Made by a program: the position numbers and the translations under genes. Of a DNA stretch of 38,594 nucleotides, positions 1 through 38,594 are shown one piece after another. The notes beneath the pieces were generated by a model. That model did no database searches. It saw nothing but the letters and a program-made list of their open reading frames with translations, and had not been told where the DNA came from. The stretch is from a virus. Position 1 is the first letter of the stretch. Every line of letters begins with the position of its first letter. Location: positions 1 to 38,594 of the IMG/VR virus record IMGVR_UViG_3300027759_003481; one strand, given 5' to 3'.

Positions 1-218
1 ATTATATAATCGCAGTCATGCAGTCGATCAAGATCGTTGATGTCTTTGTGTATGAATTTAAATGTATCGTATTTTTGAAACTCGTCTAGAAAATCAAAAT
101 TACTAGCATAAGTGCCTTTGTCTACACCAATAACATGCCACCCACGTTCTAGACATTGTCTTGTGACATGCACTCCTATAAACCCTAAACACCCAGTCAC
201 ATATACAATCTTTTTCAT
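1..218 (-). CDS. NAD-dependent sugar-nucleotide epimerase/dehydratase, N-terminal part
   Basis: The ATG is at 218 and the reading frame runs off the left edge, so only the first 72 residues are present. They begin MKKIVYVTGCLGFIG, which is the glycine-rich NAD(P)-binding loop of an extended short-chain dehydrogenase. A later segment, VIGVDKGTYASN, resembles the second strand region of dTDP-glucose 4,6-dehydratases, where an acidic residue binds the cofactor ribose. The catalytic YxxxK lies outside the window, so substrate and exact reaction cannot be decided. It follows a glycosyltransferase gene by three bases and probably makes a nucleotide sugar for the same surface-glycan pathway as the 8.5-15 kb cassette. 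RmlB-like is the best guess; other epimerases are possible. Confidence 0.8.
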   Translation of the reverse strand, partial: MKKIVYVTGCLGFIGVHVTRQCLERGWHVIGVDKGTYASNFDFLDEFQKYDTFKFIHKDINDLDRLHDCDYI

Positions 219-221
219 TGA

Positions 222-1043
222 TTATTTGACCTTTAGTGTAAATTGACGCATTTGACTATTGGGATCGTTGTTTCGTAAGTGTTCCCATGGATCTTGGGTG
301 CCTGCCTTGATACGATCCCACCAGTCCGAAGCCACGCCTATACTTTTTAAATATACATGAATCATTTCGACTTCATTCATACGAAGAACTGCCATGTTGG
401 GATTATGAAAATCTCTAGGATTGCTAGGATTACCTTCTAGCAATTCTCTTTCTTTAAAAGTAGCATCTAAATTGTTACCAGTAAGATCAGCACGATCATG
501 CAATACATGGACATCGATGCGTTCCCAGATATCTAATAGATAAGCAATTTGACTTAACCAAGCATCGGTCATACTGTGCAAACTTAAATGACCCACAAGA
601 TCCAACCACCGCCTGGGCACTATAGGAAATATGCTATAAGGATGGTCTTGGTGAGTATGCACGGCCAACAACTTGAACTCTCCAGTGTGCTTAACAATTT
701 CTAAATCCCAATTGTCGCTTTCCATTACGGCATCGTCGTTCCAAAAGAATATCCAATCTGCATCTGAATTTTTACTTAAAGTATTGATGTATTCGTTAAG
801 GCGACTGTAGCCCAGCGGCTCGAAAGTCATGGCAGTGTATGACACTCCTAGGTCATCAAGCTGTGGCTGTAATGATTCTTGAAAGTGGGTGATGCCCACT
901 GTGTCGTCGGTATCTAATCCTAGCAACACTTGTATCGTGTCTAGATCTGCGGCCTTTTCTAGCAAGCCAACAAGACTGCGTGTTAATGCAGTAGTTCGAC
1001 CCCTTGTAGGTAGTATTATTGCTATTTTGTATTCATTTGACAT
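222..1043 (-). CDS. GT-A type (family 2-like) glycosyltransferase
   Basis: This 273-residue protein opens with KIAIILPTRGR, the first strand and nucleotide-binding loop of GT2-like glycosyltransferases. Around residue 100 it has WIFFWNDDAVM, where NDD stands in the position of the metal-binding DxD motif. No membrane segment is seen, so it is probably cytosolic and transfers a sugar from a nucleotide donor. The ATG at 1043 is chosen because the conserved first strand follows at once; no Shine-Dalgarno sequence precedes it. A TATAAATA box ends only 8 bases upstream. The gene ends 3 bases before the sugar-nucleotide dehydratase. The acceptor is unknown; host-like surface glycans or virion glycosylation are both possible. 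Confidence 0.7.
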   Translation of the reverse strand: MSNEYKIAIILPTRGRTTALTRSLVGLLEKAADLDTIQVLLGLDTDDTVGITHFQESLQPQLDDLGVSYTAMTFEPLGYSRLNEYINTLSKNSDADWIFFWNDDAVMESDNWDLEIVKHTGEFKLLAVHTHQDHPYSIFPIVPRRWLDLVGHLSLHSMTDAWLSQIAYLLDIWERIDVHVLHDRADLTGNNLDATFKERELLEGNPSNPRDFHNPNMAVLRMNEVEMIHVYLKSIGVASDWWDRIKAGTQDPWEHLRNNDPNSQMRQFTLKVK

Positions 1044-1051
1044 AGTGCGAA

Positions 1052-1059
1052 TATTTATA
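1052..1059 (-). promoter_or_regulatory. T4-type late promoter box TATAAATA
   Basis: The minus strand reads TATAAATA here, an exact match to the T4 late promoter consensus. The box ends 8 bases before the ATG at 1043. With a T4-like start site about 6 bases downstream, the transcript would have almost no leader. The surrounding region is AT-rich, so a chance match is possible. Confidence 0.45.
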
Positions 1060-1093
1060 TACGTATATTATTACGTAAATAAATTTGTGTTAG

Positions 1094-1264
1094 TTACCAA
1101 TGGCGTATAACGCCTGCTACAATAAAACAGTTTGTGACAATGTATGTTAGTAAAACTACGGTGCGAACAAGTGCTACTTGGTCAGCTTCCTGATTACTAG
1201 CACCTGTTTTTTCACCTAATGATTTGGCCCAAAGTCGCCAAAATTTATGCAAATAGGTCTTCAT
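1094..1264 (-). CDS. Small single-pass membrane protein (56 aa)
   Basis: I start this gene at the ATG at 1264, which gives 56 residues beginning MKTYLHKFWRLWAKSLGEK. A longer in-frame reading from 1384 would lie almost wholly inside the queD gene. The first half is basic and aromatic; residues about 32-52 form one hydrophobic helix ending in VIRHW, so it is likely an inner-membrane protein with a short tail. It overlaps the end of queD by 20 bases, suggesting translational coupling. I do not recognise a function. Small membrane proteins of this kind are common in T4-like phages and include lysis-timing and exclusion factors, but nothing here points to one of these. Confidence 0.6.
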   Translation of the reverse strand: MKTYLHKFWRLWAKSLGEKTGASNQEADQVALVRTVVLLTYIVTNCFIVAGVIRHW

Positions 1265-1748
1265 TCCATTCACGGTGACCTTCACGGAAGGCCATGTTGC
1301 TTTGTGTTTCGCGCACTTCGACACGATAGCACCATAATCGAGCTGACTCACCTGGGCCCCAATTATCTGGAATGTAAACGCCATTTACAAATTTATATAA
1401 TTGATCGGCTAATCCTTCGCATCCTAGTTTAGGAAGAATAGTTAGTTTGGCCATATTTTTTGCCTGTAGCAATTTGTATGTTTCTAGTTCTGGATCATCT
1501 TCGGCTACTAATAGCGTATGATCAAATTGACTTTCTAATACTTGCTTTAGATCTTTTAGTCCACCGTAGTCAGCGGCCCAATTACGCACATCCAACTCGT
1601 CTGTGCCAAAGTAAAATTTCATACTAAATGAATAGCCATGAATTAGATTACAATGCGAATCTGCCCTCCATTGCCGATAGGCGCAGGGAAATGCGTCATG
1701 ATACTCCTTGGTAGAAGTGTATTTGTATTGCCTAGATTGGTTTGCCAT
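1245..1748 (-). CDS. queD: QueD-like 6-carboxy/6-pyruvoyl-tetrahydropterin synthase, divergent
   Basis: This 167-residue T-fold protein fits QueD, which converts dihydroneopterin triphosphate to 6-carboxytetrahydropterin on the way to preQ0. SHCNLIHGYSF (31-41) aligns with the E. coli GHKCGRLHGHSF block, keeping the catalytic Cys (C33); FDHTLL (75-80) supplies the Asp/His pair and VEVRET the late Glu. Two of the three usual zinc histidines appear as tyrosine (CAYR for AAHR, HGY for HGH), so zinc binding may be altered or H32 may take part. The start at 1748 has an AGGAGAA ribosome site. A strong sigma70-like promoter lies just upstream. With FolE at 7.7-8.5 kb and the DpdA-like enzyme at 16.6-18.3 kb it suggests a 7-deazaguanine pathway. 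Confidence 0.78.
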   Translation of the reverse strand: MANQSRQYKYTSTKEYHDAFPCAYRQWRADSHCNLIHGYSFSMKFYFGTDELDVRNWAADYGGLKDLKQVLESQFDHTLLVAEDDPELETYKLLQAKNMAKLTILPKLGCEGLADQLYKFVNGVYIPDNWGPGESARLWCYRVEVRETQSNMAFREGHREWNEDLFA

Positions 1749-1767
1749 TATAATTCTCCTATGTTAG

Positions 1768-1796
1768 ATTATAGCATAGGCGGCAGAGTTTGTAAA
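1768..1796 (-). promoter_or_regulatory. Sigma70-like promoter of queD
   Basis: The minus strand has TTTACA (1796-1791), a 17-base spacer and TATAAT (1773-1768), with TGC before the -10 forming an extended -10 element. The -10 ends 19 bases before the queD ATG, and the ribosome site lies in between. It points to early transcription by unmodified host RNA polymerase. Confidence 0.75.
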
Positions 1797-1833
1797 GCGG
1801 GATGACGCCGAAAAGGCCGCTGTCTTGAAAAAA

Positions 1834-1841
1834 TATTTATC
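1834..1841 (-). promoter_or_regulatory. Late-promoter-like box GATAAATA
   Basis: The minus strand reads GATAAATA, fitting the relaxed NATAAATA late motif reported for T4-like cyanophages. It lies between the radical SAM gene and queD, 85 bases before the queD start and upstream of its sigma70-like promoter, so queD could be served early and late. The evidence is only a short motif. Confidence 0.3.
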
Positions 1842-1849
1842 AGAACAAA

Positions 1850-3394
1850 TTATAGCTCACCCATTTTTGAGAATGTTGCAATTTTTGTTTGATTTTCAGT
1901 TGGGACTAACTTATAAAACTTTTGTATGTCCTTTTGGTGCAACTCGTGTTTTAAAATAAGCTCTTTTAATTCTCTCAACCGAGAAGCTTGTCTCCAAACA
2001 GGCCAAGCATACTTGATGGCAGTTTCGTGAACCTCTAACTTGCGTCGAATTCGTTCTTTGATAGTTAAATCTGGATTGGCTTCGGACCACCAAAGTTTTA
2101 AATCTGGTTCCATGTTGTCGTCAACAACAAAGGTTAATCCGTGCGAGTCAATCATTCGTTCAACTGGTGCTCCAGGAAGAATAATCAAACTGGTACCCAA
2201 TTCAACGCCAACAATGGTTCCGTCGGCTACATATCGTTGCCAGCGTTGGAACGCTAGTAGGTTTTCACGATGGTCTTCAATTGTTTCTGTAATGTATCCA
2301 GTGAACATTAGTGGAATAACGTGTATGCCATTTTTACTGCACTCTTCAAATTGAAAATCTATATCTTCGTTGGTAAATTTTTTGCCCATATCAAATCGGA
2401 CACGGTCACTTCCGGTTTCAATTCCTACAAATAAAATGTCAGCACCAGCTGCTTTGACTAGTTCATAATGATTTTTGGGTATACTTTTTTTATCTCTAAA
2501 AATAAATTGTCCAGACCATGATAGCGGATGATCAAATTTGTAACGAGCCAATTTTTCACACATGTCATTAAATGCTTTGAAACTGCCGTTGACTAAACTG
2601 TCAGTGAAATAGTATCTTGTAATGCCAAATCGTTCATAGTTATCAATTATTTCATCAGCAATGTTTTGACCACTGCGGTAACGGAATTTTGGCCAATAAC
2701 GTTCAATATCACAGTAGGTGCATTTTCTAACACACCCTCGACTGCCGGTAATAAACACTTCTTTTTCGTTGGGAAAAAGATAGTCGTATTCATCCAAGTT
2801 AAAAAATTTATAGTCAGGCTGTGGCAAACTGTCCAAGTCATCAATTTGAGACACTTCGGTATTGTTGATACCAGGTCCTATTTCGTTGTTAAGAACTCGA
2901 ACAATTGCTCCTTCGCCTTCGCCTACTACGTAGGTATCAATTAACCCTTCATTCTTCAAACGATATCCAAGGCAATCCTCTGGATCGGTTAGTCCTGCTG
3001 TTCCTGCTCCCATGCCTCCGATGATAATTTTAGCACCAGTGAGTGGACGTAATTTATTAAGAAATGCTCGGGCAAAAACAGACCCAGAAATTCCAAATAT
3101 GCCAATCATTATATAATTGTAATCTTCAGATGAAATACGTTTACACCAAATGTCTAAGAATTTTTCTAATACCTCAGACTGCTGTAAATCAAAGTCAGCA
3201 AACCGATTCCACACCTGATCAAACCCATGATAATCAACGTTTTGTTTTTTGCAATAATTGAAAAACTTAATGTTAAGATCGTAGGCGGTGACCGTGTGAC
3301 CCTGTTGTTCACAAATTTTAGCTATGATTGCCGGACCAGGAGGCGGCCTGTGCGGCTCAAGTCGCGGAATGCTAATTACTACAGTTTTTGTCAA
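1850..3394 (-). CDS. B12-binding-type radical SAM enzyme
   Basis: This 514-residue protein has the layout of the B12-binding radical SAM family. An N-terminal Rossmann-like half (about 1-190) includes PPPGPAIIAKICEQQGHTV and a glycine-rich IIIGGMGAG, then the radical SAM core follows with GCVRKCTYC (C221, C225, C228), the CxxxCxxC ligands of the 4Fe-4S cluster. VGIETGSD (about 320) is the usual SAM-binding strand. The cobalamin DxHxxG motif is not evident, so B12 binding is uncertain. The frame opens with TTG at 3394; AAGGAAC lies upstream, and the start overlaps the previous gene by 23 bases. Substrate is unknown; methylation or rearrangement of a sugar, nucleotide or lipid are options. The ferredoxin at 7.1 kb could supply electrons. 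Confidence 0.78.
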   Translation of the reverse strand: MTKTVVISIPRLEPHRPPPGPAIIAKICEQQGHTVTAYDLNIKFFNYCKKQNVDYHGFDQVWNRFADFDLQQSEVLEKFLDIWCKRISSEDYNYIMIGIFGISGSVFARAFLNKLRPLTGAKIIIGGMGAGTAGLTDPEDCLGYRLKNEGLIDTYVVGEGEGAIVRVLNNEIGPGINNTEVSQIDDLDSLPQPDYKFFNLDEYDYLFPNEKEVFITGSRGCVRKCTYCDIERYWPKFRYRSGQNIADEIIDNYERFGITRYYFTDSLVNGSFKAFNDMCEKLARYKFDHPLSWSGQFIFRDKKSIPKNHYELVKAAGADILFVGIETGSDRVRFDMGKKFTNEDIDFQFEECSKNGIHVIPLMFTGYITETIEDHRENLLAFQRWQRYVADGTIVGVELGTSLIILPGAPVERMIDSHGLTFVVDDNMEPDLKLWWSEANPDLTIKERIRRKLEVHETAIKYAWPVWRQASRLRELKELILKHELHQKDIQKFYKLVPTENQTKIATFSKMGEL

Positions 3395-3965
3395 AGTCTA
3401 TTAGTTCCTTGATTTCTTTGATTACTTTTAAATCTTCTTCATAATGCCATCTTGCTGAGTAATTACTGAAATATGCTGTATCAGTCATTGGCACTTTATA
3501 CTTATTAAAAATTAACCAGTTATATATTGGAGTATCAAATTCTATCGTAATACTGCCATTGAAATTCATCATGCCGTAACATTGTATTTCGCTATAGGTG
3601 TCAATGAATTCTTGTGTGTTTTGTTGTCTTTGCAAATCAGTCCATTTGGTGTTGAAAAGCAATTTGGATTTTAATGTTTCACCAATGGACACATTATTAA
3701 AAAGAATATCGTTGATATTGATAAAGCATTGTTCCGAAGCGTCGGCATTAGAATCCCATACATCGTTTTCACCAAAACATTTTCCGTAGTGTATAAACTC
3801 TAATCGGTTGGTGTTGTCACACATTAAATCCAAAGTCAACAGTTGATTGTTAACAATCGGTTGATCAAATACAGTTACATTGTTATGCAGTATTTTGAGA
3901 TTAGGCCAATGATTGTAATAGTAACCGGTTAAACTAATAGTTAGATTAACTTGTTCTGATGACAT
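3372..3965 (-). CDS. Hypothetical protein, beta-rich (197 aa)
   Basis: I do not recognise this 197-residue protein. The first 80 residues alternate polar and hydrophobic residues (VNLTISLTGYYYNHWPNL, then TVFDQPIVNNQLLTLDL), as in a beta-sandwich or carbohydrate-binding fold. A central acidic stretch and SITIEFDTPIYNW continue the beta pattern, and the C-terminus is charged and helical. It has no signal peptide or membrane segment. The ATG at 3965 overlaps the TAA of the preceding gene by one base, so the two are probably translated together. Its end overlaps the radical SAM gene by 23 bases. A ligand- or sugar-binding role is only a guess from composition. Confidence 0.6.
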   Translation of the reverse strand: MSSEQVNLTISLTGYYYNHWPNLKILHNNVTVFDQPIVNNQLLTLDLMCDNTNRLEFIHYGKCFGENDVWDSNADASEQCFININDILFNNVSIGETLKSKLLFNTKWTDLQRQQNTQEFIDTYSEIQCYGMMNFNGSITIEFDTPIYNWLIFNKYKVPMTDTAYFSNYSARWHYEEDLKVIKEIKELIDFDKNCSN

Positions 3966-4204
3966 TATTTTTTCTTGTCTGGCGATTTTTTTCTAGCCGA
4001 CTTGGTTTCCGTAACATCAGCGGTTGACTTGATTAATTGTTCTAGTGTGTCAAGAGCTTCTGTGGTAGCAAACATTTGCCAAAGATTATCTCCGGTGGCA
4101 GCAATCGGCGAAAATTTAAATTCAATTACAGAATCATTTTTTAACTGTATTTGAAAGGTTCGTTCTTGTGGCGAGTTCAAATTTATTGTGCGGAGATTTG
4201 TCAT
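3965..4204 (-). CDS. Hypothetical small protein with a charged tail (79 aa)
   Basis: This 79-residue protein has a beta-like N-terminal half (FQIQLKNDSVIEFKFSP), a helical middle (LDTLEQLIKSTADV) and a very basic tail ending KKSPDKKK, which could contact nucleic acid or simply be disordered. No family is recognised. It starts with ATG at 4204 after a short AT-rich leader containing GAAAGAC but no good Shine-Dalgarno sequence. A late-promoter-like AATAAATA lies 26 bases upstream, overlapping the stop of the 52-residue membrane protein gene. The TAATG junction links it to the next gene. The coding assignment rests on tight packing and a protein-like sequence. Confidence 0.55.
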   Translation of the reverse strand: MTNLRTINLNSPQERTFQIQLKNDSVIEFKFSPIAATGDNLWQMFATTEALDTLEQLIKSTADVTETKSARKKSPDKKK

Positions 4205-4228
4205 GTTTTGTCTTTCGGTATGATGAAT

Positions 4229-4387
4229 CTATTTATTGTCGTTATTTGCGTCGTTGGTGTTTGCAGGCTGAACTACAGCTTTATCAAATGCTGGATTGAT
4301 ATATGGTTCTACCACGGTCTTTTGTGCAACACCCCAACCAACTGCTGAAAAGAAACCAACCACTACCCATGTTCCAATTAATATCAT
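4229..4387 (-). CDS. Small single-pass membrane protein (52 aa)
   Basis: A 52-residue frame fills the space between the lipoprotein gene and the 79-residue gene. It starts MILIGTWVVVGFFSAVGWGV, a hydrophobic helix at the N-terminus, followed by AQKTVVEPYI and a polar tail ending in ANTNDANNDNK. An AAAGG ribosome site lies about 12 bases upstream of the ATG at 4387. The layout (N-in or N-out anchor plus short soluble tail) resembles small T4-like phage membrane proteins of unknown function. It directly follows the outer-membrane lipoprotein gene with 21 bases between, so it may share that gene's transcript. No function can be assigned. Confidence 0.6.
   Translation of the reverse strand: MILIGTWVVVGFFSAVGWGVAQKTVVEPYINPAFDKAVVQPANTNDANNDNK
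4230..4237 (-). promoter_or_regulatory. Late-promoter-like box AATAAATA
   Basis: The minus strand reads AATAAATA, one base from TATAAATA. Its last two bases are the first two of the TAG stop of the 52-residue gene (4231-4229). It is 26 bases upstream of the next start codon at 4204, a natural promoter distance. Confidence 0.35.
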
Positions 4388-4408
4388 TTCTACAATTACC
4401 TTTGTTGA

Positions 4409-7036
4409 TTAAAACGTGTATCTATATTCGGCCATTGCACGATACTGGCCTGTTTGTGTAGCCATTCCTGATAATCTATAACTGTTATGTCTATTAATAA
4501 AACCAGTGTATAGCGCACGAACATACGGAGTAGTTTGACTTACAACGCCCATCTTAGTATTAGTATATACTATATTGCCGGCATTGTCAACACTTGTTGG
4601 TATAGTAGCTGTTATGCTACCACTCAATACTACCGGTTTCACACCTACATACATACCAAGGTCTCCAAATCCTAGATCATTATATCGGTAACCTGTTTCG
4701 GCCCAGGCCGCCATAATTGGGCTCACATCAGTTACAATGCCGGATTTAAAATTAGTAGTGGTCATCATAAGTGCGCCCTGCATACTAAACCCATTCTTTC
4801 TGTAGGTCATTACTTGTTCTACAGTGCTACTACTGTTAATAGAACCAAATGATCCAGTAAAATTTAACCACGGATTGGTATTTAGACTTGTAAACTGTGT
4901 TCCGGTAGAGAACGCACCACGTTTATAAATTTCTGGAAGACCAATACTCCATTGTGTGGGCCGAGGAGCACCTATATACATACCCTGAGGTGATTGATCA
5001 CCAAATTCTTTTGGCACCATGGGTGCCCCAATGGTATTATATTGACCACGAGTTTCAACTCCTAATCTCATGGCCATACCTTGCTGGTTATACACAGTAT
5101 TGGTGTTGCCATTCAACATATATTCAGTGTGACTGGTGAGATTATGTTGGTCAATATGTTCAGTATTGAATGTAAAGCTGTTAGGGCCAACTGAGTTACT
5201 GGTTCCAAAATTCAAACTGTAGTTGCGCCCCAATGAATCAAATGCCTGCATCTGATTAAGTCCTGACATATTGACTCCAGAAACCCCGCCAGTTAATCCA
5301 TTCAATGGTATAACTCCGGCTCTGGTAGCAATACTCAACGAGCCAACGGGACTTAAAAGTTTATCAGGATTTAACACCAGGCCTGTGCCGGCATCGGTCA
5401 TATAACTGCTGGAAGTTTGCGCCAGGACCTGATTTACTTGTGCCGGACTCATCCAAGGCCATGTTGCTTTGACAGCATTGAATGCGGCCTGTGCCGTAGT
5501 AGTGTTTAGATTTGCACCCACAAGACTCAAATAAGTGGCCATTCTTACTGGGCTGTTGGCATCAGTTTGATATTGTAGTGTGGTTACAAGATATAAATTT
5601 TTACTGGCATCTTTGACCACAGCCACTTGATTGCCCCTATTGCTACCACCAGCAATTAAATGAGCCTGACTTGCAAAATCAGTGATAATATTTTGAAATG
5701 CAGCCACATAAGGACCAGTGGCACTTTGTTTGATCAAGAATTGTGTGCTGCTATTTGTTCCAGACCAATCAGACCCGCTTACAATCATACTCTTAAAACC
5801 GTTACCAAGGTCTACAAATTGTGGTCGGTAAGTTCCATGGGTATTGGTGTTATACCCTGTAAGCATGGAAGTAGTCACATCAGTGAAATTGCCCGCACCG
5901 TCGTTTTGTAAAAATTGTATTGCTGATTGTTTTACACCACCACTGGTACCAGGCGAACTGAACAAGATTAAACTTTGATTGCCACTAGCATTAAAATCAT
6001 AGTTTATGACCAAATAATTGTGACTGCTATTGCCTAGTATCGGAGCAGGTAAGTCTTTTGCCCAATTGATGCTGAGTTTATTAGTAGCCGGATCTATTGC
6101 CCAGGTATACATTTTGGTGGTGCTGCTACCGCATCCATTCCAGGCAGTGGCACCTACACAAGCTCTGCTGTCTGTGGCTACAAGTTGTGTTGATCCGTTG
6201 TTTAAAAAATCAGCGGCCGCTATGCTAGATGTGCCCCAAAATAAATCGTTATTACCTTTGGCCTGGTAAGGAGTAAATCCGTTTACACGATTATTCATTA
6301 AGAATGTAGTGTTAGGACCATAGTCGGTAATGATAGCATCCATCCATCCTGTTTTTGTCAGGTCAGCCATTGTGGTGCCATGTCCCCATACTTGGGCACC
6401 AAGTTCTATAGTGCTACGGGTAAATTGGCTTCCGGTATTTGTAAACAACCAGGCTTGACTAGACCCGGTTGGTCCGTAGTAGTTCATATCAGTGGACGCA
6501 CTGACTAACATGTCAGTTTTACCAGACTTAAAAAAGTCAGCAAACTGAACATTAGGATCCGTTCCTAAGATCGAGTTACTACCAGCGGCAAACCACGTAG
6601 CAGTATCGTTGACAAAACTTCCGTTTTTCCAAGTGAATAATTGTATGCTACTGTTGACCCATTCGCTACTAGTGGCCGGTTGACTCATGCGACCAGTTAC
6701 AATCATGCTGTCGGTACCGTTACCGGTTAAATCGTTTACTACATATTGTTGACTTACCGCAGTTTTAGTTGAATCATTGGTGTAAGGATTAAATGTGCTG
6801 ATCTGAGTAGGAGTAGCATACGGAACCGTGGTTCGAGTGCCTGGAGTAAATCCGTAATTGGCCAATGTTCCAGAACTATAATATGAATCATCGGGTTTAA
6901 GAATTGGATTGGTGTTGCTAGGCCATGGTGCGCCAGCACCGCCTCCACCGCCCCCTCCACCACAGGCTGTGAGTAAGAAAACCGCAGACACAGCAATAGC
7001 TATAGACGTCTGTCTAATCACACGCTGTTTTTTCAT
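4409..7036 (-). CDS. Phage-encoded surface lipoprotein with propeller-like repeats and C-terminal beta-barrel
   Basis: This 875-residue protein starts with a lipoprotein signal peptide: basic residues, a hydrophobic core and the lipobox LLTAC (Cys25), then a run of glycines. Residues about 90-450 hold repeated motifs such as DLTGNGTDSMIVTG, DFFKSGKTDMLVSAS and DLTKTGWMDAIITD, which look like FG-GAP/VCBS propeller blades. The last 270 residues are rich in aromatic, glycine and alternating polar residues and end AEYRYTF; a terminal aromatic is typical of outer-membrane barrels and autotransporters. It would therefore be displayed on the infected cell. It has its own extended sigma70-like promoter, as morons do. 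Possible roles are superinfection exclusion, receptor masking or adhesion. No catalytic residues are recognised. Confidence 0.75.
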   Translation of the reverse strand: MKKQRVIRQTSIAIAVSAVFLLTACGGGGGGGGAGAPWPSNTNPILKPDDSYYSSGTLANYGFTPGTRTTVPYATPTQISTFNPYTNDSTKTAVSQQYVVNDLTGNGTDSMIVTGRMSQPATSSEWVNSSIQLFTWKNGSFVNDTATWFAAGSNSILGTDPNVQFADFFKSGKTDMLVSASTDMNYYGPTGSSQAWLFTNTGSQFTRSTIELGAQVWGHGTTMADLTKTGWMDAIITDYGPNTTFLMNNRVNGFTPYQAKGNNDLFWGTSSIAAADFLNNGSTQLVATDSRACVGATAWNGCGSSTTKMYTWAIDPATNKLSINWAKDLPAPILGNSSHNYLVINYDFNASGNQSLILFSSPGTSGGVKQSAIQFLQNDGAGNFTDVTTSMLTGYNTNTHGTYRPQFVDLGNGFKSMIVSGSDWSGTNSSTQFLIKQSATGPYVAAFQNIITDFASQAHLIAGGSNRGNQVAVVKDASKNLYLVTTLQYQTDANSPVRMATYLSLVGANLNTTTAQAAFNAVKATWPWMSPAQVNQVLAQTSSSYMTDAGTGLVLNPDKLLSPVGSLSIATRAGVIPLNGLTGGVSGVNMSGLNQMQAFDSLGRNYSLNFGTSNSVGPNSFTFNTEHIDQHNLTSHTEYMLNGNTNTVYNQQGMAMRLGVETRGQYNTIGAPMVPKEFGDQSPQGMYIGAPRPTQWSIGLPEIYKRGAFSTGTQFTSLNTNPWLNFTGSFGSINSSSTVEQVMTYRKNGFSMQGALMMTTTNFKSGIVTDVSPIMAAWAETGYRYNDLGFGDLGMYVGVKPVVLSGSITATIPTSVDNAGNIVYTNTKMGVVSQTTPYVRALYTGFINRHNSYRLSGMATQTGQYRAMAEYRYTF

Positions 7037-7069
7037 ATAGTTGCTCTAAGAATAATTGATCGTACAACT

Positions 7070-7098
7070 ATTATAGCAAATGACTAGTTTTGGGTCAA
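7070..7098 (-). promoter_or_regulatory. Sigma70-like promoter of the lipoprotein gene
   Basis: The minus strand has TTGACC (7098-7093), a 17-base spacer and TATAAT (7075-7070) preceded by TGC, an extended -10. The -35 hexamer contains the TGA stop codon of the ferredoxin gene (7097-7095). The -10 lies 33 bases from the lipoprotein ATG. This is one of the best promoter matches in the window. Confidence 0.78.
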
Positions 7099-7421
7099 TC
7101 TCGTTTTAGATACTGTAGTTTATTGGCAACACCGGCCCATTTTTCATGTTCAAGCATGGCGTCTTTAGATTTGGTAATCGGTTTCCATAGTCGAGCCAAT
7201 TCAGCATTGATGTTGATAAATTGCTTTTGGTCTTCCGGAACATCATCTTCAGCATAGATAGCATCTTCTGGACATTCTGGAACGCATACAGCACAGTCAA
7301 TACATCCGTCCGGATCGATGGCTAGAAAGTTTGGACCTTCAACAAAACAATCTACTGGACAGACATCTACACAATCAGTATGCTTACAAAGAATACAAGA
7401 TTCGGTTACAACATAGGTCAT
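7095..7421 (-). CDS. fdxA: 7Fe ferredoxin of the FdxA type
   Basis: The protein has 108 residues and fits the FdxA family along its whole length. The first cysteine block runs CILCKHTDCVDVCPVDC (C9, C12, C17, C21, C25) and the second CIDCAVCVPECP (C40, C43, C46, C50), as in ferredoxins carrying one 3Fe-4S and one 4Fe-4S cluster. The C-terminal extension EDDVPEDQKQFININAEL also matches Azotobacter FdI-type proteins. The start at 7421 is chosen because ATGA overlaps the upstream stop and the family begins MTYVVTE; a start at 7442 would add seven residues inside the previous gene. It is a low-potential electron carrier, unusual in a phage. Likely partners are the two radical SAM enzymes or host redox enzymes. 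Confidence 0.9.
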   Translation of the reverse strand: MTYVVTESCILCKHTDCVDVCPVDCFVEGPNFLAIDPDGCIDCAVCVPECPEDAIYAEDDVPEDQKQFININAELARLWKPITKSKDAMLEHEKWAGVANKLQYLKRD

Positions 7422-7642
7422 GCTCGTTGGCCTTCGAGCCACTGATCAACACGCTGTTCGGCCTCGTCCTGACTGATAGCTGGAACAGTGATTTCTGCCT
7501 TCTCGCCTATGACATGACTGAGCGTATAGGGCAATGGGTTACCGCAGAACACAATGTCTTCCATATCACGGAATACGGCAAACTCTTGTAGATTTTTTGC
7601 TCGCTCAATAGCCACATCGGTTAACTTGTTTATATCTGTCAT
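7418..7642 (-). CDS. Hypothetical 74-residue protein between folE and ferredoxin
   Basis: The start is placed at the ATG at 7642, which has a strong AAGGAGAAA ribosome site; the longer open frame to 7744 would overlap folE. The 74 residues (MTDINKLTDVAIERAKNLQE onward) are acidic and mostly helical, with a central FRDMEDIVFCGNPLPYTLSH and a C-terminal helix DEAEQRVDQWLEGQ. No family is recognised. It is coupled to the ferredoxin by an ATGA overlap and follows folE by 28 bases, so it may belong with the pterin or redox genes, but nothing in the sequence shows what it does. Confidence 0.6.
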   Translation of the reverse strand: MTDINKLTDVAIERAKNLQEFAVFRDMEDIVFCGNPLPYTLSHVIGEKAEITVPAISQDEAEQRVDQWLEGQRA

Positions 7643-7670
7643 TGTGTTTCTCCTTGATTTATTCATTAAA

Positions 7671-8477
7671 TTACCTTGGGGCAAAGTCCTGTTGCAGTTT
7701 AATATTATCCATAAACTCTTTTTTGGTTCCAGAGTCAGTGGCAAAGCTACCTTTTAATACTGTGGTTTGCGTTAGACTTGAGTGTGCCATAATACCACGA
7801 TTTTCACAGCACCCATGCGTGGCTTGTATATACACACCTACATTCTCACTCTCAGTGGCTCGCATGATTTCACGTGCTATGTCATTACACAGTTCTTCTT
7901 GTAGGGTGCCACGCCGGGCACACCATTGGGCAATACGGGTGTATTTTGACAATCCAATAAGTTTGTTGGCGGCAATGATTCCGATGTAGGCAACACCAGC
8001 CACAGGCTGATGATGATGGCTGCACATACTACGAAGCTCACTCCTAACCACCAACATACCTTCATAACGATCCGCACTATCATTTGGAAAAGCTGTTGCA
8101 TCGGGTGCCGGTTCATATCTTCCTGCCATTATCTCGTTAAAATACATCTTGGCCAAGCGTCTAGCAGTGCCTTTTGAGTTAGGATCGTTCTCACGATCAA
8201 TAAGCAAACAATCCAATACTTGTTCAAATGCTTCTGTTGCTTCATTGATTAGGATTTCCTTATCACCATCGTGCAAGTAATCGCTAATGTTGTCTCCGGC
8301 CCAAAAACGTTTTTTATCACGTTTCATTTTAAATCGGATAGCATCACCTAAGTAACCTTCTTCGTACCCTTTGTCACCGATTACAGCATCTTCGTAGCCA
8401 GGATGGTACGGTGCGTCTTCTACTAATTTAGAATTAGTTATTGCATTTTTTAAATCTTCTGATGTAAATGTTGTCAA
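7671..8477 (-). CDS. folE: GTP cyclohydrolase I (FolE) with N-terminal extension
   Basis: FolE converts GTP to dihydroneopterin triphosphate, the first step of folate and 7-deazaguanine synthesis. Of 268 residues, the catalytic core lies at about 75-268. MCSHHHQP (151-158) supplies the zinc Cys and catalytic His, GLSKYTRIAQW (175-185) is the conserved substrate loop, and HGCCENRG (221-228) supplies the second zinc Cys. The usual CEHH reads CSHH. About 70 extra N-terminal residues precede the core, ending in MKRDKKRFWAGDNI. The frame begins with TTG at 8477, 7 bases after GGAG; no in-frame ATG fits better. A sigma70-like promoter lies upstream. With QueD and the DpdA-like enzyme, it probably feeds DNA-base modification rather than folate. 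Confidence 0.88.
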   Translation of the reverse strand: MTTFTSEDLKNAITNSKLVEDAPYHPGYEDAVIGDKGYEEGYLGDAIRFKMKRDKKRFWAGDNISDYLHDGDKEILINEATEAFEQVLDCLLIDRENDPNSKGTARRLAKMYFNEIMAGRYEPAPDATAFPNDSADRYEGMLVVRSELRSMCSHHHQPVAGVAYIGIIAANKLIGLSKYTRIAQWCARRGTLQEELCNDIAREIMRATESENVGVYIQATHGCCENRGIMAHSSLTQTTVLKGSFATDSGTKKEFMDNIKLQQDFAPR

Positions 8478-8521
8478 TTATATTCTCCGAGTTAGGGTCG
8501 AGGATGACCAGTCTTGTTGCT

Positions 8522-8550
8522 ATTGTAACAGTTATTTAGGTTAAAGTCAA
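8522..8550 (-). promoter_or_regulatory. Sigma70-like promoter of folE
   Basis: The minus strand has TTGACT (8550-8545), a 17-base spacer and TACAAT (8527-8522). The -35 hexamer contains the TGA stop of the 2OG-oxygenase-like gene (8549-8547). The -10 is 44 bases before the TTG start, leaving room for a leader and the GGAG site. Confidence 0.7.
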
Positions 8551-9074
8551 TAGGCACTAAGATTTTTATTATATAATTTAACCAAAGTTTCATAGGGCAA
8601 ATTATTATAAAGTAAATTTAATGATATACGTGGAGTTGGTGAATAGTCTACACTGTGTATAGCAGTATGATCAAACAACCATACTTGATCTTGTAAGAAC
8701 TCAACAGATAATTTTTTATCTAATTGATCTTGAGATATCCAACCGTTGTCCACAACACGTGAGGTATCATCTCGCCAATCGTAAAAATGTGTTAATACCC
8801 GGTTGTCTGTCAGCATTAGATATATTCCCGACGTCCGCCCCTTATCAAAGTGTGCATCAACTGATGTTTTGTAGATCATCTGCAGTCGCAAAAACATTTC
8901 GTCTGGGTTAATTTTAAAATAATCCGGTATTGAATTTAAAATTCTAGACGATAAATTAGGATTAACTTTTAAAAAATTAAAATCAACATCAACAGTTGAC
9001 ATAGCAAAACTTATTAATTCTTGTTTAATGTCGTCTGGAATAGATACCAAATTAGTTTTAAGGCAGTAGCTCAT
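8547..9074 (-). CDS. 2-oxoglutarate/Fe(II) oxygenase-like protein
   Basis: The start is the ATG at 9074, which overlaps the upstream TGA as ATGA; a longer frame to 9200 would overlap the hydrolase gene. The 175 residues contain VDAHFDKGRTSGIYLML, with the HxD pair expected of an Fe(II) site. Further on, LFDHTAIHSVDYSPTPRISL gives the distal His and the Arg that binds 2-oxoglutarate. The order and spacing fit a double-stranded beta-helix dioxygenase, as in prolyl-hydroxylase-like phage proteins. The substrate is unknown; its place at the end of the sugar cassette suggests a glycan, protein or nucleotide substrate. The call rests on motif spacing, not on strong sequence identity. Confidence 0.6.
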   Translation of the reverse strand: MSYCLKTNLVSIPDDIKQELISFAMSTVDVDFNFLKVNPNLSSRILNSIPDYFKINPDEMFLRLQMIYKTSVDAHFDKGRTSGIYLMLTDNRVLTHFYDWRDDTSRVVDNGWISQDQLDKKLSVEFLQDQVWLFDHTAIHSVDYSPTPRISLNLLYNNLPYETLVKLYNKNLSAY

Positions 9075-9715
9075 ATTGATGCAACTATTTTCTTGTAAAT
9101 TTTTTCTGCTACTATTTGATGTCCTTGATCCAAAAAGTGTCCTCCTGGTCCAGTGGTTGGGCAATTTTTGGTCCATTCCATCATTGACTCGTTGGGCCAT
9201 CCTAAAAAACGATCAATATTGATTTGTTGCACAAGATCTAAATTTTGCAGATTGTTTCGTCTAGAATCTAGATGATTACCAAAAGCATCTAGCATAATAT
9301 AAGGTTTGTTACAAACTATCAAATGAGATTGTGCTAATATTATGTAGATCAAATACTGCCGATACAGATAGTCATCATCGTGGTGTCTAGAGATATAGTT
9401 AATCACCGTTTTCCGCCAAGGAGCTTCTGCCACTTGTCTTTTACGCTCACCACCTGGCCAGGTTTCATATGTGCCTACCTCATCCGACATTTCAATTCGA
9501 TCAAAGTGACTCCAAGCTATTACTACTAGAGCAAACTGTGATAAATCGTGTTCAATCAGGCATCTCAACATACGAGAATTTGCACTTCCTGGAACACCGC
9601 AGTTAACCACCTGATACCCTAACTTGTGCCCTAGCACATATGGCCATGCATTATTGACATCGGGCAATTCTTCACCATATGTAAAACTGTCACCAATTGC
9701 TAATAGTTTTTTCAT
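9071..9715 (-). CDS. SGNH/GDSL-family hydrolase
   Basis: This 214-residue protein begins MKKLLAIGDSFTYGEELP, the block I GDS motif carrying the nucleophile Ser. VNCGVPGSANSRM supplies the block II Gly, and the last block near residue 190 is GPGGHFLDQGHQIVA, giving the catalytic His. No signal peptide is present, so it acts in the cytosol or is released by lysis. SGNH enzymes remove or transfer acyl groups; in a sugar cassette this suggests O-deacetylation or acetyl transfer on glycans. It has ATGA overlaps at both ends, tying it to the glycosyltransferase and oxygenase genes. A second, divergent member of the family lies at 14.7-15.3 kb. Confidence 0.75.
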   Translation of the reverse strand: MKKLLAIGDSFTYGEELPDVNNAWPYVLGHKLGYQVVNCGVPGSANSRMLRCLIEHDLSQFALVVIAWSHFDRIEMSDEVGTYETWPGGERKRQVAEAPWRKTVINYISRHHDDDYLYRQYLIYIILAQSHLIVCNKPYIMLDAFGNHLDSRRNNLQNLDLVQQINIDRFLGWPNESMMEWTKNCPTTGPGGHFLDQGHQIVAEKIYKKIVASI

Positions 9716-10362
9716 ATCCAGTTTTCTTTCACAATATCCAAATCTATATTATTGTTGGGTTTTTGGCCACCAGTAAATATTAATATAGCTGGATCTGGTA
9801 TTATCCTATTAACTTTATGATGTTGCCAACCAATAAACTTTTTATTTGTATAGTTTTCTATCAAATTGTGTGTAACATTTTCATTAATATAACCCTGGTC
9901 CCCAAGATTTCCAGGACGAGATATGTCTACATACTCTTTAACTATACTATGTTGATTTTGTATATAATTTTCATAAAGATAACTATAGTCACCGTTCCAA
10001 TACATAATAGAACTATTATGTATGTTTTTATAAGGTTCCTCAACCATTAAAAATTGATCCATTGGTAATTTTTCAACTGCCTCAGTAATATTTTTACAAA
10101 TAACCACATCTAAATCAAAATACAATACAGGTCCATCAAATATATCTTTTCGAAATAGTTCAATTTTATTCCAGTAGTTATCACTGCCAGACACTAGTTT
10201 AACTGTATTATAAGGAGTATCCACATTTGAAAAACAGATAAATTTAAATGGAATGTTTAAATTTCTTGCCACCCCTCGGTACAATTTATCAACCCATGAC
10301 AGATCGTATTCAATCTTGTTAATATTTTGTTGTTTGTTAAAAACACATGCAACATTGATCAT
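9712..10362 (-). CDS. GT-A glycosyltransferase-like protein
   Basis: This 216-residue protein has the layout of a GT8-like or nucleotide-diphospho-sugar transferase. LYFDLDVVICKNI near residue 80-95 has the DxD motif that binds the metal and donor. NNWNKIELF-type residues precede it, NSSIMYWNGDYSY follows, and GDQGYINENV matches the conserved D-Q segment of these enzymes. GWQHHKVNRI and IFTGGQKP near the C-terminus correspond to the usual His and Gly residues of the active site. It is cytosolic by sequence. It overlaps its neighbours by ATGA junctions and is part of the surface-sugar cassette. The donor sugar and acceptor cannot be told from sequence. Confidence 0.7.
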   Translation of the reverse strand: MINVACVFNKQQNINKIEYDLSWVDKLYRGVARNLNIPFKFICFSNVDTPYNTVKLVSGSDNYWNKIELFRKDIFDGPVLYFDLDVVICKNITEAVEKLPMDQFLMVEEPYKNIHNSSIMYWNGDYSYLYENYIQNQHSIVKEYVDISRPGNLGDQGYINENVTHNLIENYTNKKFIGWQHHKVNRIIPDPAILIFTGGQKPNNNIDLDIVKENWI

Positions 10363-10937
10363 AGTGTAAATGGAATTTTTCTGCAGTCAGGATAGATACC
10401 AGGCTGTGCTTTTGGTTCAACAGTAGTCAATAATCCTAATCCTTTTTCACATAATTCTAAAGTAGGACAATAATGCCATCCCAGTATTAAGTTAGTTTCT
10501 TTTTCCCAGGATATATTTAGATCTCTGCCGTCTGACCGTTGACGACTCATAATACGATATGCCGCTGGATTGTCAAGCAATATAGCACCTACCTTGCCCA
10601 ACTGTAATGGTTTGGTCCACCCAAAACTTAAACATTGCATTGCACCTGGGCGATACATTCCTGGCTCAAGCCTGCGGGCACTATCCCAAATCCTTGTGTT
10701 TTTAAACTGATACTCACCTGTCCACGCTTCGTCGGTCATGTTGTATTCTATACCTAAATGCGTTAGGGTCATTGGAACACTGAGATACGTGTAGGCTGAA
10801 AACTGACATTCTTTAACTTGCTCATACCGCATACACAACTCAATGGCATGTGTGCATCCGTCGGTTACAACTACATAAGGTGCGCCAGTATATTCAGCTA
10901 ATGCTTGTTCAAATTCAAATAACTTTTGAAAACTCAT
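10359..10937 (-). CDS. Short DegT/DnrJ/EryC1/StrS-like aminotransferase homologue
   Basis: The 192 residues start FEQALAEYTGAPYVVVTDGC, the typical N-terminal segment of sugar aminotransferases where the PLP phosphate is bound. AYTYLSVPMTLTHLG corresponds to the family segment usually read as T-Y-x-a-T/s, and IWDSARRLEPGMY takes the place of the D-x-A-H motif. SFGWTKPLQLGKVGAILL carries the candidate PLP lysine. Family members are about 370 residues, so this is half length: the C-terminal domain is missing, replaced by a short tail. It may be a minimal enzyme, may dimerise with a host subunit, or may be a sugar 3,4-ketoisomerase-type derivative. It has intact ATGA overlaps, so decay is not evident. 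Confidence 0.65.
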   Translation of the reverse strand: MSFQKLFEFEQALAEYTGAPYVVVTDGCTHAIELCMRYEQVKECQFSAYTYLSVPMTLTHLGIEYNMTDEAWTGEYQFKNTRIWDSARRLEPGMYRPGAMQCLSFGWTKPLQLGKVGAILLDNPAAYRIMSRQRSDGRDLNISWEKETNLILGWHYCPTLELCEKGLGLLTTVEPKAQPGIYPDCRKIPFTL

Positions 10938-11293
10938 TCAGACAAATGTTCCTTTTTAATTTCACGTACCGGACAACTTAATTTTTCTGCCATTGAATTT
11001 TTAAGTGCAACACGCTTGTTGTTATAATTTCGGATAGCAATAGCACGACGTCCTATTTCTTCCAATGCAAGTTCTTCCTCTCGACCTGTTTTGAGTTCTG
11101 CCTCTAGATCCCATATTTTGTTGTGTATGCGTTTGAGATCTTCGTACTCGTTAATAATTTTGCTAAGGTCAATAAGTAGAGCTTGCTCGTTGTACCAGGC
11201 CAATTCTTCTTTATTGGCGTTGGTACGGTAAAATTTAATTTCGGCAATAGCTAGTCTATCGACCAATTCGATAATAGGAAATTTTGGAGTCAT
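10934..11293 (-). CDS. Helical protein resembling DUF6165-type glycan-cluster proteins
   Basis: This 119-residue protein opens FPIIELVDRLAIAEIKF, which resembles small helical proteins found in lipopolysaccharide and O-antigen clusters (DUF6165-like: P-I-x-E-L-x-D-x-x-x-I-x-E-I-K). The rest is charged and almost all helix, with a likely coiled coil from about residue 45 to 90 (YEDLKRIHNKIWDLEAELK). There is no membrane segment or catalytic motif. It shares ATGA overlaps with the radical SAM gene upstream and the DegT-like gene downstream. Its role is not known; the context suggests it helps a glycan-modifying enzyme. The family link is from memory of the N-terminal pattern and is moderate. 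Confidence 0.6.
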   Translation of the reverse strand: MTPKFPIIELVDRLAIAEIKFYRTNANKEELAWYNEQALLIDLSKIINEYEDLKRIHNKIWDLEAELKTGREEELALEEIGRRAIAIRNYNNKRVALKNSMAEKLSCPVREIKKEHLSE

Positions 11294-12318
11294 AGGTATA
11301 AGGCTTCAATATCTTTGGGATTGTTTAGAATATTTTGTATCTTAATATTACTTATATTAGGGCGGCAAGGTTGGCAAAATTCAACTCGTGTTTTGTTGTA
11401 TATTTCGTAGTGGCGTTCATTTAACCATGAGTCACGGAAGTCACCTGAGTCCCATTCAGTTAATTCAAATTGTGGATTTCCTTTGCCTTCACAACATATA
11501 TAAATTTTTCCATTGGCACAGAATACAGGGAAATGAAACATTTGATGACACTTTTTATAATTACGTGGCAACGTTTTATTCTGGTTAGCCCAGTAAGGCA
11601 ATTTATATTCTTGACTGTATTTTTCTAACCTAGAAATAGTCTCTTCAGTAATAGGATACGCTCGATCGTTGATAATAACCGGACGGAAATATATCATTCG
11701 ACCTCCTAGTTGTTTAACTAATTTAAACAGGTCATTTATTGCTTCTTCGTTATCGTTGAGAGGATTAATCAATGCTTTGAAATCTACATTAACTCCAGCT
11801 TCAATCAAACCACGAGCATTGTCGCAAACCTTAGTAAACAAACTCTTGGCAGTTAAGCTCCGACGTATTTCTTCATACAATGATTCGGTTCCAGCATCGA
11901 TGTCAATACCAATCCAGGCTAGTTTGCGTAGTTTATCTACGTGAATAGTATCTAACAAACGATCCAAGTTGCTGCCATTGGTGGTAATACTACCAAGAAA
12001 TCCTAAATCTATAGTATGTTCAATGACTTTTTCGTAGTTAACCAACACAGTGGGCTCTCCTCCACCAGGATATGTTATAGTGTGCGTTGTTCCATAGCTG
12101 TTAGGCGTGTGAGCTCTCCAACCAGCTAGTTTGTCTAGTAACGCAATATATTCTGTATATTTTTTTTGCACAGGCATTGCCGCCCTGAAGTCTGCAGAGT
12201 TACAATAGTAGCAGTCTTGATTACAAACATTAGTCAAATCGATATCTACCTGTGCAGGCAATATTTTCATTGTGTCTTGATTTTTCATCCAATGAGCTAG
12301 TTCGGCATATTGATACAT
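11290..12318 (-). CDS. Radical SAM enzyme with SPASM-like cysteine tail
   Basis: This 342-residue protein has VCNQDCYYC at 31-39 (C32, C36, C39), the CxxxCxxC that holds the SAM-reducing 4Fe-4S cluster. PGGGEPTVL near residue 88 is the GGE motif that binds the SAM amino group, and SITTNGSNL follows, as in SPASM/twitch enzymes. The C-terminal quarter has extra cysteines (FCANGKIYICCEG and FCQPCRP) that could bind a second cluster. Sequence pattern and context suggest a sugar-, peptide- or lipid-modifying enzyme, not QueE, which is shorter and lacks such a tail. It is linked by ATGA to the DUF6165-like gene and starts three bases after galE ends. Confidence 0.8.
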   Translation of the reverse strand: MYQYAELAHWMKNQDTMKILPAQVDIDLTNVCNQDCYYCNSADFRAAMPVQKKYTEYIALLDKLAGWRAHTPNSYGTTHTITYPGGGEPTVLVNYEKVIEHTIDLGFLGSITTNGSNLDRLLDTIHVDKLRKLAWIGIDIDAGTESLYEEIRRSLTAKSLFTKVCDNARGLIEAGVNVDFKALINPLNDNEEAINDLFKLVKQLGGRMIYFRPVIINDRAYPITEETISRLEKYSQEYKLPYWANQNKTLPRNYKKCHQMFHFPVFCANGKIYICCEGKGNPQFELTEWDSGDFRDSWLNERHYEIYNKTRVEFCQPCRPNISNIKIQNILNNPKDIEALYL

Positions 12319-12321
12319 ATG

Positions 12322-13275
12322 TTACTTATTGTACCATGACCATACATGTTGAATAATATCAGTTAATCCAAATTGTGGTTGCCATGAACTTGCTGTCATG
12401 AATCGAGTAGAATCAGCCACAAGTTGAGCCGGATCTCCATTACGTCTTGGACCATGCAGATAAGCTATGTCTCGTTTCAACACAGCAGATGCCGCTTGTA
12501 ACACTTGTAAATTGCTATGGCCTTGATTGGTACCTAGATTATAAATGTTAGATTTTACGGCAGGATCAATTGCCGCAATGTGAGCTAGAGCCAAATCCTC
12601 TACGTGAATGTAATCACGAACGCAGGTGCCATCTTCTGTATCATAGTCAGTGCCATACATAGTAAAGTCTTGACCGTCACGGACACTTTCTAACAGTCTA
12701 GCAACAAGGTGCGTGGCACCAGGTGCTTGACCATGCCGACCTTGACTGTCAGCACCACAGGCATTAAAATAACGAAATGACACAAAGTCCAATCCGTAGG
12801 CACGTCGATAACTTTGCAACATCCAGTCAATCATCAACTTACTTTCGCCGTAGGGGCTAATTGGCTCTGTAGGATCGACTTCCTGTATAGGAGTCATGAT
12901 AGGATTGCCGTACGTGGCAGCACTGCTACTAAAAATAACTCTAACTCGTTTGTTGTGATATTTAACCAGGTAGTCTAATAGAATTTTGGTCTTGACAAAG
13001 TTATTATCGTAGTATTCTTCTGGGTCTTCGACACTAGGACCAACTAGGCTGGTACCAGCACAATGAACAATAGCATCAGGACAAAATCTTTTGATTGAAT
13101 CTAATCCTATCTCACCAGAATAATCACCAGTGTGCCACTGACATGGGACAGGAATCAAATGCCCAGGTGGCATTACTCGATCAATGGCCAACACATCGTG
13201 TCCAGCATCCACTAACTTTAATAGTGTTTCACCACCAATGAACCCTGCGGCACCAGTAACTACAACCTTGCTCAT
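12322..13275 (-). CDS. galE: UDP-glucose 4-epimerase-like (GalE)
   Basis: The 317 residues fit an extended short-chain dehydrogenase of the GalE type, which interconverts UDP-glucose and UDP-galactose. VVVTGAAGFIGGETL is the NAD-binding loop, IFSSSAATYGNP holds the catalytic Ser/Thr region, and PYGESKLMIDWML holds the YxxxK pair. RYFNACGADSQGRHG and the later DGTCVRDYIHVEDLA match galactose-epimerase signatures well. The ATG at 13275 overlaps the preceding glycosyltransferase stop as ATGA. It supplies a UDP-sugar to the surrounding glycosyltransferases. Bacterial GalE is usually about 340 residues, so this is slightly short but apparently complete. Confidence 0.88.
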   Translation of the reverse strand: MSKVVVTGAAGFIGGETLLKLVDAGHDVLAIDRVMPPGHLIPVPCQWHTGDYSGEIGLDSIKRFCPDAIVHCAGTSLVGPSVEDPEEYYDNNFVKTKILLDYLVKYHNKRVRVIFSSSAATYGNPIMTPIQEVDPTEPISPYGESKLMIDWMLQSYRRAYGLDFVSFRYFNACGADSQGRHGQAPGATHLVARLLESVRDGQDFTMYGTDYDTEDGTCVRDYIHVEDLALAHIAAIDPAVKSNIYNLGTNQGHSNLQVLQAASAVLKRDIAYLHGPRRNGDPAQLVADSTRFMTASSWQPQFGLTDIIQHVWSWYNK

Positions 13276-14477
13276 CCTTCAATTTTCCTTACGTGATATT
13301 TGGCCTGGCTTACATGGTCGCGATAACGATTACCTGCGCGATTCCATTGTTCACCCGAGCCTTCTAAAATGTTTACAATACGATCTACTGTGCCATCTGT
13401 CCAGTCACTGATCAAACCCATGTTGTGATGTGGTGCTTGTAATAAGTTTTCCAACTTGTGGTAAGCGTCGTCGATACTCCAGGGCACGTAAAGTCTGTTA
13501 GGATCATCGGCAAAAGTTTCAGGGAAGCTACGGTAAGCAGGATACAAAACATTACATCCCAGAGTGTCAGCTTCGCTAACGGTGTTTGAAACCCAATCTT
13601 GTAAAGCACAATTAAATAGCACACGAGAATCGTTGACAAGAGCATAGTAATCATTTTTCTTTAGGTCCTCATAAATCTTAAGTTTACCTTCCGACTCTAA
13701 CTGACGAGCACGTTCGATGTATTCAGGATTGTTACTGCGTAATGGGCCACCTTGGAACACAGCAAATTCGATATCTTTGTGTCGTCCCTGTGCGTGATAC
13801 ATTTCAATCAGGTCCATAAAGAATCCTGGTTGCTTCTCTTGATCAAACCTGGCGGCAAAGCCCACACGCATCTTGCGTTGGTCAAACGGTCGAATATTTT
13901 GTGAGCCACCTATACGCTCTAGAACTTCTGCTTTGCCAAATGCCAGTCCGCTAATATTGTAGATTGGAGCAGTCCAACCTGCAATACGCATATGAGCAAC
14001 CATCTCTTCGTTGGTAGCTAATACACCTGTTACAAATTGGTTAACCATCTTTTCATACGTCGACATCCACTCTGCCATACCCCAAACATGAACAAAGTCA
14101 TCAGGATCAATGGCCTGAGCAAGACAGCGAACAAAAATACGAGGACGCTGAGAAGCAGGCACTTGATCGAGAATATAAGGTAAGCTCTCGATACCGGGTT
14201 GAAACATGTCTTCAAAGTAGACGACATCTTCACTGGTAACTTCTCCGTTTCTCATCATTTGAACCAAATTCATCATTTGGCTCATACCAAAGTAACTACG
14301 ACCGTGTGCGTCTAACACTTGTCCTACACTGATACTTTGTGTATTGTCAATAGTTGTGCCAGGAACATACACAACATCTAGTCCACGCTGGTCAAAAACA
14401 CGCCGGTTCCATTCTGTGAGTTGTAGTGTATAACGGGCTTCATAACTCTCAAGCCCCATATAGTATAGTTTACGCAC
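13272..14477 (-). CDS. GT-B type glycosyltransferase
   Basis: I start this gene at GTG 14477, giving 401 residues (VRKLYYMGLESYEARYTLQL onward), because the protein-like sequence begins there; a longer frame to 14678 lies inside the upstream gene. The N-terminal half has VVYVPGTTIDNTQ and a GQVLDAHGRS turn; the C-terminal half has KMRVGFAARFDQEKQPGFFM, the GT4-like donor-domain start with R and K that hold the donor phosphates. NCALQDWVSNTVSEADTLGC is the family E-x7-E region that closes on the donor. This two-domain layout fits GT-B retaining enzymes. The GTG overlaps the end of the small upstream gene, and ATGA links it to galE. The acceptor is unknown. Confidence 0.75.
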   Translation of the reverse strand: MRKLYYMGLESYEARYTLQLTEWNRRVFDQRGLDVVYVPGTTIDNTQSISVGQVLDAHGRSYFGMSQMMNLVQMMRNGEVTSEDVVYFEDMFQPGIESLPYILDQVPASQRPRIFVRCLAQAIDPDDFVHVWGMAEWMSTYEKMVNQFVTGVLATNEEMVAHMRIAGWTAPIYNISGLAFGKAEVLERIGGSQNIRPFDQRKMRVGFAARFDQEKQPGFFMDLIEMYHAQGRHKDIEFAVFQGGPLRSNNPEYIERARQLESEGKLKIYEDLKKNDYYALVNDSRVLFNCALQDWVSNTVSEADTLGCNVLYPAYRSFPETFADDPNRLYVPWSIDDAYHKLENLLQAPHHNMGLISDWTDGTVDRIVNILEGSGEQWNRAGNRYRDHVSQAKYHVRKIEG

Positions 14478-14697
14478 GGCGATTCCCTGCAAATCTGCGG
14501 CTGTCTTCGTCCCACATGTTCTTGGCATTCTTGCCTTGTGTGAACTTGTTATACTGTTGCCAAGCATAACTACGGAAGTTATATAAATCTTCCTCTCGAT
14601 ACCTGTAGCCATAATCCTTACAGAATTCCAGATAGTTTGACAAGTCCTCCAAAGTTTGAATAGCTCTAGGGTTTGCACGATATAGGGATTTACCCAT
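14470..14697 (-). CDS. Hypothetical basic protein (75 aa)
   Basis: The ATG at 14697 has a good AAGGAAA ribosome site five bases upstream and gives 75 residues; the frame remains open to 14760 but that part overlaps the hydrolase. The protein is rich in Tyr, Arg and Asn (YRYREEDLYNFRSYAWQQYN), mostly helical, and ends in RRFAGNRRA. No family is recognised. It overlaps the SGNH gene by eight bases upstream and the GTG of the glycosyltransferase by eight bases downstream. A nucleic-acid or partner-binding adaptor role is possible from composition only. Confidence 0.55.
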   Translation of the reverse strand: MGKSLYRANPRAIQTLEDLSNYLEFCKDYGYRYREEDLYNFRSYAWQQYNKFTQGKNAKNMWDEDSRRFAGNRRA

Positions 14698-15289
14698 GAT
14701 GTTTCCTTTTAAGGGTGGTTGATAAAATTTTAAATATTTCGTTGTTGCCTTTGGCATCAAAATGGTTCATAGAACCACTATTGGATGCAAAGAGATTGCT
14801 AAAATTGATCATATTTTTAAAACTATAAATTGTAGTGTAATCAATGTTGGCAATGTGGATTACTCGATCATTGATCAATTCGAGTAGTTGTTCGATTTCT
14901 TTACACAATAATTTGTGCATGTCTTTTGCATAGTCAAGATCGAAATAATTTTCAATATAGTTCACAATAGGAACGAGATTTTTATTTTTAATAGAATGTG
15001 CCTTTATATCTGAATATAACAAATCGCAATCTTTGTGTAATGGATCACTGTGATGCACTGGATGTTTTTTAACGTAAATTCTGTAAGGACTAGTGTGTGA
15101 GATAATAATTTGATCGTAAGTATTTAGGTCAGTTGATTTGAGTTGTTTTAAAATTTTGTATTCGCTACAGCCGGCCTGTGCTAAATTAACGACCTCATGT
15201 TGTTCGGCCAACATATTTGGCCAACCTTGACCTGGATACTTAATAGTCCAATCTGCTGCAAAACTATCTCCGCAAATCAATATTTTCAT
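14690..15289 (-). CDS. Divergent SGNH/GDSL hydrolase-like protein
   Basis: This 199-residue protein begins MKILICGDSFAADWTIKYPG, a clear block I with GDS. VNLAQAGCSEYKILKQL gives block II, and IIISHTSPYRI resembles block III (normally GxND, here SHTS). Near the end, SMNHFDAKGNNEIF takes the position of the DxxH block, but the usual Asp is not visible three residues before His, so activity may differ from ordinary esterases. It belongs to a group of phage SGNH-like proteins found with glycosyltransferases. The start at 15289 directly follows the PTPS-like gene's stop. It could be an O-acyl transferase or esterase for glycans, or an inactive relative. Confidence 0.65.
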   Translation of the reverse strand: MKILICGDSFAADWTIKYPGQGWPNMLAEQHEVVNLAQAGCSEYKILKQLKSTDLNTYDQIIISHTSPYRIYVKKHPVHHSDPLHKDCDLLYSDIKAHSIKNKNLVPIVNYIENYFDLDYAKDMHKLLCKEIEQLLELINDRVIHIANIDYTTIYSFKNMINFSNLFASNSGSMNHFDAKGNNEIFKILSTTLKRKHHG

Positions 15290-15739
15290 TTAAATTACAA
15301 TTGAGTTGTTTGGACGAGTAAGATTATAACTAATCGAACAGCCGTTTTCACCATCTTCTGACACTTCGATTATAACACAACGGTTGGGATATCGTGCAGC
15401 AATTTGGACATATAAGTCATCGGCAATCATTTCGCAACTCTTATAGTCTAAAGCTAAAACGGTATTCGCACCGCTATACAACGCTTCGAGCCATCGTTTG
15501 AACTGGATAAACTCAATGTCTCGGTCGTTGTGCCACACATCGATTGACACCCGGAAGTGAAATATATGACGATGAGGATTAGCAAGGAACGCAACATTGT
15601 ATTCATCGCTAGTATTTAACTTGGGATCCGTGGCTGCGGCCGGATAACAATGAATACCTTCCTTGCGGAACGTGACCCAAATCTGTCGACCTGCGGCCTC
15701 TTTGATGCGCTCAACTGTTTCTCTTTCTGCTTGTATCAT
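15290..15739 (-). CDS. T-fold (PTPS/QueD-like) protein, tentative
   Basis: The 149 residues show a distant 6-pyruvoyl-tetrahydropterin synthase pattern. NPHRHIFHFRVSIDVW takes the place of the H-G-H-x-Y-x-V strand, DIEFIQFKRWLEALY corresponds to the V-x-D-F-x-x-L-K helix, DYKSCEMIADDL to the P-T-x-E-N-x-A segment, and VIIEVSEDGENGCSISY to the final strand with its Glu. The zinc-histidine count and catalytic Cys are unclear. It lies three genes downstream of the DpdA-like gene with ATGA coupling, which supports a pterin or deazaguanine link. It could be a tailoring enzyme or a non-catalytic partner of QueD. A fold-level search would be needed to settle it. Confidence 0.45.
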   Translation of the reverse strand: MIQAERETVERIKEAAGRQIWVTFRKEGIHCYPAAATDPKLNTSDEYNVAFLANPHRHIFHFRVSIDVWHNDRDIEFIQFKRWLEALYSGANTVLALDYKSCEMIADDLYVQIAARYPNRCVIIEVSEDGENGCSISYNLTRPNNSIVI

Positions 15740-16062
15740 TTTTGCAATAACTCCATAGTTACAATTTTACCAATTGATTCGGATAAGTTTTCTTCGGGGG
15801 TAACAATATGTAATTTAACCCGAGATTCGTCTTTTTTGTAGTCGTACCATCTGGTCTCTATCAGTGTGCCGCCATTGACCTGCTGAACTTTAAAGTTAAT
15901 AGGATCTGGCAGATCTATACCGCCTGGACTATCATCAATATCACATTCTCTCAATGACACAGGTATTTTAGATTTAGATAATCGATCCGAGTGCGGTAAC
16001 GACCGCTCCTCGCCAACATCTACTAGAAAATTAAGCAATCGCTGTCTTAGCCAATTTTTCAT
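15736..16062 (-). CDS. Hypothetical protein in the dpdA operon (108 aa)
   Basis: I do not recognise this 108-residue protein. It starts with a basic helix (MKNWLRQRLLNFLVDVGEE), then a proline- and aspartate-rich stretch (ECDIDDSPGGIDLPDPIN), then a beta-rich half (VNGGTLIETRWYDYKKDE and VKLHIVTPEE) and a helical end. There are no cysteine clusters or membrane segments. It overlaps both neighbours by ATGA, so it is translated with the DpdA-like enzyme's operon. It may be an accessory factor for base modification, but only the location suggests that. Confidence 0.55.
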   Translation of the reverse strand: MKNWLRQRLLNFLVDVGEERSLPHSDRLSKSKIPVSLRECDIDDSPGGIDLPDPINFKVQQVNGGTLIETRWYDYKKDESRVKLHIVTPEENLSESIGKIVTMELLQK

Positions 16063-16574
16063 TGTATTACTTCGTCCTTGGTATATTTAGACCAGTCAGT
16101 GAACACCGATCGTTTTTGTAAGTTGTGTAGACTGTGACACCACACACCTGGATTGGTTGCGGCAAAATCCTTATCATCGATTTTGAGAGTGGCATTGTAA
16201 CCAAACTGTTTTATATAAGGAATTTTAACACTGATCATTGGAATAAAGTTATGGAACTCTACCAATGCGGATTCTAGTAAACCTTCGGCCTGTGCGTGAT
16301 CCAAATCAAGAGTGCATAACCATTTGTCTTCTAGGCAATCCTGGATCATCATTTCCCAGTCACGCCAAGCATCAGCATCATTGATCTCCAGTGCTGGGAA
16401 ACTTTGGTTAGCACCAAAATAGATATGTTCACAATCGTTATTCAAGGCTTCTTGACGAATAATTTGTGAATCTTGCACACCTACTACAAATAGTGTGCGT
16501 TTACCAAATGCAGGCGTGTGTTCTACTTCGGTTCCTACAAAGAAACTAATGTCTTTATGACCATCTCTGTTCAT
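16059..16574 (-). CDS. Hypothetical protein next to dpdA (171 aa)
   Basis: This 171-residue protein follows the DpdA-like gene with a one-base TAATG overlap. The N-terminus (DGHKDISFFVGTEVEHTPAF) and LFVVGVQDSQIIRQEAL suggest an alpha/beta fold; KWLCTLDLDHAQAEGLL and IPMISVKIPYIKQFGYNATL follow, and the end has NPGVWCHSLHNLQ. It carries no CxxxCxxC or CX14CX2C motif, so it is not QueE, and no PP-loop, so it is not QueC. The constant proximity expected of operon partners suggests a role with the transglycosylase, perhaps in substrate supply. No family is recognised. Confidence 0.6.
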   Translation of the reverse strand: MNRDGHKDISFFVGTEVEHTPAFGKRTLFVVGVQDSQIIRQEALNNDCEHIYFGANQSFPALEINDADAWRDWEMMIQDCLEDKWLCTLDLDHAQAEGLLESALVEFHNFIPMISVKIPYIKQFGYNATLKIDDKDFAATNPGVWCHSLHNLQKRSVFTDWSKYTKDEVIQ

Positions 16575-18298
16575 TATGCTTGATCTTGTTCTAATTGATC
16601 TAATCGGGCCAGTTGGTCCGGGCTAAAGTCTTCATCTAATTGTATACTATCTTCATCGGTGTTGTCAACATCAACTTCTTCAAATAAAGCATTGAATTGA
16701 CTGTGTGCATTTTTGGCTTTCTTACCTTTGAATCCACGAGTACCTACAATGTCCATCCAATAACGATCATAGTGTTCGATAATGGCTTCGGCTTCCTCAC
16801 GGTCTGGTGTGGCAAATATAGCATCCACAATGTCTTTGAATCGAGCATGGTCGCCATTTTGATTCCACATCATGGCTGGCCAACTTCCGTTATCATATTC
16901 ACGATTAGCCCGTTGTACCGCTTCAAGATGCATCCAAACATTATGTCCCATCAGCAACGCATAACTAAAACTGTCCCAACTTGTCTTGCCTTCTTTGCCA
17001 ATTTTGTTTAGCATGCCAGGTTGATAATAACAAACATCTTTCATCTGTAGTTGTAGACTGATTGGACTTTCATCAAAGTGATCAACCAACCCATCTGCTA
17101 CCACAGCTTGACCGTACGGACGAGTGTCAGTGCTATACTTTTTGTCGTCGGCGATAGGACTCATACGATAACACCACTTGTCGTTGTGTGGCAAATCAAT
17201 GTGGTGATAAACCTGTCCGTTGGCAGTGGCCAAGAACGGACTGGCACAGTCAAACGAGATTGTAAATGCTGGATTAACATACTTACGCACAGCACGTTGG
17301 ATGTCTGTTAGTAATACTGCCCACTCTAGTTTGCTTGTACCCAAGAAGTGCATCCAATCGTGAACACCTTCTTTGAGTAATCCATCGTGGCGTAGTGCCA
17401 CAAGTCTACGCAATACCAAATGAACATCACACATGTTCTGTCCGCCCATACTCCACCCATCGAAATGTGTGTCTGGATATAAGTTAGGGTCACAATAGTG
17501 TTTCATTGTGTCATACCAACGATCAGCGTCGGCATGATTGGCACCTTGTAGAACATTCAGCACTTTCATGCCACCATTCTTAGCACCTTTACGATGGCGC
17601 ATATAGTAATCATTGTTATACTTGGTGGCCGCTACTGCTTCTTCTAATGTTGTGATACCACATTTGTCGCTGGCATTTTTATCATGTATGACCCAGGTCG
17701 GAATATCAAGTGTCATGCCATAATCTGAAACACCATCCAACCATTTAACTACCGCCTCTCGTTTCTTCTGTGCAGCATCTAACAAGTTCTGGTAGTTCTT
17801 AACATGATCAATCTTGACATACTTTTTGTTGCCATTCTTATCGTGCTTGGGCGTTCCGTCTGGTTTAAGATCTAATACGTGTTCAACACCTTTGGCCTTG
17901 AGTTCGGCCATCTTAGCCACGACCTCGGGACTAGTTGGGTCACGCCATTCACCTTCCCATAAGCCTTTGGCAATTTGGAATCCACCCGAGTCGCCTAACA
18001 TAAGAGTACCTGGCTCACGATTACGAACCATGTCTTCAGACCAGTCCTGCCGAGTAAGATCCAAGTTGGCATGTCCACCCGAGTAAAGCGACCATCGGTA
18101 CGGAAACAGACCTTTGGCGCTGTTAAGCCAGTTCATCTGTTCCATGTCTTTTATTCCAGCAGGCATACGTGCCGGATCCACATAAGGACCATTCACAGGA
18201 TCACGTTGTTTGCCTATATAGGTAGCGTAGAAGCCCGAGATAGCTGGCAAGAACACAGCGTAATCGTTCTGCTTGGCAGTTAAGTTATCTTGGGTCAC
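16574..18298 (-). CDS. dpdA: TGT-superfamily transglycosylase, DpdA-like (7-deazaguanine insertion)
   Basis: This 574-residue protein has the motif order of tRNA-guanine transglycosylase. GDSGGFQIA (102-110) holds the first active-site Asp and substrate loop. LNVLQGANHADADRW (247-261) matches the G-x-V-Q-G strand, DGWSMGGQNM (280-289) the G-x-x-x-GG pocket, HFLGTSKLEW (317-326) the L-G-x-G strand, and FTISFDCASP (345-354) the nucleophile Asp (D350). The zinc CxCxxC motif of true TGT is absent and the protein is about 200 residues longer, as in phage DpdA enzymes that exchange G for deazaguanine in DNA. The start is GTG at 18298, overlapping the clamp stop as GTGA. Its place next to the clamp and polymerase suits DNA modification. 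Action on tRNA cannot be excluded. Confidence 0.78.
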   Translation of the reverse strand: MTQDNLTAKQNDYAVFLPAISGFYATYIGKQRDPVNGPYVDPARMPAGIKDMEQMNWLNSAKGLFPYRWSLYSGGHANLDLTRQDWSEDMVRNREPGTLMLGDSGGFQIAKGLWEGEWRDPTSPEVVAKMAELKAKGVEHVLDLKPDGTPKHDKNGNKKYVKIDHVKNYQNLLDAAQKKREAVVKWLDGVSDYGMTLDIPTWVIHDKNASDKCGITTLEEAVAATKYNNDYYMRHRKGAKNGGMKVLNVLQGANHADADRWYDTMKHYCDPNLYPDTHFDGWSMGGQNMCDVHLVLRRLVALRHDGLLKEGVHDWMHFLGTSKLEWAVLLTDIQRAVRKYVNPAFTISFDCASPFLATANGQVYHHIDLPHNDKWCYRMSPIADDKKYSTDTRPYGQAVVADGLVDHFDESPISLQLQMKDVCYYQPGMLNKIGKEGKTSWDSFSYALLMGHNVWMHLEAVQRANREYDNGSWPAMMWNQNGDHARFKDIVDAIFATPDREEAEAIIEHYDRYWMDIVGTRGFKGKKAKNAHSQFNALFEEVDVDNTDEDSIQLDEDFSPDQLARLDQLEQDQA

Positions 18299-19017
18299 TT
18301 GCTTTGTGCTGGAATAATGTATGTGTAAGTGGCCAAGCCTGAATCAACAGTGATCTGCGCCGCACCATCATCACTGATACGCATGACTTTGTCGCCGGTT
18401 AGATCCAAAATACTGATAACTGTTTTAATGGGCCATGACCATGTGCGTTTAAGGGTTCCTGTTACTCCTGGTTGGAATACAAAGTTACCAGCGTGTGTGC
18501 TATGATCGCCAAAGAAAAACTTGAGATCACCGTTTTCAGTTTTGGCTTGGAAGTTGACTTCTTCGGCATTGGCCTGTGCCTGCATCTTAAGGCGTTGAAT
18601 AGCGGCCACAGTTGGTTCAAATTCAATGTGCCAGTTGACGCCTTTAAATTTAACTGTCTTGGCTTTTTCAGTTACAATCTCACTGGCCATAAAACGATAG
18701 GTGTTTTTAAAATCCTTGGTGGCATTTTGAAAACTGATACCGTCGGGTTCACCTGTGGCTTTTTTTGTAACACTAAGTTCGGCGTTTTCTTTATACTCTG
18801 GCAAATTCAAAAGAATATTAAGTTTTGCCAAGTTTGGCATACCAAACAATCCAATAAACTCGGGCACCGGGTTGGCATACTTGCCCTCTACTACTACGCT
18901 ACGATCCTCGGCCACTCCAAAAATATCAGTCGTTTTGTCGTCACCTGTGATCTTAACCAGGTCGATGCAACCTAATTTTAATGTGTGTTCTACTAAGTCT
19001 AGTAAATGATCTTTCAT
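18295..19017 (-). CDS. Sliding clamp (gp45-like)
   Basis: The protein has 240 residues from the ATG at 19017, which has a strong AAGGAGAAA ribosome site; the open frame runs to 19065 but that end lies in the previous gene. IGLFGMPNLAKLNILLNLPEY (about 70-90) resembles the inter-domain segment of T4-like gp45 clamps, and the two halves both show the beta-alpha-beta clamp pattern (KGVNWHIEFEPT, KFFFGDHSTHAGNFVF). Clamps of this family form a trimer around DNA and tether the polymerase and late-transcription factors. The polymerase just upstream ends in a clamp-binding-like tail. A sigma70-like promoter precedes the gene. DpdA follows in the same transcript. Confidence 0.75.
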   Translation of the reverse strand: MKDHLLDLVEHTLKLGCIDLVKITGDDKTTDIFGVAEDRSVVVEGKYANPVPEFIGLFGMPNLAKLNILLNLPEYKENAELSVTKKATGEPDGISFQNATKDFKNTYRFMASEIVTEKAKTVKFKGVNWHIEFEPTVAAIQRLKMQAQANAEEVNFQAKTENGDLKFFFGDHSTHAGNFVFQPGVTGTLKRTWSWPIKTVISILDLTGDKVMRISDDGAAQITVDSGLATYTYIIPAQSK

Positions 19018-19036
19018 ATATTTCTCCTTGTGTTTG

Positions 19037-19065
19037 ATTATACGTGGTTTATTTAGATTTTGCAA
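19037..19065 (-). promoter_or_regulatory. Sigma70-like promoter of the sliding clamp/dpdA transcript
   Basis: The minus strand has TTGCAA (19065-19060), a 17-base spacer and TATAAT (19042-19037). The -35 lies inside the 3' end of the methyltransferase-like gene, and the -10 is 19 bases before the clamp ATG. The -35 matches consensus at four of six positions, so confidence is lower than for the other promoters. Confidence 0.55.
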
Positions 19066-20026
19066 TGGGTTTAGATAATATTTTTGCCAAACTTTGGCCG
19101 CCGCGCAACGAAGTTAACTCGCCGGGTTTTCGAAATTCTACCCAGACACTAGGCGAACCAGACTGGTGACAAAATATTTCTTTGAATCCCAAATAGTCGG
19201 CCCATCCTCTGACCAATGAGCCTGGTGTGTAACCAGTGATTCCTTGTTCGACTGCCTGCATGGCCATGTAACGATCGCAATCATTGAAAGTCATGGCCAA
19301 CACCCCACCTGGCAATAATTTTTGATAAATTTCTTCGAGATATATTTTTACCATGGCAAATGGACGGTAATCTAGATAATTGTAAGCCAAACAAAATCCA
19401 ATCTGTTGATCAGGCAATCGATTTAAAATTGGGTGATTAAACGATTCGTTGATTACATAAGGTCGTAATCTATTTTGATACACTGGGTTAAACTGTGCCA
19501 GTGTGGGCTCTAACAAATAATGACTTTCGTCTACTAGATACAACGGATCACTGGCTGTCATTTCGTATACGAACGGCTCCATCATTGGATGTATAATCAT
19601 AGCTGGGTGTTTCCAGTCGCAGTAATTGGCGACTCGGCTTTTTAACACTGATTCTGTTTCTGCATCTTTTCGAACTGATTTGTTACGATGTAACCCTAGA
19701 TATTCTTCTGTTTGGGAATAGTTGGTTTCAAGATATTTTTCATATTCAGTGTAATTCCGATGTAACCATGCTTGGCCTTGGTCTGAAATTAACCGTTGCA
19801 CTTCAGATTTTAATTCTAATAATTCTTCTTCGATACTGACAAACACCGATTGCAATGCATGATTTTTTTCTTTTAGCTCTTGTTGAAAACCTAGATCAAT
19901 TCCGGCATGCGGCACATCAATACGTTCAATAATCAACTCAAATCTACTACGAGATTCCAGTTGAAGATCTTGCATGGTTAATTCTTCCAGGCGGTTGTTT
20001 AAGCGTATTAATTCAATTAAATTCAT
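19049..20026 (-). CDS. Methyltransferase-fold protein with coiled-coil N-terminus
   Basis: The ATG at 20026 follows the polymerase stop by one base; an in-frame start at 20074 would overlap the polymerase. Of 325 residues, about 1-110 form helices with a likely coiled coil (KNHALQSVFVSIEEELLELK). The C-terminal part resembles a class I SAM methyltransferase: GFCLAYNYLDYRPFAMVKIYL, then KLLPGGVLAMTFNDCDRYMA, the usual P-G-G turn and strand. A clear motif I glycine loop is not seen, so SAM binding is uncertain. It lies between the polymerase and clamp, so it may act on DNA, nucleotides or RNA. It is not a typical adenine or cytosine methylase, as no DPPY or PCQ motif is present. Confidence 0.55.
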   Translation of the reverse strand: MNLIELIRLNNRLEELTMQDLQLESRSRFELIIERIDVPHAGIDLGFQQELKEKNHALQSVFVSIEEELLELKSEVQRLISDQGQAWLHRNYTEYEKYLETNYSQTEEYLGLHRNKSVRKDAETESVLKSRVANYCDWKHPAMIIHPMMEPFVYEMTASDPLYLVDESHYLLEPTLAQFNPVYQNRLRPYVINESFNHPILNRLPDQQIGFCLAYNYLDYRPFAMVKIYLEEIYQKLLPGGVLAMTFNDCDRYMAMQAVEQGITGYTPGSLVRGWADYLGFKEIFCHQSGSPSVWVEFRKPGELTSLRGGQSLAKILSKPIAKSK

Positions 20027-20027
20027 G

Positions 20028-22685
20028 TTACCACTCAAACAATGTTTGGAAAGTATTTTCTGTGTTGGTAGCACTGGCCAAGTCCCAATCTAACACGCCC
20101 AACAAATTATCTAATTTTTGATCCACTACTGTAGCCTCCATCTCGCTGTCTGCAAACGGAAGTTCTTTAAACCACTGTGGCAAATGTGTTTCGTCTGTGG
20201 GATATCCAATACTAGTCCATCCAAGTGGATTTTGTTTTAACTTGCACACAATAGTTTTCATTCCATCCACAATCTGCATTGAATACTTGTCGCCGTTCAT
20301 CCTACGCAGATTGTTCCAGTTCAGTGCGGCTCGCACATGTCCTGGCATGTTGGCTTTGCCTAAGCGTTCTTCTTCTTTACCATACTTGGTCAAGTTGTTT
20401 ACACGTTTAGGGCTACCTTTTTCCCAACCTGGCCGCTCTTTAAACACATATTTAAACTCACGAATCTTTTCAATAATATCTTCACGACTTGTGCCAACTA
20501 GCACCTCGTTAAGAATTTGACTTAAGAATTCTTGAATAACTTTAGGAGTATCACTGCGTTTAAGATCAAGACCCATGGCTTTTACTTTACCAGGGCTACC
20601 GTGTGTGTCTACACGTTTATTCTCTTTGTCATAATACATGACAGCATAACGTTTCTTGGTAATAAACAAGCCCTTGCTGGCAACAATCTCTCGACCACCT
20701 TTGATTACACTACCCATTTCTCTAGGCACATGAAATGCCTGTTCCATAAAGCCAGGAAAGCTGTCATTAACTTGATCAGCAATACTGTTGTATAATTGCA
20801 CAGCAATTTCTCGATTCCAAGTCATGTTGCCTGCTTCTATTTCTTTTTGCAATACTGGATATGCAGTAAAATAACACGAGTCTGTGTCACCATAAATGAT
20901 TGCTTCGCCTACATGATCATATTTGCCGGTAATACACTCGTTTACATGAGCATCCATGTGTTTAGCAATTGCACGACCAGTAAGAGTTGTGGATTGTCCA
21001 ATACGCTTGTCAAAGAAACGGCAACCAGGATTAAGAATAGCACCATACAAACTGTTCAAGTTAATTTTCTTGACCAGCTGTCGTTTGTCCCAGTATTCTT
21101 CATCTTCTGGATTTTTACATTCTTTGAGTTTGGCCTGCATTTCTTTACGTTCAGCATACCAACGCTTCAACAAGCCCGGAATAACTGCTTCTTTCTCGTA
21201 GGTAAAGATTGTGCCGTTGGCTGTGATCATCCAAGGACGATTGCTGTCAAAAATTATCTTCCATACGTCAGCGGCACTATGAACTGACTCTTCTCCGTCT
21301 TTCCAGTCAATGGTAATTTCTGTTCCAGGCTCTGTGGCCATTACTGCTTCGTATTCCAAACTGCCAAACAAGCCTTCCCATGCGCCAGCAAATGAACTGC
21401 CGCTACGCATCTTGTCACTGATATAGCGATCGGTCATTATAGGCCTAAGTTGTCCTACAATGGTCTCTGGGCCCATGTTAAGCGCACGAATAGCACTGGG
21501 ATATAGACTGTTAATGTCAATTGACCCTACATACTCATGGATGCCTTTCTTTGGAAATGCAACATAAGCACCAGCGGCTTGAGTGTCCTCGTCGCTGTAA
21601 CGTTCCTTACGATTGGGTACAACCATACCACGTTCATGTGCTTCGTTAATAATGGCCTGTTCAGTCACAGCCACAGCACCCATTGTTGTCTGTAGCAACA
21701 CGGTATTTTCATGTGCTAGTGTGTTGGCTAGATCTAAGAACTTTAACTTCTTGTCTAGCTTGGCGAGAATCATTGTATCTTGACGGTTGTATTCAATAAA
21801 CTTTTTAAAGTTTTGATTATACAATTGATCAAGAGTGCCCTCAAACACTGTTTTAGTTTCTTGTAGTTCGTATTCAGCAATGGCATCCAAGCTATAACTA
21901 TGACGCTCTTCATATGTGTATTTGCGATACAGTTGCATATAGTCCATATGCACACGACCAATCAAGTCATATGTTTCATTTTCGGCCCCAAAGCGTTCAA
22001 ACATACGCTTCTTAGGATATTGATTCCACAAGCAAAATCTACGGGTGTCGTCTTTGCTGAGAACACGGGTAACACGATTTACAGTATAAGGAATATCATA
22101 CCCCTCGCTGTTCCAGCCCGATATTGCATCAGCGTCTTCGATTAAATCCAAGAATGTTTTTAACATTTCTTCTTCTCGATCAAACACAATGCAGTTTTCA
22201 AATTCTTGGGCAATTTCGTCTGCAGTTGCACGACTCATGTGTTTGGGCGGAACAACCAAGGTGACCATTTGTTCTAGCCATTGCAGGTAAACTGAAACAG
22301 CAGTGATGGCATTGAATGGATCTGTAGTTGGAGAGAAGCCACGCTCGGGATCAAAGTCTACTTCAATGTCGAAGAATGCTACATTAAGTCGAGGACCATC
22401 TTGTCCTTTGTAGTTTTCTTCTAAACAACGAAAAATTGGATTGATATCACTCTCATACAGTTGCTTGCCCGACTGTATACGAATTTCTTTGCGAAACTCT
22501 TTGTTGTTGCGAGTGCTGAATCTTGAAACAGGTGTGCCGAATAGGCTTTGGAATTTACCACGAGGATCCTCGTAATAAAAAATGTAGTTGGCCGGATATT
22601 CCTGATAAACTCTGCGGCCATCCTTCCGTTCAACTACATGAATACGATCGTGTTCACGATCAAATAGTGCATCTACATAACTCAA
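20028..22685 (-). CDS. Family B replicative DNA polymerase (gp43-like)
   Basis: The 885 residues carry all family B hallmarks. The 3'-5' exonuclease motifs are FFDIEVD (104-110), SGWNSEGYDIPY (189-200) and EYNRQDTMIL (298-307). Polymerase motifs are DINSLYPSAIR (A, 390-400), KKINLNSLYGA (B, 539-549) and IIYGDTDSCYF (C, 596-606), with both metal aspartates present. The C-terminus, NTFQTLFEW, resembles the clamp-binding tail of T4 gp43. The frame begins with TTG at 22685, six bases after a GGAG site, and the sequence from MSYVDALFDR on looks like a gp43 N-terminus. A hairpin just before the ribosome site resembles the T4 gene 43 operator. It replicates the phage genome. Confidence 0.95.
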   Translation of the reverse strand: MSYVDALFDREHDRIHVVERKDGRRVYQEYPANYIFYYEDPRGKFQSLFGTPVSRFSTRNNKEFRKEIRIQSGKQLYESDINPIFRCLEENYKGQDGPRLNVAFFDIEVDFDPERGFSPTTDPFNAITAVSVYLQWLEQMVTLVVPPKHMSRATADEIAQEFENCIVFDREEEMLKTFLDLIEDADAISGWNSEGYDIPYTVNRVTRVLSKDDTRRFCLWNQYPKKRMFERFGAENETYDLIGRVHMDYMQLYRKYTYEERHSYSLDAIAEYELQETKTVFEGTLDQLYNQNFKKFIEYNRQDTMILAKLDKKLKFLDLANTLAHENTVLLQTTMGAVAVTEQAIINEAHERGMVVPNRKERYSDEDTQAAGAYVAFPKKGIHEYVGSIDINSLYPSAIRALNMGPETIVGQLRPIMTDRYISDKMRSGSSFAGAWEGLFGSLEYEAVMATEPGTEITIDWKDGEESVHSAADVWKIIFDSNRPWMITANGTIFTYEKEAVIPGLLKRWYAERKEMQAKLKECKNPEDEEYWDKRQLVKKINLNSLYGAILNPGCRFFDKRIGQSTTLTGRAIAKHMDAHVNECITGKYDHVGEAIIYGDTDSCYFTAYPVLQKEIEAGNMTWNREIAVQLYNSIADQVNDSFPGFMEQAFHVPREMGSVIKGGREIVASKGLFITKKRYAVMYYDKENKRVDTHGSPGKVKAMGLDLKRSDTPKVIQEFLSQILNEVLVGTSREDIIEKIREFKYVFKERPGWEKGSPKRVNNLTKYGKEEERLGKANMPGHVRAALNWNNLRRMNGDKYSMQIVDGMKTIVCKLKQNPLGWTSIGYPTDETHLPQWFKELPFADSEMEATVVDQKLDNLLGVLDWDLASATNTENTFQTLFEW

Positions 22686-22699
22686 ATTATTCTCCGTTT

Positions 22700-22715
22700 A
22701 TGGCCGGTTAGCCAT
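22700..22715 (-). promoter_or_regulatory. Hairpin upstream of the polymerase ribosome site, possible autoregulatory operator
   Basis: On the RNA, AUGGC and GCCAU pair to a 5-base stem with the 6-base loop UAACCG. The stem ends 4 bases before the GGAG ribosome site (22695-22692). T4 gene 43 is repressed by its own polymerase binding a small hairpin in the same place, with a loop that also contains UAAC. This is position and shape only. Confidence 0.45.
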
Positions 22716-22758
22716 GATTCATGTTCCTTACGGGAACGACTCGATTGTTGTAAAACAA

Positions 22759-22766
22759 TATTTATA
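22759..22766 (-). promoter_or_regulatory. T4-type late promoter box TATAAATA
   Basis: The minus strand reads TATAAATA exactly. It contains the TAA stop of the DsbA-like gene (22764-22762). The polymerase start is 74 bases downstream, so it could drive late transcription of polymerase and following genes. Confidence 0.45.
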
Positions 22767-23025
22767 GAGTCTTGCCTACGCTGGTTAGAATTGTTTCTAA
22801 CAATTCGTGATCCTGTTGTTCACGACCAAATTCACTCTTGTGTGCCAAGCGGATAGCTTTTTTAAGCACGTTGGGTTTGATATCCATTTCTTCAGCAATG
22901 GCCTTGACTGTATCATTGAGGCCACCTGTAAGAGTTTCAATTTCCATCATGACCTGCATACCTTCATTGATCACTTGTGTGAGTTTGGCCTGCTCTGCAC
23001 CGCTAAAAGTTCTATTGTTAGACAT
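22762..23025 (-). CDS. dsbA: DsbA-like double-stranded-DNA-binding transcription factor of T4-like phages
   Basis: The ATG at 23025 has a strong AAAGGAGA ribosome site; an earlier in-frame ATG at 23055 lies in the promoter. The 87 residues are helical and resemble T4 DsbA: LTQVINEGMQVMMEIETLTG, then GLNDTVKAIAEEMDIKPNVL and a basic KKAIRLAHKSEFGREQQD. In T4 this protein binds double-stranded DNA and influences late transcription. The D-I-K-P turn between helices fits a helix-turn-helix. It sits just upstream of the polymerase gene and has its own sigma70-like promoter, which suits an early regulator. The name should not be confused with the bacterial disulfide enzyme. Confidence 0.82.
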   Translation of the reverse strand: MSNNRTFSGAEQAKLTQVINEGMQVMMEIETLTGGLNDTVKAIAEEMDIKPNVLKKAIRLAHKSEFGREQQDHELLETILTSVGKTL

Positions 23026-23046
23026 GTAAATCTCCTTTGTTTTACT

Positions 23047-23074
23047 ATTATACATGATTATTTTACAAAGTCAA
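23047..23074 (-). promoter_or_regulatory. Sigma70-like promoter of the DsbA-like gene
   Basis: The minus strand has TTGACT (23074-23069), a 16-base spacer and TATAAT (23052-23047). The -35 hexamer contains the TGA stop of the upstream gene (23073-23071). The -10 is 21 bases before the ATG, leaving just the ribosome site. Confidence 0.7.
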
Positions 23075-24144
23075 CAGATTAAATCAAAAATTTGAGCAAC
23101 TGATTCTTTATTTTTCTGTTGACATCGATCAAAAAAATTATTGGACAAAATATAATTTTGATTGTATTGGGTGCTTTCTTGTGTCTTGCTTAGTAATTGT
23201 TCCACACTGTATTGATTTAAATTATCAATTAGATTGATAATACTTTCGGTTCTGGATAAATTACCAGAATCCAGATCCCAAGAGGTATCAAAATCATAAT
23301 CAAACTGTAACCCTAATGTTTCCAACGTGCGATAAGTTTCAAATTGGCCAACGGGCACAAATGCTGTACCACCTAACAAACATTTTAAAGTTTTTTCGGT
23401 TAAAAAAGGCCCTGGCCAGATGTATTGTTGCTCATTTTCAAACATACCACTATAGTGAAAACTTTCGTTAGTAAAATGCACCGCACAGTCTTGATACAAA
23501 GGTTGCCAAGGAGTTCCGGTTATACTTTGTGTGTTTTGAGTTGCATTGTCAAAGTTGTCAATTTTTATTTCTTGACCAAGGTATTTTTGTTGAAATAACT
23601 GCATTAGTTGATCTAATTTGACATTACCAGTTGATTGCCATCCATGAACATTTTTTTCCTCTATCCAAGAATTTAAAACAATTAACGATGAATCTTTTGC
23701 GGTTTCTAGTAATTTGGTTGTTATCCATACTTTGCTTTGCGTAACACGATTGCACACCGCACTAAATTTATATTTGGGATTTGTTTTTTCTTTGAAACCA
23801 AACCATTCTTGCATCTTTTGTGTTTGATAATGCCAATAATAAAATGGTAAAAAATACACTCCGGGAATTTTAATATTATAACCTTGCCCGTCGGCTAATA
23901 CAATAATTGGCCCTGTGACCTGTTGTTTTTTAAGCCAGGGCATGTTAATCACTTCTAAATGAAAACTTACAATGTAATAATCATATCCAGACGGAAGATC
24001 ATGATTACCCCAATTTTGAAATAGGGCAAAATAGATTTTTTTGTCGGGTAATTTTTTAATCCATTCATAACCAGAATGTATTTGAATTTTTTCTTTTGTT
24101 CCTGAGCACGACATTGGAACCAACATATTGTCATCAGTTATCAT
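23071..24144 (-). CDS. Putative glycosyltransferase-like protein (GT10/exostosin-like C-terminus)
   Basis: This 357-residue protein is not clearly in one family. The middle has KYKFSAVCNRVTQSKVWI, as in proteins where an R/K pair binds the nucleotide sugar. The C-terminal third has GPFLTEKTLKCLLGGTAFVP followed by VGQFETYRTL, a T-E-K-x-x-x-x-x-x-x-G-x-x-P pattern typical of alpha-1,3-fucosyltransferase-like (GT10) and exostosin-type enzymes. It is cytosolic by sequence. The ATG at 24144 has no strong ribosome site. It is separated from the sugar cassette and lies next to the replication genes, so it might glycosylate DNA (as in T4) or protein instead of a surface glycan. That is an inference from position only. 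Confidence 0.5.
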   Translation of the reverse strand: MITDDNMLVPMSCSGTKEKIQIHSGYEWIKKLPDKKIYFALFQNWGNHDLPSGYDYYIVSFHLEVINMPWLKKQQVTGPIIVLADGQGYNIKIPGVYFLPFYYWHYQTQKMQEWFGFKEKTNPKYKFSAVCNRVTQSKVWITTKLLETAKDSSLIVLNSWIEEKNVHGWQSTGNVKLDQLMQLFQQKYLGQEIKIDNFDNATQNTQSITGTPWQPLYQDCAVHFTNESFHYSGMFENEQQYIWPGPFLTEKTLKCLLGGTAFVPVGQFETYRTLETLGLQFDYDFDTSWDLDSGNLSRTESIINLIDNLNQYSVEQLLSKTQESTQYNQNYILSNNFFDRCQQKNKESVAQIFDLIC

Positions 24145-24242
24145 ACTAATAATTAGCTCACTTTATGGGTCACGGTAGCGAATCGTTAACCAAGGGCAGC
24201 AGCCGCTCACACCAAAACCACAAGGGTCCTAAGGTAGGTGTT
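24145..24242. other. 98-base stretch without a supported gene
   Basis: This is the longest gene-free stretch next to the replication block. It looks richer in G and C than its surroundings and holds short inverted repeats (CCTA/TAGG and GGC/GCC) without a following U run, so I do not call a terminator. On the plus strand a frame opens at 24165 (MGHGSESLTKGSSRSHQN) but has no ribosome site and runs antisense into the next small gene. No promoter is evident. Confidence 0.4.
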
Positions 24243-24386
24243 CTATTCTTTTGGAGGACAACAGTAAGATGGATCACACCAATCTGTTTGGGCAATGTAT
24301 CCAGCGTAGGCCACGCCACAAACATACATAGCCAATGCACAAATAATATTTTTATACAGGGCTGTAGGGGTTCTTTGTAGTGTCAT
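24243..24386 (-). CDS. Small cysteine-tailed membrane protein (47 aa)
   Basis: The ATG at 24386 is chosen because AGAGGA lies eight bases upstream; another ATG at 24392 is too close to it. The 47 residues have a basic N-terminus, a hydrophobic segment (NIICALAMYVCGVAYAGYIA, about 15-33) and a tail with TDWCDPSYCCPPKE. The tail cysteines could bind metal or form disulfides if outside the membrane. The hydrophobic part could also be a cleavable signal peptide, with a possible cut after AYA. No function is recognised. It lies between the deaminase-like gene and the glycosyltransferase-like gene. Confidence 0.5.
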   Translation of the reverse strand: MTLQRTPTALYKNIICALAMYVCGVAYAGYIAQTDWCDPSYCCPPKE

Positions 24387-24423
24387 AACCATCGTCCTCT
24401 GGGTATACTGGATAAGGGTTCAT
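24352..24423 (-). CDS. Possible 23-residue microprotein
   Basis: An ATG at 24423 overlaps the TGA of the deaminase-like gene as ATGA and opens a 23-residue frame rich in Pro, Tyr and Asp (MNPYPVYPEDDGYDTTKNPY). It overlaps the start of the 47-residue gene in another frame. The coupling pattern is the same as at verified junctions in this window, but the frame is so short that chance is a real option. Confidence 0.3.
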   Translation of the reverse strand: MNPYPVYPEDDGYDTTKNPYSPV

Positions 24424-25052
24424 TTTCCATCCACGTGTAATTGACTGCCTTTGTTAAAGCTGGGACTAAATGGACTCTGTGCCACACGCCCACCTTTGCT
24501 TTGACTCCATGCATAACCAGCACGATGACCTGAACAGTCTTTGGTGCAGGTTGATCCTAAGAAACTGAGTTCGTTTAGATCATCTTTTAAAAATGTATCA
24601 GCAAAGGCTTTGCATAATTTTTTAATTTTGGGATTGCGAGTAATTTCTATGTGATACTGTTTACGTATCCGTTCCTGGCTAGGATCTTGATAGCCGGCAT
24701 AAACTTTATGAACACCGACATCGTCAACAAGATCACTACAATTAATGCCCTCACGTTCGTCCATGTCTTGAGTGCATGGACTACAAGTTGTGATAATAAT
24801 GCTACCAGGAGGAATAGAACCAAAGCGGGCATAGTAACTGTCTATGGCTGCACGTTCACCGTGAACACGCTTGCCATCTTTGGTGGGATAATTGATGCCT
24901 ACTACACAATTGTTATCAGGATCTAACACTGCGGCTGCTACCATACCTAGGTCTTGATCTTTTTGTTGGCCTTGAATGACCATTTCGCAAAGACGCACTA
25001 GAATTTGATCTAGTTTATTGTGATTGCTAATTTGAAAATCACTAATTTTCAT
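24420..25052 (-). CDS. Cytidine/nucleotide deaminase-like domain fused to a small phage structural motif
   Basis: The 210 residues contain a zinc deaminase pattern: VHGERAAIDSYYARFG (about 63-78) gives the H-x-E site, and TCSPCTQDMDEREGINC gives the P-C pair with a second Cys 12 positions later, wider than the usual spacing of 2-9. The start, MKISDFQISNHNKL, is loosely like the capsid-targeting peptides of neighbouring genes. After a L-N-E site (DLNELSFLG) comes STCTKDCSGHRAGYAWSQSK, a short basic Cys/His motif I have seen as a recurring module in phage polyproteins. It starts with a TAATG overlap to the giant protein. Substrate may be dCMP, a free base, or nucleic acid; toxin-type deaminases also show variable Cys spacing. 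Confidence 0.6.
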   Translation of the reverse strand: MKISDFQISNHNKLDQILVRLCEMVIQGQQKDQDLGMVAAAVLDPDNNCVVGINYPTKDGKRVHGERAAIDSYYARFGSIPPGSIIITTCSPCTQDMDEREGINCSDLVDDVGVHKVYAGYQDPSQERIRKQYHIEITRNPKIKKLCKAFADTFLKDDLNELSFLGSTCTKDCSGHRAGYAWSQSKGGRVAQSPFSPSFNKGSQLHVDGK

Positions 25053-28000
25053 TAGGCGCCAAGAATTTGTTTTACTTGATTGACATAAGCACTGACATCG
25101 CTGGTGCCAATTTCATCTACATCACCTACATTGTAAGCAACTTCTTCTGCGGCCTGCATGACTTTGTCTGGACCAAACTTCATCAACAGGTCTGTGTGTG
25201 CCACCATGATACGATTGAGAATAGCACGTTCAACTGCTTCGCTGGCAGTGCTAGATTCTTCTTTGACAGCATTTTTTAAGTTACCGTAACGTGCTTCTAA
25301 ATCTTGCAAGGCCTGTTTAATAATTTGTTTGTTAGCTGGATTAGAATCAACTGCCATCATACGGAATAACTTGTCGCGTTGATCAAGATACTCTTTACGG
25401 GTAGTGGGCTCTTTCATTAGGCCTTCGCCTAACTCCATGTCTTTCTTATCTTGGGCTCGCTTTTTAGCGTAGTCAGTTTGTGGATTCCGTGGCTGACGAG
25501 CAACAGGCTTGCCTGCATCTACATCACGCTCACGTTGGCGACGCTTTTGGTAGTCGGTTTGACCTTCTGCCACACCTTGGTCTTTGTGTTTTTTAACATC
25601 GTTGGCAAATTGTTTTTTGGTTGCCTTAACAATGCCACTAAAACGTTTGTCACCACGTTCATAATTGCCTGCTTTGTCTGCGGCGCCAGCATCGAGTGCG
25701 GCAGCTGTTTTATACTGGGCTAACTTTTCATTGCTTAATTCATTCAATGAACCACCTTTTGCTTTGGCAGCCGCTTCGCGCTTTTTGCGAAAGATTTCAC
25801 GGAAGTAATCATCGTCCTCTTCCCGGCTGTAAGGATAGGGATTTTGTTTACCACTGGGTTGTTTGCGTGGGGTATCACCAGGGCGTGGATAATCAATACC
25901 TGGCAAGTCTTCTGGTCTGGCTTCCGCTACACCTTGACTTTCGCTTAGGTCATCATCTGAAAACTCCATATAGTCATTGGGTCCCCAGAGCTTGCCTGTA
26001 CGGCTGTCAACTTCTTGACCTTTGTCATTGTAGTCGCTATGCTCGTAGTAGTCATCACTAGATATAACAACGCCGTTAAACTCTGCATTGTAGTCTATGG
26101 CATACTTGCGAGTAACACCGTCAGGACATAGTATACCACGTTGTAACAAACGCTCTACGTCTTCTTTACTTTTGATACCTTTTTGCAAGCTACCAGTGTT
26201 GAAGGCTCCGTTATACCAGGCACTTGCCAGAGCTTGGAAATAGTTTCCACCTTTTCCACCACCGCCAGCAGGTGCAAACTCGTTTACACTTTCACCACCA
26301 CCACCATCGCCACCACCATCGCCAGACTCTCCGCCCCCATAATATGCATAGCCAGGAAAGAAATAACCCCCCATTGGTTTTGAAGATTTTTTCTTTTTCT
26401 TTTTCTTGCCCTCTGCTACACCTTCATCATACCAATCATTTTCTTCCTCTTGATCAGCATAATCATTATAAGCAACATCACTTAGATGCATACTGTGTTT
26501 GCCGTGATTGTATAAGTCTACAATGACAAATTTACCACTTGGACTGAAATCATAAATTTCTCCAGTCTTGCCTTCAAACTCATTGGGTGCTGTTACAACA
26601 ACAGGATCACCGCGATGTAGGCGTTGGCCTTCGTTGATAGATTCGTCAGTTCCGGTTGGTTGTAACACACCTTTGTTAACCAATTGATTTGCCAACGGTT
26701 TAAAATTTTTGTCAGCAATTGCAGCTTGTGCTCGTCTTACTGCATCATTGCGATATTGATTAATATCAGTTATATTACCTCTAATACTAGGTGCTGGTCC
26801 ACTGTTAATACCTTGAACTCGTCTTGATTGACTTAAACTTTGAGCCATTTGACTAATTGCATTAGATTTTGATTTAAATTTTTGTTCAGGCTCTGCTGGT
26901 GCATCAGCGGTTGGTTGTGTTTGCGCTTGAGCCGGACTCGGTGCATCTGCTGGTGCGTTCGGAAGTAAATCAATTGTACCGGGTTGATTTGTATTGGTGT
27001 TGCTGGATTGAGACTGTCCACTCATTTGGCCAATAGTCTGTGCTAGTTTTGCATTGGTTTTTTCTACGTAGGCCAGCTGTTGCTCAAGTCGATCATTTTC
27101 ATTATCTAAACTGCCGATTTCAGTGCCTTGTTTTTTATCCAAGGCTATCAGTTGTTGTAGCAGTCGATCTTGTTCGGTGTTGGCACCCTTGATTGCAGAC
27201 AATTGTTGTTGACTTCGTTCATTGGAGTCTATTTCGCTTTTGGCCACTGCTTCCACATCACTTTTGGCTGCAGGATATTGAGCACGAAGTTTTTGTAACT
27301 CTCTAGCAACTTTGGTGTCGCCGGCTGTTACATCCGAATTAGAGTCAAACTTTTTTTTTTCTTGCAGCGGCAATTCGCCCTGTGTGGGTATGCCAGGTAG
27401 TTCAGGTTGAACTGCTTGATTCCACCCTAGTCGTTTCAACACAGTTAAGATTTCGTCTGCGCTGGGCAACACACGATAGATAAAATGATTCTTAAGTGAA
27501 TCATTTTCCAAGCTGTCATAGTAGTCGCTGATCAGTTCAAGGCCTTTTTTATCTAAATTAATGTTGTCTTTGGGCTTAGGGAACTCCAATGTGACACTAG
27601 GAAGATTACCCATGTTGGCTCGAACAATACGTTGGAAGTTACCTGCACCGAAAGCTCTAGGTGACTGCTTGTAATCTCCATAGGGATTTTTTTCTTCCGC
27701 CATGCCTTGCTCACCGATTACCTGTGCATCACGGAAGTCTACTGTAACTGTGCGGCCACCGACTAATAAAACTTCTATGCTGTCATCAAAAATATCAATG
27801 ACACGACCTTGTTGACCGTTGTCAAGTTTTACAGTTTGCCCTTTACGGTATCCGTACGGATTGTCTTGGCCTTCTGCCACAGCCTGTTCTACCTTGCTCC
27901 AGCCAATTTGTTTACCATTAGACAGAGATGCAATTATTGGGCCATCGGGCATTTTGGCCTGAAGTAGTTTTACAACAGTAACAGGCCCGCCCTTTGGAAA

Positions 28001-29158
28001 CTTGGCGTTAACTAATGCTAGCCATTGAGATTGTGTGCGACCTTTGGCATCGACGCCAGGGCCTGCGCTCTCTGACACAGCTCGATCTCTGCGGTCCAAT
28101 GATGCTTGGCCCAGCGCAGTTGGTTCTTCTGGTCTGTTACTATAATCCATTTGGGCACCAACTGATGCCGCGAACTGGCTGGCATTTTTTTCAAAACCTT
28201 GTCTTATTTTATCTAGATCACGCTGGGTAATAGTACCAGTCTCTCTATATATTCTACCAGCGGCTTTTGCATAATCAGCACCTGCTCGCACAGCCTTTGC
28301 CATGAGTGCTAGTTCAGCCGGCGTTGCATTCTCCATACCGTCAATGGTCACTGATCCAAATTTGTCGCCAAAAGTTCCCGGTGGCAGATCCTGATCGTAG
28401 TATTGTCTAATACCCGTTTGCTCAGCATTGAAATATTTAAGTGCGTTTCTTACCGTATCAGTTAGACCCAACCCTGACTGAGGCTTGCCAGTTTGTCTGT
28501 TAAATGTGTTTGGGATATTAGATCCAAAGTGCTTTACTTCAAGTTGACTAAGTTGTTTAGCCAATCCTAATCTTTGTTCTGGTGACGCTTTTGATAATTT
28601 CTCTTTGACATGGTTAGACCACTCAGTAAAGTCGTCTGCTTCGTCTTTCCACCCTTCTGCAAATGCCTCTGGTGGGTTTTCTTTCAGCATACGCTCAACT
28701 TGTGCAACCCAACCACTAACATCACTTGATCCAATTTCATCAACATCGCCTACATAGTCAGCAACATTGTCAATAGCCGCACCTACCAACTCAGGACCGT
28801 ATTGTTTTAACAAGTCTGGTCGTTGCATTAAAATGCGACGAGTGATTGCGCTGGCCACAGGACTGTCGTGTTGCTCATCCAACTTGCCTTTGGTTGTGCC
28901 CAAACTTCCTGTAGGGTCCATACCGGTGGCAGGATTAATTTTAAAGTAGCTGTCACGTTCGGCCTTGATCTTTTGAAATTGTTTCTTGAGTCCGGCCAAT
29001 GCCGCAGGATTCTTTTTGTAAGCAGGTTCTTTGGCACGATCCAACAGTTCTAACATTCGCATGTTCAAGTCATCAATGCGACGAGCTTCAAGGTTGTCTA
29101 CTGCACCTTCTTTGAGTTCTTTTTCGTATTTTGTGTTGAATAGGTCTAATGCAAACAT
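25052..29158 (-). CDS. Giant modular phage protein (1368 aa), likely virion/internal polyprotein
   Basis: The 1368 residues are a mosaic without a recognised enzyme. A helical domain near 100-160 (GDVDEIGSSDVSGWVAQVER) recurs at the very C-terminus (GDVDEIGTSDVSAYVNQVKQ). Two KOW-like beta segments (YRKGQTVKLDNGQQGRVIDI; LHRGDPVVVTAPNEFEGKTG) bind RNA or protein in other families. A coiled coil lies around 640-700, followed by Pro/Gln-rich linkers, a seven-lysine tract and a glycine-rich stretch. Many sites read V-A-E-G, I-N-E-G, L-G-E-G or L-N-E, like T4 prohead-protease sites. The start MFALDLFNTKYEKELKEG has AAGGA upstream and a possible cut after ELKE. Length and composition fit a packaged, processed protein; a tail or scaffold role is also possible. 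Confidence 0.65.
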   Translation of the reverse strand: MFALDLFNTKYEKELKEGAVDNLEARRIDDLNMRMLELLDRAKEPAYKKNPAALAGLKKQFQKIKAERDSYFKINPATGMDPTGSLGTTKGKLDEQHDSPVASAITRRILMQRPDLLKQYGPELVGAAIDNVADYVGDVDEIGSSDVSGWVAQVERMLKENPPEAFAEGWKDEADDFTEWSNHVKEKLSKASPEQRLGLAKQLSQLEVKHFGSNIPNTFNRQTGKPQSGLGLTDTVRNALKYFNAEQTGIRQYYDQDLPPGTFGDKFGSVTIDGMENATPAELALMAKAVRAGADYAKAAGRIYRETGTITQRDLDKIRQGFEKNASQFAASVGAQMDYSNRPEEPTALGQASLDRRDRAVSESAGPGVDAKGRTQSQWLALVNAKFPKGGPVTVVKLLQAKMPDGPIIASLSNGKQIGWSKVEQAVAEGQDNPYGYRKGQTVKLDNGQQGRVIDIFDDSIEVLLVGGRTVTVDFRDAQVIGEQGMAEEKNPYGDYKQSPRAFGAGNFQRIVRANMGNLPSVTLEFPKPKDNINLDKKGLELISDYYDSLENDSLKNHFIYRVLPSADEILTVLKRLGWNQAVQPELPGIPTQGELPLQEKKKFDSNSDVTAGDTKVARELQKLRAQYPAAKSDVEAVAKSEIDSNERSQQQLSAIKGANTEQDRLLQQLIALDKKQGTEIGSLDNENDRLEQQLAYVEKTNAKLAQTIGQMSGQSQSSNTNTNQPGTIDLLPNAPADAPSPAQAQTQPTADAPAEPEQKFKSKSNAISQMAQSLSQSRRVQGINSGPAPSIRGNITDINQYRNDAVRRAQAAIADKNFKPLANQLVNKGVLQPTGTDESINEGQRLHRGDPVVVTAPNEFEGKTGEIYDFSPSGKFVIVDLYNHGKHSMHLSDVAYNDYADQEEENDWYDEGVAEGKKKKKKKSSKPMGGYFFPGYAYYGGGESGDGGGDGGGGESVNEFAPAGGGGKGGNYFQALASAWYNGAFNTGSLQKGIKSKEDVERLLQRGILCPDGVTRKYAIDYNAEFNGVVISSDDYYEHSDYNDKGQEVDSRTGKLWGPNDYMEFSDDDLSESQGVAEARPEDLPGIDYPRPGDTPRKQPSGKQNPYPYSREEDDDYFREIFRKKREAAAKAKGGSLNELSNEKLAQYKTAAALDAGAADKAGNYERGDKRFSGIVKATKKQFANDVKKHKDQGVAEGQTDYQKRRQRERDVDAGKPVARQPRNPQTDYAKKRAQDKKDMELGEGLMKEPTTRKEYLDQRDKLFRMMAVDSNPANKQIIKQALQDLEARYGNLKNAVKEESSTASEAVERAILNRIMVAHTDLLMKFGPDKVMQAAEEVAYNVGDVDEIGTSDVSAYVNQVKQILGA

Positions 29159-29168
29159 TTATTTTTCC

Positions 29169-29864
29169 TTATGCTTCGTCAATGTAATCTGCTGAGTCGT
29201 TGATCTTGCGACGACGTGCTGCGAACATTTCCAAGGCCATCTCAGCCTCATCTAAATTTTTAAAACGTGTGGGCAATCGACGATTGCCGTGGCGGATTTC
29301 AAAGCCAGTTTTTTTGTTGCCGTGGACTTCCCATAGGCCACATTCGTTATTAATAGTTTTAATTGCAGCTGATTCTTTCATACTGACACCTTCTTCACCC
29401 GGTGGCTGTTGGGCTGGAATCTCACCACTCAAGGCTGCACCAAGTTCACTGTCAGCTTCTTTGATTTTTTGTTGTTTAGCAACTAAAGCACGGTCCACTG
29501 TGCTTTTTTCTTTTATATCAGTGTCTTCGTGTTTTTTGTCTTTGAGATCTGAATCTTGTCGAATTTCGTCAGTGACCGTTTTTAAATAGTCAGCAAATGA
29601 AGATTTAACTCGATCCAAAACATCTTCACTGGTGATAGCTTCATCCAGCGGTTCTTCGTCATTTTCAACACTTTCTTCAGCACCACCGACTAGTTTGCCA
29701 GCCATGGGATTTTTAGGATCTGTTTTGGCGGTCAGCACTGCTACAGTTTTGGGTTTGAATGTAGGGCCAAGTTGGTTTACACTTCGTTGATTCGTGTTTA
29801 ATCCTTCTTCGATAACACGAAGACGTTCAACAATGGTGTATATACTGTTATGGTCGTGTGCCAT
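29169..29864 (-). CDS. Hypothetical acidic helical protein with cleavage-like sites (231 aa)
   Basis: This 231-residue protein is strongly charged. Its middle (VLDRVKSSFADYLKTVTDEI, then DSDLKDKKHEDTDIKEKSTV) is helical and probably extended. A small C-terminal domain, ECGLWEVHGNKKTGFEIRHG followed by LDEAEMALEMFAARRR, resembles the short W-x-V / A-x-x-A modules found in the larger proteins nearby. VIEEGLN, PLDEAIT and SMKESAA match the L/I/M-x-E processing pattern. It lies between the Dps-like gene and the giant protein, suggesting it is a virion or prohead component. No enzymatic motif is seen. Confidence 0.55.
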   Translation of the reverse strand: MAHDHNSIYTIVERLRVIEEGLNTNQRSVNQLGPTFKPKTVAVLTAKTDPKNPMAGKLVGGAEESVENDEEPLDEAITSEDVLDRVKSSFADYLKTVTDEIRQDSDLKDKKHEDTDIKEKSTVDRALVAKQQKIKEADSELGAALSGEIPAQQPPGEEGVSMKESAAIKTINNECGLWEVHGNKKTGFEIRHGNRRLPTRFKNLDEAEMALEMFAARRRKINDSADYIDEA

Positions 29865-29867
29865 AGA

Positions 29868-30308
29868 TCATGCCCTTGCGTCCTTTAAATAACTCTTTAA
29901 CTGCCACATGTATTTGCCATGACTGCTTTGGCGTTCTGCGGCAAAGTTTGCAACATCTTCACGACCTTCGGCACTGGCAGCATCAAATACTTGCTTGCTC
30001 ATGTCGACCATGGTCTGTGTATCTGCGAGTAATTCTTGTAACATTAATCGGGCACGAGGAACCTTGATTTGGTCCTGTATTTGTGATAATTCTTGGAAAC
30101 GATTCAGGCTTCCTGGGGCATATTCTTCTGTGGTACGGATGTATTCGGCAATAGGATCTACAGCTGAATATGAATCTTCGTAGATGTTGCTGAAAAATTC
30201 ATGCAATTCGCCGAAGTCTGGACCCTCCACGTTCCAATGGAACATGTGGGCCTTCAAGTAATAGGCAAATGTTGAGGCCAAGTAAGTTTTTAACAAATCT
30301 GCTAGCAT
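29868..30308 (-). CDS. Dps/ferritin-like protein
   Basis: The 146 residues form four helices with Dps signatures. KAHMFHWNVEGPDFGELHEFF (about 19-39) contains the two helix-one histidines and the F-x-x-L-H turn, and YSAVDPIAEYIRTTEEYAPGS carries the Asp and Glu of the intersubunit ferroxidase site. Dps proteins form 12-mers that oxidise and store iron, and many bind DNA. The N-terminal basic tail used for DNA binding is absent, though the C-terminus ends KSYLKDARA. The ATG at 30308 overlaps the previous stop as TAATG. In this location, among probable virion proteins, it could protect packaged or injected DNA from peroxide, or act against host Fenton damage. It has no capsid-targeting peptide of its own. 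Confidence 0.8.
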   Translation of the reverse strand: MLADLLKTYLASTFAYYLKAHMFHWNVEGPDFGELHEFFSNIYEDSYSAVDPIAEYIRTTEEYAPGSLNRFQELSQIQDQIKVPRARLMLQELLADTQTMVDMSKQVFDAASAEGREDVANFAAERQSSHGKYMWQLKSYLKDARA

Positions 30309-30514
30309 TATTTCTTCCGTTTATACTTTTTATACTCTGCAGGCGTGTTGGGCGTTGCATCGTCAGTAGTGTATTTAGCGCCAGAAAAGAAAGAACCACC
30401 ATTTCTTGATAGTGTAGTGCCTAGCGGCATACTAACTGTGGCTATGCTGCCGCTGGTAGTGCTGGCCGTACTGGCGCCATCTTCTTGTAAGTTAACGAAC
30501 TCATGCAGTCTCAT
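30308..30514 (-). CDS. Small capsid-targeting-peptide protein (68 aa)
   Basis: This 68-residue protein starts MRLHEFVNLQEDGAS. The first ten residues look like the T4 capsid-targeting peptide (MKTYQEFIAE), ending in N-L-Q-E with the L-x-E cut pattern. The rest is Ser/Thr/Gly-rich and low in structure (STASTTSGSIATVSMPLG), then a basic tail ending KKYKRKK. That fits an internal protein that neutralises DNA charge in the head after the leader is removed. It overlaps the next upstream gene by 14 bases and the Dps gene by TAATG. It is too short for a fold call. Confidence 0.65.
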   Translation of the reverse strand: MRLHEFVNLQEDGASTASTTSGSIATVSMPLGTTLSRNGGSFFSGAKYTTDDATPNTPAEYKKYKRKK

Positions 30515-30794
30515 TATGTATCCTTAAGACATTATTTTTGATTGTACCCGGACCGTAATCCACACGCATATCTGTTACAGTTAACCAGGCCAAGTGCGGT
30601 AGGACCAATTCATGACGTATGGTGTATTCACCTGGTTCGGCTTCAATTTGTAACAGTTCTTCAAGATAATTATCGGTCCAGCGCCAGGTGCGTTCGGCAA
30701 ATAATTCATCGTTGACATAGGTACGATAAATGGGTTGAAAACTTTCCCATTCGCAATCAATATTACACAGCACCCGTATGAATTGTTTGGACAT
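30501..30794 (-). CDS. Hypothetical beta-rich protein (97 aa)
   Basis: This 97-residue protein has alternating residues of a small beta-sandwich: FIRVLCNIDCEWESFQPIYR, then TYVNDELFAERTWRW, then EPGEYTIRHELVLPH and LAWLTVTDMRVDYGPGTI. Small beta proteins of this size in T4-like phages include neck and tail components, but no specific relation is seen. It overlaps the 68-residue gene by 14 bases. The start at 30794 is followed closely upstream by an ACTAAATA sequence, too close to serve as its own promoter. No function is assigned. Confidence 0.55.
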   Translation of the reverse strand: MSKQFIRVLCNIDCEWESFQPIYRTYVNDELFAERTWRWTDNYLEELLQIEAEPGEYTIRHELVLPHLAWLTVTDMRVDYGPGTIKNNVLRIHNETA

Positions 30795-30812
30795 GCTGTA
30801 TTTAGTAGCGTT

Positions 30813-31001
30813 TTATTTGACTTCTTTTACACTGCCAACATGCCATTCTTCTACACCGTATTGTGCCCGCATTAACCTACGTGCTTCTGTGGCATTGGCC
30901 GCAGTTACAGTGACATCAATCCAGCCCACATAGTTGGGCTGTTGTATCCGGACCTGTGCAGTCCATAATTTATACTTGGGGTATATATCTCGGGCTTTCA
31001 T
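30813..31001 (-). CDS. Hypothetical small beta-alpha protein (62 aa)
   Basis: I take the ATG at 31001 because it overlaps the TGA of the upstream gene as ATGA; an alternative ATG at 31013 would add four residues. The 62 residues (MKARDIYPKYKLWTAQVRIQ onward) end with a helix containing ANATEARRLMRAQYG, as in small phage modules that modify or bind structural partners. The pattern beta-beta-alpha with A-x-x-A-R is seen again in the larger proteins nearby (for example the W-x-V modules). No catalytic residues are visible. Confidence 0.55.
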   Translation of the reverse strand: MKARDIYPKYKLWTAQVRIQQPNYVGWIDVTVTAANATEARRLMRAQYGVEEWHVGSVKEVK

Positions 31002-33097
31002 TGTCCAGTCCATTTAGCTATCATACTAACACGGTTACTGCTATAAATGCCAGTGCCACGTCGTGTGCTACGCATACTTCTTGTGCCAGGTTCCACAGGA
31101 AATGTGTATCGAGTCCATGTAGCATTTTGATCTACAATTTGATCACCGCGTTTCTGGCGATAATCTTCAGTGGGCTCCATTGCATAACCCTTGACTTCTA
31201 CACCCGGAATTGAATTTAACATAATCCACATGGCCTGTCCATGTTTAGTTTGTGTTGCACCAGCTTCTAAGGTAAGTTTAAGTATGTTGAGAGCAATTCC
31301 GTACAGGGCTTTGCCCAATCCTTGCCCACGGTAATCTGGATCAGTGGCCACAGTTTCTATACCCCAGGTATTGAGTGGGTCAAGCGTGGCAAACAAATCC
31401 AGTTCAGCAACTAATTGGTTGTTGTCGAAGATCATAATTTCCATAAACTCTGGATTTTTTTGGTTTACAGCATAAGAGAATCTACTGCCGCCTGGCAACG
31501 GTTTAGTCTTGGGCATGGTTGCCATTGGCTCAAGTGTATCCTTATCACCAAAGTCACCTTGTGGTATACGGGCTATTTCCATTATGCCAGTGCTACGGCG
31601 TAGGTAAAACTCAAAGTTTTCGTCACCAGGATTATGGTTATCGATAAAGTTTTGATAATACTGTTGGGCTTCTCGTGGGCTATTGGCTTCAAATCGATCA
31701 ATGATGCGTGTAGGATCATTATGATCGTATATTTCCCAACCTTTGCTTAGGCGCTCACGTGCTTGACTCATACGATCGAGTCTACTATCAACTTGTTTAC
31801 CAGCACGACTCAAATAGCTTTGTAGACGTTCATCACTGATTTCGTTGACCGCCTGTGTTTTTGTCAGCGTATAAGTTGCGCCACCCAGCATATCTTCTCT
31901 TGTTAAATCGTAACCGGTACCAGTGATGTAGCGTTGAAGCATTCTATCATATAGTCGAGCTCTACTGCCTGTGGGGTCGTCTTCTTTTTCTGCGCTGAAA
32001 TTCAACATTGCCGGTTTACGCTTGGCGATAAATTGCCGCATGGCAGTCAGCACAGTGGCAAACACTCGAGGAGCATCGCCCTCTCCGGTTATCTCCATGT
32101 TTTCATCACGCTCAAATTCCACCATCCAATTGTTGTCGCCTTGTGCCATGAACAGCACAATTAACTCACTGCCATCATCCAAGTCGGCTGTGGCGTGCCA
32201 GTCACCATTTTGTTTGGTCCACTGAATGGCGTAAGGTTGATCGAACGCTTCTGTTACGCCTTGTTTCTTAACTGGCTTCCAGTGGAACACAGTCATGCCC
32301 ATACTAGGATATTCTTCGTGTGCCCATTTTGCGCCTAGGATGTTCTGTATCACAGGAACAAAATATTTGCGATATAAACTGGTGCGATTGTCTTGTTTAC
32401 TAGTAAACGATACGGCCGGAGGACGAGCTTTGGCCATGTATTCAGGTAATTTTTGTTTAATAATATTAAGAACGGTGCTCAGTATCCGAACTGTGCTTTT
32501 ACTGGCAGAAGTGGGTTGGTCAGGCGCATTATAATCGCCGTTGACTGCAAATGTAATATGCAGGGTATCATTGAATTCACTGCGGTCAAAGAACACATCT
32601 ACCCAGTTACCGTCTACTGTGGCATGAAACAAACTGCGAGATCTTTTGCGATTGGGTTTATATTCAGAGGGTGCATTGCCTAACTCATTTAGTTGAGCAA
32701 CAGGAACCCAGGCCATGATATCCGACTTGTTTAATAAATTGGCTGCGGCCCAGGCTCTGTGATTGCCATCAATGATCCAACCTTTGGCATCTATCACGAT
32801 GGGTCTACGATCCACAAAGTTTGCACTGTATTCACCAGCATGTTCGGGATCTACTGTTTGCACTCGATTGTAAGGATCGGCTTTGGGCTCTTGTTCTTCA
32901 TCGTCGTACTCTTGATCGGGTATGTGTATGCTACTTAACGGAATACGTTTCAACTCGTATTGCGGATAACGCATGATCAAACCCTTTAAGAATCCGCCAC
33001 CCTTTTGATCGTCGGGGTGTATACCATCTACATAATTCCATACCTGTTCAGCAGATGCAGTTTTAACGGATTCTACAACGAACTCACTGGCTTTCAT
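30998..33097 (-). CDS. Multidomain phage protein: CTS, ParB-like, duplicated domain, GNAT acetyltransferase
   Basis: The 699 residues begin MKASEFVVESVKTAS, matching the capsid-targeting pattern with cut V-V-E. A ParB/sulfiredoxin-like region (about 50-135) has VIDAKGWIIDGNHRAWAA, with the DGNHR active loop. Two divergent copies of one domain follow (about 155-275 and 285-415), both with a W-x-D/A start, a helix, and an LY-x-x-x segment (SLYRKYFVPVI; RLYDRMLQRYI). After V-N-E-I comes a helical module (420-455) and a W-E-I-Y-D module. A GNAT acetyltransferase (about 540-650) has TDPDYRGQGLGKALYGIAL, the acetyl-CoA loop. QGVTEAF and QLNELG are further cleavage-like sites. It is likely a packaged polyprotein whose parts act on host targets. 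Confidence 0.72.
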   Translation of the reverse strand: MKASEFVVESVKTASAEQVWNYVDGIHPDDQKGGGFLKGLIMRYPQYELKRIPLSSIHIPDQEYDDEEQEPKADPYNRVQTVDPEHAGEYSANFVDRRPIVIDAKGWIIDGNHRAWAAANLLNKSDIMAWVPVAQLNELGNAPSEYKPNRKRSRSLFHATVDGNWVDVFFDRSEFNDTLHITFAVNGDYNAPDQPTSASKSTVRILSTVLNIIKQKLPEYMAKARPPAVSFTSKQDNRTSLYRKYFVPVIQNILGAKWAHEEYPSMGMTVFHWKPVKKQGVTEAFDQPYAIQWTKQNGDWHATADLDDGSELIVLFMAQGDNNWMVEFERDENMEITGEGDAPRVFATVLTAMRQFIAKRKPAMLNFSAEKEDDPTGSRARLYDRMLQRYITGTGYDLTREDMLGGATYTLTKTQAVNEISDERLQSYLSRAGKQVDSRLDRMSQARERLSKGWEIYDHNDPTRIIDRFEANSPREAQQYYQNFIDNHNPGDENFEFYLRRSTGIMEIARIPQGDFGDKDTLEPMATMPKTKPLPGGSRFSYAVNQKNPEFMEIMIFDNNQLVAELDLFATLDPLNTWGIETVATDPDYRGQGLGKALYGIALNILKLTLEAGATQTKHGQAMWIMLNSIPGVEVKGYAMEPTEDYRQKRGDQIVDQNATWTRYTFPVEPGTRSMRSTRRGTGIYSSNRVSMIAKWTGQ

Positions 33098-33975
33098 CGC
33101 ATAGCAACCTGGTACGATTTAAATTGATCCTGGCGCGACTGTAGGCCTTTTGATGCAGGATTAATTTTTTTAGTTACATCACCAGTATTGCTAAAGTCTT
33201 TTATTTTTGGAGCAACACGATTTTGCCAATACCATACTGCCACTTTGGCTGCAACGTCGGGTCTAGCAGCCAGGTCAGGTTGTTGTGCTAGTGGTAGGCC
33301 CAATGCGGCACCAGCTCTAGTATAATTGTCACGCCCGGTCAATTGTATAAACCCACGTCCTTTGAAACGTTCACCATCACCTTTGACTTTGTTGCCTAGT
33401 ATTCGCGCAGTTTTTTTATGTTGTTCGTACTTTTTGGCAAAATAAGCTGGACTACCACGTTCTTCCATGCTGGCAAAGTTTGCACTTTCGTGAGCACATT
33501 GTGCCAAGAACTGTGCTAGTTCTGTGCCACGAATTCCACTAGCTGTAGCAACTGCTTTCAATTGCTCCACGGGTGCGGCCTGTTGTGCAGGCGCCTGCAC
33601 TTGTGTAGTGGGCGCTTTTGCTTGTGCTACCGGCGCAGTCATTTTTGCATTGGCTGTGCCGCCACCCAAGGCCATGGCTCCAGCTAATGCAGCACCACCT
33701 AGGGCTGATTTCCACCCTTCTTCTAGGTCTTCTAATTCTTCGGCAGGCCAACTAATAAAACTGTTGCCGTTGATGTCGCCAGCACGGACAACGAATGCAC
33801 CACCGTTGTCGTAGCCTTCGTCTTGACCAATTTCCCAACCCATAGAGGCCAAGGCACGTTCAGCACGTGGATCTTCATCACCTTGCCACCACTGTGCAGC
33901 TAACCGATGTAGTATTTCTTCTTCGTTGGGCTCTCTATCATCACCACCTGCAGGTGCAAATTCGTACAGTCTCAT
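33094..33975 (-). CDS. Endolysin-like protein: CTS, signal-peptide-like segment and GH19-type domain
   Basis: The 293 residues start MRLYEFAPAGGDD, a capsid-targeting-like leader. A first small domain runs to about residue 85. Then DLEEGWKSALGG leads into a hydrophobic GGAALAGAMALGGGTANA (93-110), which has the form of a Sec signal peptide with an A-N-A end, directly after an L-E-E site. The C-terminal 155 residues form a GH19 lysozyme/chitinase-like domain: LAQCAHESANFASMEE with the catalytic Glu, and GERFKGRGFIQLTGRDNY, the family signature. It probably cuts peptidoglycan. Whether it acts in lysis or from the virion is open; the buried signal suggests release by cleavage. It overlaps the next gene by ATGA. 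Confidence 0.78.
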   Translation of the reverse strand: MRLYEFAPAGGDDREPNEEEILHRLAAQWWQGDEDPRAERALASMGWEIGQDEGYDNGGAFVVRAGDINGNSFISWPAEELEDLEEGWKSALGGAALAGAMALGGGTANAKMTAPVAQAKAPTTQVQAPAQQAAPVEQLKAVATASGIRGTELAQFLAQCAHESANFASMEERGSPAYFAKKYEQHKKTARILGNKVKGDGERFKGRGFIQLTGRDNYTRAGAALGLPLAQQPDLAARPDVAAKVAVWYWQNRVAPKIKDFSNTGDVTKKINPASKGLQSRQDQFKSYQVAMR

Positions 33976-35193
33976 TTAGCAATTCCAGCGACGACGTGCT
34001 TTGCAGATAGCTTTGTCTGGAGTTTTAGCGCACGAAATATTGTGCATCTTCATTTGACCACGACTGCGTGAGCAATAACTCTTTCTACGCTTTGACGCTT
34101 TACTACCCCGCTTCAACTTGCTGGGTTTAGTAGTCACAGCGGTCTTTAACTTACTCCCAGGATGTTCACGGCGATAAGCATTGACAGCCTTTTGACTCAT
34201 GCCAGCTGTGCGATCTTGTTTGTTGGCCTTTTGCCAATCTTCCATAACAGGTTGTGTTGCCGCAAACACATACAGCTCGTCATCAGTAAGACTTTCTAAA
34301 TCTTCCCAGATTGCTTCTGGATCAACACCGTTGCGTTCGGCAAGCATATTGATGTTTGACTCAATAAGGTCAAACTCTTTTAATAGTTCTTTATCAAGCT
34401 CATTATTTTCTTTAATCCCAAGTCGATTCATATGATATCGGCGTTCTTCAGGAGACATGCCTCTTACTACTCTTGTGCGAACTTCGGATATTCTATTTGC
34501 TAAGTTTATCTGATCATCCATATCATTTAACATTTTTAAGATATTTGTAATATATTCTGGGTTTGCCTGCATCTTAGCACCAATACTATCAATATCTTTT
34601 TGTAAATCTTGTCCTATAAACGGTCCTAATTCTAATAACTGATTTCTAATAGCAGCCTGCGGGCCGCGATGTGGCAAATAATTAGCAGGGATATTTACAA
34701 AATAACATCCTAACAAAATCATCTTCCAGTCAGATTCAGTTAATCGGTAATCAGATGCTTTTGCTTGCCCCGGAGCACCCATAGCGGCCAAGCCTGCTGT
34801 GGCACCAGCACCTTTAAGGAAATCTCTACGACTGATCTCGTCAAGTTCTTCACTTTCGTTGGGCACACAGTTACGCACCTGGCCGCCATTCTTGCCTTTT
34901 TTAGTGCCTTCGGCATGTTTGCCTGGCCAGCAACGAGTATAACCATTGGCGTCCTTTTGGCCTTTTCGAATTTCCATGACATTGCCATGTGTTTGGCACA
35001 TGCCACAGTCTTCACAGACCATTTCCATCTCAACACTTTCGTTGTGCTTCTTTTTACCAGCACAATGAGCACGTTGGCTGAAGCCTTTGGGATGGCTGCA
35101 GTTGATACTACTCTTGTATTTTTGGCTCCACTTTTCTGTTATAAATTCGTTAGATCTCATGTTATCACCTTCAAATAGTTCATACAATGTCAT
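33976..35193 (-). CDS. Cys-rich modular phage protein with internal Tat-like signal
   Basis: The 405 residues begin MTLYELFEGDN and then MRSNEFITEKW, two leader-like sequences in tandem; the second fits the capsid-targeting pattern, with I-T-E as the cut. The start at 35193 makes an ATGA overlap, and a second ATG at 35160 has AAGGTG upstream. Two Cys-rich modules follow: INCSHPKGFSQRAHCAGKKK (30-49) and a CEDCGMC (60-66) with YTRCWPGKHAEG. After ESEELDE comes ISRRDFLKGAGATAGLAAMG (120-139), a full twin-arginine signal with AKA at its end. A helical domain follows, and a basic Cys-containing tail (KRRKSYCSRSRG, then KARRRWNC). The modules probably bind zinc or nucleic acid; no enzyme is recognised. 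Confidence 0.65.
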   Translation of the reverse strand: MTLYELFEGDNMRSNEFITEKWSQKYKSSINCSHPKGFSQRAHCAGKKKHNESVEMEMVCEDCGMCQTHGNVMEIRKGQKDANGYTRCWPGKHAEGTKKGKNGGQVRNCVPNESEELDEISRRDFLKGAGATAGLAAMGAPGQAKASDYRLTESDWKMILLGCYFVNIPANYLPHRGPQAAIRNQLLELGPFIGQDLQKDIDSIGAKMQANPEYITNILKMLNDMDDQINLANRISEVRTRVVRGMSPEERRYHMNRLGIKENNELDKELLKEFDLIESNINMLAERNGVDPEAIWEDLESLTDDELYVFAATQPVMEDWQKANKQDRTAGMSQKAVNAYRREHPGSKLKTAVTTKPSKLKRGSKASKRRKSYCSRSRGQMKMHNISCAKTPDKAICKARRRWNC

Positions 35194-38100
35194 TTTTTCT
35201 GACCTCTACGCATATTTAGTTGCCACCGAGCCAGCTGTCCTTTACGTCCTTTGGCATGACTGGCTTTTTCTAATTGGGCCATAGTAGCACCTTTAGGAAT
35301 ACCGTGTCGCTGACTGTCTCCCGGACGGCCTGGACCTTTACCGTCGGCAAAGTTTTCGTTCAATCCAAATCCATCCCGGACAGCGGTCATTAGCTCGCTC
35401 ACACTGGCTTCAGTAGTTGGCAGTGTATCTTGTTCGCCAATGTGCGGGTCGCCTTCTTCTACAGTGCCTAAAGCATAGGTGAACATGCTGTCGCCCTCAT
35501 TGTCAACAATAACAATATAGTATTCATCAGCTACTGCGCCACGGGTGCTGAACATAAAAGAGCCATCGTCCTGACGTTGGCCTTTCCAACCCATGGCTTT
35601 CATTGCGCTGTTAATTTTGTTAACAGCTTCGGGCCAAGGTAGCATGTTTCCCAATGATGCTTCTGGCACGTATTGCTTAAATTCTTTTACAAGTTTTTTA
35701 TATGTGTAAGCAAGTGGGTCTTCTTTTTTCTTGTCGGTATCTACTTTAATTGTTGAGGTTGCGGGTTTGACCAATGGTTGTGGTTTTAGTTTAGGAGGTG
35801 TTGTAGGTAAACGGACGCCTGCACTGCTGACAGGATCTATAGATTCAATCATTACTGGCAAAACTTCGATTTGTACCAAATCTGTATCCGGAGCATTGCT
35901 TCTTATCCAATCCAAGGCAATGCCATTGGCATCTGATTGCACGTTACCTGCACCGCTGAATCTATATAATTCTTGTCCAGTGTCAACATTTACCACTCGC
36001 CACTGTCCTGAAAACTGATTGCCAAAGTTTTGTGCTACATCAGGTTCTATGTCCTGAATAGGATCAGTTAATCTAGCCTGTAAGTCTGCGCTGTCTTGAC
36101 GATCGTCACGACTCTGAGGTTTTTGTTGTTCAGGTTCAGCAATACGTTTGGCCAACTTGGCACGTGGTGTAAGTGTTTTAGGATCCACATATGGGCGAAC
36201 ATTAAAGCCTATGCCTTGGTTGGCATACTTGTCAAATACTTGATTGGCGGCTGCATCTCGGTTTGCACCTTGCACTATTTCAAGAGTTGCGCCAGTCTTG
36301 ACATCATACACTTCCCACTGTTGATTGTCACTCATGTTGACCAACTGATATTCACCCGAGTCTAAGGCTTCACGACCGTATTTCATCCATACTCTATTTT
36401 TAACTTCGTCTTCTTGGAAGCCACGGTATTCAGCACCTGGTACTGCGGTCCAGACGCCGTTGACCTTTTGATACAACTTGAAATACTGATTAATTTTCTT
36501 TTCATTGCCAATGGTCTTTTCAGCCCATTTTTTCTTGAGTTGTTCTGCTGTAAGCTCACCTGCGGCATACTGACTAAACAAGGCCAATTGGCTGTCGCCT
36601 TCAGGAGCAACCAGCTTGTATAACTTTTTAGCAAACTCTCTGCGTTCGGCACTGGGATCGGCTGCTATCTGCATAGCACGGGCATAACGCAACATAGTGC
36701 TGGATAATTTTTCAGGATCGGCTGATTCTTCGGCTAACCAATCACCTCCGGCACTGCGGAATTCTATGTAGCCATTTTGTATATGAGCACTGGTATACTT
36801 GCCCTGTCCTACACCTTTTTGTATTTCACGCTGTGCTAATTCAAGTAAGCCGTGTTGCATCAGCTTCATAGCACCTGCTGGGTCTGAACGACCTGATTTG
36901 AGATTTTCACGAAAGCCCTTCATGGCTGACTTGGTGTAGGTGTTGGCTTCACGACCAAATTGTTGTAGAACATATTCGTCACCTAGGAACAAGATCAGTT
37001 TCAAGTAGTCAACATCGCCACCTCGGTAAGGCACGCTCACACCCATGTGCAGGCCGGTGGTGCTGTTGGTATAAGCATTACCCTCACTGGAGTTGGCCCA
37101 GTCGGTAACTTGTTGTAATTTTTCCAGGGCCACTAACAGGGGCATTGGCGGGCTTACTATTTCTAAACCCATATCTTCACGGTCATCTGGGTCCAAACTT
37201 GAGTCTGGCTCTACAATCCATAGGCCTTCTTTGCGTGTGGTGCTGTGATAATTACTACTTACTTTGACTGGCATGTCCACAACACTTTGTAAACTGTTGC
37301 CAATGTCGTCCCAATCACGTCCGCCATCATTGCCACCACCACCAGTCATGTAGGGCCAGTCTAGGCTATACTCACTGGCCACATCACTCATCCAGCGTAG
37401 GCCTGCATCATCAAAGAATCCTGAATCGTCATCAATTTGATAATTGTCGCGGAAATCATTCAGTGCGGCATCCCAGTTTGCACCTTCTTTTCTTACTTCG
37501 TCGGCTACTAGATCATCCAACAGTCCTTCGGCTTCGCTTTGTGCATTTAAGTATTTTTCATACAGGGGATTTTCTTTTGCGTATGTTTGCTGTTCGCTTG
37601 ATCGGGTAAATTTAGGAGCCTGTTCTCCAGCTTTGATGATCTCATTTATTTCGTCATCTGACAGGTCCAACAAGGCCAACTGTTTTTGTATCTCGCTGTC
37701 CTCATCCCAATCGCCTTCGTCAACCAGCACTTTGCGAATCAAATCTTCGGCTTCGTCTCTGAATTCTCGAATCATTTGTTCGTCGTACCACTCGTAATAG
37801 GCTTCATCCAACTGTTCTTGTAAACGTGCTTCTTGTCTGGAACTTAGGCCACCATACTCGCCGTTATTAAAAAACTCTATAATTTGACTGATACTGCGGA
37901 CACGCTCGTCGGCATCGTAGTCGGGTTCCATTTCATAGTCGCTGTCACCATTGTTAGTGGTGTCACGAAAGATCAATTCCGCTTCAAAACCAGCACGTAT
38001 GCCTTCAGCTTCGGGACTAGTGGCCCATTTCATCAGGGCCGATGGTGACATTTTAACTTCGTCTAACTGTTCACTTTCGGCCAAGGCAAACAGTTTCTTT

Positions 38101-38594
38101 TCTGCTACTTGCTTGTTAAACATTGTATAACTACGCAAGAATTCTTTTTCTTGACGTGTAAGTTCGCGTCCTTGTTTTACTTTGGCCAATAAAAATTTAT
38201 AATAATCTGCTTCGTCACGATTCTTGGATACCGGTGCTTGAATATTTTCTTTAAACTGCGCCAGCTCTAATGCTAATTTTTCAAACAGGCCATTGGCCTT
38301 GGCAATTTGCGGAACGCCTTGTTTGTTTGTTTTGAGATTTAATTTGTTGGCTTCTTTGCCAATTTGCCCAGGCTTGATGTCCACTGTGAGTGCCATACTA
38401 TAACGTGGGTCTTTGGCCTGTGCCTTGGTAGGAATGTAGCCCGATGCACCTTCGTTGGTTGGCCCAGACGGCTTTTGCTGATTTTGTTTTTGTAGTTGAT
38501 ATAGCCGACTTTGATTTTGTGCGTTGACTTCACCGCGCTGAGCACGGATAAAATTGTTTAGTTCTTGAGCAACATCGGCTTGTATCACTGTGTT
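35190..38594 (-). CDS. Large modular phage protein with amidoligase-like domain, 5' end cut by the window
   Basis: The frame is open to the right edge, so the N-terminus is missing; the in-frame GTG at 38588 is only a possible start. Counting from it there are 1132 residues. An amidoligase-like (glutamine-synthetase-fold) domain is interrupted by acidic insertions. EGIRAGFEAELIF (195-207) gives the E-x-E site, WIVEPDSSLDP (457-467) the D-x-S, GLEIVSPPM (474-482) the E-I-V-S-P, TTGLHMGVSVP (510-520) the T-G-x-H, and GYIEFRSAGGDW (606-617) the E-F-R. Two W-x-V/TG modules follow, then a basic end with GRPGDSQRHGIPKGATMAQL. L-D-E, L-A-E and L-N-E sites separate the parts. The domain would form amide bonds on proteins or small molecules. 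Confidence 0.68.
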   Translation of the reverse strand, partial: NTVIQADVAQELNNFIRAQRGEVNAQNQSRLYQLQKQNQQKPSGPTNEGASGYIPTKAQAKDPRYSMALTVDIKPGQIGKEANKLNLKTNKQGVPQIAKANGLFEKLALELAQFKENIQAPVSKNRDEADYYKFLLAKVKQGRELTRQEKEFLRSYTMFNKQVAEKKLFALAESEQLDEVKMSPSALMKWATSPEAEGIRAGFEAELIFRDTTNNGDSDYEMEPDYDADERVRSISQIIEFFNNGEYGGLSSRQEARLQEQLDEAYYEWYDEQMIREFRDEAEDLIRKVLVDEGDWDEDSEIQKQLALLDLSDDEINEIIKAGEQAPKFTRSSEQQTYAKENPLYEKYLNAQSEAEGLLDDLVADEVRKEGANWDAALNDFRDNYQIDDDSGFFDDAGLRWMSDVASEYSLDWPYMTGGGGNDGGRDWDDIGNSLQSVVDMPVKVSSNYHSTTRKEGLWIVEPDSSLDPDDREDMGLEIVSPPMPLLVALEKLQQVTDWANSSEGNAYTNSTTGLHMGVSVPYRGGDVDYLKLILFLGDEYVLQQFGREANTYTKSAMKGFRENLKSGRSDPAGAMKLMQHGLLELAQREIQKGVGQGKYTSAHIQNGYIEFRSAGGDWLAEESADPEKLSSTMLRYARAMQIAADPSAERREFAKKLYKLVAPEGDSQLALFSQYAAGELTAEQLKKKWAEKTIGNEKKINQYFKLYQKVNGVWTAVPGAEYRGFQEDEVKNRVWMKYGREALDSGEYQLVNMSDNQQWEVYDVKTGATLEIVQGANRDAAANQVFDKYANQGIGFNVRPYVDPKTLTPRAKLAKRIAEPEQQKPQSRDDRQDSADLQARLTDPIQDIEPDVAQNFGNQFSGQWRVVNVDTGQELYRFSGAGNVQSDANGIALDWIRSNAPDTDLVQIEVLPVMIESIDPVSSAGVRLPTTPPKLKPQPLVKPATSTIKVDTDKKKEDPLAYTYKKLVKEFKQYVPEASLGNMLPWPEAVNKINSAMKAMGWKGQRQDDGSFMFSTRGAVADEYYIVIVDNEGDSMFTYALGTVEEGDPHIGEQDTLPTTEASVSELMTAVRDGFGLNENFADGKGPGRPGDSQRHGIPKGATMAQLEKASHAKGRKGQLARWQLNMRRGQKK

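Follow-up and report, generated by a model that had tools for sequence, protein, structure and literature searches.

How could an export signal act when it lies deep inside the protein that carries it? The question is raised by a gene on the minus strand of the window, by which we mean the whole 38,594-nt stretch of viral DNA analysed here. Its product, a 405-residue protein designated P0001, had been described in the first-pass annotation as containing an internal twin-arginine (Tat) signal directly behind the residues EELDE, with the proposal that a cut at this point would make the signal N-terminal and allow the released part to be exported by the host Tat system after injection. The relevant features of P0001 are as follows, with slashes in sequences marking predicted cleavage points.

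33976 to 35193, minus strand: P0001, a modular protein with an N-module, a hidden Tat signal plus passenger, and a C-module (from the ORF translation and relatives)
35134 to 35160, minus strand: MRSNEFITE (residues 12-20), with likeness to the T4 internal-protein capsid-targeting sequence MKTYQEFIAE
34837 to 34845, minus strand: LDE (residues 117-119), predicted prohead-protease site with the cut after E119 (from the gp21 motif, PMC9026906, and site statistics)
34753 to 34836, minus strand: hidden Tat signal ISRRDFLKGAGATAGLAAMGAPGQAKA/S (residues 120-147; PF10518, TIGR01409)
34756 to 34764, minus strand: AKA of signal-peptidase type within the hidden Tat signal (residues 144-146)
34375 to 34755, minus strand: passenger (residues 147-273), ending at a second site, LKE/FDLIES
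33985 to 34218, minus strand: part of the C-module with DUF6321 (residues 326-403), common to many cyanophages and pelagiphages

A Tat Signal in the Interior of a Modular Protein

The translation of this region reads ...VPNESEELDE ISRRDFLKGAGATAGLAAMGAPGQAKAS DYRL..., with E119 ending the LDE and AKA (residues 144-146) preceding S147, and residues 120-147 correspond exactly to positions 34836 down to 34753. The Pfam model PF10518 (TAT_signal) matches residues 119-139 (E 3e-7; 30.4 bits against a cut-off of 22.7) and the NCBIfam model TIGR01409 matches residues 120-146 (E 1e-6; 28.9 bits against a cut-off of 16.7), such that both Tat models exceed their curated cut-offs and the segment is the full twin-arginine signal that it had been taken to be. 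A chance Tat-like motif is ruled out by these scores together with the upstream-blind scans described below. The internal position of the signal also holds, although its distance from the N-terminus requires refinement. Relatives of P0001 start with MKANEFLTE, MKAYEFITE and similar sequences that align with Met12, and because these proteins begin at that position, the true start of P0001 is probably Met12, at position 35160. This start would bring the distance between the N-terminus and the signal down from 119 to about 108 residues. The N-terminal position that is usual for Tat signals is thus absent in the P0001 precursor, and would be attained only if the LDE site were cut.

The modules on either side of the signal are a Cys-rich module (residues 12-113) and a module ending in DUF6321 (residues 274-405), both of which recur in many cyanophage and pelagiphage proteins. 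Between them is a slot whose contents vary among relatives. The simplest of these have only a single site at this position (NESEELDE/EFDLIES or NESAELTE/EFDLIEN), and among the direct relatives the whole Tat-passenger cassette is either there or missing, as a unit. The slot holds a Tat signal with its passenger in P0001 and in L002, and other relatives carry unrelated inserts in it, mostly framed by sites. Sites of the L/I-x-E type occur in P0001 at FITE (residues 17-20), LDE (117-119) and LKE (271-273), the last of which closes the insert as LKE/FDLIES. In L240 (contig G037), a P0001-type N-module is followed by NESVAE/ADMSRRGFLGALAG, so that NESVAE/ADMSRRGFL occupies the place of NESEELDE/ISRRDFL in the window protein, with a different site and spacing. 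The P0001 passenger is predicted, at low confidence, to be mostly helical; a search for its relatives yielded none that are recognisable, and it bears no convincing similarity to other passengers. The structure model of P0001 is poor (pLDDT 46) and was left out of fold searching.

Most Internal Tat Signals Lie Behind Glutamate Sites in Unrelated Proteins

The DNA of 2.9 million virus contigs was scanned with the Tat core only, in two forms and with no upstream requirement. These scans revealed 59 distinct Tat signals, 47 of which lie past residue 35 and are considered internal. Within this internal set, 41 of the 47 distinct signals begin 0-6 residues behind [LIVM]xE, compared with a background of about 11% in the same proteins. 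After similar upstream sequences had been collapsed, the site remained in 35 of 41 contexts, again relative to 11% expected from the same proteins. The nominal p-value for this coupling (1e-27) is not to be taken literally, because the string GVAEGSLEE recurs and the upstream contexts are consequently not fully independent; [LIVM]xE is, moreover, a common tripeptide. The coupling of internal Tat signals to [LIVM]xE is nonetheless more than chance.

The arrangement is not confined to one sequence. Tat cores occur 2-4 residues behind [LIVM]xE in unrelated upstream contexts, with site and spacing variants that include LDE/I, LEE/I, LSE/I, VAE/ADM, VDE/ADM, IDE/ADM, LEE/DI and VQE/DI. The twin arginines and their spacing from the glutamate are conserved across dozens of virus contigs, which meets the test that had been set beforehand as capable of refuting the proposal. 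A strict form, LDE[IV]xRRxFLK, gave 12 matches in the virus contigs; 11 of these are genuine and belong to proteins that are unrelated to each other. Applied to 257 Gb of genomes from bacteria and archaea, it produced eight raw matches and no genuine Tat signal. A clear AxA is missing from some of the h-regions (L104 and L110, for example). The proteins L108, L111, L162, L164 and L165 are exceptions that lack GVAEG or LDE module joints. Their internal Tat-like cores, which are without [LIVM]xE, apparently belong to other kinds of phages. A further exception, L163, reads TDE/AIDRR.

The hidden Tat signals of L154/L226, L156, L227 and L089 follow an N-terminal domain resembling nucleotidyltransferases (PGGFHPFHAGH), and the string QGVAEG is a recurring module joint in very long proteins (L093, L084, L096, L157 and others). 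The QGVAEG joint fits a cut at [LIV]xE, and may also aid the shuffling of modules by recombination.

Sec-like Signals Obey the Same Rule

The gene adjacent to P0001 encodes a second protein of this kind, and the gene beyond it has a capsid-targeting-like start.

33094 to 33975, minus strand: P0002 (293 aa), with an N-module, a site, a Sec-like signal and a GH19 domain
33718 to 33726, minus strand: LEE (residues 84-86), predicted prohead-protease site in P0002 with the cut after E86
33646 to 33717, minus strand: hidden Sec-like signal GWKSALGGAALAGAMALGGGTANA/K of P0002 (residues 87-110)
33205 to 33540, minus strand: GH19 domain of P0002 (chitinase class I / endolysin; PF00182, phrog_181)
30998 to 33097, minus strand: 699-aa modular protein with the start MKASEFVVE and with DUF6934 and acetyltransferase modules

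P0002 reads DLEE/GWKSALGGAALAGAMALGGGTANA/K ahead of its GH19 domain (PF00182, E 1.8e-13; phrog_181 endolysin, E 4e-39), which constitutes the second hidden export signal in the window. A glutamate immediately precedes the signal in all 20 of the P0002/GH19 relatives with a complete signal, in the [LIVM]xE form in 18, and the upstream modules of these 20 proteins differ widely. One relative, L268, carries a Tat signal (VIDE/DISRRGFL), and the remaining ones have the GWK Sec-like form. L272, L286 and L288 have the N-module of P0002 but no GH19 part, and in them its boundary falls at the site. An AlphaFold model of P0002 (pLDDT 74) has two folded parts flanking a low-confidence stretch at residues 85-132; used solely to place the site at the edge of an unfolded linker, it puts the predicted LEE at the boundary of this stretch. 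Among cultured phages, the GH19 relatives in Motura, S-CREM2, S-B68 and LMM01 have other architectures and not the hidden-signal arrangement.

For Sec-like signals in general, we searched for internal segments that combine a basic residue with an uncharged stretch rich in A and G and with an AxA end, again without considering upstream sequence. [LIVM]xE precedes 39 of the 102 internal AxA signals, and the third residue is instead D in 2, Q in 6, N in 2, S in 2, A in 2, T in 1 and K in none, although, overall, [LIVM]x is followed by E, D and K at about equal frequency. [LIVM]xR is found before 38 of the 102, a count that Tat cores, with their twin arginines, would in our view explain. Sec-like signals thus obey the same site rule as Tat signals, and the pattern is broader than the first-pass annotation had it. 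A single case of another type, PVIDE/GIKKSAAATALATCMAAGGTLSGC, lies near residue 725 of an 890-aa ORF (L106) and has a lipobox-like end, hinting at hidden lipoprotein signals.

No hidden export signal was seen in the 699-aa protein. On the other side of P0001, positions 35190-38588 encode a 1132-aa modular protein with an Amidoligase_2 domain (PF12224), whose LDE joint, ESEQLDE/VKMSPSALMKW, recurs in relatives. An Rfam search gave no match within the window.

Leader Sequences, Protease and Phage Group

The T4 prohead protease gp21 cleaves behind L/I-X-E, and proteins are targeted into the head if they bear just the first ten residues of IPIII (PMC9026906). The N-termini MRSNEFITE and MKISEILVE resemble the T4 capsid-targeting sequence MKTYQEFIAE, and a targeting role for them is inferred from this similarity only. 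Starts of this type occur in 14 of the 44 complete hidden-Tat proteins; in three large contigs they are found at 18 of 817 ORFs and at 2 of 4204 internal methionines. In contig G007, they cluster in two stretches, at 73-78 kb and 128-146 kb (L208, L211, L212), the products of which start with MKITEILTE, MKSHEFLPE, MRIQELLTE and the like. These clusters are probable batteries of packaged proteins.

A gp21 gene (PF03420) adjoins gp23 (PF07068) in three of the largest related contigs, and the gp23 proteins encoded there contain YLAE/S, YLTE/T or LLAE/S just before the conserved mature part, where the T4 equivalent is FLTE/A (LTE65/A). A gp21 match was obtained in just 3 of the 24 contigs with Tat matches, and G002 (343 kb, with two hidden signals) has neither gp21 nor gp23 by Pfam. 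Both are also absent from the 38.6-kb window, which is a fragment.

By DNA polymerase and gp23, the group is placed with jumbo myoviruses such as Phosso, Atu_ph07 and GAP32. The carriers of hidden signals are large uncultured phages of freshwater type, and all examples come from metagenomic contigs. Profile searches of the whole genomes of the closest cultured relatives, Atu_ph07, GAP32, XaC1 and Vibrio 2.275, found no Tat signal, and no isolate with the arrangement is therefore known. In 50,697 phage records, tblastn with the combined site and signal found no match either, but this search was insensitive, with its short query masked.

A Proposed Route from Prohead to Periplasm

These observations lead us to propose that P0001 is cargo of a jumbo myovirus in the manner of the T4 internal proteins, being packaged, cut by a gp21-type protease, ejected and exported through Tat. 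No experiment bears on this reading, to which we assign a probability of roughly 0.6. The conservation of the arginine pair and its spacing supports the first-pass interpretation. What the sequences show is the signals themselves, their place right behind protease-like sites, module boundaries that fall at these sites, the envelope character of the recognisable passengers, and gp21 and gp23 in three of the largest related contigs; cleavage, packaging, injection and export are inferred, as is any biological use of the exported modules. The capsid-targeting sequence MRSNEFITE would bring the whole precursor into the prohead, and the signal would be unusable in the producing cell because it is buried. 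A gp21-type protease would then cut after L/I/V-x-E at every module joint, a step inferred from the sequence rule; in P0001, the predicted cuts follow LDE119 and then LKE273, leaving a passenger that starts with ISRRDFLKG. Together with the DNA, the modules would be ejected into the next cell; there, the host Tat system could read the exposed signal and send the passenger to the periplasm or membrane, with the neighbouring GH19 module using its Sec-like signal. The hosts of these phages are unidentified, and a host Tat system is assumed. The arrangement suggests a signal that is exposed within the virus particle and acts solely in the next infected cell.

The passengers of hidden signals belong to many unrelated groups. 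Pfam matches among them are Peptidase_M48, TonB_2 (the TonB C-terminal domain), LysM with SLT (transglycosylase) and GH19. Proteins of these recognisable families would be expected to work in the cell envelope, in keeping with export. L082, L094 and L113 carry a passenger of one family behind a Tat signal, L093 carries it behind a Sec-like one, and the RR core is retained across unrelated passengers.

Among the alternatives, the one that we take most seriously, though we think it unlikely, is that the signals are used in the producing cell, where a late protease would free envelope-active modules (GH19, SLT, peptidase) and so tie export, and perhaps lysis, to head maturation. Several passengers are indeed muralytic, and T4 head assembly occurs on the inner membrane (PMC9026906). 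The T4 protease, however, works within the prohead, and its products remain there or exit as small fragments (PMC9026906); many passengers are non-lytic (the TonB C-terminal domain, helical modules of unknown function), and packaging is suggested by the capsid-targeting-like N-termini. The data still allow for export in the producing cell. We find it slightly harder to accept that the buried segments are not working export signals at all, but relics of captured bacterial secreted genes or linkers between domains that interact with membranes. Such an origin would accommodate their distance from the precursor N-terminus and the h-regions that lack a clear AxA (L104, L110), but relics would not have kept their link to the site in 35 of the 41 contexts. 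Nor would it account for the same passenger family appearing behind either a Tat or a Sec-like signal, always directly behind the Glu site (L268 versus the other GH19 relatives; L082, L094 and L113 versus L093), or for an RR core kept across unrelated passengers.

Two further explanations are less likely still. Translation could start internally and yield a shorter product in which the Tat signal is N-terminal in the normal way, the site being incidental, and the window protein does have a GTG (Val110) ten codons before I120. A test at the DNA level found no enrichment of such start codons: among the 47 internal cases, an in-frame ATG within 22 codons is present in 43% versus 40%, Shine-Dalgarno-like starts in 13% versus 9%, and seven cases contain no start codon whatsoever in that stretch. 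An internal start would also leave the link to [LIVM]xE unexplained, and we regard it as improbable. Least credible of all is that the pattern arose by coincidence, or that it reflects one mobile Tat cassette with a fortuitous LDE or LEE in its n-region. GVAEGSLEEIDRRGFLKGLGA does recur almost unchanged, and part of the set therefore shares descent, but the residues and spacings at the site differ (LDE/I, VAE/ADM, IDE/ADM, VQE/DI), different types of signal stand behind the sites, and no genuine cellular Tat signal of the strict form exists in the 257 Gb searched.

The proposal of packaged and exported cargo might extend into a general addressing code, in which multi-module head cargo is cut by the protease at every joint, and Tat, Sec-like or lipoprotein signals lying right behind a cut sort the modules to periplasm or membrane; we consider the evidence for this extension evenly balanced. 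Sorting in the next host would precede any phage gene expression, and burying the signal would stop the producing cell from exporting the cargo. Most discussion of phage proteins that enter the cell together with the DNA treats them as cytoplasmic actors or as builders of the DNA channel. If the proposal is correct, a phage could furnish a new host's periplasm or membrane with ready-made enzymes as soon as infection begins, ejected proteins of uncultured phages could be found by the sequence rule of an export signal directly behind [LIV]xE, and there might be a route for delivering proteins to the bacterial periplasm.

Comparison with Known Systems

We found no published precedent for hidden export signals in the open-access literature. 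Processed internal proteins of the T4 type are already known, and it is possibly the principle of delivery that is new. The signal of P0001 has the S-R-R-x-F-L-K core, the uncharged A/G-rich h-region and the AxA end of Tat signal peptides, but unlike the usual ones it would become N-terminal only via the predicted phage protease cut. A phage-encoded Tat signal is also present in the cultured Sinorhizobium phage Phosso, of the same phage group (MSNIGNISRRNFLRR...), but there it is an ordinary N-terminal signal on a small protein, with no site before it.

Extensive prohead proteolysis occurs in phiKZ and SPN3US, where many head and ejected proteins are cut after x-x-Glu (PMC9026906, PMC10052503). 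The phiKZ motif is S/A-x-E, unlike the L/I-x-E found here, and no report of export signals behind the phiKZ or SPN3US cuts was found in the open-access literature. The closest parallel is with T4 IPI-IPIII and Alt, which have a capsid-targeting sequence and undergo gp21 cleavage (PMC9026906, PMC3012670). Similarities with the T4 internal proteins include a short N-terminus resembling M-K-x-x-E-F-[IL]-x-E, the L/I-x-E motif, diverse cargo behind a conserved leader, and the presence of gp21 and gp23 in related contigs. The T4 internal proteins lose a leader in a single cut and function in the cytoplasm. In the phages described here, several modules are strung together and every joint has a site; a Tat or Sec-like signal stands at the start of some of these modules.
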